Below, in pieces: positions 1 to 64,000 of a stretch of DNA of 64,000 bases (within the stretch, counting starts at the first letter, position 1; each line of letters starts with the position of its first letter). Source of the DNA: Acidobacteria bacterium 13_1_20CM_3_53_8 (GTDB lineage Bacteria > Acidobacteriota > Blastocatellia > Pyrinomonadales > Pyrinomonadaceae); the NCBI GenBank assembly GCA_001920415.1, contig MNJR01000139.1:74636-138635 (forward strand), read 5' to 3'. The translations under genes were made by a program, and so were the position numbers. The notes below the pieces were generated by a model. That model ran no database searches. It had not been told where the DNA came from and saw only the letters and a list, made by a program, of their open reading frames with translations.

Positions 1-1
1 G

Positions 2-46
2 CTGGTCAACGATGTGCGCGCCAATCCCATAAAAAGGCAAAAGTAA
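2..46 (+). CDS. 3' end of a gene cut by the window edge, possibly an MCE/MlaD-type protein
   Basis: One forward frame from the edge reads LVNDVRANPIKRQK and then stops. The LVNDVRANP stretch resembles the end of MCE/MlaD lipid-transport proteins, which often finish in a similar motif followed by KYL. That match is short and the assignment is weak. The last residues (RQK) and the stop codon come from the dispersed repeat that begins here, as happens in several other genes of the window. Confidence 0.3.
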   Translation: MVNDVRANPIKRQK

Positions 47-181
47 AAAGGTAAAAGGAAAAGTTAGGAGATGATCATTTTTAATTTTTAATTCACGCCT
101 GCAAGGCGTGTCCACACTTTTGCCTTTTTACTTTTGCCTTTTGCCTTCCATTTGCCTTTTACCTTTTTACTTTTGCCTTTC
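30..181. repeat. Family A nested inverted repeat, copy A1
   Basis: A polypurine arm (AAAAGGCAAAAGTAAAAAGG type) at about 30-62 faces its pyrimidine complement at 115-181. Inside lie an AT-rich layer and a small perfect hairpin, CACGCCT/AGGCGTG, at 94-110. It sits between convergent genes, so both 3' ends enter it, and it carries the stop codons of both. Confidence 0.85.
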
Positions 182-550
182 TAACACAACCTGCGCGATT
201 GCGTGCTCGGTCGTGTGTGATAATGAGAGATGAGCGGCGGTCGCGCCCGATTGTTCGTAGATTTCACGCACGCGACCGTAAAATTGTAAGATGGGTGCGC
301 CAGACGAGCGCGAAGTGACTTCTATGTCCTGCCATGCTATGCCGCCCGTCCAGCCTGTTTGCAGTGCCTTTAGCGCCGCTTCTTTGGCTGCGAAGCGCGC
401 GGCGTAATGCTGTGCGGCCACAGCACCGCGCGAGTCGCAGTAGTCGCGCTCCATTTTAGTGAAGACGCGCTCGGCGAATCGCGGCGTGCGCAGCAGGACT
501 TCGCGCACGCGACGGACTTCTATGATGTCTATTCCAATGGAAATTATCAC
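167..550 (-). CDS. acpS: Holo-[acyl-carrier-protein] synthase AcpS
   Basis: Transfers the 4'-phosphopantetheine arm of CoA to a serine of acyl carrier protein, activating it for fatty acid synthesis in the cytoplasm. The 127-residue length is normal for the family. The N-terminus MIISIGIDIIEV carries the metal-binding Asp (D8), and RFAAKEAALKAL carries the second acidic residue (E57) and K61. The start is fixed by alignment of this N-terminus with the family. Oddities: the start codon overlaps head-to-head with the start region of the next gene, and the last residues RQK plus the stop lie in repeat A1. Confidence 0.96.
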   Translation of the reverse strand: MIISIGIDIIEVRRVREVLLRTPRFAERVFTKMERDYCDSRGAVAAQHYAARFAAKEAALKALQTGWTGGIAWQDIEVTSRSSGAPILQFYGRVREIYEQSGATAAHLSLSHTTEHAIAQVVLERQK

Positions 551-1391
551 GGATGATGCAGAGTTAACTCGCGCTGGCTTTCACTGGCGCGAAAATCTTG
601 GCGTGCTTGCTCTGGCTTGCACGCCGATTGAACAAGAAGGTTTCCCAAATGCTTTCTCCACGCGGTTGGGCGGAGTAAGTCCTATGCCGGAAGATGCGCT
701 CAACCTGGCGGGCTTTAACGACGACTCTGCGGAAAACATTTACGAGAACCGCCGACGCTTTCTCAAACTTTTTCCGGGCGACTGGACGCTGGCAGCCTGC
801 TGGCAGGTTCACGGCACAGACGTTCGTGTCATCAAAAGCCTCGAAGACGCTAATCCGTCACCGGGCGCGCTCGGCGAAACCATCCATTGCGATGCGCTGA
901 CGACGAACGCTAGCCGCATACTGCTTGCAGTCAAGACAGCCGACTGCGTGCCAGTAATTTTAGCCGATTCGCGCACGGGCGCAATCGCAGCCGTTCACGC
1001 GGGCTGGCGCGGGACACTTTCTACAATCGTTCAAAATACGCTCGAACGAATGAGCAAAGAGTATGACACGCAGGCACGTGATGTTCGCGCGGCGATTGGC
1101 CCTGCGGCGCTACCGTGCTGTTATGAAGTTGGTCAAGATGTCATCAGCGCATTTCAACAAAAATTTCCTGCCTCCGAGCATCTTTTCAACCCTACACGCG
1201 AAGGCCACGCGCTCGTTGATCTTCAAAGAGCCAACCGCGAACAACTAATCGAATCTGGCGTAGCAATAGAGCGCATACACACAGCGCCGCTCTGCACAAT
1301 GTGCCGCAACGACCTCTTCTTCTCCTACCGCAAAGAGAAGCGCCTGCGCGGGCGCGTGGGTCGTTTGATGGCAGCGATAGGAAGAAGGTAA
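537..1391 (+). CDS. pgeF: Peptidoglycan editing factor PgeF-type multicopper-oxidase-like protein (YlmD/YfiH family)
   Basis: Member of the DUF152/Cu-oxidase_4 family. Characterised members cleave wrongly incorporated residues in peptidoglycan precursors (PgeF) or act on purine nucleosides (LACC1-like). With the start at 537 the metal/catalytic residues are H92 (CWQVHGTD), C137 (TADCVP) and H154 (AVHAGWRG), and the protein is 284 residues long, complete to the C-terminal CRNDLFFSYR motif. ATG 522 and 525 are alternatives. All three starts fall inside the 5' end of the divergent acpS, so the two coding regions overlap by at least 14 bp. The stop lies in a family A repeat. Confidence 0.88.
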   Translation: MEIITDDAELTRAGFHWRENLGVLALACTPIEQEGFPNAFSTRLGGVSPMPEDALNLAGFNDDSAENIYENRRRFLKLFPGDWTLAACWQVHGTDVRVIKSLEDANPSPGALGETIHCDALTTNASRILLAVKTADCVPVILADSRTGAIAAVHAGWRGTLSTIVQNTLERMSKEYDTQARDVRAAIGPAALPCCYEVGQDVISAFQQKFPASEHLFNPTREGHALVDLQRANREQLIESGVAIERIHTAPLCTMCRNDLFFSYRKEKRLRGRVGRLMAAIGRR

Positions 1392-1494
1392 AAGTAAAAA
1401 GGTAAAAGGCAAAAGGAAGGCTGAAACCATTCTTTATTAAATAGCTTTTGTCCGCACTTTTGCCTTTTTACTTTTACCTTTTTACTTTCTTTAT
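1387..1494. repeat. Family A inverted repeat, copy A2
   Basis: A purine arm at 1387-1417 and a pyrimidine arm at 1456-1494 enclose a spacer that itself starts with GGCTGAAACCATT, a text shared with other A copies. It lies between convergent genes and covers the pgeF stop codon. Confidence 0.85.
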
Positions 1495-2063
1495 CTTCTT
1501 CTCCTTCCGCCGAACAAGTTCCCGTTGATGCGCTTGACTGCTTCGTTTGCGCCGACGACGGCGATGGGCATTGTGACTTCGCGCGTGACGGGCGGGAAGC
1601 AGACCTCGTCGTTGCAACTCTGGTAGCGAATGCGAGCGCGCAACTCCATCACGCCCATCTCACGGTTGGCCGGAACTATGATGTTGAAGCGCATAACGGC
1701 GCGACCTTCGTAAACGGCCAACTGATCGTTCGAGAAACTGAGCTTGCGTACAACAGCGCGCGGGAAACTCACAGCGCTGACACGCATCCCGCGCGGCGCT
1801 TCTATCTTTACGGTTGTCGGAACGGAGAAACTGCTCAGCGGGCGACTCGAATTCACATGAAAGCCGTCGGGAATATCCATCACGAGCGCGGCCTGCAACG
1901 TCGTTCCACGCTGCACGCGGTCGGTTGAGAAGAAACCGTTGATGCTGATGTTAGGTTGCAGTAGCGCGGGCGCTCTACGAGCATAAAAGTTTGAGGAAAC
2001 AAGCAGCAGCGCCGCCGCGAAAAATAGAGATAGAATTCGTCGGGTCAAAGTTTTTCCTCTCAT
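1491..2063 (-). CDS. Exported protein with a DsbD N-terminal-like domain
   Basis: 190 residues. An N-terminal signal peptide (MRGKTLTRRILSLFFAAALLLVSS) is followed by one immunoglobulin-like domain of the DsbD alpha type, with the diagnostic motif YQSCNDEVCFPPV, whose two cysteines accept or pass electrons in DsbD. The membrane and thioredoxin parts of full DsbD are absent, so this is a stand-alone periplasmic domain, probably serving thiol exchange with an unidentified partner. I start at 2063 rather than 2090 because the signal peptide begins cleanly there. The C-terminus is Arg-rich (GGRRRR). Confidence 0.8.
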   Translation of the reverse strand: MRGKTLTRRILSLFFAAALLLVSSNFYARRAPALLQPNISINGFFSTDRVQRGTTLQAALVMDIPDGFHVNSSRPLSSFSVPTTVKIEAPRGMRVSAVSFPRAVVRKLSFSNDQLAVYEGRAVMRFNIIVPANREMGVMELRARIRYQSCNDEVCFPPVTREVTMPIAVVGANEAVKRINGNLFGGRRRR

Positions 2064-2146
2064 CTCGAATGAAGTCACAGAAAAATTCAAAGCTCGAAAA
2101 GATAGTGAATGAAAAATTACGAATTTAAAATTGTTCGCTCACCTTC

Positions 2147-3244
2147 TTATGAAGCGATTTTGTGAAGCGCTTGCTGATTAATATTGGGCGTGCGACGCGC
2201 GGCTAGCTGGCCGCAGGCGGCATAGATGTCTCGCCCGCGCGGTCGCCGCACGAGTGCGCGAACGCCTTTCGATTCCAGAATCGCTTTGAATTTTTCCACT
2301 CTTTCCGGCGGCGAAGGGCTGTAGGGAAGAGGCTCCGCAGGATTGTGCGGAATCAAATTCACTTTCGCCCTCAGCCCGTGACGGTTCAATAGGTTCGCAA
2401 GCTGCCGCGCGTGGCTCTCGGAATCATTCACGCCGTCCAGCATCACGTACTCGAACGTAAATCGCTCGCCGGGCTTCAAAGATTTCTCAAACTCCACGCA
2501 CGCGCTCAAAAGTTCGTCCAACGGCCAGCGCTTATTTATAGGCATCAGTTGGTCGCGCAACTCGTCCGTAGGCGCTGCGAGCGAGATGGCAAGATGCGGT
2601 CGGTCTGGAATTTTTGCAAGCTCTCTTATCTTCGGCACTACTCCTGCGGTTGAGACAGTCACGCGAGCGGGAACAATGTGCAAGCCCTTCGGGTCTGCCA
2701 TAATTTTTAGAGCCTTCATCAACGGCTCGAAAGCAAGGAAAGGTTCGCCCGCGCCCATCGCAACCAGATTGACCCCTCGCGGCGTCTTGCGGCTTACGCC
2801 GTATGCGTCGTTGAGCGCGACGATGATTTGTTCGACAATCTCTCCGGCTTCCAGCGTGCGCAGCAATCCGAGTTTCGCCGTCAAACAGAAATCGCACTGC
2901 AATGGACAACCAGACTGCGACGAAAAGCAGATGGTGTCGCGCCGCTCTTCAGGAATAAAGACGGTCTCAACCGGAAGATTGTCGCGCGTCTTCATCAAGT
3001 ATCGCCGCGTCCCGTCTGTCGAAATATATCTCTCTTCAACCGTTAACGTTGAGGTAGTCGCGCGCTCGTTCAATTTCTCTCTAAAAATTTTTGGCAAATC
3101 AGTCATCTCGTCGAACGAGCGCAGACGCCTGGCCTGAAGCGCCGCGAAAATCTGCCGCCCGCGATACGAGGGAGCGCCCATCTCTTCGACGAACGCAACC
3201 AACTCGCCCTCAGTCAACCCTGTCAGATGCACCGCTTGATTCAT
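2147..3244 (-). CDS. rlmN: 23S rRNA (adenine2503-C2)-methyltransferase RlmN
   Basis: Radical SAM enzyme that methylates A2503 of 23S rRNA and A37 of some tRNAs. 365 residues, normal length. The iron-sulfur motif CxxxCxxC is C113, C117, C120 (CPLQCDFC). The GAGEP motif and the C-terminal methyl-carrying cysteine (C344, YAACGQL) are present. Usual start MNQAVHLTG. Transcribed toward the DsbD-like gene with an 83-bp gap. Confidence 0.95.
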   Translation of the reverse strand: MNQAVHLTGLTEGELVAFVEEMGAPSYRGRQIFAALQARRLRSFDEMTDLPKIFREKLNERATTSTLTVEERYISTDGTRRYLMKTRDNLPVETVFIPEERRDTICFSSQSGCPLQCDFCLTAKLGLLRTLEAGEIVEQIIVALNDAYGVSRKTPRGVNLVAMGAGEPFLAFEPLMKALKIMADPKGLHIVPARVTVSTAGVVPKIRELAKIPDRPHLAISLAAPTDELRDQLMPINKRWPLDELLSACVEFEKSLKPGERFTFEYVMLDGVNDSESHARQLANLLNRHGLRAKVNLIPHNPAEPLPYSPSPPERVEKFKAILESKGVRALVRRPRGRDIYAACGQLAARRTPNINQQALHKIAS

Positions 3245-3319
3245 TGCTCGTCCATTTTACCATCCGTTGACGTGCATCTCACAGCCATCGCCGAAATCTT
3301 ATCTGTAAAGTAAGGCTTC

Positions 3320-4354
3320 ATGTTGCTGTATAATTCAATCGTGCGCAAAACAATCCGTTCAGCCTCAATCCTTCTGCTATTGATTTCGTTTTCCGTAGCG
3401 GCGCAAGTCCCTGTTACAAGTCCGAACACGTCCGCGCTGCCGCCCGCAAAAGTCCGAAAAATTGAAGAGGCGATTCGTGGCGCGATGGAGCGCGGCGGGA
3501 TTCCGGGGATGAGTGTGGCGGTCGTCGTTGATAACCGTCTTCAGTGGGTGAACGGGTTCGGAATGATGCAGTTGGCAGAGCGCGGGTTACTCAACCTTGA
3601 TGCGCCGGTTCAGAATTACTGTCCGGCGTTCCCGCAGAAACAGTGGATGGTGACTGCGCGCCTTCTGCTTGGACATCTAGCGGGGGTTCGTCACTATCGC
3701 GGGGACGAAACCGACATCACGCGCCATTACAACAGCGTGGCCGAAGGGCTGGATGTTTTCAAGAATGATCCGCTCCTTTCAATGCCGGGCACGCAGTACA
3801 TCTATTCCAGCTACGGATTCAATCTGCTGGGCTGCGCGGTCGAGGGCGCTTCGGGCGAAAAGTTTACGGACTACATACGCGAGAACATTTACGTGCCCGC
3901 ACATATGGAGCGCATTCAAGTGGACGACATCTTTGCGATCATTCAGAACCGCGCGCAAGGTTACGAAAGGGAGCGTAGCGGTAAGCTGAAAAATTCCGGG
4001 CTGGTAGATACGAGCTACAAGATTCCTGCGGGCGGGCTTTGTTCTACTGTGGAAGACCTTGCGCGGTTTACGATTGCGCTGCGCGAGGGAGCGTTGGTAA
4101 AACCGCAGATGTTAGAACAGATGTGGACGAAGCAAAGAACTATGGATGAGCGAGAGATTCCTTACGGGTTGGGATGGGAAATTGGCGCGCATGGCGGTAT
4201 GAAGACTGTATATCATGGCGGGGCGCAGCAGCGCGTCTCTACGCTGCTCTACACAATCCCGCAGAAAAACTTTACTGTAGTCATCATGTCGAACCTTGAA
4301 GACGCGCGAATCTCTTCGCTTGCTGCGCAGATAGCGGACATAGTTTTTGACTGA
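3320..4354 (+). CDS. Exported LACTB-like serine hydrolase (beta-lactamase/PBP fold) lacking its SxxK motif
   Basis: 344 residues with a signal peptide, then a class C beta-lactamase-type fold closest in wording to LACTB (NLDAPVQNYCPAFPQK, RLLLGHLAGVRHY, IYSSYGFNLLG, YHGGAQQ). In the family the strand ending GFG is followed by roughly 30 residues that contain the nucleophile and base, S-x-x-K, and then by a helix beginning xMQLAEEG. Here G81 is joined directly to M82 (GFGMMQLAERG), so that whole segment, including the catalytic Ser and Lys, is missing while the frame stays open. As read it cannot be an active serine hydrolase. It is either a dead or repurposed protein, a recent in-frame deletion, or an assembly error. 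GTG 3341 is an alternative start. The DinB gene follows 2 bp later. Confidence 0.85.
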   Translation: MLLYNSIVRKTIRSASILLLLISFSVAAQVPVTSPNTSALPPAKVRKIEEAIRGAMERGGIPGMSVAVVVDNRLQWVNGFGMMQLAERGLLNLDAPVQNYCPAFPQKQWMVTARLLLGHLAGVRHYRGDETDITRHYNSVAEGLDVFKNDPLLSMPGTQYIYSSYGFNLLGCAVEGASGEKFTDYIRENIYVPAHMERIQVDDIFAIIQNRAQGYERERSGKLKNSGLVDTSYKIPAGGLCSTVEDLARFTIALREGALVKPQMLEQMWTKQRTMDEREIPYGLGWEIGAHGGMKTVYHGGAQQRVSTLLYTIPQKNFTVVIMSNLEDARISSLAAQIADIVFD

Positions 4355-4356
4355 AA

Positions 4357-4851
4357 ATGTCGAACGATTGGAAAATTTTTCTGGAAGATTTTCGGCGGAC
4401 GATTGAATCGTCTGCCGAGCGTTTGCGCTCTATCACAGAAGAGCAGAGCGAAACTGGAAGAGCGGAAGGCAAGTGGTCGCCGAAAGAGATCGTAGGCCAT
4501 CTGATTGACTCGGCGGCGAACAATCACCAACGATTCGTGCGCGGGCAGTTCAGCGAAAACATGGTCTTTCCCGGCTACGATCAGAATCAGTGGAACGAGG
4601 TGCAGCAGTACGCGCGCGAATCGTGGCCGCTTCTAGTTGAACTCTGGCGGCTTTACAACCTGCACCTGCTGCACGTGATGTCTTGCGCAGACCGTGAGAA
4701 GTTAAAGAGATCACACGGCGAGCACAGCTTGAATAAAATCGCGTGGGAGCTTGTCGGCGAGAAAGAGCCTGCCACACTCGAATACGTGATGCGCGATTAC
4801 GTAGAGCACTTGAAGCATCATCTCAGCCAGATTTTTGGCGATAGCGTTTGA
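4357..4851 (+). CDS. DinB family protein
   Basis: 164-residue four-helix-bundle protein of the DinB/YfiT type. The metal-binding histidines typical of the family are visible in GHLIDSAANNH near residues 47-57 and in VEHLKHH near the C-terminus. Members are often metal-dependent thiol transferases of unknown substrate. It starts 2 bp after the LACTB-like gene and is probably co-transcribed with it. Confidence 0.85.
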   Translation: MSNDWKIFLEDFRRTIESSAERLRSITEEQSETGRAEGKWSPKEIVGHLIDSAANNHQRFVRGQFSENMVFPGYDQNQWNEVQQYARESWPLLVELWRLYNLHLLHVMSCADREKLKRSHGEHSLNKIAWELVGEKEPATLEYVMRDYVEHLKHHLSQIFGDSV

Positions 4852-4881
4852 GAGCTTGCGCGCTGCCGAAAGGAGAAGAGG

Positions 4882-5157
4882 ATGTCAACGGTCGGAAACG
4901 TCGAGCGAAAAATACGGCGCGTAGAAGGTTTCGATGTGTGCATACTTCATCTTGCCGGAACGGATGTTCGCGGCGACCGACGCGGCCTGCCACAATACGC
5001 TTACCATCGCGCTGCGGACAACGACATCACGGTAGAGGCATGGAAGACGCACCGCTTCCGCCCTTCATATCCAGGATTCGAGGTTGACGTTGTGGACGGC
5101 AGAGGAAATTCCGTTCAGGGCAATACGAAGCTGGGAACGGTCAGAGCGACTTATTGA
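4882..5157 (+). CDS. Small hypothetical protein
   Basis: 91 residues, not recognised. A strong ribosome binding site (AAGGAGAAGAGG, 4869-4880) sits just before ATG 4882, and the base composition matches the surrounding chromosome rather than the AT-rich cassettes that follow. No signal peptide or membrane segment. Its stop is 4 bp before the left boundary of the cassette array, so it may be the gene next to which the array inserted. Confidence 0.6.
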   Translation: MSTVGNVERKIRRVEGFDVCILHLAGTDVRGDRRGLPQYAYHRAADNDITVEAWKTHRFRPSYPGFEVDVVDGRGNSVQGNTKLGTVRATY

Positions 5158-5201
5158 TAAGTTGGGCGTCTTCTCTACTCAAACAAACGACAATTTAAAT
5201 T

Positions 5202-5798
5202 GTGAACGAACGACAGATTAAAATTAAGGAGATATGTAGCGAGCGCAATATTCGTTGGCTTGTCCATTTCACGCAAGTAAATAATCTGTGTAGCATCCTT
5301 CGGGAAGGTTTGCTGTCTCGTAAAAAATTAGAGTCTTGGCCGTCCAGTAAACGACCGCATTTTAGTGATCGGTTTCGTGATGATAGCTACACCGGGGCGA
5401 ATTGTTTAAGTATCACTTCCCCCAATTATCCAATGTTTCGCAAATACCAAATAAAATATCCAGATATTATCTGGGCTGTTTTGGCAATTGAGCCTAGAGT
5501 GCTTTGGGAATTAAATTGTGCATTTTGCGCTAGAAATGCTTCTTCAATTATGATGCGAAATGTTCCTATTGATAAGTTGATGTTGCCCGATTCACTTGAA
5601 GGATTATTTCATGGCGTTCAGGGCAATTTACCCTGTAACTGTCAAGCTGAAGTGTTGGTCTTTAATACCCTTAGCCCTCAATATATAAAATGGATATACT
5701 TCAAAAATGATAAAGAGCATCGCACTTGGAAAGAAAACTGTACTTATAAAAATGTTCCATGCTCAGTAGATGCTTCTCTTTTTAATTTCAGACGCTAG
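5202..5798 (+). CDS. DarT-like DNA ADP-ribosyltransferase toxin (DUF4433 family)
   Basis: 198 residues. The order of motifs is that of DarT-type enzymes, which attach ADP-ribose from NAD+ to bases in single-stranded DNA: VHFTQVNNLCSILREGLLSR (H22), the arginine-containing segment around DRFRDD, NCLSITSPNYPMF, a CAFCARNAS motif, and the likely catalytic Glu in CQAEVLVF (E150). GTG start with no obvious Shine-Dalgarno. It is cassette 1 of the array and clearly AT-richer than the chromosome. The macrodomain antitoxin DarG that normally accompanies DarT is not in the window. Some DarT-like proteins act in phage defence, so that role is possible here. Confidence 0.78.
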   Translation: MNERQIKIKEICSERNIRWLVHFTQVNNLCSILREGLLSRKKLESWPSSKRPHFSDRFRDDSYTGANCLSITSPNYPMFRKYQIKYPDIIWAVLAIEPRVLWELNCAFCARNASSIMMRNVPIDKLMLPDSLEGLFHGVQGNLPCNCQAEVLVFNTLSPQYIKWIYFKNDKEHRTWKENCTYKNVPCSVDASLFNFRR

Positions 5799-5823
5799 AT
5801 TGAATCTTTAACGTAAAAGCGCC

Positions 5824-5925
5824 GCCCGACAACTCATTCAACCGGAGCGCGAATAGACAGGCTTTCATCCGCGAGACTTGAATCTATCAGCGGTTCGTCG
5901 CGCCCGGTTAATTCGAGTATTAGAC
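5824..5925 (+). other. attC recombination site 1
   Basis: 102 nt. R'' GCCCGAC (5824-5830); L'' AACTCATTCAACCGGAGCGCGA (5831-5852 region); L' TCGCGCCCGGTTAATTCGA (5898-5916); R' ATTAGAC (5919-5925). AACCGGaGCGCGA pairs with TCGCGCCCGGTT leaving one unpaired A, the extrahelical base that marks bottom-strand recognition in attC sites. The wording CAACTCATTCAA...GGTTAATTCGAG...TTAGAC follows that of known attC sites. Confidence 0.78.
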
Positions 5926-5946
5926 GCCTCCCTTTTCCAGCACATC

Positions 5947-5986
5947 TTGACCGAGATGGATTTCACATGTACATTATCTCTGTACA
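5947..5986 (+). promoter_or_regulatory. Promoter and autoregulatory operator of the YefM-YoeB module
   Basis: TTGACC (5947-5952), 17 bp, TACATT (5970-5975) makes a good sigma-70-type promoter. Two TGTACA hexamers (5968-5973 and 5981-5986, 13 bp apart, within a larger palindrome ATGTACA-N7-TGTACAT) overlap the -10 box. TGTACA pairs are the known YefM/YoeB operator motif in Escherichia coli, so antitoxin-mediated repression is expected. Confidence 0.8.
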
Positions 5987-6005
5987 TATTTCGGAGGTGA
6001 TATTC

Positions 6006-6293
6006 ATGCCCATTCAAACGACATATACACGCGCGCGCGCAAATTTAGCCAAGCTTTGTGACGAGGTGGCGAAAAATCAAGAGATAGTCATCATTAACCG
6101 ACGCGGTTCTCATGACGTGGCGCTAGTTTCTGCCGAAGAGTTGTCGAGCTTAATGGAAACGGCTCATCTCCTCCGGTCGCCAAAGAATGCTGACCGCCTC
6201 TTGACTGCTCTGAATCGCGCCAAAGCTAAGAGGCCAAAATCAAAAACAGTTGCATCTTTGCGCAAGGAGCTTGGCCTTGGCGAAAAAGAATAA
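6006..6293 (+). CDS. Phd/YefM family antitoxin
   Basis: 95 residues beginning MPIQTTYTRARANLAKLCDEVAKN, the typical Phd/YefM DNA-binding N-terminus, then the VIINRRGSHDVALVSAEELSSL signature and a charged, probably disordered toxin-binding tail. ATG 6006 is chosen for its ribosome binding site CGGAGGTGA (5992-6000). The upstream ATG 5967 lies within the promoter. It overlaps the toxin gene by 17 bp. Confidence 0.92.
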   Translation: MPIQTTYTRARANLAKLCDEVAKNQEIVIINRRGSHDVALVSAEELSSLMETAHLLRSPKNADRLLTALNRAKAKRPKSKTVASLRKELGLGEKE

Positions 6294-6573
6294 AGACCGC
6301 GCTCAGAAGAAGAAGGAGCGGTTAGCCGCGTCCCATCCAGAATTTATTGAAGATTTGCGTTATTGGGTGGAGATAGATCGTAAGGTTGCGCTTCGAGCCT
6401 TTGACTTGATTGATGCAGTGATGCGTGACCCGTTTGTCGGAATTGGTAAACCTGAACCGCTCAAATATTTGTTGGCGGGCACATGGTCACGGCGCTTAAC
6501 GCAAGAACATCGAATTGTATATCTTGTGAGCGAAGAAAGGATTGATTTTCTCCAAGCTCGTTATCACTATTAA
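6277..6573 (+). CDS. YoeB/Txe family mRNA endonuclease toxin
   Basis: 98 residues from TTG 6277, placed 7 nt after AAGGAG (6264-6269) inside the antitoxin gene. The body matches YoeB closely: YWVEIDRK, KPEPLKYLLAGTWSRRLTQEHRIVYLV and the C-terminal ARYHY, retaining the catalytic Glu, Arg and terminal His-Tyr. YoeB cleaves mRNA in the ribosomal A site. Compared with E. coli YoeB it has an extra Lys/Arg-rich N-terminal stretch (AKKNKDRAQKKKERLAAS). TTG 6271 is an alternative start. Confidence 0.92.
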   Translation: MAKKNKDRAQKKKERLAASHPEFIEDLRYWVEIDRKVALRAFDLIDAVMRDPFVGIGKPEPLKYLLAGTWSRRLTQEHRIVYLVSEERIDFLQARYHY

Positions 6574-6579
6574 TGGCGT

Positions 6580-6682
6580 ATCTAACAACTCATTCAACCA
6601 GAGCGCGGGTTAGCTTGATTTTCATCGTCAGCTTGGATGCTATTCGATATTGCTTCCCGCTTGGTTAATGCGGGCATTATGC
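6580..6682 (+). other. attC recombination site 2
   Basis: 103 nt. R'' ATCTAAC (6580-6586, fits RYYYAAC), L'' AACTCATTCAACCAGAGCGCGGG, L' CCCGCTTGGTTAATG (6656-6670 region), R' ATTATGC (6676-6682). Pairing of AACCA and AGC/GGG across the site leaves extrahelical bases, as in attC 1. The first 23 nt after R'' match attC 1 at 22 positions. Confidence 0.75.
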
Positions 6683-6700
6683 TGCTTAAGGAGGCCAAGT

Positions 6701-7072
6701 ATGGATGAAGTTCAGAAATATTGGCGCGATAAGGTGATGGGTCTTTTTCAGTGGAGTTTGACTTTATATCTTCTGTTAGCCGGATGGTCTATTACCTATC
6801 ACGATAAATTTGAGCTTTGTGCAGACAGCACTAAAAGCATTGCCGATAATAGAGACAACTTCATACGCGCCGTCAGCTTCATCTCAATGAGCCTTATGTA
6901 TGGCATAGCGCTTCCGCTATTAGTCAGACACATCTATCAGAAGTTTCTCCCGAAGGAGAAGATTGATGCGACGGTATTGCCATATAGAGTTGCACTAACA
7001 ACTTCAATGGTGCTCGCGTTTTTGATATTTCTTCTTGCTTTTCTAACCTCATACTTTTATGGATGCGCATAA
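6701..7072 (+). CDS. Small three-helix membrane protein of cassette 3
   Basis: 123 residues from ATG 6701, preceded by AAGGAGG (6688-6694). Three hydrophobic segments are visible: LFQWSLTLYLLLAGWSI, FISMSLMYGIALPLLV and TTSMVLAFLIFLLAFLTSYF. Not recognised. It is AT-rich like its neighbours. The stop codon overlaps the R'' box of the presumed third attC, which is common for cassette genes. Confidence 0.7.
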   Translation: MDEVQKYWRDKVMGLFQWSLTLYLLLAGWSITYHDKFELCADSTKSIADNRDNFIRAVSFISMSLMYGIALPLLVRHIYQKFLPKEKIDATVLPYRVALTTSMVLAFLIFLLAFLTSYFYGCA

Positions 7073-7124
7073 TAGAATGGAGTTATGTAACATAGGCGAC
7101 GACAGCGGGAGCGTATAAGAAGCT

Positions 7125-7625
7125 ATGGAAGAATCCGGGAACTCTGTGACTGATTTGAAACGGCAGATGCTAAGGCACACGCTGGCGACGCTGGCTTACA
7201 GGGGCGCTAAGGCCGTACGGGGTGCGCCCGAAGGGTTCGCTACGTTTCGCGTGAATGATGAGACGCGCACGCCCGTAGAGATATTGGCGCACATAGGCGA
7301 TCTGCTCGACTGGGCGCACAACCTTGCGATGGGCAGCAACAAGGGGCAGAACTCGACCCCCTTGTGGTGGGAGGAAGAGGTCGCGCGATTTTTCGCGGAG
7401 CTGGAGAAGTTCGATTCCTATCTGGCCTCTGACGCGCCTCTGGGGGCAACGGCTGAGAGATTATTTCAAGGGCCTGTGGCCGACGCGCTGACGCACGTGG
7501 GGCAGATAGCTTTGCTCAGGCGCATGGCAGGCGCTCCTGTGCGCGGGGAGAACTATTTCAAGGCAGAGATCGTCGCAGGAAGAGTCGGAGCGGAACAATC
7601 TACAGATCGGTTCGAGTTTGGTTGA
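7125..7625 (+). CDS. DinB-superfamily protein
   Basis: 166 residues with a DinB-like four-helix pattern: TPVEILAHIGDLLDWAHNL with candidate metal-binding histidines, then DALTHVGQIALLRRMAGAPVRGENYFKAEI. The substrate is unknown. GC-rich like the chromosome, so it lies outside the cassette array that ends about 40 bp upstream. Confidence 0.75.
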   Translation: MEESGNSVTDLKRQMLRHTLATLAYRGAKAVRGAPEGFATFRVNDETRTPVEILAHIGDLLDWAHNLAMGSNKGQNSTPLWWEEEVARFFAELEKFDSYLASDAPLGATAERLFQGPVADALTHVGQIALLRRMAGAPVRGENYFKAEIVAGRVGAEQSTDRFEFG

Positions 7626-7640
7626 TTACCGTAGAAGAGC

Positions 7641-7740
7641 AGTGATGAGAAAGGCAGTGCAGAAGTCAGAGTGCAGAGTGATAAATTAAGAGAGAAAAGC
7701 TTTTCTTTAATTCATCACTCTGCACTCTGCACTCATCACT
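7641..7740. repeat. Family D inverted repeat, copy D1
   Basis: An arm with AGTGATGAG...GTGCAGAGTGATAAATTAA (7641-7697) faces its complement (7699-7740). It lies between convergent genes, where it could act as a bidirectional 3' hairpin. Confidence 0.8.
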
Positions 7741-7750
7741 CCATTTAGTC

Positions 7751-10700
7751 TTACCTGTTCGTTCCTCCGCCTCCTTCGCTGCTTCCTTCAGGGCGACCTT
7801 CCGTATCGAGCACAGTGATTGTCTGGCCGATTTCCGGCAACGAGCGCAGGTGTGATTCGATTACTCTGCGGTCGCCTACTACAAGAATTGCCATGCGCGA
7901 TGGATCAAGATACTTGTTTGCAACTCGCTCTATGTCCGCAAGAGTCACGGCGCGAACCTGCGCCATGTAGTTGTTGAAGTAGCTGTCGGGCAGACCATAA
8001 AGCACTACGGCGGAGAGGCGACCTGCTATCTGCTCTGGCGTCTCAAATCCGCGCGGGAAGCCGCGTATCAGCGATTGTTTCGAAAACTCAAGCTCCTGCG
8101 GCGTGACTGGAATCTCGCCGCGTATGCCGCGCAACTCGCGCAGGAATTCTGTGATTGATTCGCTCGTGACCGCCGTCTGCACTCCTGCGGAAGCCATGAA
8201 CGGCCCAGCGCCTCGACGGAAATCGAACGCTGTGCGCGCGCCGTAGGTGTAGCCCTTGTTCTCCCTCAGATTCAGATTCACGCGCGAAGTGAACTGTCCG
8301 CCGAGCATGTGATTCATCACGAGCAGCGGGAAGTAGTCTGGCGAAGAGCGCGGCACGCCTACCTGTCCTATGTTAAGAACAGATTGAGCAGCGCCGGGAC
8401 GGTCAACCATGTAGATATGCGCTGCGTTGCGCGTCGGAGGCGCACTGATGTTGACGGCAGGAACGTTCGCGCTCTTCCATCCTGTGAACGCGCGCTCAAG
8501 TTGCGGGATTAATGTTGCGGGCTTAACGTCGCCTACGACAATCAACGCAGCGTTGTTCGGACGATAGTAAGTTTCATAAAAGCGCCTGATGTCGTCAGGC
8601 GTGATTGCTTTCACAGACGTTTCATTGCCTACGGTGGGATGACCGTAAGGATGGTTGATGCCGTAAAGAAGCGAGGCATAGACTACGCCAGCGATTGCGT
8701 CTGCGTTGTCGCGTCGTTGCAGTAGCGCGGTTAGCCTCTGCTGTCGCTGGCGCGTCAACTCTTCTTCCGGGAAAGCAGGGTTCTTGATGACATCCGTGAA
8801 AATGTCCAGCGCTTCGGGCAAGTGACGCGCCAACGTCAACATGCTCACGCCAGTAGAATCGAAATCTGCACCTGTACTCAGGTTTGAGCCTATGGCCGCC
8901 AGTTGATTCGATATGTCGAGCGAAGAGCGCGTCTTCGTTCCCTCGTCAAGCATAGCGGCGGTCATGCTAGCCAAGCCCGGTCTGTCTTGCGGGTCTGCGG
9001 CAGCGCCCGTCTTCAAGACCAGATTCATGCTGATGACGGGAAGCTCGTGTTGCTCTGCGAACAGAACTTCCAATCCGTTCGAGAGTTTTCTGTGCTGAAT
9101 CCTTGGCAGAGCGAATTGCGGGTCTGCCTGCGGCTTTGGTTGAACGTAAAGCCCGCCGAGTTGCGATTGATCTTGATGAACACGTCTATCCGGGCCAGAG
9201 CGCACGGCTGTCGTCGCAGGCGGCGTAGCTCCAGCGGGCGTTGTGGCTGCGGCTTCGGTTCTTGTCTGCGGTCGTGCGACGCCAGCAGTCGAAGCAGTCG
9301 TTTGAGTCGAAGATTCTGTTGAAGCGGTCGCAGGTCTGGTCGTCTGCGTTGTAGCAGCGTTTGCAGTTCCGCTCGCGGGTTGTCCCGCCGTCTGCTGCGA
9401 AGGCGGAACAATTGCCTGAGCCGGACTAGCTGGCGTAGGCTCGCCAGAAGTTCTACCGCGCGGCTTTGGCGTGACGGTCAATACTAGACGGCGGTCGGTC
9501 AAATACTCGTTCGCAACGCGCGACACATCTGCGGGCGTGACGTTGCGATAGCGCATCAAGTCTTGTTGAAAATATCCGGGCTGATTCAGAAACGTGGCGT
9601 ACTGGTTCAGTTGATCGCTTATGCCCCCGAAACCTCCTACGGTTTGCAGGCTGTAGATGAAAGAAGATTCTATGGAATTGTAAGCGCGCGCCATCTCTTC
9701 TGCGGTCGGAGGCTCTGTCTTTATCTTTGCAATCTCTGCGTTGACCGCTTCTTCCAGTTCTTCGAGCGTGTGGCCTTGCCTTGCAGTGACCACTATCTGA
9801 AACTGTCCGGCAACCTCGCGCGCATTATTAAACGCCGTCACGTCCTGCGCTATCTGGCGGTCGTAGACGAGCGATTTGTAGAGACGCGAACCCTTGTTGC
9901 CTGCGAGTACGAGCGAGAGCATATCTAGCGGGGCATCGTTCGCAGTGTAGAAAGGAACGCTGTGCCACGTCATATAAAGGCGCGGCAATGTGACGCGCTC
10001 GTCCATGTTGACGCGCACTTCATGCTCAAGCGTAGGCTGCGGCGGGTTTGGGCGCGTGACTTCAGGCGCGCGCTTCAACGGCCCAAAATATCTTTCGACC
10101 CACGCGCGAGCTTGTGCGGGATTGAAGTCGCCAGCGATTGAGAGTGAAGCATTGTTCGGCGTGTAGAAGCGCCGGAAGAAATCCGAAACGTCTTCGCGCG
10201 ATGCAGCCGTGATGTCGTCCAGGGAACCTATCGTCAACCAGTGATATGGATGATTGGGCGGGTACATAATCTCTGCTATGCGAGCGCCTACCAATCCATA
10301 TGGGCGGTTGTCGTAGTTCTGCCGCTTCTCGTTTTTGACAACGTCGCGCTGGTTAGCAAGCTTCGCATCGGTCAGAGCGTCAAGCAGGTAGCCCATGCGG
10401 TCTGATTCCAGCCAAAGCGCCGTCTCAAGAAAATTGCTCGGCACGACTTCCCAGTAGTTCGTGCGGTCTGCGTTCGTTGAGCCGTTGCCAGCGCCTCCTG
10501 CCTCCTGTATAGGCTGAAAGTATTCATCGTCGTGATGCAGCGACCCTTGGAACATCATGTGCTCGAAGAGGTGTGCGAACCCCGTTCGCCCCGGCACTTC
10601 GTTCTTAGAGCCTACGTGATACCAGACGTTGACGGCCACTATGGGAGTCGAGTGATCTTCATGAAAGATCACGCGAAGGCCATTGTCCAATCTGAACTCT

Positions 10701-10843
10701 GTGAATTTTATCTGGGGCAGCACGTTTGAATCAGTGGTTGTTGTTTGTCTCTGTACGGGTGCGCTTCTTCTCTGCGCTAAGGCGACAGTCTGCGAAAAAA
10801 AAGCAAGAGCAAGCAGAACTGCTAACAGACGTTTGATTCTCAT
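7751..10843 (-). CDS. M16 family zinc metallopeptidase with two fused M16 units
   Basis: 1030 residues with a signal peptide (LLAVLLALAFFSQTVALAQ). The first M16 unit has the zinc-binding inverted motif HLFEH (H91, E94, H95) and the distal Glu in VVKNEKRQNYDNRPYG. After about residue 470 a long Pro/Thr/Ala/Gln-rich linker runs for roughly 110 residues. A second M16 unit follows (KLSNGLEVLFAEQHELPVISMNL ... RENKGYTYGARTAFDFRRGAGPF). It lacks HxxEH (AAMLDEGTKTRSS instead), as in inactive partner halves that hold the RGYTY-type substrate motif. In many bacteria these halves are separate proteins. Here one chain makes the clamshell. Probably degrades peptides in the periplasm. Confidence 0.92.
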   Translation of the reverse strand: MRIKRLLAVLLALAFFSQTVALAQRRSAPVQRQTTTTDSNVLPQIKFTEFRLDNGLRVIFHEDHSTPIVAVNVWYHVGSKNEVPGRTGFAHLFEHMMFQGSLHHDDEYFQPIQEAGGAGNGSTNADRTNYWEVVPSNFLETALWLESDRMGYLLDALTDAKLANQRDVVKNEKRQNYDNRPYGLVGARIAEIMYPPNHPYHWLTIGSLDDITAASREDVSDFFRRFYTPNNASLSIAGDFNPAQARAWVERYFGPLKRAPEVTRPNPPQPTLEHEVRVNMDERVTLPRLYMTWHSVPFYTANDAPLDMLSLVLAGNKGSRLYKSLVYDRQIAQDVTAFNNAREVAGQFQIVVTARQGHTLEELEEAVNAEIAKIKTEPPTAEEMARAYNSIESSFIYSLQTVGGFGGISDQLNQYATFLNQPGYFQQDLMRYRNVTPADVSRVANEYLTDRRLVLTVTPKPRGRTSGEPTPASPAQAIVPPSQQTAGQPASGTANAATTQTTRPATASTESSTQTTASTAGVARPQTRTEAAATTPAGATPPATTAVRSGPDRRVHQDQSQLGGLYVQPKPQADPQFALPRIQHRKLSNGLEVLFAEQHELPVISMNLVLKTGAAADPQDRPGLASMTAAMLDEGTKTRSSLDISNQLAAIGSNLSTGADFDSTGVSMLTLARHLPEALDIFTDVIKNPAFPEEELTRQRQQRLTALLQRRDNADAIAGVVYASLLYGINHPYGHPTVGNETSVKAITPDDIRRFYETYYRPNNAALIVVGDVKPATLIPQLERAFTGWKSANVPAVNISAPPTRNAAHIYMVDRPGAAQSVLNIGQVGVPRSSPDYFPLLVMNHMLGGQFTSRVNLNLRENKGYTYGARTAFDFRRGAGPFMASAGVQTAVTSESITEFLRELRGIRGEIPVTPQELEFSKQSLIRGFPRGFETPEQIAGRLSAVVLYGLPDSYFNNYMAQVRAVTLADIERVANKYLDPSRMAILVVGDRRVIESHLRSLPEIGQTITVLDTEGRPEGSSEGGGGTNR

Positions 10844-11248
10844 CTCTACATCTCCTTATTTCAGGTTGCGCGCGCTTTCAGTAACGAATGAAACTCGACA
10901 GCGCTAGTCGAAGATGACAGAAGCGGCGCGCTCTTCTCCTTAAATTTTTATTTTAGTCTAAAGGGATCGAATGGATTCTAACGCTCCGATTCATGACATG
11001 CAACTTTGCCAGCCCATTAGGCGCGCTGTTATATTTCTTTGGAGTAAACAGTCCATAAAATCCCTTAGCGAGCTTAAGCATTTCCCTTTGCGCCTTTGCG
11101 TGAAACTGCAACTCTTATTAATCTTGAGTATCAAGAGAGTTGCAGGTTCACGCAAAGGCGCAAAGAAAAGAGCAAAGCTCGCTAAGGGAGGTTGAAACGC
11201 GCGCTGAGTTCCTAATATCTTCTAATCTGAAATTTGAAATTCTGAAAT
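10844..11248. repeat. Divergent intergenic region with nested family C inverted repeat, copy C1
   Basis: Outer arms CCCTTAGCGAGCTT (11062-11075) and AAGCTCGCTAAGGG (11175-11188) enclose inner arms CTTTGCGCCTTTGCGTGAA... (11086-11114) and its complement (11136-11165), with AATCTTGAGTATCAAGAG at the centre. The rest of the gap (10844-11061) holds no gene I can support. Promoters for the divergent M16 and endonuclease V genes must lie here. Confidence 0.8.
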
Positions 11249-11959
11249 ATGGTTGACTACAAAAAACTGCACGACTGGGACGTGACACCGCGCGAGGCCA
11301 TCGAGTTGCAAAAGAGTTTGCGCAAAATGGTGAAGGTTGCGCCGCTCAGGAAAAAGATTGAGACCGTAGCGGGCGCGGACATCTCTTTCAATAAGTTCGA
11401 GCCGACCGTTTACGCTGGCATAGTAGTGCTTCGTCTCCCCTCTCTTGAAGTCATAGAAGAGGTCGGCGTGGTGAGCGAGACGAAGTTTCCTTACGTGCCG
11501 GGCTTGCTCTCTTTCCGCGAGACGCCGTCTGTGCTGGAGGCCTGGGAGAAATTGAATACTGAGCCGGACGCAGTTATGTTTGACGGGCAGGGCATAGCGC
11601 ACCCGCGCCGCGTAGGCATTGCCTCGCACGTCGGATTGATTATAGAGCGCCCGACGTTGGGATGCGCGAAATCTGTTCTGGTTGGAAAGTACGAAGAGCC
11701 TGATGATGAGCGCGGTAGCTGGACTGAATTGATTGACAAGGGAGAGGTGGTCGGCGCTGCGCTTCGCACGAAGACGCGTGTCGCGCCTATCTATGTTTCG
11801 CCGGGACACTTGATTGATTTGCAGGGAGCAATAGATTTGACGCTCGCGTGCGATGGAGGCTATCGCCAGCCCGAGCCTACGCGCCGCGCGCATCTGCTGG
11901 TGAACGCGCTTCGTCGCGGCGAGAAAGAGCCGACCGCGCAGAAGTCTCTGTTTGATTAG
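11249..11959 (+). CDS. nfi: Endonuclease V (deoxyinosine 3' endonuclease)
   Basis: 236 residues. Cuts DNA one nucleotide 3' of deoxyinosine and other deaminated bases. The three catalytic acids are present: D44 (VAGADISF), E91 (PYVPGLLSFRETP, with the wedge PYVPG) and D112 (FDGQGIAHPRRVGIASHVG). Normal length; the C-terminal THGYR-like region GGYRQPEPTRRAH is intact. Confidence 0.95.
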   Translation: MVDYKKLHDWDVTPREAIELQKSLRKMVKVAPLRKKIETVAGADISFNKFEPTVYAGIVVLRLPSLEVIEEVGVVSETKFPYVPGLLSFRETPSVLEAWEKLNTEPDAVMFDGQGIAHPRRVGIASHVGLIIERPTLGCAKSVLVGKYEEPDDERGSWTELIDKGEVVGAALRTKTRVAPIYVSPGHLIDLQGAIDLTLACDGGYRQPEPTRRAHLLVNALRRGEKEPTAQKSLFD

Positions 11960-12003
11960 CAGAGGTAAGTCAGTAGCGGGCGAAGCGATTTCGGATTGAT
12001 AGA

Positions 12004-12220
12004 TTTATTCATTTGCTCATTTTTCATTTACTATTACGGTTTACGATTGAGTGCGACTTATGTCAGTACCGCCTGCGGTAGCGGGCGGGTCATTATCGCA
12101 GCCATCACCCGCCCAGCTTAAGCAGGCGGTACTGACTTGCCACGCTTTGTCAGTGGTCGCATGCAACTGTAAACCGTAATAATTGATTCAATGAAAAATG
12201 AATAAATGAGTAAATGAATA
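12004..12220. repeat. Nested family B inverted repeat, copy B1
   Basis: Three concentric layers. Outer: TTTATTCATTT...TTTTCATTTA (12004-12030) against 12191-12220. Middle: TTACGGTTTAC (12034-12044) against GTAAACCGTAAT (12169-12180). Core: TGTCAGTACCGCCTGCGGTA followed by GCGGGCGGGT (12061-12090) against 12107-12136. It fills the gap between two convergent genes. Confidence 0.88.
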
Positions 12221-12229
12221 ATGAACCAA

Positions 12230-12276
12230 TTATAAAAAAGCGGAACGGTGAACTCTCATCATTCACTGTTCCGCTT
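12230..12276 (-). terminator. Intrinsic terminator of the GWxTD gene
   Basis: Read on the minus strand, AAGCGGAACAGTGAA, a 9-nt loop and TTCACCGTTCCGCTT (15-bp stem with one mismatch, 12276-12238) are followed directly by TTTTTTATAA. Stem plus T-run, about 25 bp after the stop codon, is a textbook factor-independent terminator. Confidence 0.9.
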
Positions 12277-12300
12277 CTTCGTTATTCGTTCGACCAAAAA

Positions 12301-13953
12301 TTATTGAATTGTGAACTTGGCCGATGGCGTCAATGTCTGGTTCGAAACTCGGTCGCGTATATGAACCGAGACCTCGTACTCGCCGGGCGAGAGTTGCGCT
12401 GTGTCGAAGAGCTTGGCGAGCGTCAGGCGCTGGCCTGCGTCGCTCATGCCCTGCCAGTTCTCTGGAATCCTTCCGACCTCGCGCCCGTTCCTGGTGAAGA
12501 TGTACTCCACGTCCACAGATGGCTTGAGCGTCGTCTGGTCAATCTGCGCGTTGTAGACCTGCATGTACAACCCAAGCGGCTCGCCTTTCTTGAAGACGCC
12601 CGCAACGTTCGGAATGACCTTGAACTGGCCTATGACGAATTGGCCTACGGCCACTTGATCCTGAAGTCCCTGAAGCCGCGCGGCAAGCACTAATGTAGAG
12701 GTCGAAAGCTGCTGCTGGTTGTAACGGGGAACCGTGAAGCCTATGTGTCGCACTCCCGTAGCGCCGGAGTTTATGTCGCGCACGACCACGTCAACTTTGT
12801 ATGTGCCGGGCGTCAATGCGATGGCCTTCTGATAAGCTGATTTGCGCTCGCGCGCGCTTGCTAACTCTTCGGGCGTGGCCTGCGTTGTCACGGGGTCTTC
12901 AAAAGTTCCTATACGCTGTTCGGAAACTGAAGTTATCTTGCCGAAGATGTTGACGGTCGCTGTCTGCAATCCGCTGTTGCCGCTATCCTGAAAGACCAGA
13001 TTGTGATTCTCCATCTGAATCGTGATGGCCGTCACTACTCTTTCATCCGACTGGCGGAAGAAATCTACGCGCACGTCGAAGTTGAGCGGGTTGTCTTCAA
13101 CTACGGGCGTGTTGCTCAAAGATAGCAGGTCGCCGTACTTGACCGCAGGAGGATGGGAGAGGCGCGATAGCAGCTCAAGCCGCTCGAAGGGCGAGTCCTG
13201 AGCGCGCGTGTATGCGTCGCCACCCGCAGCCCATGGGCCAGTCCCTGCGATTCTGTCTGCCTTGTTCGCCAGCCCCAATTGTTCGGCCATCGTCAATCCT
13301 GCGTTCGGAACCATCAGCAGCGCGTCGCGCTCGTTGGGCGAGCGCGCTATGTGATATTCGCCACTGCCCGACGGGTCAACGAACTCTATCTCTACGCCTG
13401 AGCCTACGCCCTCTAAGTAGCGATAGAACCAGATTTCAAACGGGTAAGTAGTGGTCGAGCCGCCGCCCTCCCAGTAGGGGCGCTCGTAGGAGCCGCCCGA
13501 TGGGTGCGACTCTACCTCGTCCGGCTTGCCGAATATGATGTAGATGCGGCCACGGTCTGTCTTCCATCCGGGGATGCCGCTGGCGTAATGCTCGTTGGCG
13601 TAAGCTATGCGTTCGTAATACTCCTCGCGGTACTCGTTCTCTTCCGTGTCCGGGTTCGGATCGCGCCTGCGCCAGAATGCTTCTATGAACTGCTCGCGCT
13701 CCTCGTCCGTGCGCAGCTTCTTAAAAGCATTGCGCTCCTCGTTCGTGATGATGTATGCCACGTCCCTTTCTAGCCAGTCCCTGTAATGCTTGTTCAATTC
13801 AGGCCGCTCGTTGCGTGGCCTCGCAGAAGGATCGTCCGGTTGCTGATTCTGCCTGTTGGGGCGTTGCTGCTGCGCGAGCAGAGCGGCGGGCGAGCTAAAG
13901 CTAATGACCAGAGTTGCTATGAGCAGTCGCCGGGAGAAATTTTGGGAAAACAT
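12301..13953 (-). CDS. Exported GWxTD domain-containing protein
   Basis: 550 residues: a signal peptide (residues 1-27), a short Gln/Pro/Arg-rich stretch, then the GWxTD domain with the naming motif G129-W-K-T-D133 and the flanking RGRIYIIFGKPDEVESHPSG. The C-terminal half (residues about 280-550) looks like beta-rich extracellular modules (VDFFRQSDERVVTAITIQ, PGTYKVDVVVRDINSGATG, LSPGEYEVSVHIRDR). The domain is typical of Acidobacteriota and related phyla and its function is unknown. It has its own terminator, and its 5' side faces the left arm of the inverted repeat that brackets the 14-18 kb island. Confidence 0.85.
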   Translation of the reverse strand: MFSQNFSRRLLIATLVISFSSPAALLAQQQRPNRQNQQPDDPSARPRNERPELNKHYRDWLERDVAYIITNEERNAFKKLRTDEEREQFIEAFWRRRDPNPDTEENEYREEYYERIAYANEHYASGIPGWKTDRGRIYIIFGKPDEVESHPSGGSYERPYWEGGGSTTTYPFEIWFYRYLEGVGSGVEIEFVDPSGSGEYHIARSPNERDALLMVPNAGLTMAEQLGLANKADRIAGTGPWAAGGDAYTRAQDSPFERLELLSRLSHPPAVKYGDLLSLSNTPVVEDNPLNFDVRVDFFRQSDERVVTAITIQMENHNLVFQDSGNSGLQTATVNIFGKITSVSEQRIGTFEDPVTTQATPEELASARERKSAYQKAIALTPGTYKVDVVVRDINSGATGVRHIGFTVPRYNQQQLSTSTLVLAARLQGLQDQVAVGQFVIGQFKVIPNVAGVFKKGEPLGLYMQVYNAQIDQTTLKPSVDVEYIFTRNGREVGRIPENWQGMSDAGQRLTLAKLFDTAQLSPGEYEVSVHIRDRVSNQTLTPSAKFTIQ

Positions 13954-14273
13954 ACGGGATAACTCCTGTTTTTCAGTTCGTAAAAAGGGCTGTGGTCTGC
14001 CAATGGACTCAAGCGTCTCTATAGACCTTATTCAAACGCGGATTCGCTTCGGGTTTATATACAAAGGTTCTCAGGAACTTACAGCCCCTCTCAAGCAAGG
14101 CTTTAAGCCGTCAATCAAACGCGAATTTTAGGCTTCGCACGCCAGCAGAGTCAAGATGCCAAAAACACTGAGTTTAGTTGCCTGTAAAGGCAGTGAAGAG
14201 TGACAAGTGACAAGAGACGAGCAGGAAAGAATTTTTAATTTTTAATCGGGGCCGTACGCTATATTGATGAAGG

Positions 14274-14915
14274 CTATTTTTTCACGCTTCGTAATACAAG
14301 ATAAGTCAAGAATGAAAAGGCAAATAACATAGCAAATGCCGCCTCTATCTCCGTCATTTTAGCTTTATGTACCGAGATTATGATCAGAGTGCTCCAAATA
14401 ATCAGCAAGACATCACAGCCTATCCACCGCCCAACAGCGACGTATAGTTGATCATTTTGAATCTCGTCCAGTTTGCTTTGCGAAATATAGTAGTCGGCAA
14501 TCACTAGCTTACATAGAAAATCAAATAAGAGCCATGAAAATGCCAGAGCCAACGATCCCACCAGAAACGTCAGCGCATCACCGGAGAAGAAATCGGCTAA
14601 TAGATACAGCAGCACGAAAACGGTGATCATTGAAGCGAAGAGGGCTGGTATGTGGAGCTTTCGCCGTATACCCACATGCAAAACTTCAGTGTAGGTGGGA
14701 TTGGTGCTGACTTTGAGGAACAATGAAAAGCTTTGAAAGAGAATGACCATGAGAGAAAGAAGAAAAATGAGATGATAGAAATTAAGAGTGTTGCTTTTGT
14801 AGCTGGTAAGGCCAGTATCCAAAAGCTTTTTTATTATTAGACTCAAAAACATGTTCACGAAGATGGTGAAGCTTGCTTTGGTCTGCGGGCTAGGCTGATT
14901 CTGAATCTCTTTCAA
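14274..14915 (-). CDS. Integral membrane protein, unknown
   Basis: 213 residues with about five hydrophobic segments (IFVNMFLSLIIKKLL, FYHLIFLLSLMVILFQSFSLFL, IPALFASMITVFVLLYLLA, LVGSLALAFSWLLFDFLC, WIGCDVLLIIWSTLIIIS, and a last one near 190-207). No family recognised. It overlaps the end of the upstream transporter gene by 26 bp, which points to translational coupling and a shared role. Confidence 0.7.
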   Translation of the reverse strand: MKEIQNQPSPQTKASFTIFVNMFLSLIIKKLLDTGLTSYKSNTLNFYHLIFLLSLMVILFQSFSLFLKVSTNPTYTEVLHVGIRRKLHIPALFASMITVFVLLYLLADFFSGDALTFLVGSLALAFSWLLFDFLCKLVIADYYISQSKLDEIQNDQLYVAVGRWIGCDVLLIIWSTLIIISVHKAKMTEIEAAFAMLFAFSFLTYLVLRSVKK

Positions 14916-16407
14916 TGGTCGTACTTTCCTTAGCTTTCGGTGATAATAAAACTAGGATCAAGTAAAAGATAAGGGTGGCAGCAAACGCGGCAATGGGAGC
15001 TGCACTAAGAACACGCGGATCGCCAATCATAGTGAGATAGAGGATGATTGTGCCTATAGCAGCGAAAAAACCCGCAGCTAAGCCTATAAACGCAAGGATT
15101 CTTCTTTTGGTAAGGTCGCGCTTAGGAGTCAAGATTACAAACAGTACCGGACAAAAGAGAATAATTTGTAAGGCGAATGATGTAACTATCAGATCATAAA
15201 GAGTGGCCATAAACAGACCAACAAATACGATGAATAACGAACTCAAGCCTAACATCCCGGTCCAGAACTTGGAACGCACGACCAAATCAGCCTCTTCAGT
15301 CTCAGATAATGTAGAATAGTCGATTCTTTTGAAAGTTCCGTACATATCGTACATAAAAGTAAAGATTAAACTCATCAAGAGTGTATCGATGGTAGAAGCC
15401 ATTGTTGCTACCAGCGAACCATAGAGCAAAGGCTGAACAATCCATTCCCACCATTGGCCAATAAAAGGCTTGATCTGATCTAATATCTCAAGAACAACAT
15501 AATTCACGTGCGCAGGCGTGTAATTCAAAGACTTGGCTAACGCACCAACGTAAGCCGGGACCAACCATAGTAAGTTTAGAGGCAAGGATAAGAATAAGCC
15601 CCGACGTATGGCAGATATGTTTCCCTCTGCGGCAACGCAGCGTTGCCACATATCCATTCCTGATAACTGCACGGGAACAAGTGTAATTATACTAGCGAAC
15701 GCCCAAACTGGTGGAATTCTGGAAAGAGAACTAAGACTAAATAAGGGTTCAGCGCCCGGAGTAGATGTCTGTTGTATCCGAAACGCTATCACCCCTAAAA
15801 TTAGAAACCCAATACAGACAAGAATCAATCTAGGCCAATCAGCTATAGTAGCCGCGCGATAGCCACCCTTGATAGTGTAAAGAATAATTACTGCGGCGAT
15901 TACTAAAGCTATAAGCATGGGCGATGGACCGCCCCCCAATTTCGTGAAGACAAGAAACCCAGCAAAGAATTCGATACCTATGGTTCCCCAGAATACGATG
16001 ACCGTAAGAGCGGATGCTGCAAGCCGAACGATAGGGAGACGTCCCGGTTGATCGTAATGCTCTCCTATGAATTCGTGAAGTGTATGACCGACGCGTAAAT
16101 ATTCCCGCACCGGCTCTTTTCCAATAAGATAGGCGAAAAGTAGTATTCCTGAGATCCAACAGATAGTGATCCAAACCGCTCCCCAAAAACCGAAATTATA
16201 GCCGACCACACCCAAAGCCAGTACAACAGTTGCAACTGAAATATTGCTTGCAACAAACGAAGTACCAAGCGCTTTGGCGTGCAAGCTCTTATTCATTAGG
16301 AAGAAACCGTTCAAGCCAACGGTCGAACTTTCATGCCTAAATCCCTGCCAAAGGGAATACCCAAGGACAATAGCTACAAACAAGAGAGTTGGGAGCGCTT
16401 CAGTCAT
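14890..16407 (-). CDS. Sodium:solute symporter family (SSS) protein
   Basis: 505 residues with about 13 hydrophobic segments. Family features include GFFLMNKSLHAKALGTSFVASNIS near the N-terminus (helix 1-2 region), TIKGGYRAATIADWPRLILVCIGF, and PVQLSGMDMWQRCVAAE, which corresponds to the conserved core segment of SSS carriers. The substrate cannot be read from sequence. Member of the AT-rich island, with a 15-bp gap to the upstream membrane protein gene. Confidence 0.85.
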   Translation of the reverse strand: MTEALPTLLFVAIVLGYSLWQGFRHESSTVGLNGFFLMNKSLHAKALGTSFVASNISVATVVLALGVVGYNFGFWGAVWITICWISGILLFAYLIGKEPVREYLRVGHTLHEFIGEHYDQPGRLPIVRLAASALTVIVFWGTIGIEFFAGFLVFTKLGGGPSPMLIALVIAAVIILYTIKGGYRAATIADWPRLILVCIGFLILGVIAFRIQQTSTPGAEPLFSLSSLSRIPPVWAFASIITLVPVQLSGMDMWQRCVAAEGNISAIRRGLFLSLPLNLLWLVPAYVGALAKSLNYTPAHVNYVVLEILDQIKPFIGQWWEWIVQPLLYGSLVATMASTIDTLLMSLIFTFMYDMYGTFKRIDYSTLSETEEADLVVRSKFWTGMLGLSSLFIVFVGLFMATLYDLIVTSFALQIILFCPVLFVILTPKRDLTKRRILAFIGLAAGFFAAIGTIILYLTMIGDPRVLSAAPIAAFAATLIFYLILVLLSPKAKESTTIERDSESA

Positions 16408-16422
16408 AAATGAAACAAAGTG

Positions 16423-17004
16423 CTAACGTACTAGTAATCTTGAAGCATATTCCATTTGAGCGACACGCCGTTCTGAGAGTCGAGTTACTAATAAATAGCC
16501 AATGTCAAAAGACATGAAAGCAACCGCATAAGACCAGTGAAGATAGTGGAGCACTGCAATGATTCCTATGACTACCTTAAGATAGCCCCGATAAAGGAAA
16601 AATACACGAAGCTTGTTCTTTAGGACGCTTGCGTCAGCCAGATCATTACCAATTTCGTCAATTGCTGCGCCGAAAGAGAGCAGCATGATGAGATACCCGT
16701 TATTCCACGACAACGGTATAGAGGCTCTGTAATAGCAGCTTGGCATTAAGACAGCGATAGCGGTCAGAACCTGAAAAGGGATTATATCTAGCTTGCCTGT
16801 GACTGTTACTCCAATGATCAGAGATAGGAAGATGATAAGGGTGGGCTGATCCCATATCATTGTCATACCGGCTATGAAGCCTAAAAGAATCGCTAGGTAT
16901 AACGCATATCTTCTACTGAATGTGTTCTCATCGTATGCTGCATCAACATACTTCACACCAGATCCGATCAAAAAGTAGATTAGGGCTAATAGAAGAATAG
17001 ACAT
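16423..17004 (-). CDS. Polytopic membrane protein with acidic motifs, unknown
   Basis: 193 residues with six or seven hydrophobic segments. Two acidic clusters stand out: VKYVDAAYDEN near residues 18-28, and DEIGNDLADAS near residues 115-125. Paired Asp-rich motifs between helices recall the metal-diphosphate sites of UbiA-type prenyltransferases, but the spacing and surrounding residues do not let me assign it. Next to a geranylgeranyl-reductase-like gene, a role in isoprenoid or lipid chemistry is a reasonable guess only. Confidence 0.6.
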   Translation of the reverse strand: MSILLLALIYFLIGSGVKYVDAAYDENTFSRRYALYLAILLGFIAGMTMIWDQPTLIIFLSLIIGVTVTGKLDIIPFQVLTAIAVLMPSCYYRASIPLSWNNGYLIMLLSFGAAIDEIGNDLADASVLKNKLRVFFLYRGYLKVVIGIIAVLHYLHWSYAVAFMSFDIGYLLVTRLSERRVAQMEYASRLLVR

Positions 17005-17344
17005 CTTGAGCCGATTGAACCTAGCATTACAATTGGTGAGTAGAGCGCTACTATTCTTGTCGAAAATCGAACTCTAAATATCACAGTCTTTGATAAAAGA
17101 CCATACTCATTCTGACAACTGTTTAGAAAACAAGCTCCATCATTCGTTAGTACATAGAGCCAAAATCAGCTAAGCATGTAAATAAAACATGGAATTGAGC
17201 TCTCTCTTTTAGGGCCGGTCTAATCTTGCCTATAAACCCACATAGCAAATGGATATTCTGGGTCTGCAACCTTTGGATGGTAGAGCTTCTGCGTGGATAA
17301 AGGCATTTAACTGTCAAGGGAAGAATAAATTGAATGTAGCAGAC
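17005..17344. other. AT-rich intergenic region inside the island
   Basis: No convincing gene, repeat or RNA is visible in these 340 bp. The AT-rich sequence between two co-directional genes may hold a promoter for the downstream three-gene set. Confidence 0.5.
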
Positions 17345-18487
17345 CTATAATGGTTTCCATGTAATTGTTGCAGACGCATCCTGTGGATTAATAGGCGCAA
17401 CCCAATTGAATAGAGTCTCATATTGTAAGTTCTGCCGCTCTGTTGTCTGTCTCTCGTAAAGCTTACGTGCAAGAAGGCATCTGCGACGCATTAGTGTACC
17501 AATAGAGCTATAACGAATTTGCTTCTCATATTCCGAAAAAGAGAAGTCCCCTTTTCGAATAGCATCAAAAGCAGATTGGGCCGCTATAGTACCCAACGCA
17601 AGAGCAGATGTGACCCCTTCGCCAAACAGAGGATCGATCCCCGCTGCATCACCGACAAGCAGAACCCGATGTTGGCTATAAGATGCTCTAGATTGATAAC
17701 GCAAAGCAGGATGTGCCTGTAGCTCGAAACGATTCAAATCCAATCCTTGTTTCTGTAACCAATAAGTGAATGCATTTTTTAAGGAACTAAATTTATAGTT
17801 TCGGAATGGTGCTACCATCATTCCCATACTTAGGGCCGGAGGGTTTAGATGAACTGTTGGAAATATCCAAAAGTATCCAGGAATACGACGGCCCGCAAGA
17901 CTAAAGTCAAAGATGGCCATGTTGTCGATGAGATCGGCTATTAATACCTCACTTGTCGGCACAAGAATTTCCAGCGCCATCATGAGACGTCCACGTCGCG
18001 GCAATTTTAGGAATCTTCGCACAGTGCTGTTAGCCCCATCAGCGCCGATTAGAATCTTTGTTCGATACTCGTCCTTAGATGTTCGGACAAGAACTCCGTC
18101 TGAAGTACATTTAATGTTTTCAACTGCTTCTCCATCTTGTGTCACAATTCCACGCTCACGAGCAGTCTGAAAAAGATAGTGATCAAACTCTACCCGGCGT
18201 AGAACCTTAAACTGGCCAGTTTGTTGACAAGTCAAAGATCCGGTCGGAAGCACAAACTTAGATATATGAATTGGCACCGATGGCAATTCGACGCCCACTC
18301 CAAGCAAGCTCAAAATTAATTCTGCGTCATTTGTCACCCCGCCAGCACAGAGTTTTGGTCTTGGAAAAAAATCTCTATCTAGAAGCAAGACATGTTGTGC
18401 AAGTTCGGGGTCAAGATTAGCAAGCCGGATTGCAGCAGCCGAACCTGAAGGGCCAGCGCCAGCTATAATGATTTCATAGTTAAGCAT
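17345..18487 (-). CDS. FAD-dependent oxidoreductase, geranylgeranyl reductase family
   Basis: 380 residues from ATG 18487, which puts the Rossmann motif IIAGAGPSGSAAA at the very N-terminus. KLCAGGVT follows the FAD-binding fold, as in geranylgeranyl reductases (PxCAGG-like). GADGANSTVRR and GDAAGIDPLFGEGVTSAL complete the p-hydroxybenzoate-hydroxylase-type FAD site. Characterised relatives saturate double bonds of isoprenoid chains in archaeal lipids, menaquinone or chlorophyll, while others are halogenases or hydroxylases. It lies upstream of the membrane protein and transporter genes in the same direction. Confidence 0.83.
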   Translation of the reverse strand: MLNYEIIIAGAGPSGSAAAIRLANLDPELAQHVLLLDRDFFPRPKLCAGGVTNDAELILSLLGVGVELPSVPIHISKFVLPTGSLTCQQTGQFKVLRRVEFDHYLFQTARERGIVTQDGEAVENIKCTSDGVLVRTSKDEYRTKILIGADGANSTVRRFLKLPRRGRLMMALEILVPTSEVLIADLIDNMAIFDFSLAGRRIPGYFWIFPTVHLNPPALSMGMMVAPFRNYKFSSLKNAFTYWLQKQGLDLNRFELQAHPALRYQSRASYSQHRVLLVGDAAGIDPLFGEGVTSALALGTIAAQSAFDAIRKGDFSFSEYEKQIRYSSIGTLMRRRCLLARKLYERQTTERQNLQYETLFNWVAPINPQDASATITWKPL

Positions 18488-18739
18488 GAGATGTCTTACT
18501 CTTAAACCATTATGACTCAGGCAACTCACTTAATAGAGGGATAGAAGCAAAGGTTAAAACAAATGCGTCGCGAAAGTTACGCTTTGTCACCAATTGTAAA
18601 GCACTATTTGTATATACTGTTTATATGATATGTAGATGCGATTATTTAATTCAATTTTTTTCAGTTTATAGAAAGAAGCAGATTACTTCTATTTATTAAT
18701 CTGAATGAAAAATTAAAAGTGATTCCTGCTCGTCACTTG

Positions 18740-19819
18740 TCACCCGTCACTCGTCACTGTTTTTCGCTGTTTGCCGAAAATCCATGCGATGAAGATTGAT
18801 ACGACGTAGAGGACTATCATGGGGGCGGCGAAGAGCAGCATGTTGGGGATGTCGTTGGTGGGCGAAAGCACTGCCGCCGCAATCAAGATCACTATAAGCG
18901 AGACCTTCCAGATGCGTAACATATATCTGGCCGTGACAATCCCTATGCGCGCCAGCACGTAGGTTATCGCTGGCATCTGGAAGACAGCGCCCATGCCCAG
19001 CATCACAAGAATTATGAAATCGAAATAGTCGTCCGCTTTCAGATAGAGCCGGAAGTCGTGACCTAAACCAAGGAGGTAACGCGCCGCTGGCGGGAATATG
19101 ACTTTGTAAGCGAAGGCCGCGCCAATCACAAACGAGATGGTGGAGAGCAATATGAACGGCACAACGTAGCCGCGCTCGTGCGGATATAGACCGGGCGAGA
19201 CGAATGCCCAGATTTGGTAGAGCAGGAAAGGAAGCGAGAGCGCTATGGCCGTGTAGAGCGAAACCTTCACGTAGAGCGAGAAAGGTTCCAGGGCAGTCGT
19301 CACTATCAATTTGTCGTCCAACCCTGTGGTCACGCTGGGCTTCGCGCTGAAATCAACGGGCAGGCGCACGCCCTTCGGTATCACAGTGTTGCCCGCGTAA
19401 AGCGGCTCGTCCGTGAAGACTCCCAGTTGCCCCTGGCTGTCTCGCGCAACGCGCGCCTGAACGCTCGCGCCCGCAGGGATGACGCTTGAGCCTATCTTCG
19501 TCGTCTCGCCGAAAACATAACGGCCTGTGTCGTTCTCTTTGAGCGTGCTCAGTGGTTGAATTGTCTCGCTGCCTGTCAGACCGCCTATTGGGACTTCGCG
19601 CCGTTGAGCTTCAGCCAGTGCTTGCTGAACGGGGATGGCAAGAAAATTGTAGATGTAGTTGGAGACGAACCAGCATCCCATGAAGACTACGAAGACGAAT
19701 ATGATCGAGCGTATGAGACGACGGCGCAATTCGTCCAGATGATCAAGGAAAGACATCTGGCCGCCGAGTTCTTCCTCGCTCCCTCGCTTCTTAATTTCTG
19801 TCTCTAAAAAGGTGGACAT
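18740..19819 (-). CDS. tatC: Twin-arginine translocase subunit TatC with an enlarged first periplasmic loop
   Basis: 359 residues, against roughly 250 for most TatC. The core is intact: FLDHLDELRRRLIRS at the cytoplasmic N-terminus (signal-peptide contact), six membrane segments, and the final cytoplasmic FGKQR. Between TM1 (about 37-56) and TM2 (about 183-203) there is a loop of about 120 residues instead of about 35. It contains two related stretches, SSVIPAGASVQARV and NTVIPKGVRLPVDF, which suggest a small inserted beta-domain. 27 bp downstream of tatA. The last codons (TVTSDG, stop) lie in the right arm of the island-bracketing repeat. Confidence 0.93.
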   Translation of the reverse strand: MSTFLETEIKKRGSEEELGGQMSFLDHLDELRRRLIRSIIFVFVVFMGCWFVSNYIYNFLAIPVQQALAEAQRREVPIGGLTGSETIQPLSTLKENDTGRYVFGETTKIGSSVIPAGASVQARVARDSQGQLGVFTDEPLYAGNTVIPKGVRLPVDFSAKPSVTTGLDDKLIVTTALEPFSLYVKVSLYTAIALSLPFLLYQIWAFVSPGLYPHERGYVVPFILLSTISFVIGAAFAYKVIFPPAARYLLGLGHDFRLYLKADDYFDFIILVMLGMGAVFQMPAITYVLARIGIVTARYMLRIWKVSLIVILIAAAVLSPTNDIPNMLLFAAPMIVLYVVSIFIAWIFGKQRKTVTSDG

Positions 19820-19846
19820 CTTTTGAGCGGCGCGCGCTTAGCGAAT

Positions 19847-20254
19847 TTATAGCCAATCCTGTTTGCGAGCTTGCGCGCTTTGGGTCTCGGCCACTTGTGA
19901 GGTCGAAGAGTTTGCTTCCTCTCTACGGCTTTCAGCAATGATTGCTTGCGACTGGCTCTGGTTAGCAGCATCGTCGCGCAAGATTGAGTTGCGCTCGATG
20001 GTTTCGTTCACACTTTCATCCTGCGGCGGCAGCATGGCATTGCCTACGCGCGCACTATGCGGGGTCTCTTCCAAAGCAACCTCTTTCTCCCACGTCTGCT
20101 TGAAATCCTGCGATGCTTTCTTAAACTCTGCCAGACTTTTGCCTAGAGAGCGGCTCAACTGCGGCAGCTTGCGCGGGCCGAAGAGCACAAGCGCAACGAC
20201 GAGTATGACCAGCAACTCGCTCGTGCCCAGAAACTCTAAAAATCCGAAATACAT
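19847..20254 (-). CDS. tatA: Twin-arginine translocase subunit TatA/TatB
   Basis: 135 residues: a single N-terminal membrane helix with the conserved Glu (SELLVILVVALVLFGPRKLPQLSRSLGKSLAEFKKA), the FGPxKLP hinge, an amphipathic helix and a long acidic, Gln/Ser-rich tail. TatA or TatB cannot be decided. It is the only such gene in the window, just upstream of tatC. Confidence 0.92.
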   Translation of the reverse strand: MYFGFLEFLGTSELLVILVVALVLFGPRKLPQLSRSLGKSLAEFKKASQDFKQTWEKEVALEETPHSARVGNAMLPPQDESVNETIERNSILRDDAANQSQSQAIIAESRREEANSSTSQVAETQSAQARKQDWL

Positions 20255-20438
20255 CTTTACCAGCCTGCCTTCTTCCGAAAAATTCGCCGCATCAGTAGAG
20301 AGGAGAAGAGGAGTAAGAAAATCTTACGCATCGCCGGAAAGATGCGTCAAGCGCGGCGTGTGCGTTCGCCGTTTCTCACAATTTACGAATACTCGACGCG
20401 CTCGCTAAACTTTTTGTTTCCTACAACGCACTTTACGC

Positions 20439-20660
20439 CTAGCCTTCCGCCTCGGCCTCATCTTTTTTGCGAGTCCACATGTCGGCCATCTGTTTGGCCT
20501 CTTCAAGCGTCAGGTTGTCGTAAACGTCAGAACTGTTTTTAACTTCGCCATCCTCCATCTCGGCCACTTCCCAATCCGGCTCGTTCGGGTCGTTGCCCTT
20601 TCGCCCCGGCGACACTCTGATCTCGAACGACACGTTCGTCTTCTGCTCCTGATCTTCCAT
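20439..20660 (-). CDS. Small acidic hypothetical protein
   Basis: 73 residues, Asp/Glu/Lys-rich (ATG 20660, preceded on the minus strand by TGGAG). The C-terminal half, NLTLEEAKQMADMWTRKKDEAEAE, should form a helix. No signal peptide or membrane segment. Not recognised. 184 bp upstream of tatA. Confidence 0.6.
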   Translation of the reverse strand: MEDQEQKTNVSFEIRVSPGRKGNDPNEPDWEVAEMEDGEVKNSSDVYDNLTLEEAKQMADMWTRKKDEAEAEG

Positions 20661-20768
20661 CAATCGAACTCCATTTCAACAAAAATTTATAAATGCTTCA
20701 AAGCATGCGGCTCAAAAGGTGCTAGCCGGGCATGTAAGAAGATACCATACAAGATAAAAATGCGCCCT

Positions 20769-20930
20769 TAGCAAAAGGTAAAAGTAAAAAGGCAAAGGAA
20801 AGGCAAAAGGTAAAAGTAAAAAGGCAAAAGTGTGGACACGCCTTGCAGGCGTGAATTAGAGATTAAAAATTAGAGATGAATGCTTCCTCCTAACTTTTGC
20901 CTTTTACCTTTTTACTTTTGCCTTTCTCCT
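20769..20930. repeat. Family A nested inverted repeat, copy A3
   Basis: Two tandem purine arms (20774-20838) face a pyrimidine arm (20890-20930). The interior holds GTGTGGACACGCC and TTGCAGGCGTGAATTA, the same CACGCC/GGCGTG mini-hairpin as A1 and A4 but in the opposite orientation. It encodes the last residues of the adjacent glycosyltransferase. Confidence 0.85.
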
Positions 20931-21720
20931 GAAGTTCCCACAGCATAAGGTATTTGAGAAAAACGTTGTGCGCGGCGAAGCGAGCTATGGCTAGACCTGC
21001 AAGGCCGTCGCGGAATCCGCCCTTGAGTATGAAGCTGCGAAGAAATGCGGCCACAGGCGCAACCGCTATCTGCAAACGGGATGCGCGTCGCCCCTGCTCG
21101 AACATCTGCCGCGCGGCCAAAGGAGCGTACCGCTCGCCTATCATGCGATGGTGATGAGCGGCGTCACGCATGCTGTAGTGAAGTATGTCGCCTTTCAGCA
21201 TCTCTACGCGAGCGCTCGGCTTCATCTTGACGGACTCGTGTATGTAAGCGCCCTCCCAGCGCCCCATAGATTTTCTGTAGAGACGCAGTTGCCGGTCTGG
21301 ATACCAGCCGCCGCCTCGAATCCATCGCCCCATATAAAACGCGCGCCGCGCTATGCGATAACCGTCGGCCAATTTTTCTTCATTAGTATAAAGCAGGTCT
21401 TCAATTGAAGCGCGCAATTCGTCCGTCACTCGCTCGTCCGCATCAAGACTGAAAATCCACTCTGTCTTAGCCTCGTCCGCCGCAAACTGTTTCTGAGCGG
21501 CAAAGCCCGGCCACTCTCTTTCTATGACTCTCGCGCCGCATTTCAGGGCAATCTCTCGCGTCGAATCCGTAGAACAGGAATCAACAACCAGCACTTCATT
21601 AGCCCACGAGACCGACTCAATCGCAGCCTGTATGTGCTCCTCTTCGTTGAAAGTTATAATTGTCGCCGTTATGTTCAATGGCGTCCGTGTGCGCTTCAAG
21701 AATAAGATAACTTGCGCCAC
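20890..21720 (-). CDS. Family 2 glycosyltransferase, KdtX/WaaE-like
   Basis: 276 residues. The N-terminus ITATIITFNEEEHIQAAIESVSWANEVLVVDSCSTDSTREIA is the GT2 nucleotide-sugar fold, and DADE in FSLDADERVTDELR is the metal-binding motif. The C-terminal part (HYSMRDAAHHHRMIGERYA, FILKGGFRDGLAGLAIA) matches LPS-core glycosyltransferases of the WaaE/KdtX kind. The start could be GTG 21720 or TTG 21678. The C-terminal KGKSKKVKGKS is not family sequence: it is read-through of repeat A3. Near waaC, so probably LPS core or O-chain assembly on the cytoplasmic face. Confidence 0.85.
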   Translation of the reverse strand: MAQVILFLKRTRTPLNITATIITFNEEEHIQAAIESVSWANEVLVVDSCSTDSTREIALKCGARVIEREWPGFAAQKQFAADEAKTEWIFSLDADERVTDELRASIEDLLYTNEEKLADGYRIARRAFYMGRWIRGGGWYPDRQLRLYRKSMGRWEGAYIHESVKMKPSARVEMLKGDILHYSMRDAAHHHRMIGERYAPLAARQMFEQGRRASRLQIAVAPVAAFLRSFILKGGFRDGLAGLAIARFAAHNVFLKYLMLWELQEKGKSKKVKGKS

Positions 21721-21869
21721 AGATTATAGCCTTTCGTTAAACTTCTAAAGAAGAGCGCCCCGCTTTTAAGTGATGAAAGCTACGCCGCAGCATTTCATTT
21801 TTTCGCCCTCACAGGCATAAACTGACAGTTCGTTCGTTAGCCTTGCCTGGTCGAACAGATGGAGCGTTC

Positions 21870-22529
21870 ATGGTTGTACAGACTTCTATGATTAGATTTG
21901 ATGCGCTGCGCGACGCGCCTTTGAACGAAGCGCCTTTCCCGTTTCTGGTGATAGACAATCTCTTGAACGAAGAGTTTTTGGGCGAAATAGCAAAAGACTT
22001 TCCAGAAGTTCACTCGCGCGGCAGCTTTCCCCTTGAGCAACTGAAGTGCGGCTCGTCGTTCCGTCGTTTGATAGAAGAACTCGAAGGCGATGAATTTCGC
22101 GCTGCTGTCGAAGAGAAGCTTTCGATTGACCTGAAAGGTCGCCCGACGATGATTACAGTGCGCGGGTATACGAGCGAGCGCGATGGTCGCATTCATGCCG
22201 ACACGGAATCGAAGCTTGTCACTGTGCTGCTCTATTTCAACCCTACGTGGGAAGCGGAAGGTGGACGGCTTCGCATCTTGAAAAACAGAGATGCGCTTGA
22301 TGATTACGTGACGGAAATCGCGCCGACCTTTGGCAAGTGTCTCATCTTCAAAGTGACGGACAACTGCTGGCACGGCCACAAGCCTTTCGTGGGCGAGCGT
22401 AAAGCGCTTCAACTGAATTATGTGCGAGATGAACGGGAGCGCGACGCGCACCTGCGGCGTCACAATTTCACAGCGAAACTGAAAGCCATGCGAGGCTGGC
22501 TGGGGAAAAAAGCAGTTTTTAGTTTTTAG
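21870..22529 (+). CDS. 2-oxoglutarate/Fe(II)-dependent oxygenase
   Basis: 219 residues from ATG 21870. Iron ligands are visible as HxD in RIHADTESKLVTVLLYFN and the distal His in NCWHGHKPF. The Arg that binds 2-oxoglutarate is in GERKALQLNYV. This subfamily is often found beside sugar and LPS genes, and its substrate is unknown. The last residues (AVFSF) and the stop come from a family E repeat. Confidence 0.85.
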   Translation: MVVQTSMIRFDALRDAPLNEAPFPFLVIDNLLNEEFLGEIAKDFPEVHSRGSFPLEQLKCGSSFRRLIEELEGDEFRAAVEEKLSIDLKGRPTMITVRGYTSERDGRIHADTESKLVTVLLYFNPTWEAEGGRLRILKNRDALDDYVTEIAPTFGKCLIFKVTDNCWHGHKPFVGERKALQLNYVRDERERDAHLRRHNFTAKLKAMRGWLGKKAVFSF

Positions 22530-22609
22530 TTTTCAGTTTTTAGTTTTAAGAAAAGGCTACTAGCTTTGCTGACAATTAACTAACTGAAAACTGAAAACTG
22601 AAAACTGTT
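22512..22609. repeat. Family E inverted repeat, copy E1
   Basis: Repeated AGTTTTTAGTTTTCAG units (22512-22550) face AACTGAAAACTGAAAACTG units (22581-22609). It covers the stop codon of the oxygenase gene and ends 3 bp before the waaC start codon. Confidence 0.85.
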
Positions 22610-22612
22610 CTT

Positions 22613-23662
22613 ATGAGGGTATTAATTGTCAGACTGTCGTCAATGGGCGACGTTGTGCAGACCTTGCCCGCCATCACGGACGCCGCGCGAAGTTTTCCTG
22701 AAGCGCGCTTCGACTGGGTGGTTGACGAATCGTTCGCACAAGTTCCGGCGTGGCACAGGAGCGTTGACGCCGTAATGCCGAGCGGCCTGCGACGCTGGGG
22801 GCGAAACTTCCGAAACTCTTTCAGGAGTGGCGAGGTCGGCGCGTTCTTGAAGAGGTTGAGAGAGCACCGTTATGATTTTGTAGTTGATCTTCAAGGCGAA
22901 TTCAAAAGCGCCATGATCGCGCGTCTGGCTAAGGGCAGGCGAGCGGGTCATGACCGTCAGTCGGCGCACGAGTGGGGCGCGCATCTGGCTTACAACAGAA
23001 GATTCGCTGTGCCGAAAGGGCAACACTCTATAGAGCGAATGCGCCAGTTGCTTGCTCGCGCGCTTTCGTATTCTTACGATGAATCGGAAATTGACTATGG
23101 CATTGATCGCTCGCGCCTGCCCTTGCCGCCTATAGCTCTGCCAGAACCATTTCTGGTCTTCATACACAGCACAAGCTGGGAATCGAAGAACTGGCCCGAA
23201 CTCTATTGGCGGGATTTAACCACAAAAGCCACGCGCGCTGGCTTCCATATAGTCCTGCCCTGGGGAACAGAACGAGAGCGCGAGCGCTCGCTGAGAATCG
23301 CAAACGGTAACAGCAGAGTCACGGTGCTGCCTGAACTTTCTATCTCAGAGAAAGCTTCCATCATAGCTCGCGCGCACGCCACCGTAGGATTAGACACGGG
23401 ATTGAGCCACATAGCCGCCGCGCTGGACATTCCTTCCGTAACGCTCTACGGCGCGACAGACCCGCAGCTAGTCGGCGCGACCGGAAAGAATCAGATACAA
23501 GTTGCCTCCGGCTTTGAGTGTGTTAAGTGTCACGAGACAGAGTGCCGCTATCAGCATCCGTCTGAGTTCAAGCCCGCGTGTTTCGTTGAAATCAGCCCGG
23601 AGAGAATCTGGTCAGAGCTACAGACGCTGGTGGAAGAAAAAGCCTCCGTAACTAAAATCTAG
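22613..23662 (+). CDS. waaC: Lipopolysaccharide heptosyltransferase I (GT9)
   Basis: 349 residues. Adds the first heptose to the Kdo residue of the LPS inner core. N-terminus MRVLIVRLSSMGDVVQTLPAITDA is the WaaC signature. HSTSWESKNWPE and the sugar-nucleotide site VGLDTGLSHIAAALDIPSVTLYGATDP are in place. The C-terminal cysteine-containing stretch GFECVKCHETECRYQ is typical of bacterial heptosyltransferases. Evidence that the organism makes LPS. Confidence 0.92.
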   Translation: MRVLIVRLSSMGDVVQTLPAITDAARSFPEARFDWVVDESFAQVPAWHRSVDAVMPSGLRRWGRNFRNSFRSGEVGAFLKRLREHRYDFVVDLQGEFKSAMIARLAKGRRAGHDRQSAHEWGAHLAYNRRFAVPKGQHSIERMRQLLARALSYSYDESEIDYGIDRSRLPLPPIALPEPFLVFIHSTSWESKNWPELYWRDLTTKATRAGFHIVLPWGTERERERSLRIANGNSRVTVLPELSISEKASIIARAHATVGLDTGLSHIAAALDIPSVTLYGATDPQLVGATGKNQIQVASGFECVKCHETECRYQHPSEFKPACFVEISPERIWSELQTLVEEKASVTKI

Positions 23663-23705
23663 TATCGTTACGGCCAATGATGCCCATGCGTCTCAGTCCT
23701 CACGC

Positions 23706-23921
23706 TCATTTATTGCCCAGGTACTTCATTTCGCCTACCCCACAGACACAACATTGTGACGGTTGGCCCAGAGCATCTGTCCTCGCCCCCATCTGGTTGA
23801 CCAGACAATCATAACAGAGGGGGACACGGTACGCCTGACAATGAGAAGCCTGACACGAATAGACCGCTCTGGGGTGCATGAAAGAGCTTTCATGCCCGCA
23901 TCGGGCACACTTTATAGCCAT
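23706..23921 (-). CDS. Small zinc-ribbon protein
   Basis: 71 residues from ATG 23921, which has AAGGAG just upstream. Three Cys pairs or clusters (CARC, CQASHC, CYDC, CCVC) indicate one or two zinc sites. No further function can be read. Confidence 0.65.
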   Translation of the reverse strand: MAIKCARCGHESSFMHPRAVYSCQASHCQAYRVPLCYDCLVNQMGARTDALGQPSQCCVCGVGEMKYLGNK

Positions 23922-24161
23922 ATCGCGCTCCTTTCCTTCAAGCAACAGGTTAATCGCTCTAACAAAACAGCTCGTAAACTTTCAGCCCGAATTTATAAAG
24001 ATCAGCGCCGTCATTGAACCGCCCGCACGAAGCATTCGAACCAGCCGCTCTACAAGCATCTCATTCATGCTTATCTTCTACGGTTAATCGAATGACTTCG
24101 GGGATAGCCACCTGGAACGAGCACTTTTCAATTTCACAATATGTAACCTGCACTTCGCAAC

Positions 24162-24557
24162 TTATTCCGCCTTGTTGTCGCCATATTCAGGCGGGTAGTA
24201 GATGACTTCGACTGCGTGGCCGCCTACGCCTCGTGTGTAAAAGGAGACAGAGCGGTCGCGGTGCTCGCGTACGGGGCGACCTTCGCGCGCGGCTGCTTCG
24301 TCTAAAGCTTCACGCGTTTCGACACGAAGACCGAAGTGCGGCGGGTGTTTGGAATTTGGGCCAAGAAGCGCCACGCCGAAGCCGCGCTCGTCGCGCAGCA
24401 TGGCCCAATCGTGATAGAGAGTTTCCAGCTTGAATCCTATTCGCTTGTACTCTTCAACGTCGCGCTCCAAATCTTTAGACTCTATAGCGATGTGATCCAT
24501 CACGCCGGAAAATCTGGCGTCCGTTTGCTCCTGTGAAGCTCTGGCCTGCTCCGACAT
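24162..24557 (-). CDS. VOC (glyoxalase/bleomycin resistance) superfamily protein
   Basis: 131 residues. Paired beta-alpha-beta-beta-beta modules with MDHIAIESKDLERDVEEYKRIGFKLE at the start and the likely metal Glu near the end (GGHAVEVIYYPPEYG). Typical small metalloenzyme fold; the reaction is unknown. 23922-24161 has no supported gene, only a 28-codon minus-strand reading frame that I reject. Confidence 0.8.
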   Translation of the reverse strand: MSEQARASQEQTDARFSGVMDHIAIESKDLERDVEEYKRIGFKLETLYHDWAMLRDERGFGVALLGPNSKHPPHFGLRVETREALDEAAAREGRPVREHRDRSVSFYTRGVGGHAVEVIYYPPEYGDNKAE

Positions 24558-24762
24558 GGCTTTTAGGTCTCCTTGCCTCTTAATTCATGATGGGGGCGAA
24601 TCCCGCAAAGGCACGCCGCCTAGGCGCGCCAATTCTTTGTAAGAGGATTGTAAAGCAGGCTATGGAAAAGCTGAAAGGCTTGCGGCCTCTTTACATTTCC
24701 GGGCTTCCTGCTTACTTTTCTTCTGACTTCTAAATTGATTCAGAGCCGGGGAAGAAAACTTT

Positions 24763-25704
24763 ATGAATAGCGGTGCGCCGCGAATCGTTTCGCTTCTACC
24801 TTCTGCGACCGAGATAGTCTGCGCGCTAGGGTTGGAAGACGCGCTAGTGGGCGTGACGCACGAATGCGATTTTCCAGCATCGGTCAAAGACAAACCGAAG
24901 CTGACGGCAAGCCGCATATCGCATGAGACTATGACGAGCGCGGAGATTGACCATGCCGTTCGTTCGCAGTTGGACGGTCACGGCTCGATTTACGAGTTGG
25001 ATGAAGAGCGTCTGCGCGCGCTTCGTCCTGACCTGATTCTGACCCAAGAGCTTTGCGATGTCTGCGCCGTCAGTTACAAGACGGTCGAAAAGGCCGCGCG
25101 CATGTTCGATGCTGGCGTGCGCGTGGTCTCGCTTGAGCCAAACACGATTCAGGACATTTTCGGGAACATACGAACCGTAGGCTCATTGACCCATAGAGAA
25201 GAGAGAGCGGAAGAAGTTCTCGCAGCATTGGCCGCGCGCGTGGACAGAGTCGCAGCAGCGACCGCAGACATCGAGCGGCGACCGCGCACGCTGATGTTGG
25301 AATGGCTTGAGCCTGCATTCGCGCCCGGTCACTGGGTTCCAGAGCAGGTAGCGATTGCGGGCGGCGATCATGCGTTCGGTCGCCCCGGAAAACCTTCCGT
25401 CACGACCACAGCCGAAGAGATTCGTCGGTACGCGCCGGAAGTAATAGTCCTGATTCCCTGCGGCTACTACAAGGAAGACACTTTAAGTCAATTGACGAGC
25501 GCGCATCTGCCAGAAGGATGGCACGACCTCCCGGCTGTGCTAGCCGGAGAAGTCTGGGCTGTTGACGCAACCTCATATTTTAGCCGCCCCGGCCCGCGAG
25601 TTGTTGACGGCATAGAAATTTTAGCGCGCATCCTTCACCCGGAAATTTTCGGTGAAGTGGAAGAACGCGATGCCGTGCGAGTGAGCAAAGAAAGTCAAAA
25701 GTAA
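24763..25704 (+). CDS. Cobalamin-binding BtuF-like periplasmic-binding-fold protein
   Basis: 313 residues. PRIVSLLPSATEIVCALGLEDALVGVTHECDFP at the N-terminus and LTQELCDVCAVSYKTV follow the BtuF/ferrichrome-binding-protein pattern. GHWVPEQVAIAGGDHAFGRPG matches the second lobe. There is no signal peptide, so it is probably cytoplasmic. Such leaderless BtuF-like proteins are common in Gram-negative bacteria, but their job is unclear. No cobalamin riboswitch is visible upstream. The terminal SKESQK and stop lie in repeat A4. Confidence 0.82.
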   Translation: MNSGAPRIVSLLPSATEIVCALGLEDALVGVTHECDFPASVKDKPKLTASRISHETMTSAEIDHAVRSQLDGHGSIYELDEERLRALRPDLILTQELCDVCAVSYKTVEKAARMFDAGVRVVSLEPNTIQDIFGNIRTVGSLTHREERAEEVLAALAARVDRVAAATADIERRPRTLMLEWLEPAFAPGHWVPEQVAIAGGDHAFGRPGKPSVTTTAEEIRRYAPEVIVLIPCGYYKEDTLSQLTSAHLPEGWHDLPAVLAGEVWAVDATSYFSRPGPRVVDGIEILARILHPEIFGEVEERDAVRVSKESQK

Positions 25705-25822
25705 AAAGGTAAAAGGCAAAAGGAAGGACAAAACCTTCGTCTACAATTTTTAATCTTTAATTCACGCCGCAGGCGTGTCCACACTTTTGCCTTTTTACTT
25801 TTACCTTTTGACTTTCCTTTAG
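25693..25822. repeat. Family A nested inverted repeat, copy A4
   Basis: A purine arm (25693-25723) faces a pyrimidine arm (25783-25820). The interior has AATTTTTAATCTTTAATT and the CACGCC-GCA-GGCGTG mini-hairpin. It supplies the stop codon of the BtuF-like gene. Confidence 0.85.
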
Positions 25823-25854
25823 CGTTTCATCTTCGCACCCGGAAAGAGAGTCTG

Positions 25855-27426
25855 ATGAGTTTCAATAAAATTTCGGTCGCAACTGCGCTCCTGTGCCTGT
25901 TAATCCTGTCCGTTGCGGCGCAGCAGCGAAGAGGGCGCGCGCCGCAACGAAGCGCGCCCCAACGCCCTGCGCAAACGACTGGCGCGCCCGCAGCGACTCC
26001 TTCTACGTCTGCGGCCTCTGCCGCGACGCCAGCTTCCCAGCCAGACCCGCAGACAGTCGTGCTCGCCCTGCTCAATAACCAGAAGATTACGCTCGCAGAC
26101 CTTGACGATGAAACGCGCGCTATGGTCTTGAGTCTGGATCAGAACATAGCCGGGGCGCGTCGCACGGAGCTTGATGATCAGATCAACAGGATTCTTTTCG
26201 AGACGGAAGCGAAGCGTCGGCACGTCACGGTCGAACAACTATTGAGCACGGAAGTGAACGACCGCGTCATTGGCCCGACCGAAGACGAAATTCGCGCGGC
26301 CTACGAAGAGAATCGCGCGCAGATAGGCAATTCGGATTATGCCTCTGTTCGCTCGTCTCTCATCAACTACATTCGCGCACAGCGCGCGCAAAAGTTGACC
26401 AGAGATTTTGCAGACCGTTTGAAGGCCGCGACGCCCGTCACGCTCGGCGCAGACCCAAACGCGCAGAACCTTGCGCCGGGCACTCAGCTAGCAACTGTGG
26501 CTGGACGAACAATCACCGCAGGTGAATTCAACGAGCGCGTTGCTCCTTACGTCTACGATATGCGCATAAAAGCTTTCGATGCGGAAAAGCGAGCGCTCGA
26601 CGTTTTAATCAACAACGCGCTTATCACCGCAGAGGCAGCGCGACGCAACGTTCCTTCAAACGAGATAATGCGCCAAGAGGTTACCAGCAAAATCACAGAG
26701 CCTACGGACGCCGACATACGAAAGTTTTATGAAGAGAACAGGGAGCGTCTTAACGGTGATCTGGAAACCTATCGCACGGACATCTCCGCTTTTCTACAGC
26801 AGCAGCAGCAGGAACGGTTGGAGCACGACCTTGCACAACACTTGCGCGCTGCTGCGGGACAGAACCTGCACATCATGTTGACGGAACCGGAAGCGCCCGT
26901 GCAGAACATAAGCACAGATGATGATCCTGCGCGCGGGGACGCAAGAGCAGCCGTCACAGTCGTAGAGTTCACAGACTTTCAGTGCCCTGCGTGCGGGCGC
27001 ACCTATCCGATTCTGGAAGAAGCCCTGAAATCTTACGGAATGCGCGTGCGCTTCGTCGTTCGAGATTTTCCGCTAGACCAGCACGAGAACGCGCGAAAGG
27101 CTGCGGAGGCTGCGGACGCTGCAAACGCGCAAGGGAAATTCTTCGAGTACATTGACGTTCTCTTCAAGCACCAGTCGGCGCTGGACGTTGCGTCGCTCAA
27201 AAAATATGCGGCGCAACTTGGGCTTGATAGAGCAAAATTCGACGCGGCTTTGGATAGTGGAACATACAGGGCTGAAGTCCAGCACGACGTTGACGACGGA
27301 ATACGCTACGCCATCTTCAGCACGCCAACAATCTTCGTCAACGGCCAGCGCATACACGACGCCTCGACCGTCGAGTCAATACGCGCCGCCATTGATAGAG
27401 CCTTCGCGCGCGCAAGAAGACAGTAA
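25855..27426 (+). CDS. Fusion of a SurA-like chaperone/PPIase N-domain with a DsbA-type thioredoxin domain
   Basis: 523 residues: a signal peptide (1-22), an Ala/Pro/Thr/Gln-rich linker (23-65), two tandem helical segments of the SurA N-domain type (about 68-195 and 212-340, each with an ALLNNQKITLADLD or LATVAGRTITAGEF start), and a DsbA/Thioredoxin_4 domain (about 362-520) with active site C377-P-A-C380 and the cis-Pro loop IFSTPTIFVNGQ. It probably binds unfolded envelope proteins and oxidises or isomerises their disulfides in one polypeptide. The start is supported by the signal peptide. The stop lies at the edge of repeat A5. Confidence 0.85.
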   Translation: MSFNKISVATALLCLLILSVAAQQRRGRAPQRSAPQRPAQTTGAPAATPSTSAASAATPASQPDPQTVVLALLNNQKITLADLDDETRAMVLSLDQNIAGARRTELDDQINRILFETEAKRRHVTVEQLLSTEVNDRVIGPTEDEIRAAYEENRAQIGNSDYASVRSSLINYIRAQRAQKLTRDFADRLKAATPVTLGADPNAQNLAPGTQLATVAGRTITAGEFNERVAPYVYDMRIKAFDAEKRALDVLINNALITAEAARRNVPSNEIMRQEVTSKITEPTDADIRKFYEENRERLNGDLETYRTDISAFLQQQQQERLEHDLAQHLRAAAGQNLHIMLTEPEAPVQNISTDDDPARGDARAAVTVVEFTDFQCPACGRTYPILEEALKSYGMRVRFVVRDFPLDQHENARKAAEAADAANAQGKFFEYIDVLFKHQSALDVASLKKYAAQLGLDRAKFDAALDSGTYRAEVQHDVDDGIRYAIFSTPTIFVNGQRIHDASTVESIRAAIDRAFARARRQ

Positions 27427-27560
27427 AAGGCAAAGGAAAGTAAAAAGGCAAAAGTAAAAAGGCAAAAGTCAGGGGAAGCCAATCTTCTTATTAAAAGATG
27501 GTTTCAGCCTTCCTTTTGCCTTTTACCTTTTTACTTTTGCCTTTTTTACTTCTGCCTTTT
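27424..27560. repeat. Family A inverted repeat, copy A5
   Basis: Purine arms (27424-27471) face pyrimidine arms (27517-27557). The spacer reads GGAAGCCAATCTTC...TTAAAAGATGG, a text shared with A7 and A9. Confidence 0.85.
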
Positions 27561-27639
27561 CGTTACTGTCAAACTCTGGCCGATTGTTGCTACACTGTAG
27601 ATTCAATCATTACATCAATCGGCTAGTCTGAGGTTTTTG

Positions 27640-29244
27640 ATGGGAATCTCGCTGAAACCTGAACACCTGAAACGCTACAAGGAGATAGCGGCGCTGTTGT
27701 GGAAGTACGGGCGCTCGGATTTGATTAAGCAGGTGGGGCTGGAAGAGGCCGTCACCATAGAGGATCAGAGCAACCCGCCTATCTCCCGGCCAGAAGCCAG
27801 AGAGTTGGCTGACGACATGGAGAAGATGGGGGCGACGTTCATCAAGTTGGCCCAACTGCTCTCCACGCGCGCAGACCTTCTGCCCTTTCCTTATCTTGAA
27901 GCTCTGGCTCGTCTTCAGGATGACGTTGAGCCTTTCCCTTATGTTGAGGTCGAGCAGATTGTCTCGTCGGAACTGGGCGTGAGAATCTCTAAAGCTTTCG
28001 CGGAGTTTGAAGAAGATACTATGGCTGCGGCCTCTTTGGGGCAGGTGCATCGTGCGACTATGCGCGACGGTCGAGCGGTCGTTGTGAAAGTTCAACGTCC
28101 GGGCGTGCGCGAGCAGATTTTTCAAGACTTGGAAATTTTGACGGACATAGCGGAGTTTCTGGATCATCACACGGAGACGGGAAAGAAATATGAGTTTCAG
28201 AACATGCTCGCGGAGTTTCGCAAAAGCTTGATGCGCGAGCTTGATTACCGGCAGGAGTCGCGCAACCTTCAGGTCTTTGCGGAAAACCTGAAACAGTTCG
28301 AGCGTCTAGTTGTCCCTTCGGCTGTCGAAGACTACACGACCTCGCGCGTGTTGACGATGGAGCATGTGCGCGGCAAAAAGATTACCGCCTTGAGTCCGCT
28401 CGTGTGGGTAGAGGTTGACGGCGCGCTTCTGGCCGAACAACTTTTCCGCGCCTACATGCAGCAGATAATGATTGACGGATTTTTCCATGCAGACCCACAT
28501 CCGGGCAACGTCTTCCTCACGGACGAACACAACATAGCTCTGATTGATCTGGGCATGGTTGGCTACGTGACGCCGCGCATGCAGGAGGAGATTCTGCAAC
28601 TGCTTCTGGCAATCAGCGAAGGACGTGGCGACGAGGCAGCAGAGCAGACCATCAAGATGGGCGAGCCTAAGCCGGGTTTTGACGAGAGAAAATTTCAGCG
28701 ACAGGTCGGCGATCTCGTCACTCACAATCAGAACGCGAACGTGACGGAGATAAACGCGGGGCGAATCGTGCTGGAAATCCAGCGCATAGCGGGCGAGACC
28801 AATTTCCGCATGCCGCAAGAGTTCACGATGATTGCCAAGACTTTGCTCAATCTGGATCAAGTCGTGCACACGCTAGACCCTGAATTCGACCCGAACGCGC
28901 TCGAAACCAAAGGGTTTTTGGAAAAGCTGCCGCACCGCGTCAACAAGTTTCTGGACGCAATCGCCAACAACGAGATGAAGATCAAGGTTGACGCGATTGA
29001 TGAAGTGAAACTGATGGAGGGTTTGCAGAAGATTGCGAACCGCATCACTATGGGATTGGTCATTGCGGCCCTGGTCGTAGGCGCTGCCATGATGATGCGC
29101 GTCGAGACTCCATTCAAAATCCTTGGCTACCCCGGCCTAGCCATAATCTTCTTCTTCATTGCCGCAGGAGCAGGACTTGTCCTGATAATCAACATCGTCT
29201 GGACGGACGAGAAGGCGAAGGAGAAGGATCAGGATTTAGGTTGA
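27640..29244 (+). CDS. UbiB/AarF (ABC1/ADCK) family atypical kinase
   Basis: 534 residues from ATG 27640. The family motifs are KLAQLLSTRADLLP (KxGQ motif, here KLAQ), AAASLGQVHRATMRDG with the Ala-rich loop, VVKVQRPG (ATP-binding Lys), HADPHPGNVFLTDEHNIALIDLGMVG (catalytic and metal residues), and two C-terminal membrane helices. Members support quinone biosynthesis or lipid handling at the membrane. The KLGQ-to-KLAQ change is at a conserved Gly but is probably tolerated. Confidence 0.9.
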   Translation: MGISLKPEHLKRYKEIAALLWKYGRSDLIKQVGLEEAVTIEDQSNPPISRPEARELADDMEKMGATFIKLAQLLSTRADLLPFPYLEALARLQDDVEPFPYVEVEQIVSSELGVRISKAFAEFEEDTMAAASLGQVHRATMRDGRAVVVKVQRPGVREQIFQDLEILTDIAEFLDHHTETGKKYEFQNMLAEFRKSLMRELDYRQESRNLQVFAENLKQFERLVVPSAVEDYTTSRVLTMEHVRGKKITALSPLVWVEVDGALLAEQLFRAYMQQIMIDGFFHADPHPGNVFLTDEHNIALIDLGMVGYVTPRMQEEILQLLLAISEGRGDEAAEQTIKMGEPKPGFDERKFQRQVGDLVTHNQNANVTEINAGRIVLEIQRIAGETNFRMPQEFTMIAKTLLNLDQVVHTLDPEFDPNALETKGFLEKLPHRVNKFLDAIANNEMKIKVDAIDEVKLMEGLQKIANRITMGLVIAALVVGAAMMMRVETPFKILGYPGLAIIFFFIAAGAGLVLIINIVWTDEKAKEKDQDLG

Positions 29245-29263
29245 GATAAAGCGTGCGTAAAGT

Positions 29264-29502
29264 GAGCCGCGTTAGCGGCGCGATGAGTTTAGCCCGGCTT
29301 TTCAAAGCCGGGAGGTGCAAGGTCACAACGAGCGAGGCGTCGCGCGAGCGACGGTTGAATTATTCTTCTCAATCGTCGGTAGTTATTCTTCAATCGTCGG
29401 TAGTTATTCTTCAATCGTCGCTAGCGCGACGACTATAACATTTTACACTCTTTCCCGGCGTTGAAACGCCGGGCTAAAATCTAGCCGCCGCTAACGCGGC
29501 TC
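29264..29502. repeat. Family F concentric palindromes with a 21-bp tandem repeat at the centre
   Basis: Outer arms GAGCCGCGTTAGCGGCG (29264-29280) and its exact complement (29486-29502). The next layer is TTTAGCCCGGC... (29288-29314) against 29454-29479, each itself a hairpin around CCCGGC/GCCGGG. The inner layer is GCGTCGCGCGAGCGACGG against CGTCGCTAGCGCGACGAC. At the centre TCAATCGTCGGTAGTTATTCT runs 29369-29389 and 29390-29410, with a third partial copy. A shorter family C hairpin follows (29508-29575). No gene in 29245-29626. Confidence 0.85.
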
Positions 29503-29626
29503 ATTTTTCTTTTGCGCCTTTGCGTCTTTGCGTGAGAGAATTTGCGCGCTGTAGAAGCAAAGAAAAGGCGCAAGGTTGTTCAAGCCCCTCCGCGTCATCC
29601 TTTAAAATTTCCCGCAGAGGTTTAAG

Positions 29627-30911
29627 ATGAAAAGAAAACTTACCCCCTTTCTCGTACTCGTTCTTCTGGCATCGCTCTATACAAGCGCTGCGCCGCGAAG
29701 TTCGCAATCTCAATCGGCGCACGCGAGTTCTCCCACAGCGCGCGACGAGCAGATAGCGCAGGCGGCAGAAAGTATGCGCGCGCAACTCATAACGCAGCGC
29801 CGAGACTTTCACATGCACCCGGAACTATCGAATCACGAGGAGCGGACTTCGCGCATTGTGGCTGAAAGGTTGCGCGCTCTAGGGCTCGAAGATGTAAAGA
29901 CGGGCGTGGGCAAGTACGGCGTGACTGCTCTGCTGAAAGGAACTAAGCCCGGCCCTGTCGTTGCGGTGCGCGCAGATATGGATGCGCTCCCAATACAGGA
30001 GGTGAACGACGTGCCGTACAAATCGCTAGTGCCCGGCGTCAAACACGCGTGCGGGCACGATGTTCACACGACAGTAGAGTTGGGCGTCGCGGAAATTTTA
30101 AGCAAGATGCGCGACCAGATTCACGGCACCATCAGAGGGTGGCGCGCGTTTCATGATTAAGCAGGGCGCTATGGACAACCCGCGCCCCGAAGCAATCTTT
30201 GGCCTTCACACGATTCCGAGCATAGAGGTCGGGCAGATTGCTTACATATCCGGCCCCGCTATGGCTTCGTCCGATCACATCTACATCACGATTCACGGCA
30301 GAAGTTCGCACGGCGCGCAGCCTCAGCAGGGGATTGATGCTATTGTCGTTGCCGCCGAATGCGTGACCGCGATTCAGAACATACGCTCCCGAAGAATTGA
30401 CCCGCAGGAGCCGCTCGTAATCAGCATAGGCACAATTAATGGCGGCAGCCGCAACAACATCATCGCAGACGAAGTGAAGATGGAAGGGACAATGCGCACG
30501 CTCAACGAAGAGGTGCGGCAGCAGGCGCAGAAGATGATGAGAGATACTCTCACGAGCATTACTTCTGCCTACGGCGCAACGTTCGATCTGAAGTTTGACG
30601 AGAACGCTGCGGTCACTTATAACGAGCCTCGCATAGTTGACGAGACGCTTCCAACCTTGCGCCGCGTCGTTGGCAGTGAAAACGTTGTCTTAATCAAACC
30701 ATTCATGCCCGCAGAAGATTTTTCTTACTTTCAGAAAGTCTCGCCCGGCTTCTACTACTTCCTGGGCGTCGGCAACAAGGCCAGAGGGATAACCGCAGGC
30801 TGGCACACTGCGAACTTCGACGTTGACGAAGAGAGTTTGGTCATAGGCGTCAAGGTCATGTCGAACGTGCTGCTTGATTATCTGGATCACCATTCTGGCA
30901 GCGGACAATAG
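29627..30911 (+). pseudogene. Exported M20 family amidohydrolase, broken by a short internal deletion
   Basis: The first part (29627-30160) has a signal peptide, RRDFHMHPELSNHE, RADMDALPIQE and the metal-binding ACGHDVHTT. The second part (from about 30140 in another frame) continues GGARFMIKQGAMDNPRPEAIFGLH and runs to the normal C-terminus, including the HGRSSHGAQP dimerisation-domain segment and the metal ligand in PAEDFSYF. In intact relatives HGTI/V is followed by about 16 residues with FQPAEEG, which carry the catalytic Glu, before GGA. Here HGTIR (about 30134) is joined almost directly to GGARF. The missing DNA is about 47 bp and not a multiple of three, so the frame breaks and translation stops at 30160. 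Confidence 0.85.
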
Positions 30912-30947
30912 CAATAGATCTTTGCAAGGTTGGGTTTGTCAGAAGAA

Positions 30948-30994
30948 GCGGGGGCGCTGCCCGCCTTCCTGACCTGCGAGGTGAGCGCCCCCGC
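30948..30994 (+). terminator. GC-rich hairpin after the M20 pseudogene
   Basis: GCGGGGGCGCT (30948-30958) and AGCGCCCCCGC (30984-30994) form an 11-bp perfect stem followed by TCTTTG. The T-run is weak, so termination is probable rather than certain. Its loop text GCCCGCCTTCCTGACC recurs at 47207-47222, so it is also part of a small repeat family. Confidence 0.6.
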
Positions 30995-31141
30995 TCTTTG
31001 AATAACATTCAACCTTTGCGTTTTCATAATATTTCATTCATTATGTCGCTCTTCTTCGGGCGCGCTTTTGTAGAATTGAGAACGCGCCCTTAGAAGTTTC
31101 CCCTCTCGCACATCTCAAAATAAATTGGAGGCATTTTCAGT

Positions 31142-33289
31142 ATGAGTATGCGTGCTCGCCGCTTCTCGTCTATTGTCGCGTTACTTCTTCTGCCGCTCGT
31201 CCTCGTTCAGACGGGTTTCATTGCTTCTGCGCAACGTGCGCTAAATAGTCCCGTCCCGAAGCCGCCGAAGACTCGCGCGGAGCCTGTGACAGAGACTATC
31301 AACGGCGTGCGCGTCACAGACCCTTATCGTTGGCTCGAAGATCAGAATGCGCCGGAGACGCGCGCGTGGATTGATGAGCAGAACCGGTACACGCAATCCA
31401 TTCTAGGTTCGCTGCCCGGTCGAGACGCGATTCACAAACGCTATGAGCAGCTTCTGAGAGTTGACGTTATCATGACGCCAACTGCGCGTGGCAGTCGCTA
31501 CTTCTTCACGAAGCGTCGCGCGGAGCAGAATCAGGCGGTCATATACCTGCGTGAAGGTTTGACAGGACAGGATCAGGTTCTGATTGACCCGAACAGTATG
31601 AGCGCAGATCAGACCACGTCTGTCTCTGTCTCGAATGTTTCGGACGACGGCAAGCTGATGCTTTACACAATCAGGCGCGGCGGCGAAGACGAAACGGAGT
31701 TGCACGTAATGGATGTTGACGCGCGCAGAGATTTGACGGACGTGATGCCGCATGACCGCTACTTCAATTTCGTGTTGAAGCCGGACAAGTCGGGCTTCTT
31801 CTACTCGAAATATCTTTACACGCCGACGCATCAGGCGATTGGCTCGCGCGCCTATTATCATAGGATGGGCACGAACCCTTCTGAAGACAGAGAGATTTTC
31901 GGAAGCCAGTACGGGCCGACTGAATCAGTCAACCCGGACATCTCGATTGATGGGCGCTGGTTGATTTTATATGTCAGTCATGGCTCAAGCGGAGACAAGG
32001 TTGACATCTTCGCTCAGAATCTTGCGGAGAACGGACAAATTCTTCCGGTCGCCGAAGGACTCAACGCGGGGTTCGAGGGCGCTGAAGTGGTTAACGATCA
32101 TTTTTACTTGATGACAAACTATCAAGCTCCGAACTGGCGCGTCGTTGATATTGATCTCAGGAATCCTCAGCCAGCGCGTTGGCGCACGGTCGTACCTGAA
32201 TGGACTTCCGTGATAACGAGTTTTTCGATGGTGGGCGGAAAGCTTTTTGTGAACTATCTAGAAAACGTCAACTCGCACATAAAAGTGTTCGACCCAATGG
32301 GCAGATTGGTGCGAGAGATAAAGCTGCCGGGGCTTGGCAATGCCACTTCCGTTTCGGGGCGATGGGACAGAGACGAAGCGTTCTACAGTTTCAATTCTTT
32401 CGCGCAGCCCACGACCATTTATCGTTATGTGCCCTCGACGGGAAGACAGACGGAATGGGGACGAATCAACGTGCCCGTTGACAGTTCGCAGATTGAGACG
32501 AAGCAGGTCTGGTACACATCGCGCGACGGAACAAAGATTCCTATGTACCTTGTTTATAAGAAAGGGATACAACTAGACGGCAATCATCCTGTCTATCTGA
32601 CGGGCTACGGCGGATTCAACCTGACGCGCACGCCCACGTTTTCGCCAACGGCTGTCTTCTGGATTGAGCACGGCGGAATCTTCGCGCAGCCAAACCTTCG
32701 CGGCGGCGGCGAGTTCGGCGAGCGTTGGCATCAGGCTGGGATGTTTCAGAACAAACAGAACGTCTTTGACGATTTCATTGGCGCAGCCGAGTGGTTGATT
32801 AAAAATAAATACACAAACACCTCGAAGTTAGCCATCTCGGGCGGCTCGAACGGCGGGCTTCTTGTCGGCGCTGCGCTCACTCAAAGACCTGATCTCTTTC
32901 AAGCGGTCGTCTGCTCTTATCCTCTGCTGGACATGGTGCGCTATCACAAATTCCTAGTCGCGCGCTTCTGGACTACGGAGTACGGCTCTGCGGATGATCC
33001 TGCACAGTTCCCTTACATCTACAAATACTCGCCCTATCACAATGTGAAGCCGGGCGTGAAGTATCCTGCCGTACTATTTATCACGGGCGATTCGGACACG
33101 CGCGTAGCTCCACTTCATGCGCGCAAGATGGCTGCGCTACTGCAAGCTTCCACAGGCTCTGATCGTCCAATACTTCTTCACTACGATACGAAGGCGGGGC
33201 ATTCGGGCGGTTTGCCAGTCAGCAAGCAGATTGACGATGCAACGGACACTATGAGCTTTCTGATGTGGCAGCTTGGAATGTTGAGTTAG
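31142..33289 (+). CDS. Prolyl oligopeptidase family (S9A) serine peptidase
   Basis: 715 residues with an N-terminal signal peptide. A seven-bladed propeller (about 80-440) is followed by an alpha/beta-hydrolase domain. The triad is S569 (GGSNGG), the Asp in TGDSDTRV (about 652) and H687 (TKAGHSGG). Cleaves short peptides after proline, here probably in the periplasm. Ribosome binding site TGGAGG precedes ATG 31142. Complete and, unlike several nearby hydrolases, with an intact active site. Confidence 0.94.
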   Translation: MSMRARRFSSIVALLLLPLVLVQTGFIASAQRALNSPVPKPPKTRAEPVTETINGVRVTDPYRWLEDQNAPETRAWIDEQNRYTQSILGSLPGRDAIHKRYEQLLRVDVIMTPTARGSRYFFTKRRAEQNQAVIYLREGLTGQDQVLIDPNSMSADQTTSVSVSNVSDDGKLMLYTIRRGGEDETELHVMDVDARRDLTDVMPHDRYFNFVLKPDKSGFFYSKYLYTPTHQAIGSRAYYHRMGTNPSEDREIFGSQYGPTESVNPDISIDGRWLILYVSHGSSGDKVDIFAQNLAENGQILPVAEGLNAGFEGAEVVNDHFYLMTNYQAPNWRVVDIDLRNPQPARWRTVVPEWTSVITSFSMVGGKLFVNYLENVNSHIKVFDPMGRLVREIKLPGLGNATSVSGRWDRDEAFYSFNSFAQPTTIYRYVPSTGRQTEWGRINVPVDSSQIETKQVWYTSRDGTKIPMYLVYKKGIQLDGNHPVYLTGYGGFNLTRTPTFSPTAVFWIEHGGIFAQPNLRGGGEFGERWHQAGMFQNKQNVFDDFIGAAEWLIKNKYTNTSKLAISGGSNGGLLVGAALTQRPDLFQAVVCSYPLLDMVRYHKFLVARFWTTEYGSADDPAQFPYIYKYSPYHNVKPGVKYPAVLFITGDSDTRVAPLHARKMAALLQASTGSDRPILLHYDTKAGHSGGLPVSKQIDDATDTMSFLMWQLGMLS

Positions 33290-33982
33290 ATATCAGCCGG
33301 AAAGTATCAGGGTAGCCCAGCGTAGGCTGTTTTCGAGAAAAGCCATCAAAACCGTCGAGGCCGAGCTATCCTGTTTGACCGGTTCTATGGTCTATGGTAG
33401 TTTTCCCACGCTGTTTGGTGTCACGTCTGATCTCTTCCTAGGATTTCCAGAAGGTCTAATCAGTTCTCGTATTTTTTAGCATCTCCGACCCAGGGTTTTC
33501 CTTTCAACGCCCGACTTAGTCCCTTGTAGCATTGCTGTATATTGACCTCGTAGGAGAAATTCAAAATGTTATCCCCTGCCAGACGATTGCACATTCGGAT
33601 ACACGAACGAATACTATGATAGTGCGGACGATAAATTGAACGATTGAACAATCGGGTGGCGGTCGGCAGTAAACTTTTCTGATGCTGCTGGCCGCCACAC
33701 GATAGTTTTCAGAAAACTATCGTTGTCCCTCAACTAATAGAATATAAGGGCTTATGCCCGGCTATTCTCGTTCTTCCCGCCTCCTAAGTTAAACATCTCA
33801 AGAATTTCTCAAGTCTTATTTCCTATTTTGTTCAGGAGTTGCGGCGAGCTTTATAGACCCGCAGCCGAAAAAGGGCTTGCCGGGGCCAAAGACGGCGTGC
33901 CTATCGAAGTTCAGGGAGACAATCTCCTCACGCGCTCCGAGTCTGGGAGGCCAGCCGGGTCTCGTGAATAAGAAAAGGTACA
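33290..33982. other. 693-bp gene-free region with two adjacent hairpins
   Basis: No protein gene I can support. Two stems stand together: GTGGCGGTCGGCAG (33656-33669) with CTGCTGGCCGCCAC (33685-33698), and ACGATAGTTTT (33699-33709) with AAAACTATCGT (33713-33723, 11 bp perfect, 3-nt loop). The first stem ends exactly where the second begins. They could be a structured RNA or a terminator pair. The region after them to 33982 is the leader of the next gene. Confidence 0.6.
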
Positions 33983-34771
33983 ATGCAACTCATCCTCGAC
34001 AAAATCATCGTCACGGACGTGCCCGCCAATCTGGCGCGCGCGCGTCTAATCAACATGCTGCATAGCAGCCAGAATTCATGCACTTCCACCGTCATCAACG
34101 GGCGCGCTGGCACTGGCAAGACAACGCTCGCCGCAAGCTTCGCGCGAAAGTGCGGAAGACGCGTAGCGTGGTACAAGGTGGATGCGGCGGACTCGGAACT
34201 GAAAATCTTCTTCCGTTACCTGATAGAGAGCGTGCGCGGAGAGCGTCCAGATTTTGACGGTGACGCGCTGATAGAGTTGGCCCAATCGGCCACGCTCGAA
34301 GATATACCTATGCTCGCCGAAGCATTTATCTATGAGTTGCAGGAGCGCGGCGGAGAGCCGCTCCTGATAGTGATTGAAGACCTTCATCTGGTCTATGACG
34401 CAGACTGGGTCGTGCCTTTCTTCCGCCGCCTTCTGCCTCTGCTTCCCGCAGACGCGCACATGCTGATTACAGGAAGAAGTCTGCCGCCCGCGCCGCTGTG
34501 GCGCATGCGCTCGAAGCAGACGCTCTGTGTCATTGAAGAGCAGACGCTCTCGTTCACAGTGCAGGAGGCGAAGAGACTTTTCGCGCGATATGGGCTAACG
34601 GAAGCGCAGGCTCGCCGCGCGCACGAAGAGACGCACGGTCGCGCCTATTCTCTTGACGAGATTGCAAGACTGTTAGCCGCATCCGATAGTAGCAGAGCAG
34701 AGAAGCCGTTAGTTCCGCGCCGCAAGCGAAAGATGGCTTTCATAAAGCAGCTTCACGGCTACTGCCTCTGA
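33983..34771 (+). CDS. Stand-alone MalT/STAND-type ATPase domain protein
   Basis: 262 residues. Walker A is G40-R-A-G-T-G-K-T-T48 and Walker B is LLIVIEDLHLV. FRRLLPLLPADAHMLITGRSLPPAPLWRMRSKQ matches the same region of the large regulator encoded next (IIVSRDLPPLALSRLRSQSS), so the two are paralogous. It has no TPR, winged-helix or other output domain and ends in a basic tail (PRRKRKMAFIKQLHGYCL). It may modulate the neighbouring regulator by mixed oligomers, or be a truncated duplicate. Confidence 0.75.
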   Translation: MQLILDKIIVTDVPANLARARLINMLHSSQNSCTSTVINGRAGTGKTTLAASFARKCGRRVAWYKVDAADSELKIFFRYLIESVRGERPDFDGDALIELAQSATLEDIPMLAEAFIYELQERGGEPLLIVIEDLHLVYDADWVVPFFRRLLPLLPADAHMLITGRSLPPAPLWRMRSKQTLCVIEEQTLSFTVQEAKRLFARYGLTEAQARRAHEETHGRAYSLDEIARLLAASDSSRAEKPLVPRRKRKMAFIKQLHGYCL

Positions 34772-34876
34772 AGGGATGAAGGATGAGGGATGAGGGATGA
34801 ATAAGAAGGAGTGAATAGGTCAACGTGCAATTGACTTTATCTTACTCATCCCTTCGCCCTCATCCCTCATCCCTTC
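34770..34876. repeat. Family I inverted repeat (GGATGAGG type)
   Basis: GAAGGGATGAAGGATGAGGG...GAATAAG (34770-34805) faces its complement (34841-34876). It lies exactly between the two paralogous ATPase genes. Confidence 0.8.
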
Positions 34877-34953
34877 GTTGGCGTAGCTTGCGAGTCCAAC
34901 GCTGTGCTAATCTCGATGAAAATCTTCCTGAGCTAGCGAGGCAGCAGAGGACG

Positions 34954-37900
34954 ATGCCTACTAGGCCGCGCCGCCCTAACACAATAGAAAGCCGCGAGAA
35001 CGAGCACGCAGGGAATTCTACCGTCTCGCTCAGAAGTCATGCTGCGCAGCCAACATTCTTCCTGCGCACAAAGCTTCTGCCGCCGCGACCAGCGCCGGAA
35101 CTTCTGCCGCGCCCGCGCCTGACCGAGAGACTTCAAGCAAACGTTGCTCACCCTGTCACACTTGTCACCGCTCCCGCAGGCTCAGGTAAAACAACTCTTG
35201 TAGCAGACTTCGTACGTAAACACGCCCAACAATTCGTCTGGTATCAACTGGATCACACGGACGTAGACCCATCTGTTTTTCTAGGTTATCTCGCGCACGG
35301 CATAGGTCAGGCTGTCGCAGGCTTTGGCGATGTGACCTTCTCATATTTGCAGCAGGCTGCGGGCGAACTTGCACAGCAGCCTGAGCGAGCCGTTGACGTG
35401 ATGCTCAACGAAGTTTTGGAGACCGTCGAGCAGCAGTTGATCGTTGTATTGGACGATTATCATCACCTGGGCACGGAGACTCCAGTTCATGCGGTCGTTG
35501 ACAGATTGCTGGCGTACCTGCCGGATGTCTTGCATGTCATTATAGTCTCGCGCGATCTGCCGCCGCTTGCGCTCTCGCGCCTGCGTTCGCAATCATCGCT
35601 CGCCATAGTTGACCGCGCCGAACTGCTCTTCACGGATGAAGAGACGCAGGAGCTTTTCCGCAAAGTCTTTGATCTTGAATTGACTCCCGAACAACTTCAG
35701 GAATATCGAGAGCGCACGCACGGTTGGATCACTGCGCTTCAACTCGTGCGTCAGGTCGCACATCGTCAGGCGTTTGAGCTGGGAGGGACGGCTGCGCCCG
35801 ACCTCATAGAAATCCTGCGCCAGAGTGAGCGCGACATCTTCGACTACTTCGCGGAAGAAGTTTTCGCGGACGAGCCTGAAGAAGTTCAGCAGCTTTTGCC
35901 GCGCCTCTCTCTGCTTGAACGATTAGAGACGGAGACGTGCGCCGCGCTCTTTCCAGATTCGGACTGCGCGCGACAGTTGCCAGCGCTCGTTCGCCGCAAC
36001 GTCTTCATCACCGTGGCGAGCGACGGGCGCGGCGAAGAGTATCGTCTGCACCCGCTCTTTCAAAGTTTCCTGCGCCGCCGCTTTAGGACAGAAACGGGAA
36101 TGGCTGGCGTTGCTGCGGAGCATGCGCGATTCGCAGACTATTTTCTTTCACGCGAGCAATGGGAACAGGCCATGCGCAACCTATTAGGCGCAGAAGATTT
36201 TGAGCGCGCGGCGAGCGTCATAGCGACGCGCGGGCAAGATTGGATGTCTTCCGGCGCGATTCTCTCGCTGGCAAAGTTTGCTGCATCGTTGCCTGCGCCA
36301 GCCTTGGAAGCGCATCCGCGCGCGCTGGCATATCAAGCGGAGGTCGCGCGGCTTCAGGGAGATTACGCTACGGCGCAGGCGCTCTTTCGTCGCGCGGCCA
36401 TTCTGCTTCACGAAAAAGGGGACGGCGAAGGCGAGGCCGAAGCGCTGCATTCATTGGCAACGATTGCGCGCAGGCGCGACCAGTGCGAAGAGGCTTTCAG
36501 CTATCTTGATCGCGCGGTCGAGTTGACGTATGAAAATTCGAGCGTGCGCATCAAGTGCGGCAACACGCGCGGGCTTTGCCTTATGGCTACGGGCGAATTG
36601 GCGGCAGCCGAGCGCGAGTTTCGCGCAGCGCTTCAGACGGCAGAGGAGCAGGGCGACGAGCATTACGCCAGATTGATTGCGCACAATCTTGGCTTGCCCG
36701 CAGCGATTCGCGGAGACTTCGGCGAAGCGTTGCGTTGGACTCGGCGCATGCTGCGCGAAGATGAACAGGCCGCGCCAGTGCCGCAGGAAGCTACTGGACA
36801 TCTGAACGTTGCGCGCTTTCTTCTTTATCGCGGCGATTTTGAAGCCTGCGAAACACATCTTGATCGTGCGCTTGAACTCAGCCAGTTATTCAGCCTGACG
36901 AATTTGCGCGGCGAGATTTTCGAGACCTACGGTACGCTCTACCGCGAGCGTGGCGATGCCGCGCGCGCGACAGAGTTTTATGAGCGCTCGGCGCGTGCTT
37001 ATGATGACGCGGGGCTTGACCTTGCGCGAACTGAGTTATGGGAAGAGCAGGCTCAACTCTATTTGCAAACCGGAAATCTTGTGACCGCGCGCTCTCTCCT
37101 TGATCGTCTTGCAACGGCGCGCGCTGGAATGAACGATGAGATGAAGCGGCACACAGCAGGACTCGCGCGTGGTCGTGTGATGCTTGCGCAGGGCGAACAC
37201 GAAGCTGCAAGCGCAGAGATTAATCCCACGCTACAATATTTTCACGCTCACGGGCTTCACTATTATGAAGCGCAGGCATCGCTTGCGCTCGCCGTCTGTG
37301 ATCTGGCCGAGGGGCGCGAAGGCGAGATGCTTGAGCACATGCGCCGCGCGCTCGATCTGGCCGCGCGCTACGATTACGAATACTGGCTCAAGCGAGAGCT
37401 TGCGCGTGGGGCGCTCGCGCTTACGTCAAACACGGACGCTGCGGCGCTCCTGCCCGCAGACTTGCGCGAGCCTCTGACGGTTCAACCCGTGCCGCAGATT
37501 CAAGCGGCGCAAGCCCACGCGGTCGCTACAGTAGCAGCGCAGCCCATAACAGACCTGACCATCAACATGCTCGGGCCTGTAGAGATTTTCCGCGACCCTG
37601 CGCGCCCGCTCGCAGCAGATGCGTGGGTGACGAAACGCGCGCGAGACATTCTCTGCTTCATAGCATCGCGCCGCCATCGCCGCGCCTCCAAAGATAGCAT
37701 CATTGACACATTCTGGGGCGAGACGGATTTCGACGCCATTGAGAAGAACTTTCACCCGACCATCTCGCACATACGCAAGGCGCTCAACAGCAATCAGGCT
37801 TTAAAGCAGAATTTTCTGCTCTACCGCGATGGCGATTACCAGTTGAACCCGGAGTTCTCTTATCGAATAGACACGGAAGAGTTTGACCGATTAGTTTTGG

Positions 37901-38316
37901 AAGGCGAGCAGGCTCGACGAAGCCGCGAGTTCACGCGCTGCATAGATGCTTACGAACGGGCTATAACGCTTTATCGCGGCGAGTTCATGCAAGGGAGCTA
38001 CGACGAATGGGCTGAAGAGCAGCGCTCCTATTATCGAGAAAAACATTTGCAGATGCTCGTAGCGCTCGCAGCAGTGGCGCAGAGCGCCGAAGAGTGGACG
38101 CGCTCGCTCGAACTCGCGCAGGAGATTTTAAGGGATGACCCGTTTCGCGAAGACATACACTGCATGATAATGCGCGCGCACGCAGCGCTCGGAAATCGCA
38201 TGGCCGTCAAAGAGCAGTACGAATCTCTGCGCCGCCTGCTCAAGAAGGAGTTGGGCGTTGAACCTGTAGCAGAGACGCAGAAGGTTTATCAGGAATTGAT
38301 TGAAAGTCAAAAGTAA
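34954..38316 (+). CDS. AfsR/SARP-type regulator: STAND ATPase, TPR array, winged helix and BTAD domain
   Basis: 1120 residues from ATG 34954 (AGAGGA upstream). The longer reading frame starts inside a repeat and is rejected. Order: a MalT-like N-terminus FLRTKLLPPRPAPELLPRPRL, Walker A A73-P-A-G-S-G-K-T80, Walker B IVVLDDYHHL, HPLFQSFLRRRF at the end of the ATPase, and TPR-like helical repeats over about 430-850. LTINMLGPVEIFRD...KRARDILCFIASRRHRRASKDSIIDTFW is an OmpR-type winged helix, and a C-terminal bacterial transcriptional activator domain ends KKELGVEPVAETQKVYQELI. A large ATP-dependent transcription activator; the regulon is unknown, though the following subtilase is a candidate. The final residues SQK and stop lie in repeat A6. 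Confidence 0.9.
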   Translation: MPTRPRRPNTIESRENEHAGNSTVSLRSHAAQPTFFLRTKLLPPRPAPELLPRPRLTERLQANVAHPVTLVTAPAGSGKTTLVADFVRKHAQQFVWYQLDHTDVDPSVFLGYLAHGIGQAVAGFGDVTFSYLQQAAGELAQQPERAVDVMLNEVLETVEQQLIVVLDDYHHLGTETPVHAVVDRLLAYLPDVLHVIIVSRDLPPLALSRLRSQSSLAIVDRAELLFTDEETQELFRKVFDLELTPEQLQEYRERTHGWITALQLVRQVAHRQAFELGGTAAPDLIEILRQSERDIFDYFAEEVFADEPEEVQQLLPRLSLLERLETETCAALFPDSDCARQLPALVRRNVFITVASDGRGEEYRLHPLFQSFLRRRFRTETGMAGVAAEHARFADYFLSREQWEQAMRNLLGAEDFERAASVIATRGQDWMSSGAILSLAKFAASLPAPALEAHPRALAYQAEVARLQGDYATAQALFRRAAILLHEKGDGEGEAEALHSLATIARRRDQCEEAFSYLDRAVELTYENSSVRIKCGNTRGLCLMATGELAAAEREFRAALQTAEEQGDEHYARLIAHNLGLPAAIRGDFGEALRWTRRMLREDEQAAPVPQEATGHLNVARFLLYRGDFEACETHLDRALELSQLFSLTNLRGEIFETYGTLYRERGDAARATEFYERSARAYDDAGLDLARTELWEEQAQLYLQTGNLVTARSLLDRLATARAGMNDEMKRHTAGLARGRVMLAQGEHEAASAEINPTLQYFHAHGLHYYEAQASLALAVCDLAEGREGEMLEHMRRALDLAARYDYEYWLKRELARGALALTSNTDAAALLPADLREPLTVQPVPQIQAAQAHAVATVAAQPITDLTINMLGPVEIFRDPARPLAADAWVTKRARDILCFIASRRHRRASKDSIIDTFWGETDFDAIEKNFHPTISHIRKALNSNQALKQNFLLYRDGDYQLNPEFSYRIDTEEFDRLVLEGEQARRSREFTRCIDAYERAITLYRGEFMQGSYDEWAEEQRSYYREKHLQMLVALAAVAQSAEEWTRSLELAQEILRDDPFREDIHCMIMRAHAALGNRMAVKEQYESLRRLLKKELGVEPVAETQKVYQELIESQK

Positions 38317-38437
38317 AAAGGCAAAGGAAAGGCAAAAGGTAAAAGTAAAAAGGCAAAAGGGATTAGGACGAAACCATTTTAATTAAAGATGGTTTCAGCC
38401 GCACTTTTGCCTTTTACCTTTTTACTTTTGACTTTTC
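38306..38437. repeat. Family A inverted repeat, copy A6
   Basis: Tandem purine arms (38306-38359) face a pyrimidine arm (38403-38437). The inner layer is AAACCATTTTAATT/AAAGATGGTTTCAGCC. 38438-38667 is the leader of the subtilase gene; TATAAT (38549-38554) is a possible -10 box with no clear -35. Confidence 0.82.
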
Positions 38438-38667
38438 TAGTGGATTTTCGGGTGAGGATTTAGGTAAAATAAGTTCCCCGGCCCCAGATAGAGCTTCTCT
38501 GTAAGAGAAATAAAAGAATCGCGCAACAATATAGACGCGGTGCTGCTTTATAATCATGAGTTCTGTACCCGACACAGAGAGAGTCTTGCCTCGCTTAAGG
38601 TACTGTCCGCAGCCACACGAAGTACAGGACAAGCATCGTCTTTGAAGTGCCCGAATTTAGTTGAACT

Positions 38668-41616
38668 ATGAAAAATGTTATGCCCAGAGATTTGAGGCGA
38701 CTCCTCGCTCTCATGCTCGTAGTCTTGCTCTGCGCCGCGCCCATCAGCGCAGGCATCACTGTCACCGGCGCTGATGGAATAACCGTTACGGGCGCAGACG
38801 GCATTACTGTCACAGGCGCTGACGGCATCAACTACATTCACACCAACGGCATCACCGTCACAGGCGCAGACGGCATACTCTCTTTCTCACCAAACGGCGT
38901 TACAGGCATAACTCCCAGTGGCATTACGGTCACAGGGGCAGACGGCGGCACGTACGCTGGCGCGAACAACATCAGCGCCACCAACCCGGACGGCATCACT
39001 GTGACCGGGGCGGACGGCATCACCGTTACAGGCGCTGATGGAATTACAGTAACGGGCGCAGACGGCACACGCTACAGCGCAGACTCTGTTGACTTCAGAA
39101 CGCCGAACGGAATCACCGTTACGGGCGCTGATGGCATTACTGTTACGGGCGCAGACGGCATACAGCATGCTGGTTCAGATGGCATCACAGTCACTGGCGC
39201 TGATGGCGCAGGGTTGACCAAAGTTAACGGCATCACTGTAACGGGCGCAGACGGCGTCACTGTGACGGGCGCAGATGGACGCACCTTTAACATATCGCCG
39301 AGCGGCATAGTGTTGGCGGGCGTTGACCGTGTGATGATGTCTAAGCCTGTGGGCATAGTTGTGACGGGCGCTGACTCTATCATCGCTACGGGCGTGGACG
39401 CGCTCAGCGCACTTGCAAACGAAGTGGCGGGCGCAACCGGACTAAGAAGTATTGACCCGGAACTGGCCGTGCTACTTAACACGGACAGCCTGACGGACGA
39501 TAGCAACATCAACGCGGTGGTCGTCTATCACCAGATGCCCACAGACAGCGACCTGCTAGACCTTCAGCGCATAGGCATACTTGGCGGCACGCGCTATCAC
39601 GCGCTTCCCATGATCGCAGTGACGGGCACGCGCGACCAGATAACGCAAATCTCCAAGCTGGCAGCAGTGCGCTCTATCTACGGCAACCGCACGCTGCAAT
39701 CGAACATTGATCCTATAATTCGCGCCGTCACAGGCGAAGACCGCGCGACCCGCGATGCAGACCTGACGCGCAAGAACGGCGGGCTTCCTGTTTCTGGACA
39801 CAACGTCACCGTCGCTGTGCTGGACACAGGCATTGATGGAACACACAACGACTTTTCTGGCCGCATGATTCAGAATGTAAAGCTCGCAGACACGCAGAGC
39901 GTAAGCGCCGCTTTCGTCGCAGGCGTTATAGCAGGAGATGGCACGCGCTCTGGAGGCAAGTACAAGGGCGTGGCTCAGGGCGCGCGTATTCTTGGCCTGA
40001 GCGCTGGCGATCTTACTTTGAGCTTCGTGCTTTCCGGTTTCGATTATCTTCTTGCGAACGGCGCTAATTACAATCCGCGCGTAGTCAATTGCAGCTTTTC
40101 GGCCAATACGGTCTTCGACTTCAACGATCCCGTGAACGTCGCCACAAAGATTCTGACGGATCGCGGCATCAACGTTGTCTTTTCTGCTGGCAACGCAGGC
40201 CCCGGACTACGTTCTTTGAATCCTTACGCGGTCGCGCCCTGGGTCATCAGCGTGGGCGCAACCGACGAGCGACAGCGAATAGCAAGCTTCTCATCGCGCG
40301 GCGATTTCGGAAGCGCACTGTTTCATCCGACTCTGGTAGCGCCGGGCGTAAACCTTGTGAGCCTTCGCGCATCAACGATTGCGAGCGTGACGGGTGTGAC
40401 CGGCATAGCGCCCGGCGTAGATACGCAGAAGCTTTCGGCAAGTGAACTTCCCTATTACACGACTGCGAGCGGGACAAGCTTCACAGCGCCGCAGGTCGCA
40501 GGCACTATAGCGCTCATGCTTGAAGCGAACCCTGCGTTAAAGCCCGCTCAAATTCGGGACATACTTCAACGCACGGCGACTCCGCTTCTTCCTTATTACG
40601 AGCATGAGGTCGGAGCCGGAATGCTCAACACTCACGCTGCCGTTTTAGAAGCGGCGTTCGCGCAGCGTCACATGGGCTTCTGGCGCGCGGCGCTTGATCG
40701 CGGCCAGTTCTCATTCGTCAATGATGATCCGCAGGAGTTTTCAGGCACTGTGACGAATCAGAGCAACAACTTCAGCATCCCGTTGCAAGTTCCAGAAAAC
40801 ACCGTGGTCGCTTCCGTGCAAATCGCCTGGGGGCCGGATAATTCAAACAACGACCTTGACCTTTACTTTTATGATCCAAGCGGCGTGGATCAATCGGACG
40901 CGACCGCGTTGAACCAGCCGGGCTTGACCGGAAGACGCGAGCGCGCAGTCGTGACTATGCCGCAAGCTGGCGCGTGGACGGCGCGCGCTACGAACAAACT
41001 CGGCGCGGCTGGCTCGCCGCAATCTTTCACGGGCGTGTTTGAGTTGACGCGCGTAGCTTACGCGCAGCTTCTTGACATAAATGATCTGAGCGCGACGCAG
41101 CGCGGCGAGATTTATCAGGCACTCAGAACTTACACAATGTTTCCGTTCGGCTCTTACTTTAGACCGAACAACGTGGTCTCGCGGCTAGACCTCGCTGCGG
41201 CACTGGTGACGGGCGCGCGCGTGCCGCAATACCTACCGGCGCAATCGCGTTTCACAGACGTGCGCGACGCAACGACCGACGCATTTGTAGAGAGCGTGCA
41301 ATCTTCGCCAAGCGGCGCGCTCTTTTACGACGCAACGCCGGGCAGCACTTTCCGACCGGACGATCAGGTGACTAGGCTAGTTGCGGCTGTCGCGCTCGTT
41401 CGCGCGCTTGGGTTGCAGCCCGATGCGACCAGCACTTTGCCGCCAACATTGACGGACGCCGCAACGATTCCAACAAGCTGGCGCGGCTTCGTAGCCCTTG
41501 CTTTGCAGAACGGATTACTCAACGCCGACAACAACACCTTCCGCCCGCAGGCATCGCTTACGCGAGCGGAACTCGCGCACGCGCTTGCGATGATTACAAA
41601 GATTCAAAGCAGGTAA
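38668..41616 (+). CDS. Exported subtilase (S8) with octapeptide-repeat N-terminus and SLH-like C-terminus; catalytic His missing
   Basis: 982 residues. Signal peptide 1-28. Residues 29-245 are about 27 octads with consensus GITVTGAD. The S8 domain is about 376-660, with D386 (VAVLDTGIDGTHND), oxyanion N508 (FSAGNAG) and S604 (SGTSFTAPQ). Family members have GHGTxVAG before IAGDG; here the text is VKLADTQSVSAAFVAGVIAGDG, so the HGT motif and the loop before it (probably 15-30 residues) are absent while the frame is kept. A pre-peptidase C-like beta domain (about 690-830) and three SLH-like motifs (FRPNNVVSRLDLAAAL, FRPDDQVTRLVAAVAL, FRPQASLTRAELAHAL) follow. Probably attached to the cell envelope. 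Without His it should not be a normal serine protease. Confidence 0.87.
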   Translation: MKNVMPRDLRRLLALMLVVLLCAAPISAGITVTGADGITVTGADGITVTGADGINYIHTNGITVTGADGILSFSPNGVTGITPSGITVTGADGGTYAGANNISATNPDGITVTGADGITVTGADGITVTGADGTRYSADSVDFRTPNGITVTGADGITVTGADGIQHAGSDGITVTGADGAGLTKVNGITVTGADGVTVTGADGRTFNISPSGIVLAGVDRVMMSKPVGIVVTGADSIIATGVDALSALANEVAGATGLRSIDPELAVLLNTDSLTDDSNINAVVVYHQMPTDSDLLDLQRIGILGGTRYHALPMIAVTGTRDQITQISKLAAVRSIYGNRTLQSNIDPIIRAVTGEDRATRDADLTRKNGGLPVSGHNVTVAVLDTGIDGTHNDFSGRMIQNVKLADTQSVSAAFVAGVIAGDGTRSGGKYKGVAQGARILGLSAGDLTLSFVLSGFDYLLANGANYNPRVVNCSFSANTVFDFNDPVNVATKILTDRGINVVFSAGNAGPGLRSLNPYAVAPWVISVGATDERQRIASFSSRGDFGSALFHPTLVAPGVNLVSLRASTIASVTGVTGIAPGVDTQKLSASELPYYTTASGTSFTAPQVAGTIALMLEANPALKPAQIRDILQRTATPLLPYYEHEVGAGMLNTHAAVLEAAFAQRHMGFWRAALDRGQFSFVNDDPQEFSGTVTNQSNNFSIPLQVPENTVVASVQIAWGPDNSNNDLDLYFYDPSGVDQSDATALNQPGLTGRRERAVVTMPQAGAWTARATNKLGAAGSPQSFTGVFELTRVAYAQLLDINDLSATQRGEIYQALRTYTMFPFGSYFRPNNVVSRLDLAAALVTGARVPQYLPAQSRFTDVRDATTDAFVESVQSSPSGALFYDATPGSTFRPDDQVTRLVAAVALVRALGLQPDATSTLPPTLTDAATIPTSWRGFVALALQNGLLNADNNTFRPQASLTRAELAHALAMITKIQSR
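38752..39402 (+). repeat. Octapeptide-encoding repeat GITVTGAD within the subtilase gene
   Basis: About 27 units of 24 bp. Twelve encode exactly ITVTGADG and one VTVTGADG; they alternate with variable octads such as GINYIHTN, GILSFSPN and GIQHAGSD. The exact peptide copies use many different codons (for example ggcatcactgtcaccggcgc versus ggaataaccgttacgggcgc). Regular Gly spacing with alternating small and beta-branched residues suggests a beta-solenoid. Confidence 0.9.
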
Positions 41617-41637
41617 TCGGAATTAGAATTGAACAAA

Positions 41638-41682
41638 GAGGCGCGGCGTCTTCATTGAACAAGACGCCGCGCCTCTCTATAT
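41638..41682 (+). terminator. Terminator of the subtilase gene
   Basis: GAGGCGCGGCGTCTT (41638-41652) and AAGACGCCGCGCCTC (41661-41675) form a perfect 15-bp stem with an 8-nt loop, followed by TCTATAT. It lies 21 bp after the stop codon. Confidence 0.8.
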
Positions 41683-41698
41683 AAGCAATTGCAGCAAA

Positions 41699-42093
41699 GA
41701 TGAAAGACGAGCTATTCAAGATGAAAGACTGAAACCGCATCGCTCATCTTGGTTAACGTGAGTTAGATATCAGCTCTAAGGAGAATAAGAGAAAATAAAT
41801 TATCCACTATAGCGGTTCTCACTTGAATGCGACTCATGTCAGTACCGCCTGCGGTAGCGGGCGGGTATCGGTGCGGCTACGACCCGCCCGCTACCGCAGG
41901 CGGTACTGACATGCATGCCTTGATCAGAGTGGTCGCACCCAAGTGAGAACCGCTATAAATCACACGAAGCGACACTAAATGAGCAATTCTATTCGTGTGG
42001 TTTAGTGTGGTGCGCGTGGATAGGTTTCTGCTCTTTTCTCTCTTATGTCGAATTCACGTTAACCATTCTTGTTGAATAGCTAGTCTTTCATCC
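41699..42093. repeat. Five-layer concentric inverted repeat with family B core, copy B2
   Basis: Layers from outside in: GATGAAAGACGAGCTATTCA (41699-41718) with 42069-42093; TGGTTAACGTGAGTT (41750-41764) with AATTCACGTTAACCA (42050-42064); AAGGAGAATAAGAGAAAA (41778-41795) with 42034-42045; TATAGCGGTTCTCACTT (41808-41824) with 41941-41957, perfect over 17 bp; and the family B core CATGTCAGTACCGCCTGCGG... (41835-41866) with 41882-41913, perfect over 32 bp around a 15-nt loop. A further CACACGAA/TTCGTGTG hairpin lies off-axis at 41961-42000. No gene between 41617 and 42244. Confidence 0.9.
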
Positions 42094-42244
42094 TTCATCC
42101 TTGCTTTTCGTTGCACACTTGTAGATAAGCGCCGCGCCTAGGCTTGTATGTCATGCACAGGGTGCGAGGTCTGTGTGTCGAGTATGTGGGAGATGGCGTC
42201 CCGTTTGAGACAGTCGTGAAATAGAATTCGCGCTCTTGTTAGTT

Positions 42245-42583
42245 TCAGCGACGCTTTTTAGCCGAGCCTTTACGCGATGACTTCTTCGCGCCGGACTTGC
42301 TCGATGACTTCTTTGCGCTGCCGCTCTTCTTCGCTGACTGTCTGCGTACGCGGCGACCACGACGACTGGCGCTCTCTATTTGACCGCTTGCGGTCAGCAA
42401 CTCGTAGCTGCGGCGCACGACGTTGCGCGCTACACCAGCCGCTTCTGCCAGCGTGCGTTCGCTTGGCAATAGCTCGCCTGCGGCCAAGATTCCGGTCTGT
42501 ATCATCCTGCCGAGTTGGTCTGTTATCTGTCGCGTTAAAGATTCTGAGCCTCCGCGTTTGACGCGGACTTTGACTGAGGCCAT
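42245..42583 (-). CDS. GntR-type winged-helix protein with a histone-H1-like Lys/Ser-rich tail
   Basis: 112 residues from ATG 42583, preceded by TAAGGAG. Residues about 8-72 form a GntR DNA-binding domain (SLTRQITDQLGRMIQTGILAAGELLPSERTLAEAAGVARNVVRRSYELL). There is no ligand-binding domain. The last 40 residues are almost only Arg, Lys, Ser, Gly and Ala (RRQSAKKSGSAKKSSSKSGA), as in histone H1 C-tails and bacterial AlgP/Hc1-like proteins. It is likely a DNA-binding, chromatin-like protein rather than a metabolite-responsive repressor. Confidence 0.8.
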   Translation of the reverse strand: MASVKVRVKRGGSESLTRQITDQLGRMIQTGILAAGELLPSERTLAEAAGVARNVVRRSYELLTASGQIESASRRGRRVRRQSAKKSGSAKKSSSKSGAKKSSRKGSAKKRR

Positions 42584-42740
42584 CGTTTTTCTCCTTATGT
42601 AGGGGCTTCGCGGTGATACTTCGGAGAACGACTCTGACTGTTCGAGTGGCGGCAATTCTATGCGCGAGTCATGCGCCCGGTCAACCAATATTTTTGTTCA
42701 CTCGACTCAAGCGGCACGCCGAGTTGCAACTGATCTAGAG

Positions 42741-42905
42741 TAAAAAGGCAAAAGTGAGGAAGGCAAAAGATAAAAGTAAAAAGGTAAAAGTAAAAAGGCA
42801 AAAGTGAGGCGGAGAACCACTTCTTAATTAAAAGATTGGCTTCCCCTAACTTTTGCCTTTTACCTTTTACCTTTTTACTTTCTCTTGCCTTTTTACTTTT
42901 GCCTT
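42741..42905. repeat. Family A inverted repeat, copy A7
   Basis: Several purine arms (42741-42806) face pyrimidine arms (42846-42905), with GAGAACCACTTC...AAAGATTGGCTTCCCC in the middle. It abuts the 3' end of the minus-strand sugar dehydrogenase gene. Confidence 0.85.
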
Positions 42906-42914
42906 AAAGAACAT

Positions 42915-44132
42915 TCACCCGCTCGCAGTGATGTAATAGATAACTCCTGCGTAATCGTCTGTGACCAGAAACGAGTTTGGGGCGATGCGGAACACGTCTG
43001 CGGGTCTGCCGTAAATCTTGCGGTTCTGAAGAAAGCCCAGTATGAAATTCTGCGGCGCGCCGCCACCATGCGGGATACGCACTACGCGGTAACCATGACC
43101 GAGACCGATTTTTGACGAGCCGTGCAGCGCTACTAGAAAGTGGTCGCGCAGAGCAGTGTTACTGTTGCTCGCGTCGAAATAGTCGAAGCCCAAGGGCGAA
43201 CTGTGAGCTAGAAAACCTACTACGGCGAGCGGCACATCATTGCACACGCGATTCCCCGAAGAGGCGCGAAACTTAGGGTCTGCGTAAACTCGCCCTCTGA
43301 ACTGGTAGCAATACGGCCAGCCGTAGTTCGCGCCCTCGCGCAGACGATAGAAAGTGTCTTCCGGTCGTTCGTCGCCCAGATGATCCGCGCCCATGTTGGT
43401 TGCGAACAGTTCACCGCCAACCCATTTCAAGCCAACCGCGTTGCGAAGTCCCCGCGCGAAAAATTTCTGATTGCTCCCATCCAAATCCATCTGCACCAAA
43501 CTCGCACGCACCTCTTCTCTCTCCTCACAAGCGTTGCAACTGCTCCCAACGGCGACATAAACCTTCTCGTCCGGGCCTATGACAACCGTGCGCGTCAGAT
43601 GCCACCCGCCGTACTTGTAGCTCAACCCGTAGCCGGGAAAAGTTGCCAGCACTTCAGGACGGCTCGACGGAGAAGTTTCGCCCAACTGAAACCTGTAGCG
43701 CACCAGATGATCCGTTAGCGCCAGATAGAGCCACGTCACGCCCTGACGGTCTGTGTGAAAAGTCAGGCTGTTCGGATTGCGTAGATGTGAGAGATAGGGA
43801 ATGACTCTGCGAAACCTTCCGCTTGATTGATCGAAGCCGTCAAGGATGTAGACTGCGCCACGCGTGTTGTCTGCGCGGCTGAACATGTCCGTGACGAAGA
43901 TTCTACCGTCCGGGCTTTGCGCCATGAAGCGAGGACGGTTCAAGCCCTGAGCAGCAATTTTGATGTCGAACCCTTCGGGCAGTTCGAGCGAGAAGGTGCG
44001 ACCGCGCGAGAGCGTGATTTGATGCGGCTCTAACTTTAGCGAGCCGGAAGTCTGAGCGTGCGCGGCACTCACAGTTATGGCATAGATGATGAAGATGATG
44101 CTGATTGCTATTGCTCTTTTGTTGTGAATCAT
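42915..44132 (-). CDS. Exported PQQ-dependent sugar dehydrogenase-like protein (GSDH family)
   Basis: 405 residues from ATG 44132 with a signal peptide (IIFIIYAITVSAAHAQ). Six-bladed propeller of the soluble glucose/sorbosone dehydrogenase type: LNRPRFMAQSPDGRIFVTDM, GGWHLTRTVVIGPDEKVYVAVGSSCNAC, ARGLRNAVGLKWVGGELFATNMGADHLGDERPEDTFY and GANYGWPYCYQ match the family. Four cysteines could form disulfides. Oxidises a sugar or sorbosone in the periplasm, donor unknown. Confidence 0.85.
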   Translation of the reverse strand: MIHNKRAIAISIIFIIYAITVSAAHAQTSGSLKLEPHQITLSRGRTFSLELPEGFDIKIAAQGLNRPRFMAQSPDGRIFVTDMFSRADNTRGAVYILDGFDQSSGRFRRVIPYLSHLRNPNSLTFHTDRQGVTWLYLALTDHLVRYRFQLGETSPSSRPEVLATFPGYGLSYKYGGWHLTRTVVIGPDEKVYVAVGSSCNACEEREEVRASLVQMDLDGSNQKFFARGLRNAVGLKWVGGELFATNMGADHLGDERPEDTFYRLREGANYGWPYCYQFRGRVYADPKFRASSGNRVCNDVPLAVVGFLAHSSPLGFDYFDASNSNTALRDHFLVALHGSSKIGLGHGYRVVRIPHGGGAPQNFILGFLQNRKIYGRPADVFRIAPNSFLVTDDYAGVIYYITASG

Positions 44133-44158
44133 AAGCTCTCTTTGCGATTGACACACCA

Positions 44159-44255
44159 TGTCAGTACCGCCTGCGGTAGCGGGCGGGTCGTTTGAATTGT
44201 TACTAGCGTATTAGCTCAAAGTATTACCCGCCCGCTACCGCAGGCGGTACTGACA
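44159..44255. repeat. Family B inverted repeat, copy B3, in a divergent gap
   Basis: TGTCAGTACCGCCTGCGGTA plus GCGGGCGGGT (44159-44188) faces its exact complement (44226-44255), with a 37-nt centre that has its own weak symmetry. The remaining 44256-44680 holds no gene I can support. Promoters for the divergent dehydrogenase and ABC genes must be nearby. Confidence 0.9.
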
Positions 44256-44680
44256 AAGACTTCAGGAACTTTGTGCGAGATAATAGACCTTGAACCATTT
44301 TGATGGAACTGAAATTTTTCAGCGCGCGTACAGAACACTTGTGGATGAAAGTCCAGGCTAGTCTAAACGAGCGCTCTCTTCATCTTTCTTCTTGACGAAG
44401 CTTGTGGGCGCGTGTAGGCTACAGAGACATTAGAAGGTGACTACGATGAAAATTATCTTCATGCAGTTCTAGCTGTCTAAGCAAAGTAAGAAGAGTGACG
44501 CGCTCGCCGTTCGCTTCTCGATCCTGAGAATTACGACGCGCGTCGTCAGTGGCCTACCCCAAACAGCCGCAGACTTTTCTATCGCTTGCTTAGACTCCTA
44601 CCACATCTTTCGTAAATCCAATTCAATCGGTTCTCTAACTTTTCGGCGTCTATACGCCTTTTCGCTCATTGGGGGCTTTC

Positions 44681-45505
44681 ATGAACATTCCAGCTATAGA
44701 GGTCAAAGACCTGCGTAAAGTTTTCCGCAAGCGACGCGGGTGGCTCAAGTCCAAGTACAGGGAAGAGTGGGCGCTAAAGGGCGTTTCGTTCGAGGTCGCT
44801 GACGGCGAGACCTACGGGCTTCTTGGCCCGAATGGGTCTGGCAAGTCAACGCTCATCAGAATTCTCTCTACGCTGCTTATCCCAGACGGAGGCTGTGTGC
44901 GCGTGCTGGGACATCCCTTGCCGGAAGAGCATGAGATTGTGCGACGAAAGATAGGGCGCGTGAGCGTTGACGCGGCTTACTACAAAAAACTTTCTGCGCG
45001 CGAGAATCTGCTTTACACGGCGCTGCTTTACGGTTTGAGTCCCAGCGAGGCAGAGCCGCGCGCAATGCAGGTTCTTGAAGAACTCGGCATGGAGAGCCGC
45101 AAGTTCTCCACGCCCCTGGAAGAGATGAGCCGAGGGATGCAGCAGAAGATAACGATTGCGCGCGCGTTGATGATTAACCCGCCGCTGCTTCTGCTGGACG
45201 AGCCTACTACTGGGCTTGATCCCAAAAGTCGGCGTGATGTGCAGAAGTTCCTGGAAAACTTACGAGCGCGCGAGGGCACGACCATTCTGCTAACTACGCA
45301 CGACATGGCGGAGGCTGAAAGATTGTGCGCGCGAATAGGTTTTCTGGCGCACGGGCGTTTGGTTGCCGAAGGAACTGCTGCGGAGTTGAAGAGGCAGTCT
45401 AGAACCGAAAATCTAGACGACGCTTTCATACGCCTGACGGGCGAAGAACTGGATGAAGAAGCGGCAGCAGATGTTTTCGGGGAGGAAGTTTTAGAGGAGG
45501 TCTAG
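44681..45505 (+). CDS. ABC transporter ATP-binding protein (ABC-2 type exporter)
   Basis: 274 residues from ATG 44681. Walker A GPNGSGKST, Q-loop region, signature MSRGMQQK (the MSxGM form typical of drug/polysaccharide ABC-2 exporters), Walker B LLLLDEPTTGLD and H-loop TTHD are all intact. The stop codon TAG touches the ATG of the permease gene, so the two are translationally coupled. Confidence 0.93.
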   Translation: MNIPAIEVKDLRKVFRKRRGWLKSKYREEWALKGVSFEVADGETYGLLGPNGSGKSTLIRILSTLLIPDGGCVRVLGHPLPEEHEIVRRKIGRVSVDAAYYKKLSARENLLYTALLYGLSPSEAEPRAMQVLEELGMESRKFSTPLEEMSRGMQQKITIARALMINPPLLLLDEPTTGLDPKSRRDVQKFLENLRAREGTTILLTTHDMAEAERLCARIGFLAHGRLVAEGTAAELKRQSRTENLDDAFIRLTGEELDEEAAADVFGEEVLEEV

Positions 45506-46330
45506 ATGGAACAGACACTCAGACAAGCGTGGGCGTTCGTCTTCCGGGGCTACCACCTCGTCAGGCGATACATTTCGTGGGTGATAGTATGGAATTTCTA
45601 TGCGTTCGTCACCTCAATCACAATTGCGCTCATAGGCGTTGCGGCGAACGATTATCAACTGACGCTGACGCTAGTCATTGGCGCGCTTCTCTGGAACTTT
45701 CTCTCGAATCTCTATTCGGAGATAGCAATGTCAATCGCGTACGAGCGCTGGGAAGGAACGCTTGAATACACGTTCATGGCTCCAGTCTCTCGCCTGATTC
45801 ACCTTTCGGGCGTGAGCGTGTTCGCTCTCTGCCAGAGTTTAATAACGCTGGTTATAGTGCTAACAGGTCTGCTGCTATTTACGAACATACGTTTCGCGGG
45901 AGCGAACATGTTCGGCGTGCTTGTGGTGCTTTTGGCGAGCACGTTCGCGTTCGTAGGCTTAGGCTTAATGGCTGCCGTTCTGCCCGTGATGAGTCCCGAA
46001 CGCGGGGCAGAAGCAACGCACATCTTTCAAGGGTCGCTGCTATTAATCTCCGGCATCTACTATCCTGTGCAAGTTCTACCGCGTTGGGTGCAGCCGCTCT
46101 CGCGCCTGTCGCCCGCGACCTACACGCTCGCGGCCTGTCGCAAGCTAGTAGGCATAGGCAATCCGGCTTCGACCCAAAAACATCTGGTCGGAGCATCCAT
46201 CGCGGATGTTGCGCCGGAACTCGTGACGCTTCTTCTGATGGGCGCGGTGCTGATGCCCCTGGGTCTGTGGGTCTTCGGACGAATAGAGAATTGGGCCAAG
46301 CATACGGGGAAGCTGAAGAGAACGGGATGA
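45506..46330 (+). CDS. ABC-2 type permease
   Basis: 274 residues with six hydrophobic segments and the ABC-2 membrane signature near the fifth helix (FQGSLLLISGIYYPVQVLPRWVQPLSRLSPATYTL). GAGGAGG lies just before the ATG. Forms a two-gene exporter with the preceding ATPase; the substrate is unknown (drug, lipid or polysaccharide). Confidence 0.9.
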   Translation: MEQTLRQAWAFVFRGYHLVRRYISWVIVWNFYAFVTSITIALIGVAANDYQLTLTLVIGALLWNFLSNLYSEIAMSIAYERWEGTLEYTFMAPVSRLIHLSGVSVFALCQSLITLVIVLTGLLLFTNIRFAGANMFGVLVVLLASTFAFVGLGLMAAVLPVMSPERGAEATHIFQGSLLLISGIYYPVQVLPRWVQPLSRLSPATYTLAACRKLVGIGNPASTQKHLVGASIADVAPELVTLLLMGAVLMPLGLWVFGRIENWAKHTGKLKRTG

Positions 46331-46428
46331 AGAGACGCGGAGACGCGGGGACACGGCGACGCGGCGAAAAAGAGAGTCAAGCTGCACGAGCTTGCTTTTC
46401 CTCTCCGCGTCTCCGCGTCTCCTCTTCG
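46330..46428. repeat. Family H inverted repeat (GACGCGGAGACGCGG type)
   Basis: GAAGAGACGCGGAGACGCGG... (46330-46366) faces CTCTCCGCGTCTCCGCGTCT... (46401-46428). The centre includes AGCTGCACGAGCTTGCT. It abuts the 3' end of the permease gene. Confidence 0.78.
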
Positions 46429-46494
46429 GTAGTGAGAAGCTGTTAAGATGCGAACTGCTTTGATTAAATTCAGCCCGCTCGGATTACAAAGCTG

Positions 46495-47166
46495 ATGAAA
46501 AATCGCTCGAACGAAGAGAAGAAAAGGCATGCCAGCAAGATTCTCAAGCTTCTCAAGCGCGAGTACCCTGATGCGCGTTGCACGCTCAACTACTCGAACC
46601 CGCTTGAACTTCTTATAGCCACAATTCTTTCCGCGCAATGCACGGACGAGCGCGTCAATCTGGTGACGACGGAGCTTTTCAGAAAATACAGGCGTTGCGA
46701 GGATTTCGTGAAAGTCCCGCAGACAGAGTTAGAAACGGACATACGCTCTACGGGCTTTTATCGCAACAAGGCAAAAGCTATTCAGGGAACATGCAGGATG
46801 ATAAGCGAAGAGCGCGGTGGGCGCGTGCCAGACGATCTGGAATCGTTGCTTGCTCTGCCCGGCGTGGCGCGAAAGACTGCGAACGTTGTGCTGGGCAACG
46901 CGTTCAATAATCCTGCGGGCGTCGTCGTTGACACACACGTGCAGCGATTATCGAATCGCTTGGGTCTATCAGACGAGAAGCAGCCCGAAAAAATCGAGCG
47001 CGACTTGAGCGAGCTTGTTCCACGGAAAAGCTGGGTTCAATTTCCGCATCTTCTCATAGCGCACGGTCGCGCCATCTGCAAAGCCCGCTCGCCTTTGTGC
47101 TCAGAATGCGTGCTTGAACAACTCTGTCCTTCATCACTGCTCAAAGGAGATGGTATGAAAGTGTGA
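46495..47166 (+). CDS. nth: Endonuclease III
   Basis: 223 residues. Bifunctional base-excision glycosylase for oxidised pyrimidines. The helix-hairpin-helix LPGVARKTANVVLG provides the catalytic Lys, VDTHVQRL provides the Asp, and the 4Fe-4S motif C-x6-C-x2-C-x5-C (CKARSPLCSECVLEQLC) closes the protein. Normal length. Confidence 0.95.
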   Translation: MKNRSNEEKKRHASKILKLLKREYPDARCTLNYSNPLELLIATILSAQCTDERVNLVTTELFRKYRRCEDFVKVPQTELETDIRSTGFYRNKAKAIQGTCRMISEERGGRVPDDLESLLALPGVARKTANVVLGNAFNNPAGVVVDTHVQRLSNRLGLSDEKQPEKIERDLSELVPRKSWVQFPHLLIAHGRAICKARSPLCSECVLEQLCPSSLLKGDGMKV

Positions 47167-47263
47167 ATTAAAGCGATTGAGAATTCGAGAGCGGCGGGGG
47201 GCAAGCCCGCCTTCCTGACCACGAGGTTAATAAAGCTGAAGGGTTAAGTCACAAAGCTCTCTT

Positions 47264-47773
47264 CTATCGAAACTGCCACTTCTTTCCTTCGCCTAGAAAT
47301 TTCACAGTCTCTTCCACACGCCGCGCTCTGGTCTCTGGCCGCTTGGCAGAGGTAATCCATGTTACGTAATCCTTCTTGTGCGTATAGGAGAGTTGGTTGA
47401 AGAACGATTTCGATTGAGGCGCTGAAGCTAGAGCCTTCTTCAGATCCACGGGAACTTCAACGGTGCGCGGATGGCCGTCAATTTCGAGAACAACTTTGAC
47501 CACGTCGCTAGCTTTCACTTTAGCCCCGGCCTGCATCTCTTTGTTGACAATCATCGCGTGCGTACCGTCGCCCATAGGGGCGAGCGAGGTGCGAATGGGA
47601 AAGTTATTGAGCGTGCCTGTGACCGCCACGCGACCGCGCGTGCCCAGCTTCTCGCTCTGCTCTGGCGTCAACTGCAAATATGACCACGCGCCCTTCGGCC
47701 CGGTCGCTAAGATGGGCGCGCTGAACTTGAGTTTTATTCCATTCTTGCTCTTCGCCTCTGAAGTTTTTGTCAT
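47264..47773 (-). CDS. YdeI/OmdA-like protein with DUF1905 domain
   Basis: 169 residues: an N-terminal DUF1905 beta-barrel (KLKFSAPILATGPKGAWSYLQL, GTLNNFPIRTSLAPMGDGTHAMIVNKEM) followed by the bacteriocin-protection (OmdA) helices (ALASAPQSKSFFNQLSYTHKKDYVTWITSAKRPETRARRVEE). Function poorly known. Confidence 0.85.
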   Translation of the reverse strand: MTKTSEAKSKNGIKLKFSAPILATGPKGAWSYLQLTPEQSEKLGTRGRVAVTGTLNNFPIRTSLAPMGDGTHAMIVNKEMQAGAKVKASDVVKVVLEIDGHPRTVEVPVDLKKALASAPQSKSFFNQLSYTHKKDYVTWITSAKRPETRARRVEETVKFLGEGKKWQFR

Positions 47774-47903
47774 CTTCTCTCCTTTATCAACGCAAGCTTT
47801 TCTCTTGCCTGCAAGTTTTCATGCCTGACAGCTTGCTCGGCGTGCGCGGTCGGATTTCTAGAGATTTAATTGCCCTGAGATTTTCCTGAGCAGTGAGTTC
47901 GGA

Positions 47904-48626
47904 TTATTGATCGCCGCCCTGTTCTATCAAGATGCTCGTTCCGCCGCCGTCAGAAGCGCTGATGACCACGTTGGCTCTGTCCGAATGCAGAACCGTGCTT
48001 CCGCTGCTTGGCTTACGCACAATCTGCGCCGGTTTCAGCTTGGCTATGTACCAATCCGTAACCTTGTCCAGCGAGTCGTTGGTATGCAGTTGCAAGACGC
48101 GCCCTTCTTCGCCGCCAATATCTAACTGCGTTTGAGCGCCCGGATATAGAAGAGAACTGTCAATCGTTGTCGTGCCGGATGCCGGCGGCGAGGGCAAGCC
48201 AGGGACGGCGGGCGGTTGCTGAGGCTGAGGCACTTCGGTCGTAGGCTTGATAATAACTTTTCGCGCGAGAGAGCGGCTGGTCTTGATAGCCGTGACTATA
48301 GCGACCGAAGCAATAGCGCCGAACAGAACGATTGCAAGCAAGATGAAGAGCCAGACCTTGCCGCGCTTCTTCTTCGGCGTCATCTGCAACGCTTGCGCCG
48401 ACTGAGGCTGCGGAGCGCCCGCATCCGTAGGAGAAATGTACGCGGGGCCTGTCGGCAACGGCGTGAAGCGATCCGTTGGCGCAGCCGTGCGCTCCTGCGC
48501 GCCTAAGATTTTCGTCGCAGCCTCAGAAACTCCAGCAGTATCCGGGGCAGGCTGTCCACACTGGCGACAGAATCTGGTGCCCGGAATAATCTCGGCCCCA
48601 CACCGTGTACAAGCTAGACTCGACAT
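47904..48626 (-). CDS. Zinc-ribbon membrane-anchored protein
   Basis: 240 residues from ATG 48626. N-terminal zinc ribbon (CTRCGAEIIPGTRFCRQCGQ), a Pro/Ala/Thr-rich spacer, a basic KKKRGK followed by one membrane helix (VWLFILLAIVLFGAIASVAIVTAI), then an outside domain of about 110 residues (SSLLYPGAQTQLDIGGEEGRVLQLHTNDSLDKVTDWYIAKL). The architecture suggests a cytosolic sensor ribbon linked to an exported beta-domain; specific role unknown. Confidence 0.75.
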   Translation of the reverse strand: MSSLACTRCGAEIIPGTRFCRQCGQPAPDTAGVSEAATKILGAQERTAAPTDRFTPLPTGPAYISPTDAGAPQPQSAQALQMTPKKKRGKVWLFILLAIVLFGAIASVAIVTAIKTSRSLARKVIIKPTTEVPQPQQPPAVPGLPSPPASGTTTIDSSLLYPGAQTQLDIGGEEGRVLQLHTNDSLDKVTDWYIAKLKPAQIVRKPSSGSTVLHSDRANVVISASDGGGTSILIEQGGDQ

Positions 48627-48669
48627 ATCAGAAACAATACGACGCGCAAAGCGGAAGAGCAAGAGAAGG

Positions 48670-48810
48670 GAAAGGCAAAAGGTAGAAGTAAAAAGGCAAA
48701 AGGGATAAGGATGAGGAGAGTGCTATTACTTCTTCTCTCTAAATCTGAAAAAGCGGCTTCCTCCTAACTTTTACCTTTTTACTTTTACCTTTTACCTTTC
48801 CCTTTACTCC
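48670..48810. repeat. Family A inverted repeat, copy A8
   Basis: Purine arms (48670-48706) face pyrimidine arms (48767-48806). It carries the stop codon of the minus-strand DNA glycosylase gene. Confidence 0.83.
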
Positions 48811-49688
48811 ATCCAATCGCGCGTCATGTCGCACCAGAGCGCAAGGCCGCGCCATGAGTTGAAACGCGAGTAGTGGCGCTCTATCTTTTTGTCTTTGGCT
48901 GCGCGACCATTGTTGTGCATGCGTGCGTATTTGGCGCGCACCCATGAATCCAGAGCCATCACGTCGTAGCGCCCCACGAGTTTCAGAAGATTTTCGGCAG
49001 CGTAATCGCCTACGCCTTTCACGCGCTTCATCTCGCGTTTTAATTTGTCGGTCGGCAGGTCGCTCGTCGCCCAGCTTTCGACATCCAGTTCGCCAGAGGC
49101 TACACGCTCGGCCAACTCCTTAAAGTATGGCGCGCGGTAGCCTGCGCGAACCTCTTCGCGATAAAACTCTGAGGGCGCTTCGGCCATAGCTTCGGGCGTG
49201 GGAAAGCTGCGCCGACCATCTTCGCTCTCTCGTCCAAGATTTTTGACAAGCCCCGTGACCATCTTGTCCGTCAATGCCCAAGAGCAGTTCGTGGTGCAGA
49301 TTGATTTCACCAAATCTTCAAACACAGTCGGCGAGCGCAGCAACCGGCCAGCGCCCTGTTTCGGAATCCAGTCGAAATCCGCATCGCTTCCAACCGCCTC
49401 GTAAAAATCTTTCATGTCGTCATCAAGACGGAAGATGTGGCGCACATCACGCGTGATTCGTTCCACTGCGCGCTTCGTCAATCGTCGCGGTACGCTGACA
49501 TTAATCGCGCGATTTCCGGCATTGATTCGAGCCGTGACGGGCTGGCCTTCGCCCACTTCAAGTACGCGCGTTAAAGTCCATCTCTCTTCATCTAACTCGA
49601 AAGGCAACAGTTCGTACCAACCATGACTCCTGACCGTCCGTTTGTAATTGAAATCGTCTGGCATAGGTATGTTGATTTCCATTTTCAT
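48804..49688 (-). CDS. DNA glycosylase of the AlkA/OGG (HhH-GPD) superfamily
   Basis: 294 residues. The C-terminal half has the helix-hairpin-helix MKRVKGVGDYAAENLLKLVGRYD followed by the catalytic Asp (MALDSWVR). SPTVFEDLVKSICTTNCSWALT matches the helical entry of 3-methyladenine DNA glycosylase II-like enzymes. No iron-sulfur cluster. The damaged base recognised is not clear. Confidence 0.85.
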   Translation of the reverse strand: MKMEINIPMPDDFNYKRTVRSHGWYELLPFELDEERWTLTRVLEVGEGQPVTARINAGNRAINVSVPRRLTKRAVERITRDVRHIFRLDDDMKDFYEAVGSDADFDWIPKQGAGRLLRSPTVFEDLVKSICTTNCSWALTDKMVTGLVKNLGRESEDGRRSFPTPEAMAEAPSEFYREEVRAGYRAPYFKELAERVASGELDVESWATSDLPTDKLKREMKRVKGVGDYAAENLLKLVGRYDVMALDSWVRAKYARMHNNGRAAKDKKIERHYSRFNSWRGLALWCDMTRDWME

Positions 49689-49762
49689 TGATTTAGAATC
49701 GAAGAAGATTTCAAGAAAAATTACCAGAATTCTTCAAAACCGGGAAGCATCCACTCAACTTG

Positions 49763-49882
49763 TTTGCGAGCTTATCTCTTATCTTTGCGCCTTTGCGAGA
49801 AACTGCAACTCTCTTCAATCTTAAGATTAATGAGAGTTGCATGTTCACGCAAAGGCGCAAAGATAAGAGATAAGCTCGCAAA
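49763..49882. repeat. Family C inverted repeat, copy C2
   Basis: TTTGCGAGCTTATCTCTTAT... (49763-49813) faces its complement (49832-49882) almost perfectly over about 50 bp, with AATCTTAAGATT at the centre. It lies between divergent genes, as copy C1 does. Confidence 0.9.
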
Positions 49883-50011
49883 GGTGATCTCAAATACGTT
49901 CTCAAGTTGAAGCTTACAATGCTCGCAGCCTTTTCTGTTTCGACAACTTGTGAACGTATAATTGAGCGCACAAGTTTGACGAAAATCCTGGTTTGACCTT
50001 AAACGTTCGCG

Positions 50012-50755
50012 ATGCACTTCAAAGATTACTTCTCGAAACGCTCCGAAGATTACGCGAAGTATAGACCGGTCTATCCGAAAGAACTGTTCAAGCATCTGGC
50101 TTCGATTGCGCCGAGCCGCGAACTGGCTTGGGATTGCGCGACCGGGACTGGTCAGGCCGCGTGCGCGCTCTCTCAAATTTTCGCGCGCGTAGTGGCTACA
50201 GACGCAAGCTCTTCTCAACTTGAGCACGCGACAGAGCGCGATAGAGTTGTTTACAAAGTTGCGCGAGCGGAAGATTCCGGTCTCGAATCACACTCGGTTG
50301 ATTTAATCACAGTCGCGCAGGCGCTGCACTGGTTCGACCTTGAAAAATTCTATGCGGAAGTGCGTCGCGTGTTGAAGACAGAAGGCGCGCTGGCCGTCTG
50401 GAGCTACAACTTGATTAACGTTTCACCTGAAATAGACGAGGTCATCAAAAGATTCTACAAAGAGATTGTCGGCCCCTATTGGCCGCCCGAACGCCGCCTG
50501 GTCGAAGAAGGATACAACTCTGTACCTTTCCCGTTTCGTGAAATAGAGACGCCGCAATTCGATATGCGCGCTCGATGGACGCTTGACGATCTTCTGGGAT
50601 ACCTGCGAACGTGGTCTGCCACGCAGAAGTTTATGGAGAAGAACAAAGTTGATCCGCTTCTGAGCATCAACGATGAATTGCTAGCGCTCTGGGGCGAGCC
50701 GGAGAGCGAGCAACAGGTTCGCTGGCCGCTGCGATTAAGAGTCGGAGTGGTCTAG
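50012..50755 (+). CDS. SAM-dependent class I methyltransferase
   Basis: 247 residues. Rossmann motif I is AWDCATGTGQAACAL (LDxGxGxG type, here DCATGTG), and the motif ITVAQALHWFDLEKFYAEVRRVLKTEGALAVWSY is typical of UbiE/trans-aconitate-type methyltransferases acting on small molecules. N-terminus HFKDYFSKRSEDYAKYRPVYPKELF is characteristic. Substrate unknown. Confidence 0.85.
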   Translation: MHFKDYFSKRSEDYAKYRPVYPKELFKHLASIAPSRELAWDCATGTGQAACALSQIFARVVATDASSSQLEHATERDRVVYKVARAEDSGLESHSVDLITVAQALHWFDLEKFYAEVRRVLKTEGALAVWSYNLINVSPEIDEVIKRFYKEIVGPYWPPERRLVEEGYNSVPFPFREIETPQFDMRARWTLDDLLGYLRTWSATQKFMEKNKVDPLLSINDELLALWGEPESEQQVRWPLRLRVGVV

Positions 50756-50853
50756 CCTTTGAGCGCCGACCTGGTTAGAATAGAGATTCATAGTTAAGAA
50801 GACTGGTTTCTGGGCCAGCAAGTTTCAAGCAATTTTCTTTGGAGATATTTTTA

Positions 50854-51024
50854 ATGGCAACGTACACTCCGCCGCCCTACTTTCCACAAAACTCGCTCGC
50901 GCCGCCGGACGAAAAGCGCTACAAGAAATTCAAGCTCTTCGTTTTCAGCATAGCGCTATTTCTGCTGCTGCTCGCAGCAGGAGTCATCCTGGGCATAATC
51001 TATCTCTTCAAAGCTTTTCTTTAA
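50854..51024 (+). CDS. Small single-helix membrane protein
   Basis: 56 residues from ATG 50854, with GGAGATA upstream. A Pro-rich N-terminus (TPPPYFPQNSLAPPDEKRYKKFK) and one C-terminal membrane helix (LFVFSIALFLLLLAAGVILGIIYLF). Function unknown. Confidence 0.65.
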   Translation: MATYTPPPYFPQNSLAPPDEKRYKKFKLFVFSIALFLLLLAAGVILGIIYLFKAFL

Positions 51025-51120
51025 TCTGGAATCTGGTAAATTCCTTAAAAATTTTCCCCTCTCAAAAAAGCCCAGCCGGGCGCTTCGCTCAAATTTCAGG
51101 ATTGGAAACTATCTTCTCTT

Positions 51121-52870
51121 ATGAGTCGAAAACTTCTGCATCTTTCTGCCAGCGCGCTCTTCATCATCACTTTCGTGCTTTTCCCCAAAAATATTTCGCT
51201 ATCTCAAGAGACTTCGCCGTTCCCGAAATACAACGCCGTTGCAGAGTACAATGATGTAAGTGTGCAATCTCTGTACGTGCCTATGCGCGACGGCGTAAAG
51301 ATTGCGATTGACGTTGTGATGCCAAAAAGTCTGGCGGCGGGCGCGCGTATTCCAGCGATTCTTGACATGACGCGCTACTGGCGCGCGGAAAGTGGAAGCA
51401 GGCCGAGCAGCACTGCGCGTTTCTTCGCCATGCATGGCTACGCATTCATAATGGTTGACGTGCGCGGCAGCGGCGCAAGCTTCGGCGTGTGGCGCGGGCC
51501 GCAGTCGCCGGAAGAAATACGCGACGAGGGCGATTTGGTCAGTTGGATAGTCGCCCAAAGTTGGTCTAATGAAAAAGTCGGAGCGATGGGCGTATCTTAC
51601 GAAGGCTCTACGGCGCAGATGCTGGCCGTCTCGAATCATACGGCAGTCAAAGCCATCATCCCTGAGTTCCACGAATACGACGACTACACGGACATAGCTT
51701 TCCCCGGCGGCATTCTCGCCGACGAGATTATAAGAGACTGGAACGCATTCAATCATCAACTGGACGAAGGCGAAGGCTGCGCAGAACGTGGATGTTTACA
51801 AAGCTGCGCTGGCGATTACTTTCAGGGACGATAGCCCTGCGGGCTTAGGCTCGATTGACGATTTCAGCGTCTTTCATTATCAGAGAGAGATTAACGCTTC
51901 GGGCGTAGCGACATTCGGCTGGGGAAGCTGGATGGACGCAGCAACCGCAGACACTGTGATCCGTCGCTTCGTCAATTTGAGCAACCCGCAAACCGGCATC
52001 ATAGGCGCGTGGAGTCACGGCGCAGGCTACGACGCAGATCAGTTTCATCAAGTGGATGCTGATGTCACACCAACCAGAGCGCAGCAGTTGATGGAGCAAC
52101 TGCGCTTTTTCGATTACTACCTCAAAGGTGTTCGGACAGAGGCGCGTGCCCGGCACACGCTCACCTATTACACTATGGGCGAGGGGCGCTGGAAGACTAC
52201 GAAAGTTTGGCCCATCGCGGGCACAAAGACAGAGCGCTGGTATCTTGTCGAAAATCACGGCCTGTCAAAAACCGCGCCTAGCATCGCTTCGGGCGAAGAC
52301 CGTTACAGTGTTGATTTTAGTGCTACGACGGGAAAGCAGAATCGCTGGTTCACTGAAAACGGCGGGAGCGATGTCGTATACACGAACCGTGCGGATGAAG
52401 ACCGCAAGCTTCTGACTTATACAAGCGCGCCGCTCGCCTCAGATACAGAGATTACGGGTTATCCGATTATCACGCTCGACATAACTTCGACCGCGACGGA
52501 CGGCGCATTCTTCGTCTATCTGGAAGACGTGGACGAGCAGGGCAGAGTTACCTATATCACAGAGGGCGAGTTGCGCGCTCTTCATCGAAAAGTTTCCCAC
52601 GATGCGCCGCCGTACAAGATGTTCGTTCCCTTTCACTCTTTCAGAAGAAGGGACGGACAGATGTTGATTCCCGGCCAGATGGCAACGCTTAACTTCGGTC
52701 TTTTCCCAACTTCGGTTCTAATCAAAAAGGGGCATCGCATACGCATAGCCATAGCGGGTAACGACCGCCCGACTTTCGCCAGAATTCCTGCGGACGGCCA
52801 ACCCGTCATCACAGTGGCGAGAAACAAACAGCACTCGTCATTCATAGAGCTTCCAATCATAAGAAGATGA
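51121..52870 (+). pseudogene. Exported CocE/NonD family (X-Pro dipeptidyl-peptidase-like) hydrolase, broken by an internal deletion
   Basis: The first reading frame (51121-51834) has a signal peptide and the N-terminal half of the alpha/beta hydrolase: YVPMRDGVKIAIDVVMPK, VDVRGSGASFGVW, and the nucleophile elbow GVSYEGST. Near 51765-51785 the family text moves to another frame: KAAQNVDVYKAALAITFRDDSPAG continues to the normal C-terminus at 52870, including the Asp region GWGSWMDAATADT, the His motif GAWSHG and the jelly-roll domain (HRIRIAIAGNDRPTFAR). Relatives have several tens of residues of cap domain between these parts. Their loss in a length not divisible by three explains the frame change. 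The triad residues themselves remain, split over two frames. Confidence 0.85.
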
Positions 52871-52871
52871 A

Positions 52872-53003
52872 GGAAGAAAGAAGGCAAAAGGTAAAAGTAA
52901 AAAGGCAAAAGTTAGGGGAAGCCAATCTTTTATTAAAAGTAGTTTGCGGCCTTCCTTTTGCCTTTTACCTTTTGACTTTTACCTTCTTTCTTCCCTCATC
53001 CTT
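52872..53003. repeat. Family A inverted repeat, copy A9
   Basis: The outer arm GAAGGAAGAAAGAAGGCAAA and following purines (52872-52911) face pyrimidine arms (52955-53003) that end TTCTTTCTTCCCTC. The centre is GGAAGCCAATC/TTAAAAGTAG. It starts right at the CocE stop codon. Confidence 0.83.
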
Positions 53004-53115
53004 GCCTTTCCGCCGCGTGTTGGCGTAATTTCACCCCAGCAATTATTTTCAATAAAACTTGAAGACCGGCGAAGCGTACGCCTTCGCGCGCCTCTTCATC
53101 CGAAGCGGAGGAGAT

Positions 53116-54453
53116 ATGAGCGCTAACGCTAACCAGAACACCCTGACAATCACGGACAATCGCACGGGCAAACAGTACGAAGTGCCAATCGAGAACGGCA
53201 CTATACGCGCGATGGATTTAAGGAAGATAAAGACTGGGGACGACGACTTCGGACTGATGACCTACGATCCGGCTTTCATGAACACGGCGTCGTGCAAGAG
53301 CACTATCACGTTTATTGACGGAGATCGTGGAATACTTCGTTATCGCGGTTATCCCATTGAGCAGCTTGCAGAGCAGAGCACTTATTTGGAAGTCGCTTAC
53401 CTGCTGCTTTACGGAGAGCTTCCTACCAAAGAGCAGTTGGCCGAATGGGAATGGAACATCACGCATCACACCTTCATACACGAGAGCATAAAAAAGGTTA
53501 TTGACGAGTTTAATTACGATGCACACCCTATGGGAATTTTCATAGGCACTGTAGGCGCGCTCTCGACCTTCTACCCCGAAGCGAAAGATATTTTCGATGT
53601 TGATTGCAGACGCAAACAGATTCATCGGCTGATTGCAAAGGTGGCTACGATTGCGGGCTTCTCTTACCGTCACCGCAAGGGATTGCCTTACGTCTACCCG
53701 GACAATGATCTCTCCTACACAGGCAATTTTCTGAACATGATGTTCAAGACGACAGAGGTGAAGTATCAGCCGAATGCTGTTCTTGAACGAGCGCTCAACG
53801 TCCTCTTCATACTTCACGCAGACCACGAGCAGAACTGTTCTACGAACGCCATGCGCTCAATCGGCAGCGCGCACACAGACCCTTATTCGTCGCTAGCGGG
53901 TGCGGCTGCCGCTCTCTATGGCCCATTGCACGGAGGCGCGAACGAGGCAGTCCTGCGCATGCTCAACGAGATAGGCTCGGTTGATCGCGTGCCCGAATAT
54001 GTGAAACGAGTTAAGGCGGGCGAGTTTCGTCTGATGGGATTCGGCCACCGCGTCTACAAAAACTATGACCCGCGCGCGAAGATAATCAAGCAGATAGCTT
54101 ACGAAGTTTTTGAAGTGACGGGCAAAGACCCGCTGCTTGATCTGGCGCTCGAACTCGAACGCATAGCGTTAGAAGACGAGTATTTCGTCAAACGGAAACT
54201 CTATCCGAACGTTGATTTCTATTCCGGGATAATCTACCGCGCTATGGGATTTCCGGTTGACATGTTCCCTGTGCTCTTCGCCATCCCGCGCACTTCCGGC
54301 TGGATTTCTCAGTGGGTGGAATTGCTCGAAGACGCGGATCAGAAGATTGCGCGACCGCGCCAGATTTATCTGGGCTACGACGAACGCGATTACATGCCTA
54401 TTGAAGAGCGCAAGTCTCAGATTGAGAGCAAGGCTAGAAGCGAAGGAGCTTAA
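53116..54453 (+). CDS. gltA: Citrate synthase
   Basis: 445 residues from ATG 53116, with GGAGGAGAT upstream. Condenses acetyl-CoA with oxaloacetate in the TCA cycle. The catalytic residues are in the HGG motif (GPLHGGANE), the second His (MGFGHRVYKN) and the Asp (NVDFYSG). LHADHEQNCST and PRQIYLGYDERDYMP complete the family. Type II (hexameric-type) length with the N-terminal beta-domain. Confidence 0.95.
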   Translation: MSANANQNTLTITDNRTGKQYEVPIENGTIRAMDLRKIKTGDDDFGLMTYDPAFMNTASCKSTITFIDGDRGILRYRGYPIEQLAEQSTYLEVAYLLLYGELPTKEQLAEWEWNITHHTFIHESIKKVIDEFNYDAHPMGIFIGTVGALSTFYPEAKDIFDVDCRRKQIHRLIAKVATIAGFSYRHRKGLPYVYPDNDLSYTGNFLNMMFKTTEVKYQPNAVLERALNVLFILHADHEQNCSTNAMRSIGSAHTDPYSSLAGAAAALYGPLHGGANEAVLRMLNEIGSVDRVPEYVKRVKAGEFRLMGFGHRVYKNYDPRAKIIKQIAYEVFEVTGKDPLLDLALELERIALEDEYFVKRKLYPNVDFYSGIIYRAMGFPVDMFPVLFAIPRTSGWISQWVELLEDADQKIARPRQIYLGYDERDYMPIEERKSQIESKARSEGA

Positions 54454-54471
54454 TCTATAGGAAGCGTAGTC

Positions 54472-54597
54472 TCTTTGCGGTCTTTGCTCTTTTCTTTGCG
54501 CCTTTGCGAGAACCTGCAACTCTCATTAATCTTGAGCATCAAGAGAATTGAGGGTTCTCGCAAAGGCGCAAAGGGAAATACTTAAGCTCGCAAAGGG
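54472..54597. repeat. Nested family C inverted repeat, copy C3
   Basis: Outer CTCTTTGCGG / CTCGCAAAGGGG and inner TTTGCGCCTTTGCGAGAACC / GGTTCTCGCAAAGGCGCAAA arms surround AATCTTGAGCATCAAGAGAATT. It lies just after citrate synthase. Confidence 0.88.
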
Positions 54598-54656
54598 GTT
54601 GAGTACCTACTTATGGCTTTGGAATGAAGTTCAGGTTTTTAGTGAGAGTAATTATA

Positions 54657-54686
54657 TTGACAGTTCGGCAAAAGAGTTCATATAGT
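54657..54686 (+). promoter_or_regulatory. Consensus-like sigma-70 promoter of the Cys-rich/efflux cluster
   Basis: TTGACA (54657-54662), 18 bp, TATAGT (54681-54686). The expected transcription start (about 54692-54695) is only a few nucleotides before ATG 54698, so the mRNA would be nearly leaderless. Confidence 0.7.
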
Positions 54687-54697
54687 TTCAACTGACA

Positions 54698-55072
54698 ATG
54701 ACGAAGTGGCTCGCATCTCTTGTTCTCATCGTGGCGCTGGGCAGTAGTGTGCTGGCGGGAAGACCCGCGCACATGGACGAGAACGGCACGATGAGCGGGA
54801 TGCGTTGCTGCCATCTGGCCGAGATGCAACAGGACGCGCCGGAAGTTTTGAGCGCAAAACTCTGCTGCCTTATGAACTGTCAGCAGCCGGGACAGACTGA
54901 AACGACTACAACTGCCCGGAACATTTCGTCGCTCGTCGTCATCACACTTCATCCGGCGCTTCTTCAATCAATAGTTTCCGCGCGAGATGTTCGACCCAAC
55001 GGAGCGCGCACCTGCGCCGCTTCCACAGAATCACAACCAACCTACATACGTCACTCCGCACTTCTGATCTAG
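54698..55072 (+). CDS. Small exported Cys-rich protein near the metal efflux genes
   Basis: 124 residues with a signal peptide (MTKWLASLVLIVALGSSVLAG) and a short Met/Cys cluster (MDENGTMSGMRCCHLAEMQQ, then KLCCLMNC) that could bind copper or silver. No family recognised. It stands at the head of the efflux cluster, 247 bp before the lipoprotein gene. No Shine-Dalgarno is visible, consistent with a leaderless message. 55073-55318 holds nothing else I can support. Confidence 0.65.
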   Translation: MTKWLASLVLIVALGSSVLAGRPAHMDENGTMSGMRCCHLAEMQQDAPEVLSAKLCCLMNCQQPGQTETTTTARNISSLVVITLHPALLQSIVSARDVRPNGARTCAASTESQPTYIRHSALLI

Positions 55073-55318
55073 CACACCAGAGAGCCGTAGTGTGTCTTCC
55101 AGTAAGCTTTCGGTCGAAAGCGAAGATGAAGATTTTGCTGGCGAGCGATGTCTTCTACGTCAGCGTCTTCAGAATTCGCAGGACTGACCGAGATAGCTTT
55201 GAGCGGGAAGACGCATGTGGCCTTGCTCTGTCTACATCAGAGCGTGGGCTATGTTTCTAATCACTAAGTTCATCAAGAGTAGCTTTTATTCAAGTTTCGG
55301 TTTCGGAGGAATAATCGT

Positions 55319-55741
55319 ATGCGAAAGCTCGCACTCATCTTCATTCTCGTAGCCCTTCTTTCGCTTCTCGTCGCGTGCGGCTCGAAAGGCGTTGACCGAG
55401 GTAAAGCGGTCAAGAGCGCGCCAGCAGGTAACAACCTGACTGTGACGCTCTCTACGCCGGACGGCGTTCTGCATCACGGCAACGGCCAGACTTTCATGCT
55501 CTCTTTCACTGATGCTTCCGGCAAAACCGTTGAAGTCGGCGCGGCGGCGCTTACGTTTCACATGCCTGCGATGGGCGCTATGGGAGCTATGAACAACGCG
55601 TCCACCTTGACGACCACCAACACGCCCGGCGTTTACAGGGGTCTTGCGAACGTAGAGATGGCTGGCGAGTGGCAGGCGCAAGTCACCTACGAAGGCCCGG
55701 CGGGTCGCGGCCAGGTCAGTTTGCCCGTCACAGCACAATAG
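55319..55741 (+). CDS. YtkA/FixH-like lipoprotein
   Basis: 140 residues. Lipobox LLVACGSKG (lipidated Cys20), then one YtkA-like beta domain (LTVTLSTPDGVLHHGNGQTFMLSF ... TTTNTPGVYRGLANVEMAGEWQAQVTYEG). HMPAMGAMGAMNN is a Met/His-rich loop suited to Cu(I)/Ag(I). GGAGGA precedes the ATG. Probably a periplasmic or membrane-anchored metal-handling accessory to the efflux pump that follows. Confidence 0.8.
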   Translation: MRKLALIFILVALLSLLVACGSKGVDRGKAVKSAPAGNNLTVTLSTPDGVLHHGNGQTFMLSFTDASGKTVEVGAAALTFHMPAMGAMGAMNNASTLTTTNTPGVYRGLANVEMAGEWQAQVTYEGPAGRGQVSLPVTAQ

Positions 55742-55744
55742 AGC

Positions 55745-55876
55745 AGTGAGGAGTGACAAGAATAATTTTTAATCTTTAATTCCTAGTTTTTAGTAAAAGA
55801 GCATAGCTTCTTTCTTAATACTGAAAACTAAAATCTTAAAATTAAAGATTAAAAATTATTCTTGTCACTCCTCACT
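55745..55876. repeat. Family D inverted repeat (copy D2) with a family E palindrome in its loop
   Basis: Outer arms AGTGAGGAGTGACAAGAATA... (55745-55781) and its complement (55840-55876) are identical over 37 bp. Inside them sits an imperfect family E hairpin (TAGTTTTTAGTA / TACTGAAAACTAAAA, 55784-55834). It separates the lipoprotein gene from cusA. Confidence 0.92.
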
Positions 55877-55889
55877 CGTCACTTCTTTT

Positions 55890-58800
55890 ATGATTCACAA
55901 GCTGATCGAATTAAGTCTGAAGAATCGCGGCATTGTTCTGGTGGTGTATCTGGCGCTCGCTTTGTGGGGCTACTGGGCGCTTGTGCGAACGCCGATTGAT
56001 GCTATACCCGATCTTTCGGACAACCAGGTGATTGTGTTTACGGACTGGACTGGGCGCTCGCCGCAGGAGGTCGAGGATCAGGTGACGTATCCGCTCGTCA
56101 CCAATCTGCAAGGGCTGCCCGGCGTGCGCACCGTTCGAGCAAGCTCCGCGTTCAGCTTCTCTATGATTAACATCATCTTCGAGGACAACGTTGAGCTTTA
56201 CTGGGCGCGAACGCGCGTTTTGGAGAGATTGAATTTAGTCGCACAGCAGTTGCCGCAGGGCGTGACGCCAACATTGGGGCCGGACGCGACGGGCGTAGGG
56301 CAAGTCTTCTGGTACACGCTCGAAAGTGACCGTATGAACTTGAGAGACTTGCGAACGCTGCAAGACTGGTTCGTGCGCTATCAACTGAACTCTGTGCCCG
56401 GCGTCGCGGAAGTTGCGAGCGTGGGCGGTTACGTTCAGCAGTATCAGGTTGACGTTGACCCGAACAAACTTCGCAGCTACAACCTGCCGCTCTCAACAGT
56501 TGTAGAAGCGGTCAAGCGCTCGAACTCGAACGTGGGCGGAAACGTTCTGGAGCAATCGGGACAATGGACTGTTGTTCGCGGGCTTGGGTTGATTGAATCG
56601 GTTGACGACGTTGCGAACATCGTCATAAGCGCGTCGAACGGCACTCCTATCTACGTTCGCAACGTTGCCGACGTAAAGATTGGCAACGCATTTCGCACGG
56701 GCGCGCTCGACCGTGACGGAAGAGAGGCGGTTGGCGGCGTGGTCGTCGCGCGCTACGGCGTCAACACGCTGGATGTAATTCAGGCGGTCAAAGAGAAGAT
56801 CAATTCGATTCAAGCTGGACTGCCGCAAGGTGTTCGCATAGTTCCGTTTTACGACCGCACGCAATTGATTGAGCGCGCAACCAGCACGCTCAAGCGCACG
56901 CTCATAGAAGAGCTAATCCTTGTCACGCTCGCGCACATAATCTTCCTGGCTCACTTTCGCTCCATCCTCATCGTCACGATTCCTCTGCCGCTCGCAGTTC
57001 TCATCTCATTTCTTTTCATGCACTACATGGGGATTAGTTCCAACTTGATGTCGCTCTCAGGGATAGCAATCGCAATCGGCGTGTTGGTTGACGCTGGAAT
57101 TGTGGTTACGGAGAACGCTTTTCGTTTTATGGAGAAGCGCGGGGTTGATCCGAAGGATAGACCGAAGGTCTGGAAGACAGTTCTGGATTCCACAAAGCTG
57201 GTCGGGCGTCCAGTCTTCTTCTCTATGGCGATAATCATACTCGCCTTCATCCCAGTCTTTTCATTAACGGGACAGGAAGGAAAACTCTTTCACCCGCTCG
57301 CATTCACAAAAACTTTTGCGATGGTGGGAGCGACCGTTATCGCCGTCACTCTTGTGCCAGTGCTCTGCACATATCTTCTAGGCGGGAAGTTTCATTCCGA
57401 AAAATCGAATCCTGTGATGCGTTTTCTTCAAGCTATTTACCGCCCGGCATTGAGGTTCGCGCTATCGAACAGAGTTCTAACAGTTTCGCTCGCAGTCTTG
57501 TTGTTCACAGGCGCAATCTTTCTGGCAACGCGCATAGGCAAAGAGTTCATGCCGCCTTTGAACGAAGGCGATTTGATGTTCATGCCCGTGACTGATCCCG
57601 CAATATCAATTGACGAAGCTCTACGGATTACCAGCCGTCAGGATGAGATTCTTAAAAGCTTTCAGGAAGTTGAGTGGGCTGTCGGAAAAGCTGGACGCGC
57701 GGAAACTTCTACAGACCCGTCGCCCGTGAATATGAACGAGACGATTGTTCACTTGAAGCCGCAAGGTGAGTGGCGACGAGGCGTAACGCGCGAACGGCTT
57801 ATAGCTGAGATGGACGAACAGCTTCGTATGCCGGGCGTGACGAATATCTGGACGCAGCCCATCATCAATCGCATAGACATGCTCTCGACCGGAATACGCT
57901 CGCAGGTCGGAATAAAAATTTTCGGCAACGACTTGAAGGTTCTGGAAAATCTTTCCCGTCAGATTGCGGACGTGGTGAAAACTGTTCCGGGCGCAACGGA
58001 CGTTTACCCGGAACAGATAGGCGGCACGCCCTACGTTGACATACGCATCAATCGCCAACGGGCAGCGCGATACGGCATTGCTGTCTCTACGATTGAAGAC
58101 GCGATTGAGAAGGGCATAGGAGAGACGAATCTTTCTGTGACGATAGAAGGCCGAAGACGTTTTCCAGTGCGCGTTCGTTACGCGCCTGAATTTCGCAGCA
58201 ACCCGGATGCTTTAGGACAAATTCCAATCACGTCTCCGACGGGCGCGCCCGTTCCGCTCTCGCTCCTGGCGGACATTCGCACAACCGTTGGGCCAGCGAT
58301 GATTTCGAGCGAGAACGGATTGCTGCGCGGCACTGTTCTTTTGAACGTGCGCGGGCGCGACGTGGGAAGTTTTGTAGAAGAGGCGCAGCCTCAGATTATA
58401 AGGAACGTAAAACTCCCGGCAGGTTATTACATAGCCTGGAGCGGACAGTATGAGAATCAGTTGCGCGCTCGCAATCGTCTGCTGCTCGTAGTTCCACTTG
58501 TGCTTGTAATCATCTTCGGCCTTCTTTATCTCACATATCACTCTGCGCTCGAAGCCGCGCACGTTCTGCTCGCAGTGCCTTTTGCGCTTACAGGCGGCGT
58601 CTATCTGCTCTGGTTGCTCAATTACAATTTCTCTGTAGCCGTATGGGTTGGATTCATAGCGCTCTTTGGCACGGCTGTGCAGACGGGTGTGGTGATGGTG
58701 ATTTATCTGGAAGAGGCTGTTGAAAGAAAGAGGAGAGAGACGGGGCGTTTGACGCGGGCGGCGTTGATGGAGGCCGTGACGGAAGGCGCGCTGCTAAGAT

Positions 58801-59066
58801 TGAGGCCGAAGGTGATGACGGTTTCGACCGTCGTCGCAGGACTTTTGCCGATTATGTGGAGCACAAGCGCCGGCTCTGAAGTGATGAAGCCGCTCGCAAC
58901 GCCTGTGCTCGGCGGAATGGTTTCGAGTCTTCTGCACGTGCTCATAGTCACGCCCGTCATCTTCTATTCGATTCGCGCGCGGGTGTTGAAAAGAGAAGAG
59001 GCGCGAGGCGCAAGTGAGAGAATTTCGGATGACGTTGCGGAACGCGCATTAGAGGTGAAGCAATGA
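55890..59066 (+). CDS. cusA: Heavy-metal RND efflux pump, CusA-type (Cu+/Ag+)
   Basis: 1058 residues, complete HME-RND architecture with 12 membrane helices and two large periplasmic loops. Proton-relay D401 lies in [20 protein letters not shown]. The three methionines that bind Cu+/Ag+ in E. coli CusA have exact counterparts: M565 (DLMFMPV), M615 (PVNMNET) and M664 (NRIDMLSTG), all at the same offset of 8. That favours monovalent copper or silver over the zinc/cobalt CzcA group. The ATG of the TolC-like gene overlaps its stop by 4 bp. Confidence 0.92.
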
Positions 59067-60475
59067 GAAGAGTTGGAAAGATAAGTTGGCCGATAGTTCT
59101 GGCGTTGACGGCTTTGCAGATTCTGCAAGCTGCAAAGATAGTTTCGGCGCAGACCGATGCAGCATCGCAAAACGTAAGCGCTCAGACGCAGAACGCTGGC
59201 GCTACTGATCAGCAGAGCGAGCGCACGCCTGGCTTATCAAGCTTCATTGACATGACGGGCGGCGTGACCGCTGACGATCTGGTTGCTTACGCGCTCGCGC
59301 ATAACGGGGAGTTGCTTGCTATGCGCGAAGAGGTTGAGGCCGCACGCGCGCTTGTTAAGCAAGCAGGGTTTAGGGCTAATCCAATGCTCGAAGCGAGCGG
59401 AGCGCGAGCCGTCAACACGAGCGACAATAGCCTTATGATTTCCGGCAGATTGCCTCTTGAGCTTGGCGGACGCCGCGAGGCGCGCACTCTAGTGGCGGAG
59501 CGCGAGGTTGAAGTCAGAGAAAGAATGCTGGCAGACCGCGAGCGAACACTTTCAGCCGAAGTGCGCGCGAAATTCGGTGAAGCGTTAGCGCAAGTTCTGA
59601 AGCTTGGGTTTACGGAAGAGCTTCTGGAAACGAGCCGTCGCGGTTACAAACTCGTTGTGGCGCGCGTTGTAGAAGGGCGCACGCCGCCTCTGGAGCAGAA
59701 CATGGTTCTGGTCGAAGTCAACCGCCTGCGATCTATGCGAGAGACAGGCGTGGGACGAGTTGAAGTTGCCATGCTTGAGCTTCGTAATCTGGCGGGCATG
59801 ACGCCGGACGAACCGCTTCGATTGCGCGGCAGCTTCGACAACCTTATAGAGCAGACGCCAACGCTCGCAGAAGCGACCGAGCGAGCGCTTGCGGAGAGAC
59901 CGGACTTGCAGGCAACGCGCGCAACGGAAAGATTAGCAGAGGCTCGCATCGCAGAAGCTCGTGCGATGGGGCGTGCCGATGCAAGCCTCACAGCAGGTTA
60001 TCAGCGAATGAGTTCGAGCTTTCCCGTAAACGGCATCAACGAGCGCGGCCAGCTTGCGCCCGTCGCCGATACGTTTCACTTTCTAACGTTCGGCGTCTCG
60101 GTTGACCTGCCCGTGCGGAACAAGAATCAGGGAATGATTGAGGCAGCAGTTGATGAAGTTGAAGCCGCAAAGCGCAGGCGCGAGTATGCAGAGTTGACTG
60201 TGCGGCGCGAAGTCGCTTCGGCCTACGCGAAGTATGAGCGAGCGGCGCGCTCTATGGAAATTTTTCGCGTGGGCGTACAGGAGCAGGCGGGCGCGAATCT
60301 GAACGTCGTCAGGCAGACTTACGAACTAGGCTCTAAAACATTGCTCGATTACATAGCCGAGCAGCGTCGCTTCATTGAAGTCGAGAACGAATACATTGAC
60401 GCAGTGCTCGACACATATCTAGCGCGGGTGGAGATTGAGCGCGCAACGAGTGCGCCGGAGTTGATTAGAAGATGA
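59063..60475 (+). CDS. TolC-family outer-membrane efflux protein (CusC/CzcC-like)
   Basis: 470 residues with a signal peptide ([20 protein letters not shown]). Two internally repeated halves of coiled-coil helices are visible ([103 protein letters not shown]). Forms the outer-membrane channel of the pump. ATGA overlaps join it to cusA and to the adaptor gene. Confidence 0.9.
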
Positions 60476-61845
60476 GCGAAACTACGGAAGAAAAATCTGA
60501 AGCCGCGAGCGGGGAAACGCCTGAGTCGGCCACAGGCGCAAAAAGAGTCGAAGCGCAGAGCGAAGAACGGCGCGTAATTAAAGATGCGCGTGGCGCGAAT
60601 AGAACTGCAATCGTAAGTCTAGTCGCGGTCGTGTGCGTGACGGCTATGGTCTTTCTGCTCTGGTGGTATTTCGGCGCGAAGAGTGGCGCGGGGCGTGTTG
60701 TTCCTGCGCCTAGAACAGTTCCTACGCCACAGACGGATAGCAACAGCGCAACAGCAGCAGCGCCATCTGAAGCAACAATCATACTCGCGCCTGATGTTGC
60801 CGAGCGCGCAGGAATAAAGATCGAAGCGGTCGGCGAGCAGATGGTGGCGGAAGCGAATGCTGGCGGCGCGACAGCTACGGGCGTTGTGCAGGCAAACTCG
60901 TATCGCTCTACACCTTTGGTGTCGCTCGTTGGCGGAATCGTCCGTCGCGTGAATGCGGAGTTGGGCCAATCCGTTCAGCGTGGACAGGTTCTTGCGGTTG
61001 TTTTCAGTGACGAGCTTGCCACTGCTCAGTCGAAATATTTGACAGCGCTCGCTGAGTTGGAAGAGCACGAGAAACATCATCGCCGCGAGATGCAGTTGGT
61101 AGAAATAGGCGCAGCAAGTCGAGAGGAATTGGAGCAAGCGACGACGATGATGAGAACCGCCGAATCGGAAGTCGCATCCGAGCGTCAGAAACTTTTACTT
61201 CTAGGTCTCACGCCGCAACGCATTGACCAGCTTAAATCTCCATCGCAGATAAGCTCGGAAGTTAACTTGACTGCGCCCATCGCAGGCACAATCGTCAACC
61301 GCACTGTCAATCCCGGCGAAGTCATAGAAGCTAACCGTGAGATGCTTCGCGTGGCAGACCTCTCAAGCGTCTGGGTCATAGCTCAAGTCTTTGAGCAGAA
61401 TCTCTCAGCCTTACGCACTGGCAGCGGCGCGAGTGTTACCTCCAACGCATATCCCGGAAAAATCTTTCGCGGCCATGTCGCTTACATTGATCCAAGTCTT
61501 GACCCCACTACGCGCACGGCGCAAGTCAGAGTGGAGCTTGCGAATCCGGGACAGATATTGAAGATAGGCATGTACGTCAACATCAATTTCGCAACCATTG
61601 GAGGCTCGGAAGCGACTGCGCCCGTGATTCCTGCTTCAGCCGTTCAGAACATCAACAATCAACAGGTCGTCTTCGTTACAACAAGTGACCCGAACCGTTT
61701 CGTGATGCGCGCCGTACGTCTCGCGCCTGAAGCGAACGGACGCTTCACCGTAATAGAAGGCTTGAGCGTGGGCGAGCGAATTGTGACCGACGGCAGCTTC
61801 ATGCTGCGCGCCGAATGGCTCAAGCTTCATCCCAATGGAACGTGA
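60472..61845 (+). CDS. RND periplasmic adaptor (CusB/CzcB-like membrane-fusion protein)
   Basis: 457 residues: a charged N-terminal tail, one membrane helix (AIVSLVAVVCVTAMVFLLWWYFG), an anti-silencing Ala/Pro/Thr linker, then lipoyl/beta-barrel adaptor text (VSLVGGIVRRVNAELGQSVQRGQVLAVVFSDEL, VNLTAPIAGTIVNRTVNPGEVIEANREMLRVADLSSVWVIAQVFEQNL, GYINPxxxPTTRT-like YIDPSLDPTTRTAQVRVELANPGQILKIGMYVNI). It links the inner-membrane pump to the outer channel. Gene order A-C-B in one transcript. No regulator gene is adjacent. Confidence 0.9.
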   Translation: MSETTEEKSEAASGETPESATGAKRVEAQSEERRVIKDARGANRTAIVSLVAVVCVTAMVFLLWWYFGAKSGAGRVVPAPRTVPTPQTDSNSATAAAPSEATIILAPDVAERAGIKIEAVGEQMVAEANAGGATATGVVQANSYRSTPLVSLVGGIVRRVNAELGQSVQRGQVLAVVFSDELATAQSKYLTALAELEEHEKHHRREMQLVEIGAASREELEQATTMMRTAESEVASERQKLLLLGLTPQRIDQLKSPSQISSEVNLTAPIAGTIVNRTVNPGEVIEANREMLRVADLSSVWVIAQVFEQNLSALRTGSGASVTSNAYPGKIFRGHVAYIDPSLDPTTRTAQVRVELANPGQILKIGMYVNINFATIGGSEATAPVIPASAVQNINNQQVVFVTTSDPNRFVMRAVRLAPEANGRFTVIEGLSVGERIVTDGSFMLRAEWLKLHPNGT

Positions 61846-61891
61846 CGAGAATGAGAATCTGAGTTCTTAGCGTACATGGTCAGCAATATTA

Positions 61892-62130
61892 AGCCATCGA
61901 AGACGGCGACAGAATAAAGCCCGCGAAAGCGGGCGGCAGCATAAAGCCCAGCCCGTGAGGGCTGGGAAAAGTAGCAGAAATTATTACGAAGCCCGCGTGA
62001 GCGGGCGACAGCCCTTTGATTATTATGGGCTGTCGCCATCTTCGATGGCTCGCTCTTCATTCTTTAACTTCTAACCCAGCGCTAACGCACTGGGCTTTAT
62101 GCTGTTGCCCTCTATCGAGGGCTTTGGATT
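61892..62130. repeat. Family F composite of nested small palindromes
   Basis: Outer arms AGCCATCGAAGACGGCGACA (61892-61912) and the complement at 62030-62050 match at 20 of 21 positions. Inside are independent hairpins CCCGCGAAAGCGGG, CCCAGCCCGTGAGGGCTGGG and CCCGCGTGAGCGGG, and outside CCCAGCGCTAACGCACTGGG and GCCCTCTATCGAGGGC. The rest of 61846-62411 holds no gene I can support. Confidence 0.85.
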
Positions 62131-62411
62131 GTCCCCTTTCAGTTGTTATAATCACCCCACCCCAACACCCCTGTTACTTGCAATCGTGAGCCGCGCGGCT
62201 CATGCATAGGCGAAGCTTGCCCTGAATCTCCTCCATTATTTTCGTCTCCCCAAGTTCTCTTTCGTCGCCATCGTAGAAAGTTTGTAACCGTTCGCGCCAT
62301 ACGAGCGTCAATAGAAGAAGGGGAAGCGTCAAACTATCCGAAAGCGCTGAAGAAATTTTTTAGGAAGAACGCGCTTCAAAATCTGTAATTCGTAAGTCGA
62401 GAGGAAGAGGG

Positions 62412-63653
62412 ATGAAAAGAGTTCTATTTATCTGCTTGTTGTGCATCTCTTGCGCGACACTGGCAAGCGCAATATTCGGACAAACGGCAACGAATGCGCC
62501 GGGCGCAGGTCAAACGTCTTCAAGCGCGGCGCAGAATCGCGTTGTCGGAGAAGTGACTGCGGTTGATGCTGCCGGTGGTGCGGTCACGCTCAAAATGGAC
62601 GACGGCCACACGGTCACAGTCAAAACCGATAACAGGACGGCTGTGCTGCGTGTGCGACCGGGCGAGACTCGTTCGGAGAACGCTGAGCACATCACGCTCG
62701 CTGATGTAAAAGTCGGAGACCGATTGTTCGCGCGCGGGACGCTTTCCACGGACGGTAGCAACTTGGCCGCGCGCCAGCTTGTAATCACAAGCGCTACTGC
62801 CATTGCTCAGGCCGAAGGTCAGAATCGTGAAGACTGGCGCAGGCGCGGCGTCTCTGGTCGAATCACCGCATTGAATTCTTCTACGAAAGAGATAACGGTT
62901 GAATCTCGTTCGCGCGAGGGCGCGCAGGTCGTAACAATCAACGCTTCTGGCAATGTGAAAATTCTTCGTTACGCGCCGGATTCTGCGGACGCTGCGAATG
63001 CAACGCCTGTTTCGCTTGCTGACCTGAAAGTTGGCGACCAGATTCGCGCTCGCGGCGATAGAAGCGCGGACGGCTCGCACTTCACAGCCGAAGAGATAAT
63101 CGTAGGCTCTTTCATCAGAACCGGCGGCATAGTCACAGCGATTAATCCTGCCACTAACGAAGTCACAATCAAGAATGACCAGACTGGAAATACTGTGACG
63201 GTGAAGATAGGCCAGCGCTCCACTCTGCGACGCATCACGCCGGAAGTTGCTGCTCAACTGGCGCAGCAGCGAGCGCAGGCCGAGCAGCAGAGAGCGCAGG
63301 CAGGAGGAGTAGGCGCGCAGGGGCGTACACAGGGCGGTAATGGGAACGCTGGCGGCAGAGAGGCAGGCGCGCGCGGCGGACAACGCGGAGCGGGCGGCAG
63401 GAATTTTCAACAGATGTTCGATGGCCTGCCCGCGATCGGCATAGCTGATTTGAAGAAAGGCGACATGGTCTTCGTTGTGGCTTCTGCGGGCGCGGATGCT
63501 TCGCACGCAACGGCAGTCACGCTCGTAACTGGCGACGCAGATTTCATCACGCGCCTGCTCAGATTTCAGGGAAGGCCGCAGCGCGGTCCTAACAGTCCGG
63601 GTCTTCCAGGCGACGTAGTGGGCGGCGGCACAAGCCCACGCGAACAGCCATAG
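62412..63653 (+). CDS. Exported DUF5666-repeat protein
   Basis: 413 residues with a signal peptide. At least three DUF5666-like beta modules (VVGEVTAVDAAGGAVTLKMDDGHTVTVKTDNRT; VSGRITALNSSTKEITVESRS; GGIVTAINPATNEVTIKNDQTGNTVTVKIG), each followed by LADLKVGDRLFARG-type text. A Gln/Gly/Arg-rich low-complexity stretch (about 283-335) separates the third module from the last. Common in Acidobacteriota envelopes; role unknown. Confidence 0.82.
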   Translation: MKRVLFICLLCISCATLASAIFGQTATNAPGAGQTSSSAAQNRVVGEVTAVDAAGGAVTLKMDDGHTVTVKTDNRTAVLRVRPGETRSENAEHITLADVKVGDRLFARGTLSTDGSNLAARQLVITSATAIAQAEGQNREDWRRRGVSGRITALNSSTKEITVESRSREGAQVVTINASGNVKILRYAPDSADAANATPVSLADLKVGDQIRARGDRSADGSHFTAEEIIVGSFIRTGGIVTAINPATNEVTIKNDQTGNTVTVKIGQRSTLRRITPEVAAQLAQQRAQAEQQRAQAGGVGAQGRTQGGNGNAGGREAGARGGQRGAGGRNFQQMFDGLPAIGIADLKKGDMVFVVASAGADASHATAVTLVTGDADFITRLLRFQGRPQRGPNSPGLPGDVVGGGTSPREQP

Positions 63654-63658
63654 AGAAA

Positions 63659-63738
63659 CAGTTTTCAGTTTTTAGTTTTCAGTTTTCAGTAAAAGCTCGC
63701 TTGCTCTTCTTCTGAAAACTAAAAACTGAAAACTGTTC
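63659..63738. repeat. Family E inverted repeat, copy E2
   Basis: CAGTTTTCAGTTTTTAGTTT... (63659-63690) faces TGAAAACTAAAAACTGAAAA... (63711-63738), with AAAGCTCGCTTGCTCTTC between. It lies just before the start of the next gene. Confidence 0.88.
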
Positions 63739-63756
63739 TTTAAGGGGGGAGTAGGT

Positions 63757-64000
63757 ATGTGGTTGGTTGAGGGTGTGGTTCGGCGTGGGTTCGTTCTGTT
63801 GATCTTCGTTCTGTCCTGTTCTTTGAGTCTGACGGCGCAGCAGCAGTCTATGGGGACTCTGCGTGGAACGGTTGCGGATCAGTTGGGGGGCGTGATAGTT
63901 GGCGCGACCGTTACGGTCACGGATGCGAGCGGCGTGGCGAGAACTGCTACGACGGACGATCAGGGGCGCTATGCTGTTTCAGGACTTGCGCCCGGTCGCT
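63757..64000 (+). CDS. N-terminus of a TonB-receptor-like protein with a carboxypeptidase regulatory domain (cut by window edge)
   Basis: 81 residues visible: a signal peptide (FVLLIFVLSCSLSLTAQQQ) then GTLRGTVADQLGGVIVGATVTVTD and DQGRYAVSGLAPGR, the CarboxypepD_reg pattern that opens the large Cna-like/TonB-dependent outer-membrane proteins abundant in Acidobacteriota. GGGGGGAG precedes the ATG. The rest lies beyond the window. Confidence 0.85.
   Translation, partial: MWLVEGVVRRGFVLLIFVLSCSLSLTAQQQSMGTLRGTVADQLGGVIVGATVTVTDASGVARTATTDDQGRYAVSGLAPGR

Follow-up and report, generated by a model that had tools for sequence, protein, structure and literature searches.

In the RRNPPA systems of Bacillota (Rap-Phr, PlcR-PapR, AimR-AimP), which include tandem pheromone propeptides (PMC11343458, PMC9765709), the propeptide carries 1-4 copies of a pheromone of 5-10 aa; extracellular proteases cut it out, Opp takes it into the cell, and a TPR receptor encoded alongside binds it (PMC11343458). 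More generally, repeats within a protein normally resemble the orthologous positions in other species more than they resemble their neighbours, or they are recent DNA copies. In VERL of the abalone egg coat, tandem recognition repeats are alike within a species and different between species, which is thought to drive partner change; these repeats are long domains homogenised at the DNA level. VERL and sperm lysin (PMC2704960, PMC3567151) serve here as a second system for comparison. The survey of repeats by Persi et al., which relies on the same measures as used here (horizontal versus vertical dN/dS), describes repeats that are conserved between species, diverge within the protein and are under purifying selection (PMC5120217). 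The octapeptide words described here show the reverse of the rule given there: within one protein they are uniform, and from species to species they differ. In contrast to the VERL repeats, their units are 24 bp long and identical as peptides with scrambled codons. This combination allows selection for sameness among copies to be examined without interference from recent copying of DNA. In searches of one open-access library we found no report on ITVTGAD or on peptide pheromone/TPR quorum sensing in Acidobacteriota, and nothing on a subtilisin/SLH/octapeptide array in Pyrinomonadaceae among the matches listed.

The octads lie in the window, i.e. the whole stretch of 64,000 nucleotides that was analysed, in a gene for a subtilase of 982 aa (38668-41616, forward strand, as are all features below; Peptidase_S8 E 2.1e-37, SLH E 1e-9). 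The array (38752-39399) starts at aa 29 (nt 38752) and consists of 12 exact copies of GITVTGAD (at aa 29, 37, 45, 61, 85, 109, 117, 125, 148, 156, 172 and 188), one GVTVTGAD, one GIVVTGAD, and variable and degenerate octads, the latter running to about aa 244; the two near copies, VTVTGAD at aa 197 and IVVTGAD at aa 230, follow the exact ones. A preliminary description had reported 13 octads, twelve of them exact, encoded by many synonymous codons. The count is correct, with GITVTGAD occurring 12 times in the translated ORF, and so is the statement on codons: the DNA of no two exact copies is the same, and they differ on average at 4.64 of 8 codons, compared to the 4.80 that would arise if codons were drawn independently according to usage in this gene (ratio 0.97, z -0.6). 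The arrangement is looser than had been described: variable octads do intervene, not in strict alternation but after every 1-3 words, and the period of 8 residues is regular apart from a shift of one residue at aa 148, which follows a spacer of 15 residues. The proposed comparison of dN and dS between units gives pS 0.64 and pN 0.025 (dS 1.45 and dN 0.026, Nei-Gojobori) for the 14 word-like units, pN being conditional on likeness to the word because units were picked by pattern; synonymous divergence is thus not low. Among the 12 copies the codon-linkage test for copying was not significant (p 0.18), and neighbouring units are no more similar than others. The octad observation is real and not the product of recent tandem duplication in the window copy. 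The idea of long-term selection on the peptide stands in part: selection is strong and synonymous sites are saturated, but between lineages the peptide is rewritten in concert rather than kept, and other arrays retain traces of DNA copying.

A predicted signal peptide (aa 1-28; 38668-38751), read from the sequence by its charged start and hydrophobic core, ends where the array begins. Between the array and the catalytic domain lies a pro-subtilisin-type propeptide (aa about 277-373; 39496-39786), assigned by structure match of an AlphaFold2 model in which pLDDT is about 90 over most of the domain. VIA-align matched the model best to the pro-subtilisin 3afg_A (Z 36.8, 358 residues aligned, rmsd 3.0) and also to 2zwp_B (Z 32.2, 321 aligned, rmsd 2.9); this fold search covered mainly model residues 250-625 and is therefore uninformative on the array. 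As the array is N-terminal to the propeptide, it forms the front of the pro-region. The propeptide and the subtilase catalytic domain (aa 377-650; 39796-40617; PF00082) are common to the window protein and the pro-subtilisins, whereas the window protein adds the N-terminal octad array and, C-terminally, a PPC-like domain (aa 708-773; 40789-40986; 17.8 bits, below the Pfam cut-off of 25.9) and an S-layer homology (SLH) domain (aa 929-970; 41452-41577; PF00395). The SLH domain is a single stretch scoring 38.6 bits against a cut-off of 20.8 and, together with the signal peptide read from the sequence, gives the protein the features of an SLH-anchored surface protein. Judged by its Asp, His and Ser motifs, the family overall is a predicted subtilase (S8) family. 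In the window, the Asp and Ser motifs of Peptidase_S8 are present and the segment with the His motif is missing (site at 39898-39915); GHG[TS]F is found in 47 of the 48 S8-bearing arrays and is absent from the window copy alone. By this motif the window copy looks inactive or mis-assembled, and it may not process itself.

A profile of array plus propeptide had matches in 51 of the 119 family genomes searched and, at E<=1e-8, in 60 of 162 genomes of the class, some of these matches covering the propeptide part alone; an array-only profile had matches in 15 of 396 genomes drawn from across the phylum, every one in the class of the window. In the window's own genome the sole match at E<=10 is the window locus itself, with no second array; none of 34 candidate stretches from viral contigs contained a relative, and a sequence search of the PDB gave no convincing match (best E 0.065, a tail fibre). 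The search for GITVTGAD-type arrays in other proteins, also proposed in the preliminary description, yielded 53 distinct arrays, from the class of the window, with words that differ by lineage, after removal of L001, L002 and L092 (own copies), L010 (fetched stretch without an array), L094 (same contig as L013 in a longer reading), L013 (lost through length-first de-duplication) and duplicates sharing DNA. Thirty-five named loci belong to Acidobacteriota MAGs, of which many carry the label Pyrinomonadaceae or Blastocatellia.

The 53 arrays comprise 832 units and 24 top words (e.g. GITVTGAD, GIVMTGAD, GITLTGAD, GIQVTGAD, GLSLTGAD and GVTATGSD); 684 of the 832 units are exact, and the median exact fraction per array is 0.89. 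Compared at residues 2-7, units of the same array share 5.59 of 6 residues and units of different arrays 4.00 of 6, so that likeness is greater inside a genome than across species; the least uniform array (L068) has a value of 3.86. Word position 4 is bulky or small across arrays and uniform within each. Among 39 arrays, pN is 0-0.13 and pS 0.31-0.81. In half of the arrays, the window included, synonymous sites are near saturation, and partial traces of copying are present elsewhere, so the pattern is not one of homogenisation at the DNA level. The arrays evolve in concert at the peptide level under strong constraint. In a tree from which L054 was omitted (motif not found), most members of one large clade kept GITLTGAD, and the clade of the window switches words often. 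In L021, L114 and L111, the words GLSLTGAD, GVVMTGAD and GVTFTGAD occur 11 times each, with the spacers at the same places and 80-86% identity outside the array. Thus, sister lineages rewrote all copies to another word while the spacers and the protease diverged normally.

Upstream of the array gene, the window encodes an AAA_16 ATPase of 262 aa (33983-34771), of a type kept beside array genes, and a regulator of 1163 aa with AAA, TPR/MalT-like and BTAD regions (34825-38316), both assigned by Pfam. Of the 34 distinct loci with 4.5 kb or more of upstream sequence, 33 (hand count) have an AAA-TPR-BTAD regulator beside the array gene, generally accompanied by the ATPase of ~260 aa; in the GITLTGAD clade one small gene can separate regulator and array gene. 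Downstream sequence of 3.5 kb or more was available for 33 loci; eight of these have an SBP_bac_5 (OppA/DppA-type) gene there, six of the eight with Opp-type permease genes, and in 25, including the window, an importer gene is not adjacent. L156 belongs to a different, distant family of the class and has the complete gene order: ATPase, regulator, array-subtilase, SBP, permease and OppC-type permease. The genomes G019 and G135 carry two loci apiece; the two words differ, and each locus has its own regulator. Over 30 loci, and uncorrected for shared ancestry, word distance has a partial r with protein distance of 0.154 for the TPR region (p 0.086), 0.29 for the subtilase and 0.27 for the propeptide (both p 0.018), -0.14 for AAA, 0.01 for the BTAD part and -0.28 for the C-terminal part of the protease gene. 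Among 58 close pairs, the three highest ratios of TPR divergence to that of the rest (3.93, 3.15 and 2.37) all belong to word-switch pairs; a fourth such pair, L033/L066, has no TPR excess (1.35). This neighbourhood points to a signal or recognition peptide rather than a binding site for a surface ligand. Anti-phage defence (AAA plus subtilase, IetS-like) is disfavoured: the PADLOC matches are weak (IetS E 0.0016; a generic subtilase model 7.5e-23), and the secreted, SLH-bearing design speaks against it.

A second set of proteins repeats words in a similar manner. Twenty secreted proteins of ~95 aa from the same family as the window were examined, and each repeats a short word of its own 2-6 times with differing codons (14 top words, among them GIIVAG, GIIIAG, GIVPVG, GIIINS and GIIITD). 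By script count, the C-terminal hexapeptide is present at least twice in 14 of the 20; L192, which the script pattern overlooked, also ends in a word held twice. Four of the 20 were scanned and had no significant Pfam or NCBIfam match. Most of these loci come from one genus with a common gene order, and a protein of ~750-880 aa adjoins the small gene or sits one reading frame away in 18 of the 19 loci in which the small gene was detected; the one neighbour scanned, at L191, is a GGDEF-EAL protein. Wherever both were seen in one genome, the word of the small protein differs from that of the array.

We infer that one specific partner reads the word, since every copy would then have to match and all copies would change together with the partner. 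The leading, though unproven, reading is that the array supplies a signal peptide in many copies, which the TPR regulator encoded beside it would sense; we favour it tentatively, at somewhat less than an even chance, and lean towards it over the alternatives discussed below. In this scheme, (i) the pro-region with the array would be exported and cut off during subtilase maturation, (ii) octapeptides would be set free from the array, (iii) the freed octapeptides would be taken up by an Opp-type transporter, and (iv) the TPR domain of the adjoining regulator would sense the imported octapeptide. The logic would be like that of an RRNPPA pheromone with 10-22 copies instead of 1-4. The arguments for it are the identity within arrays as compared to the divergence between them, the close relatives with different words, the low pN relative to pS, the loss of positional codon memory in word-switch pairs (see below), the position of the array N-terminal to a pro-subtilisin propeptide, the ATPase/regulator pair in 33 of 34 loci and SBP_bac_5 in 8 of 33, the dual loci with their own regulators, the top TPR ratios in switch pairs, and the small secreted proteins that repeat their own words, often at the C-terminus. 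Against it stand the missing catalytic-His segment in the window copy, the lack of an adjacent importer gene in most loci, the TPR co-divergence that is weak over 30 loci and exceeded by the correlations of subtilase and propeptide with the word, the SLH anchoring, which is unusual in a signal precursor, and the mismatch between small-protein and array words in the same genome. Moreover, conserved spacers and tight constraint on each copy suit a folded array better than peptide dosage.

The array system is like RRNPPA in its logic and falls outside the family definition by receptor architecture and precursor. A secreted precursor with constrained short repeats and a TPR gene next door are common to both; RRNPPA systems also have maturation by extracellular proteases, an oligopeptide permease and a receptor specific for its own peptide (PMC11343458, PMC9765709). 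Most arrays here have about 10-22 octapeptide copies, compared to the 1-4 given there. The RRNPPA receptor has an N-terminal HTH or helical bundle followed by 5-9 TPRs, whereas the putative receptor here is an AAA-TPR-BTAD protein of roughly 1100-1170 aa with a TPR/MalT-like region and not of the Rap/PlcR type. Likewise, an RRNPPA precursor is a secreted propeptide of 50-120 aa by its receptor gene, whereas here, though beside a TPR regulator, it is fused ahead of a subtilase in a protein of 982 aa, in Acidobacteriota. The fullest version of the scheme, an undescribed Acidobacteriota signalling system in which a subtilase carries a multi-copy pheromone array in its pro-region, lineage-specific pherotypes are rewritten in all copies and co-evolve with the AAA-TPR-BTAD receptor, and small secreted multi-copy propeptides are added, is unlikely to hold in every part. 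If the words are signals, Acidobacteriota, a group that is abundant in soil and little studied, would use a peptide language that is specific to each species and can be read.

Alternatively, the array could be a self-matching beta-structure in which the octads stack as a beta-solenoid or an amyloid-like ladder, perhaps as an SLH-anchored stalk or adhesin; identical residues would have to stack within or between molecules, by which the copies would be held identical and change together. We regard this as doubtful and yet a serious contender. In word and spacer octads alike, G1, D/N/S8 and an alternation of hydrophobic residues tend to be retained, the spacers are kept in sequence and register among relatives, and the either-bulky-or-small yet uniform position 4 is compatible with stacking. 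Weak similarity to Pfam profiles of beta-helix families was seen at E<=1 in part of the 31 members compared, to DUF2345 in 13 and to NosD in 11 (best 3e-7 and 2.1e-6). Units of mixed arrays that lie 16 residues from each other agree at position 4 more often than expected (pooled p 0.004, one of six distances tested). AlphaFold2 models of the array in the window construct (pLDDT about 30) and of the array alone in a relative (pLDDT 48) are both all-beta with 8-residue periodicity; at this low confidence they do not confirm the beta-solenoid suggested in the preliminary description. The VgrG/gp5-type beta-helix has octad periodicity, as do the arrays; the window copy is far under the Pfam threshold for DUF2345, though, and the protein context is different. 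A coil of three octads (24 residues), suggested by L006, was rejected, the pooled p in mixed arrays being 0.41. Solenoids usually need less than exact identity of exposed residues, and a self-matching array leaves the linkage to a TPR regulator and peptide importer unexplained.

It is improbable, in our judgement, that the intact array binds one extracellular ligand with avidity, be it a host or matrix molecule or a partner on another cell, much as VERL does; a repeated binding site had been suggested in the preliminary description. A word that is uniform within arrays and switched between lineages is the effect expected of one specific partner, and the protein is secreted and SLH-bearing; however, a partner was not found, the array is placed in the pro-region, which subtilases normally remove, and the array protein of L156 is without the SLH part.

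The least likely of the readings is that concerted evolution acts mainly on the DNA, with unit copying homogenising a functionally loose word and codons drifting since the last copying round. In the 49 of 53 arrays with at least six exact copies, codons are linked within units in 13 (p<0.05), adjacent units are more alike in 8, and 24 are less codon-diverse than expected (z<=-2); column-specific codon preferences were found for T3/T5 in 15 of 30 and for G1/G6 in 12 of 45. Linkage, alike neighbours and column preferences indicate that DNA copying has taken part. The remaining 25 arrays, the window included, match independent draws and still 684 of 832 units are exact. Drift without selection would randomise the peptide too, so selection must hold the word, though copying may rewrite it; copying as the sole cause is disfavoured.

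The 16 close pairs compared bear on how words switch. Positional synonymous codon identity is retained in the two closest same-word pairs, L076/L122 (0.65 versus 0.45 permuted, p 0.0002) and L003/L008 (0.55 versus 0.45, p 0.011), which argues against unit shuffling in these pairs. In the six different-word pairs, positional codon memory has been lost, even at those residues (G/T/G/A/D) that the two words share: L021/L114 (word codon identity 0.60 versus 0.62 permuted, rest of the protein 0.82), L012/L066 (0.55 versus 0.56, rest 0.71) and, with lower power, L021/L111, L114/L111, L032/L071 and L015/L072. In the remaining eight pairs, five with mixed or related words and the same-word pairs L004/L011, L047/L048 (saturated throughout) and L020/L046, memory was not significant. 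For L021/L114, dS is 0.66 in words, 0.34 in spacers and about 0.27 in the protease; an excess in words is also seen in same-word pairs (L076/L122, 0.63 versus about 0.36). These patterns are most simply explained if whole units are rewritten on rare occasions, probably through copying, and the exact peptide is then kept for a long time under strong purifying selection. Parallel substitution in each unit independently may also lead to a new word, and it is relevant to this route that the serine of the L021 word is encoded by both TCN and AGC codons.

A single unit in L114 reads GLSLYGAD and is perhaps a relic of the L021 word.

The segment carrying the catalytic His is absent in frame from the subtilase of the window array protein, at 39898-39915 (aa 411-416), and it is present in 47 of the 48 array proteins that bear a Peptidase_S8 domain. 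Either the enzyme has truly lost its activity, or the contig may be misassembled at this point.

At two loci, L019 (genome G004) and L055, two or three octapeptide words occur within one array, with V/A/T or I/V/A at position 4, and the words are in part grouped as blocks; these mixed arrays possibly represent a word switch in progress. At 9112-10302 (minus strand) of L155, a short array comprising six copies of GVVLTGAD, together with a propeptide, continues in the same frame into a part whose sequence resembles the BTAD end of the linked regulator. This arrangement could be a relic or, alternatively, a fusion that ties the array to its regulator.

L054 and other loci of the GITLTGAD clade have a divergent regulator pair, which is separated from the array gene by the gene for an exported protein of ~300 aa that has no match in Pfam.

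Tandem KLAGQEGS octads in an L159 protein that reads as clostripain-like (1754-3709, minus strand) have no relation to GITVTGAD-type words. L161 and L191-L209 encode a family of secreted proteins of ~95 aa, in each of which a species-specific hexapeptide word is repeated 2-6 times and usually also forms the C-terminus; these proteins have the look of pheromone propeptides or of an amyloid-forming protein. Their genes adjoin one for a ~750-880 aa protein, and the single such protein scanned contains GGDEF-EAL.

Follow-up and report, generated by a model that had tools for sequence, protein, structure and literature searches.

Nested mobile palindromes, very likely stacked by ordinary transposition, in an acidobacterial intergenic region

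How did several different inverted repeats come to lie inside one another in a single bacterial intergenic region? The locus in question is found at 41.70-42.10 kb of the window, which is the whole 64-kb stretch of DNA analysed (C24:74636-138635 of a draft genome that comprises 155 contigs and 6.1 Mb, with 95.9% completeness and 3.9% contamination). It is flanked by the end of a 982-aa ORF (38668-41616) on one side and by an ORF on the opposite strand (42245-42688) on the other. The first-pass annotation described at least five inverted repeats sharing one centre here, and proposed that new palindromes are added at hairpin tips or that whole stem-loops grow from the centre. The nested repeats are real, and every arm named was found. 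An Rfam scan of the window gave zero matches, which excludes a known structured RNA there. The stack very likely consists of non-autonomous mobile palindromes that ordinary transposition nested in one another from the outside to the inside, a reading for which the order of gain was compared between copies within one genome.

From the outside inward, the layers are the arms of family M, the ends of element O, the ends of element I, and element B. The outermost arms, identified by an inverted-repeat search, are located at 41696-41725 (AAAGATGAAAGACKAGCTATTCAA) and 42066-42095. These M arms (GATGAAAGAC) are 87% complementary and belong to a smaller set, with similar short arms recurring at a few other genomic sites. 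Element O (41750-42065, + strand) is a MITE with the TIR TGGTTAACGTGAGTT that is interrupted by I, and was recognized from its copies without I and from target duplications; its arms (TGGTTAACGTGA; 41750-41773 and 42042-42065) are 83% complementary. The hairpin core of O, designated C (CCACTAAATCACACGAA / TTCGTGTGGTTTAGTG; 41804-42007, + strand), has its left arm split by I after CCAC, at a TA. Element I (41808-41957, + strand) is a 150-bp IS630-like MITE with the TIR TATAGCGGTTCTCACTT and a TA target duplication, and its arms (TATAGCGGTTCTCACTTG; 41808-41833 and 41932-41957) are 92% complementary. The core of I is element B (41835-41913, + strand), a RAYT-linked, REPIN-like hairpin in its short-loop form, with 32-bp arms (41835-41866 and 41882-41913) that are 100% complementary. 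At 44159-44255, the window has a free, long-loop copy of B for comparison.

The nesting of these layers is clear, but the single centre that had been claimed for them holds only approximately: the centres fall at 41874 for B, 41882.5 for I, 41907.5 for O, and ~41896 for the outermost arms. Relative to the maximum allowed by free loop room, the offsets at 41.7 kb are 0.89, 0.42, and 0.73, with B inside I displaced by 8.5 of a possible 9.5, near the edge of its room. The window holds 15 nested inverted-repeat pairs compared with 0.64 expected from 41 repeats scattered at random, with the limit that these few, non-independent pairs all stem from 6 places. Over all nested pairs in the 64-kb window, the mean ratio of offset to available room was 0.37, which does not differ significantly from uniform placement (KS p = 0.08); the co-centring beyond chance that the first-pass annotation saw was therefore not found. 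Precise co-centring occurs only at 11.06 kb (ratio 0.05) and 29.26 kb (ratio 0.07). Co-centring is mostly a product of nesting alone, with the layers appearing concentric because every guest sits between the arms of its host.

Elements O and I are both mobile in type. O, which measures ~166 bp without I and has the TIR (T)AACGTGAGTT, occurs mostly without I, with more than 30 such copies elsewhere in the genome. An exact 6-bp target duplication is present in 7 of 29 alignable O copies, compared with 0.3 expected, and this duplication, the TIRs, and the dispersed copies identify O as a MITE. A clear target duplication was not seen when the sequence at the boundaries of the window copy of O was inspected. 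For I, 38 full copies were examined, sister subfamilies included. They are 133-150 bp long with 26-bp TIRs, too short for transposase coding, and every one starts and ends with TA, whereas empty C targets contain one TA (CCAC-TA-AAYC). TA is the insertion site of IS630 elements (PMC2170065), and the duplication of TA on insertion, the TIRs, the length below 300 bp, and the non-coding sequence mark I as an IS630-type MITE. Two IS630-type transposase genes are present in the 155-contig draft genome; neither carries the TIRs of I, and both were rejected as its source because of this difference. An autonomous IS630 element with I ends was not found in the same draft assembly. The I TIR is widespread in cyanobacterial genomes, likewise on small elements. 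These loci are mostly MITE-like end pairs of ~95-320 bp, and a transposase between the ends was not found at them. Cyanobacterial MITE-like elements with I ends (within L048-L130, a mostly cyanobacterial set) contain an unrelated hairpin core, CCTCACCCCCAACCCCTCTCC, in parallel to B within I.

Element B has a different background. The genome contains 97 exact B arm pairs with spacers that vary, so that B shows the inverted pair of conserved arms, the variable spacer, and the high copy number of a REPIN. It also has a RAYT gene with B on both sides: B copies at 1876-1960 and 2504-2590 enclose a gene (C23:1980-2489) whose 169-aa HUH product has the motif NHAHV. This protein matches Y1_Tnp (E = 1.2e-5), and its best NCBIfam match, under the cut-off of that family, is REP_Tyr_transpos (REP-associated tyrosine transposase). 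The B arms start GTCAGTACC and the GTAG/GTGG head next to the hairpin is missing, and we therefore refer to B as REPIN-like and not as a GTAG-class REP. Long-loop copies of B (23-48 nt) are without a MITE flank on either side in 23 of 28 cases, and 30 of 37 short-loop copies are flanked by MITE ends on both sides. Three MITE families that are unrelated to one another contain B: I, GGAGTTACGCAGTTGA, and ATACCAAGTTGCAAT. Among the matches listed for family-level relatives, B is covered and I and O are not, and B, I, and O therefore have different histories. With a RAYT-linked hairpin captured by three DNA transposon families, the B sequence is probably mobilized by two transposition systems that are unrelated to each other.

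The relationship between O and I is the most informative part of the stack. Of the 38 full I copies, 13 are inserted at one and the same TA of C in O-like elements, CCAC-TA-AAYCACAC, in both orientations and with guests from several I subfamilies; two further copies, L039 and L047, passed a loose score for a C host by chance and were left out of the 13. Between 0.01 and 0.29 insertions at this target would be expected, an excess of 45- to 1200-fold (P = 1e-18 to 1e-37), with the range reflecting both a varied number of allowed targets and the counting of either all TAs or 15% of them as the assumed intergenic share. The genome also contains 66 exact empty copies of the extended target. If the whole multi-layer stack were instead one composite that spreads as a unit, hosts and guests should have diverged equally. 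The constant place of B in I, where it is carried as a passenger, fits such a composite. However, for occupied O-like copies, the ten hosts of the main subfamily have a mean identity of 66% (58-78%), compared with 97% (92-100%) for their guests, so that these are independent repeated insertions, and approximately two thirds of the I copies lie outside O while more than 30 copies of O lack I. The difference in divergence refutes a composite of O and I, leaving a unit only for I and B, where the position of B is constant and I carries it along as it spreads; as an account of the whole stack, a composite is extremely improbable. The empty O copies and the 13 recurrent insertions bear out the view that the layers are separate repeat elements, with the inner one inserted into an older outer one. 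Sites with an outer layer but no inner one, which had been suggested as the case to look for, are thus abundant among copies in one genome.

What directs I to this target? Outside C, I prefers AC-TA, which was found at 11 of 25 insertions compared with a background of 9.5% (P = 7e-6). The shorter motif CACTAAA occurs ~670 times in the genome, as extrapolated from 7 occurrences in the window, and only one insertion (L039) uses it outside C, so a longer sequence or a hairpin context must be required. In addition, L012 and L019 have I at the same TA of a second motif, AAAAC-TA-AAAAC, which is like the TTTTCAGTTTTTAG repeats at 63657-63737.

The hairpin context bears on the proposal that new palindromes enter a cruciform or a single-stranded hairpin loop, which would place each layer exactly in the centre. 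This growth at hairpin tips is consistent with the repeats at 11.06 and 29.26 kb, which are co-centred within 2 nt, with one I copy (L045) in the loop of C, and with some B copies of GGAGTTACGCAGTTGA MITEs that have another hairpin in their loop. The target TA of C, however, lies in the stem near its base, ~25 nt from the centre of the host, and 13 of 14 clear insertions of I into C are at this stem TA, the exception being L045. When the 13 C targets were folded with DNA parameters, 8 were paired and 2 fell in a hairpin loop. The 25 targets outside C were indistinguishable from control TAs, with 7/25 compared with 82/296 in hairpin loops and equal folding energy (p = 0.50). The position of B near the edge of its room inside I also argues against tip insertion, and the repeats at 29.26 kb fit the order of hairpins at the ends of a RAYT gene. 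The comparison with control TAs largely refutes hairpin-tip insertion for I, and neither insertion at tips nor growth from the centre, as the first-pass annotation had it, is supported by these data. We consider tip growth highly unlikely as the origin of the stack, and infer that sequence, and not DNA shape, sets the target of I.

Stepwise transposition would account for the locus as follows. An O-family MITE would have settled in the intergenic region, and I would then have jumped into the preferred TA of its core C (CCAC-TA-AAYCACAC). By that time I would already have contained B, a RAYT-linked REPIN-like element having entered an ancestor of I earlier. Insertion between the arms of a host would spare the ends of the host, would be harmless in intergenic DNA, and for I would be favoured by the target. 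Alternatively, template switching at a replication fork could extend a hairpin outward, with one flank copied as the mirror of the other, which would surround the inner arms with outer ones. With a 26-bp inverted repeat as its tight border and no clear target duplication, the window copy of O could be read in this way, and the inverted B loops and hybrid ends described below indicate strand exchange in palindrome arms. Against this, M, O, I, and B all have arms that belong to dispersed repeats and not to unique local sequence, and the empty hosts point to insertion, not extension. Outward extension is therefore an unlikely source of the layers, if a somewhat better candidate than growth at tips.

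Stepwise transposition is not the only process acting on these elements. In L210, an end of I on the left is joined at B to a ATACCAAGTTGCAAT end on the right, giving a hybrid MITE, and among 24 main-subfamily I copies, 5 have the loop of B in the opposite orientation with respect to the MITE ends. Both observations are explained by exchange within shared B arms. Perfect B arms in common would allow recombination to invert the loop and to swap flanks between different MITEs, and the hybrids appear to be made by homologous recombination or template switching. One may speculate further that REPIN arms act as standard connectors, with recombination swapping loops and ends to assemble new mobile palindromes, including MITEs with two different ends; we put this forward tentatively and think it has a minority chance of being right. 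If true, it would, with strongly targeted insertion, amount to a modular, self-stacking palindrome system. Separately, the GGAGTTACGCAGTTGA MITEs L300, L302, L313, and L312 have an extra hairpin of the AAAAGTAAAAAGG or GATTTCGGATTTTAG kind in the B loop.

The same concentric order had been reported at other sites in the window. At 12.0-12.2 kb there is a sister copy of I (12032-12181, + strand) that has the TIR TATTACGGTTTAC and a B core. It lies inside an A+T-rich inverted repeat (12005-12221), forming the same kind of stack as at 41.7 kb; its ends are of the same kind as those of L042 and L045. The sites at 11.06 and 29.26 kb have different origins. At 11.06-11.19 kb, the centres of two arms differ by 0.5 nt, and the arms constitute a single interrupted hairpin. 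At 29.26-29.50 kb (29263-29503), the hairpins resemble the ends of the C57 RAYT gene in sequence and in mirrored order (GAGCCGCG.TAGCGGCG, TTTAGCCCGGC.., CGTCGCG..), and because of this shared order the site is likely a gene-less derivative of the C57 RAYT element. The site at 55.75-55.88 kb consists of one perfect 37-bp repeat with a 58-nt loop.

Three more RAYT-like genes, on C57 (L250), C142 (L251), and C130 (L252), are flanked by mirrored sets of 2-3 hairpins. The same hairpin order is found in gene-less derivatives at 29.3 kb and at L167, the latter inside an M palindrome. An inverted repeat at 61937-62104 (CAGCATAAAGCCCAG) matches the flank of the C130 RAYT gene and is possibly another such derivative. 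The window contains hairpins of the AAAAGGCAAAAGTAAAAAGG kind in at least eight places: 1-180, 1385-1488, 20773-20926, 25690-25816, 27423-27546, 38303-38435, 42739-42900, and 52872-52994.

The locus provides a layer-by-layer origin for long nested palindromes in bacterial intergenic DNA, with empty hosts as the proof, and the unusual strength of the target that an IS630-like MITE has in another MITE makes the target choice of this transposon family testable. The individual mechanisms are already known, and the earlier statement that no named family behaves in this manner was wrong. REP dimers within longer palindromes have been described in A. variabilis, H. neapolitanus, and T. roseum, although the authors went no further (PMC3733652), IS elements insert at the symmetry axis of REPs (PMC1525189), and BOX, RUP, and SPRITE insert into one another (PMC3049150). 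As in the REPIN/RAYT system, or REPtron (PMC3116915, PMC2817692), B has inverted arms, a variable spacer, many intergenic copies, and a flanked Y1/HUH gene. It differs in that its arms start GTCAGTACC in place of a GTAG/GTGG head, complete dimers flank the RAYT gene, and the short-loop form is the core of several unrelated MITEs. The REP dimers of PMC3733652 likewise lie within longer palindromic sequences, but here one host is a MITE with a TA target, several unrelated hosts exist, and that host itself has a host for which there are empty copies. Element I resembles Nezha of cyanobacteria, RUP of Streptococcus pneumoniae, and other IS630-like MITEs in being small and non-coding with TIRs (PMC3049150, PMC2229807). 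RUP, an IS630-type MITE, shares its TA target and also tends to enter other mobile elements, favouring regions with other IS elements (PMC2229807). Unlike Nezha and RUP, I has a strong single hot spot within another MITE, used in both orientations. Palindromic repeats also serve as insertion hot spots for the IS elements at REP axes (PMC1525189) and for YPAL elements near dyad symmetry (PMC2229807), but I targets a TA within the hairpin stem of a MITE and not the axis, and the guest is itself a palindromic MITE. The targeted stacking and swapping of parts seen here is thus an unusually clear case, and what is new is the strength and precision of a target within another MITE, the proof from empty hosts, and a RAYT-linked hairpin captured and exchanged by several transposon families.
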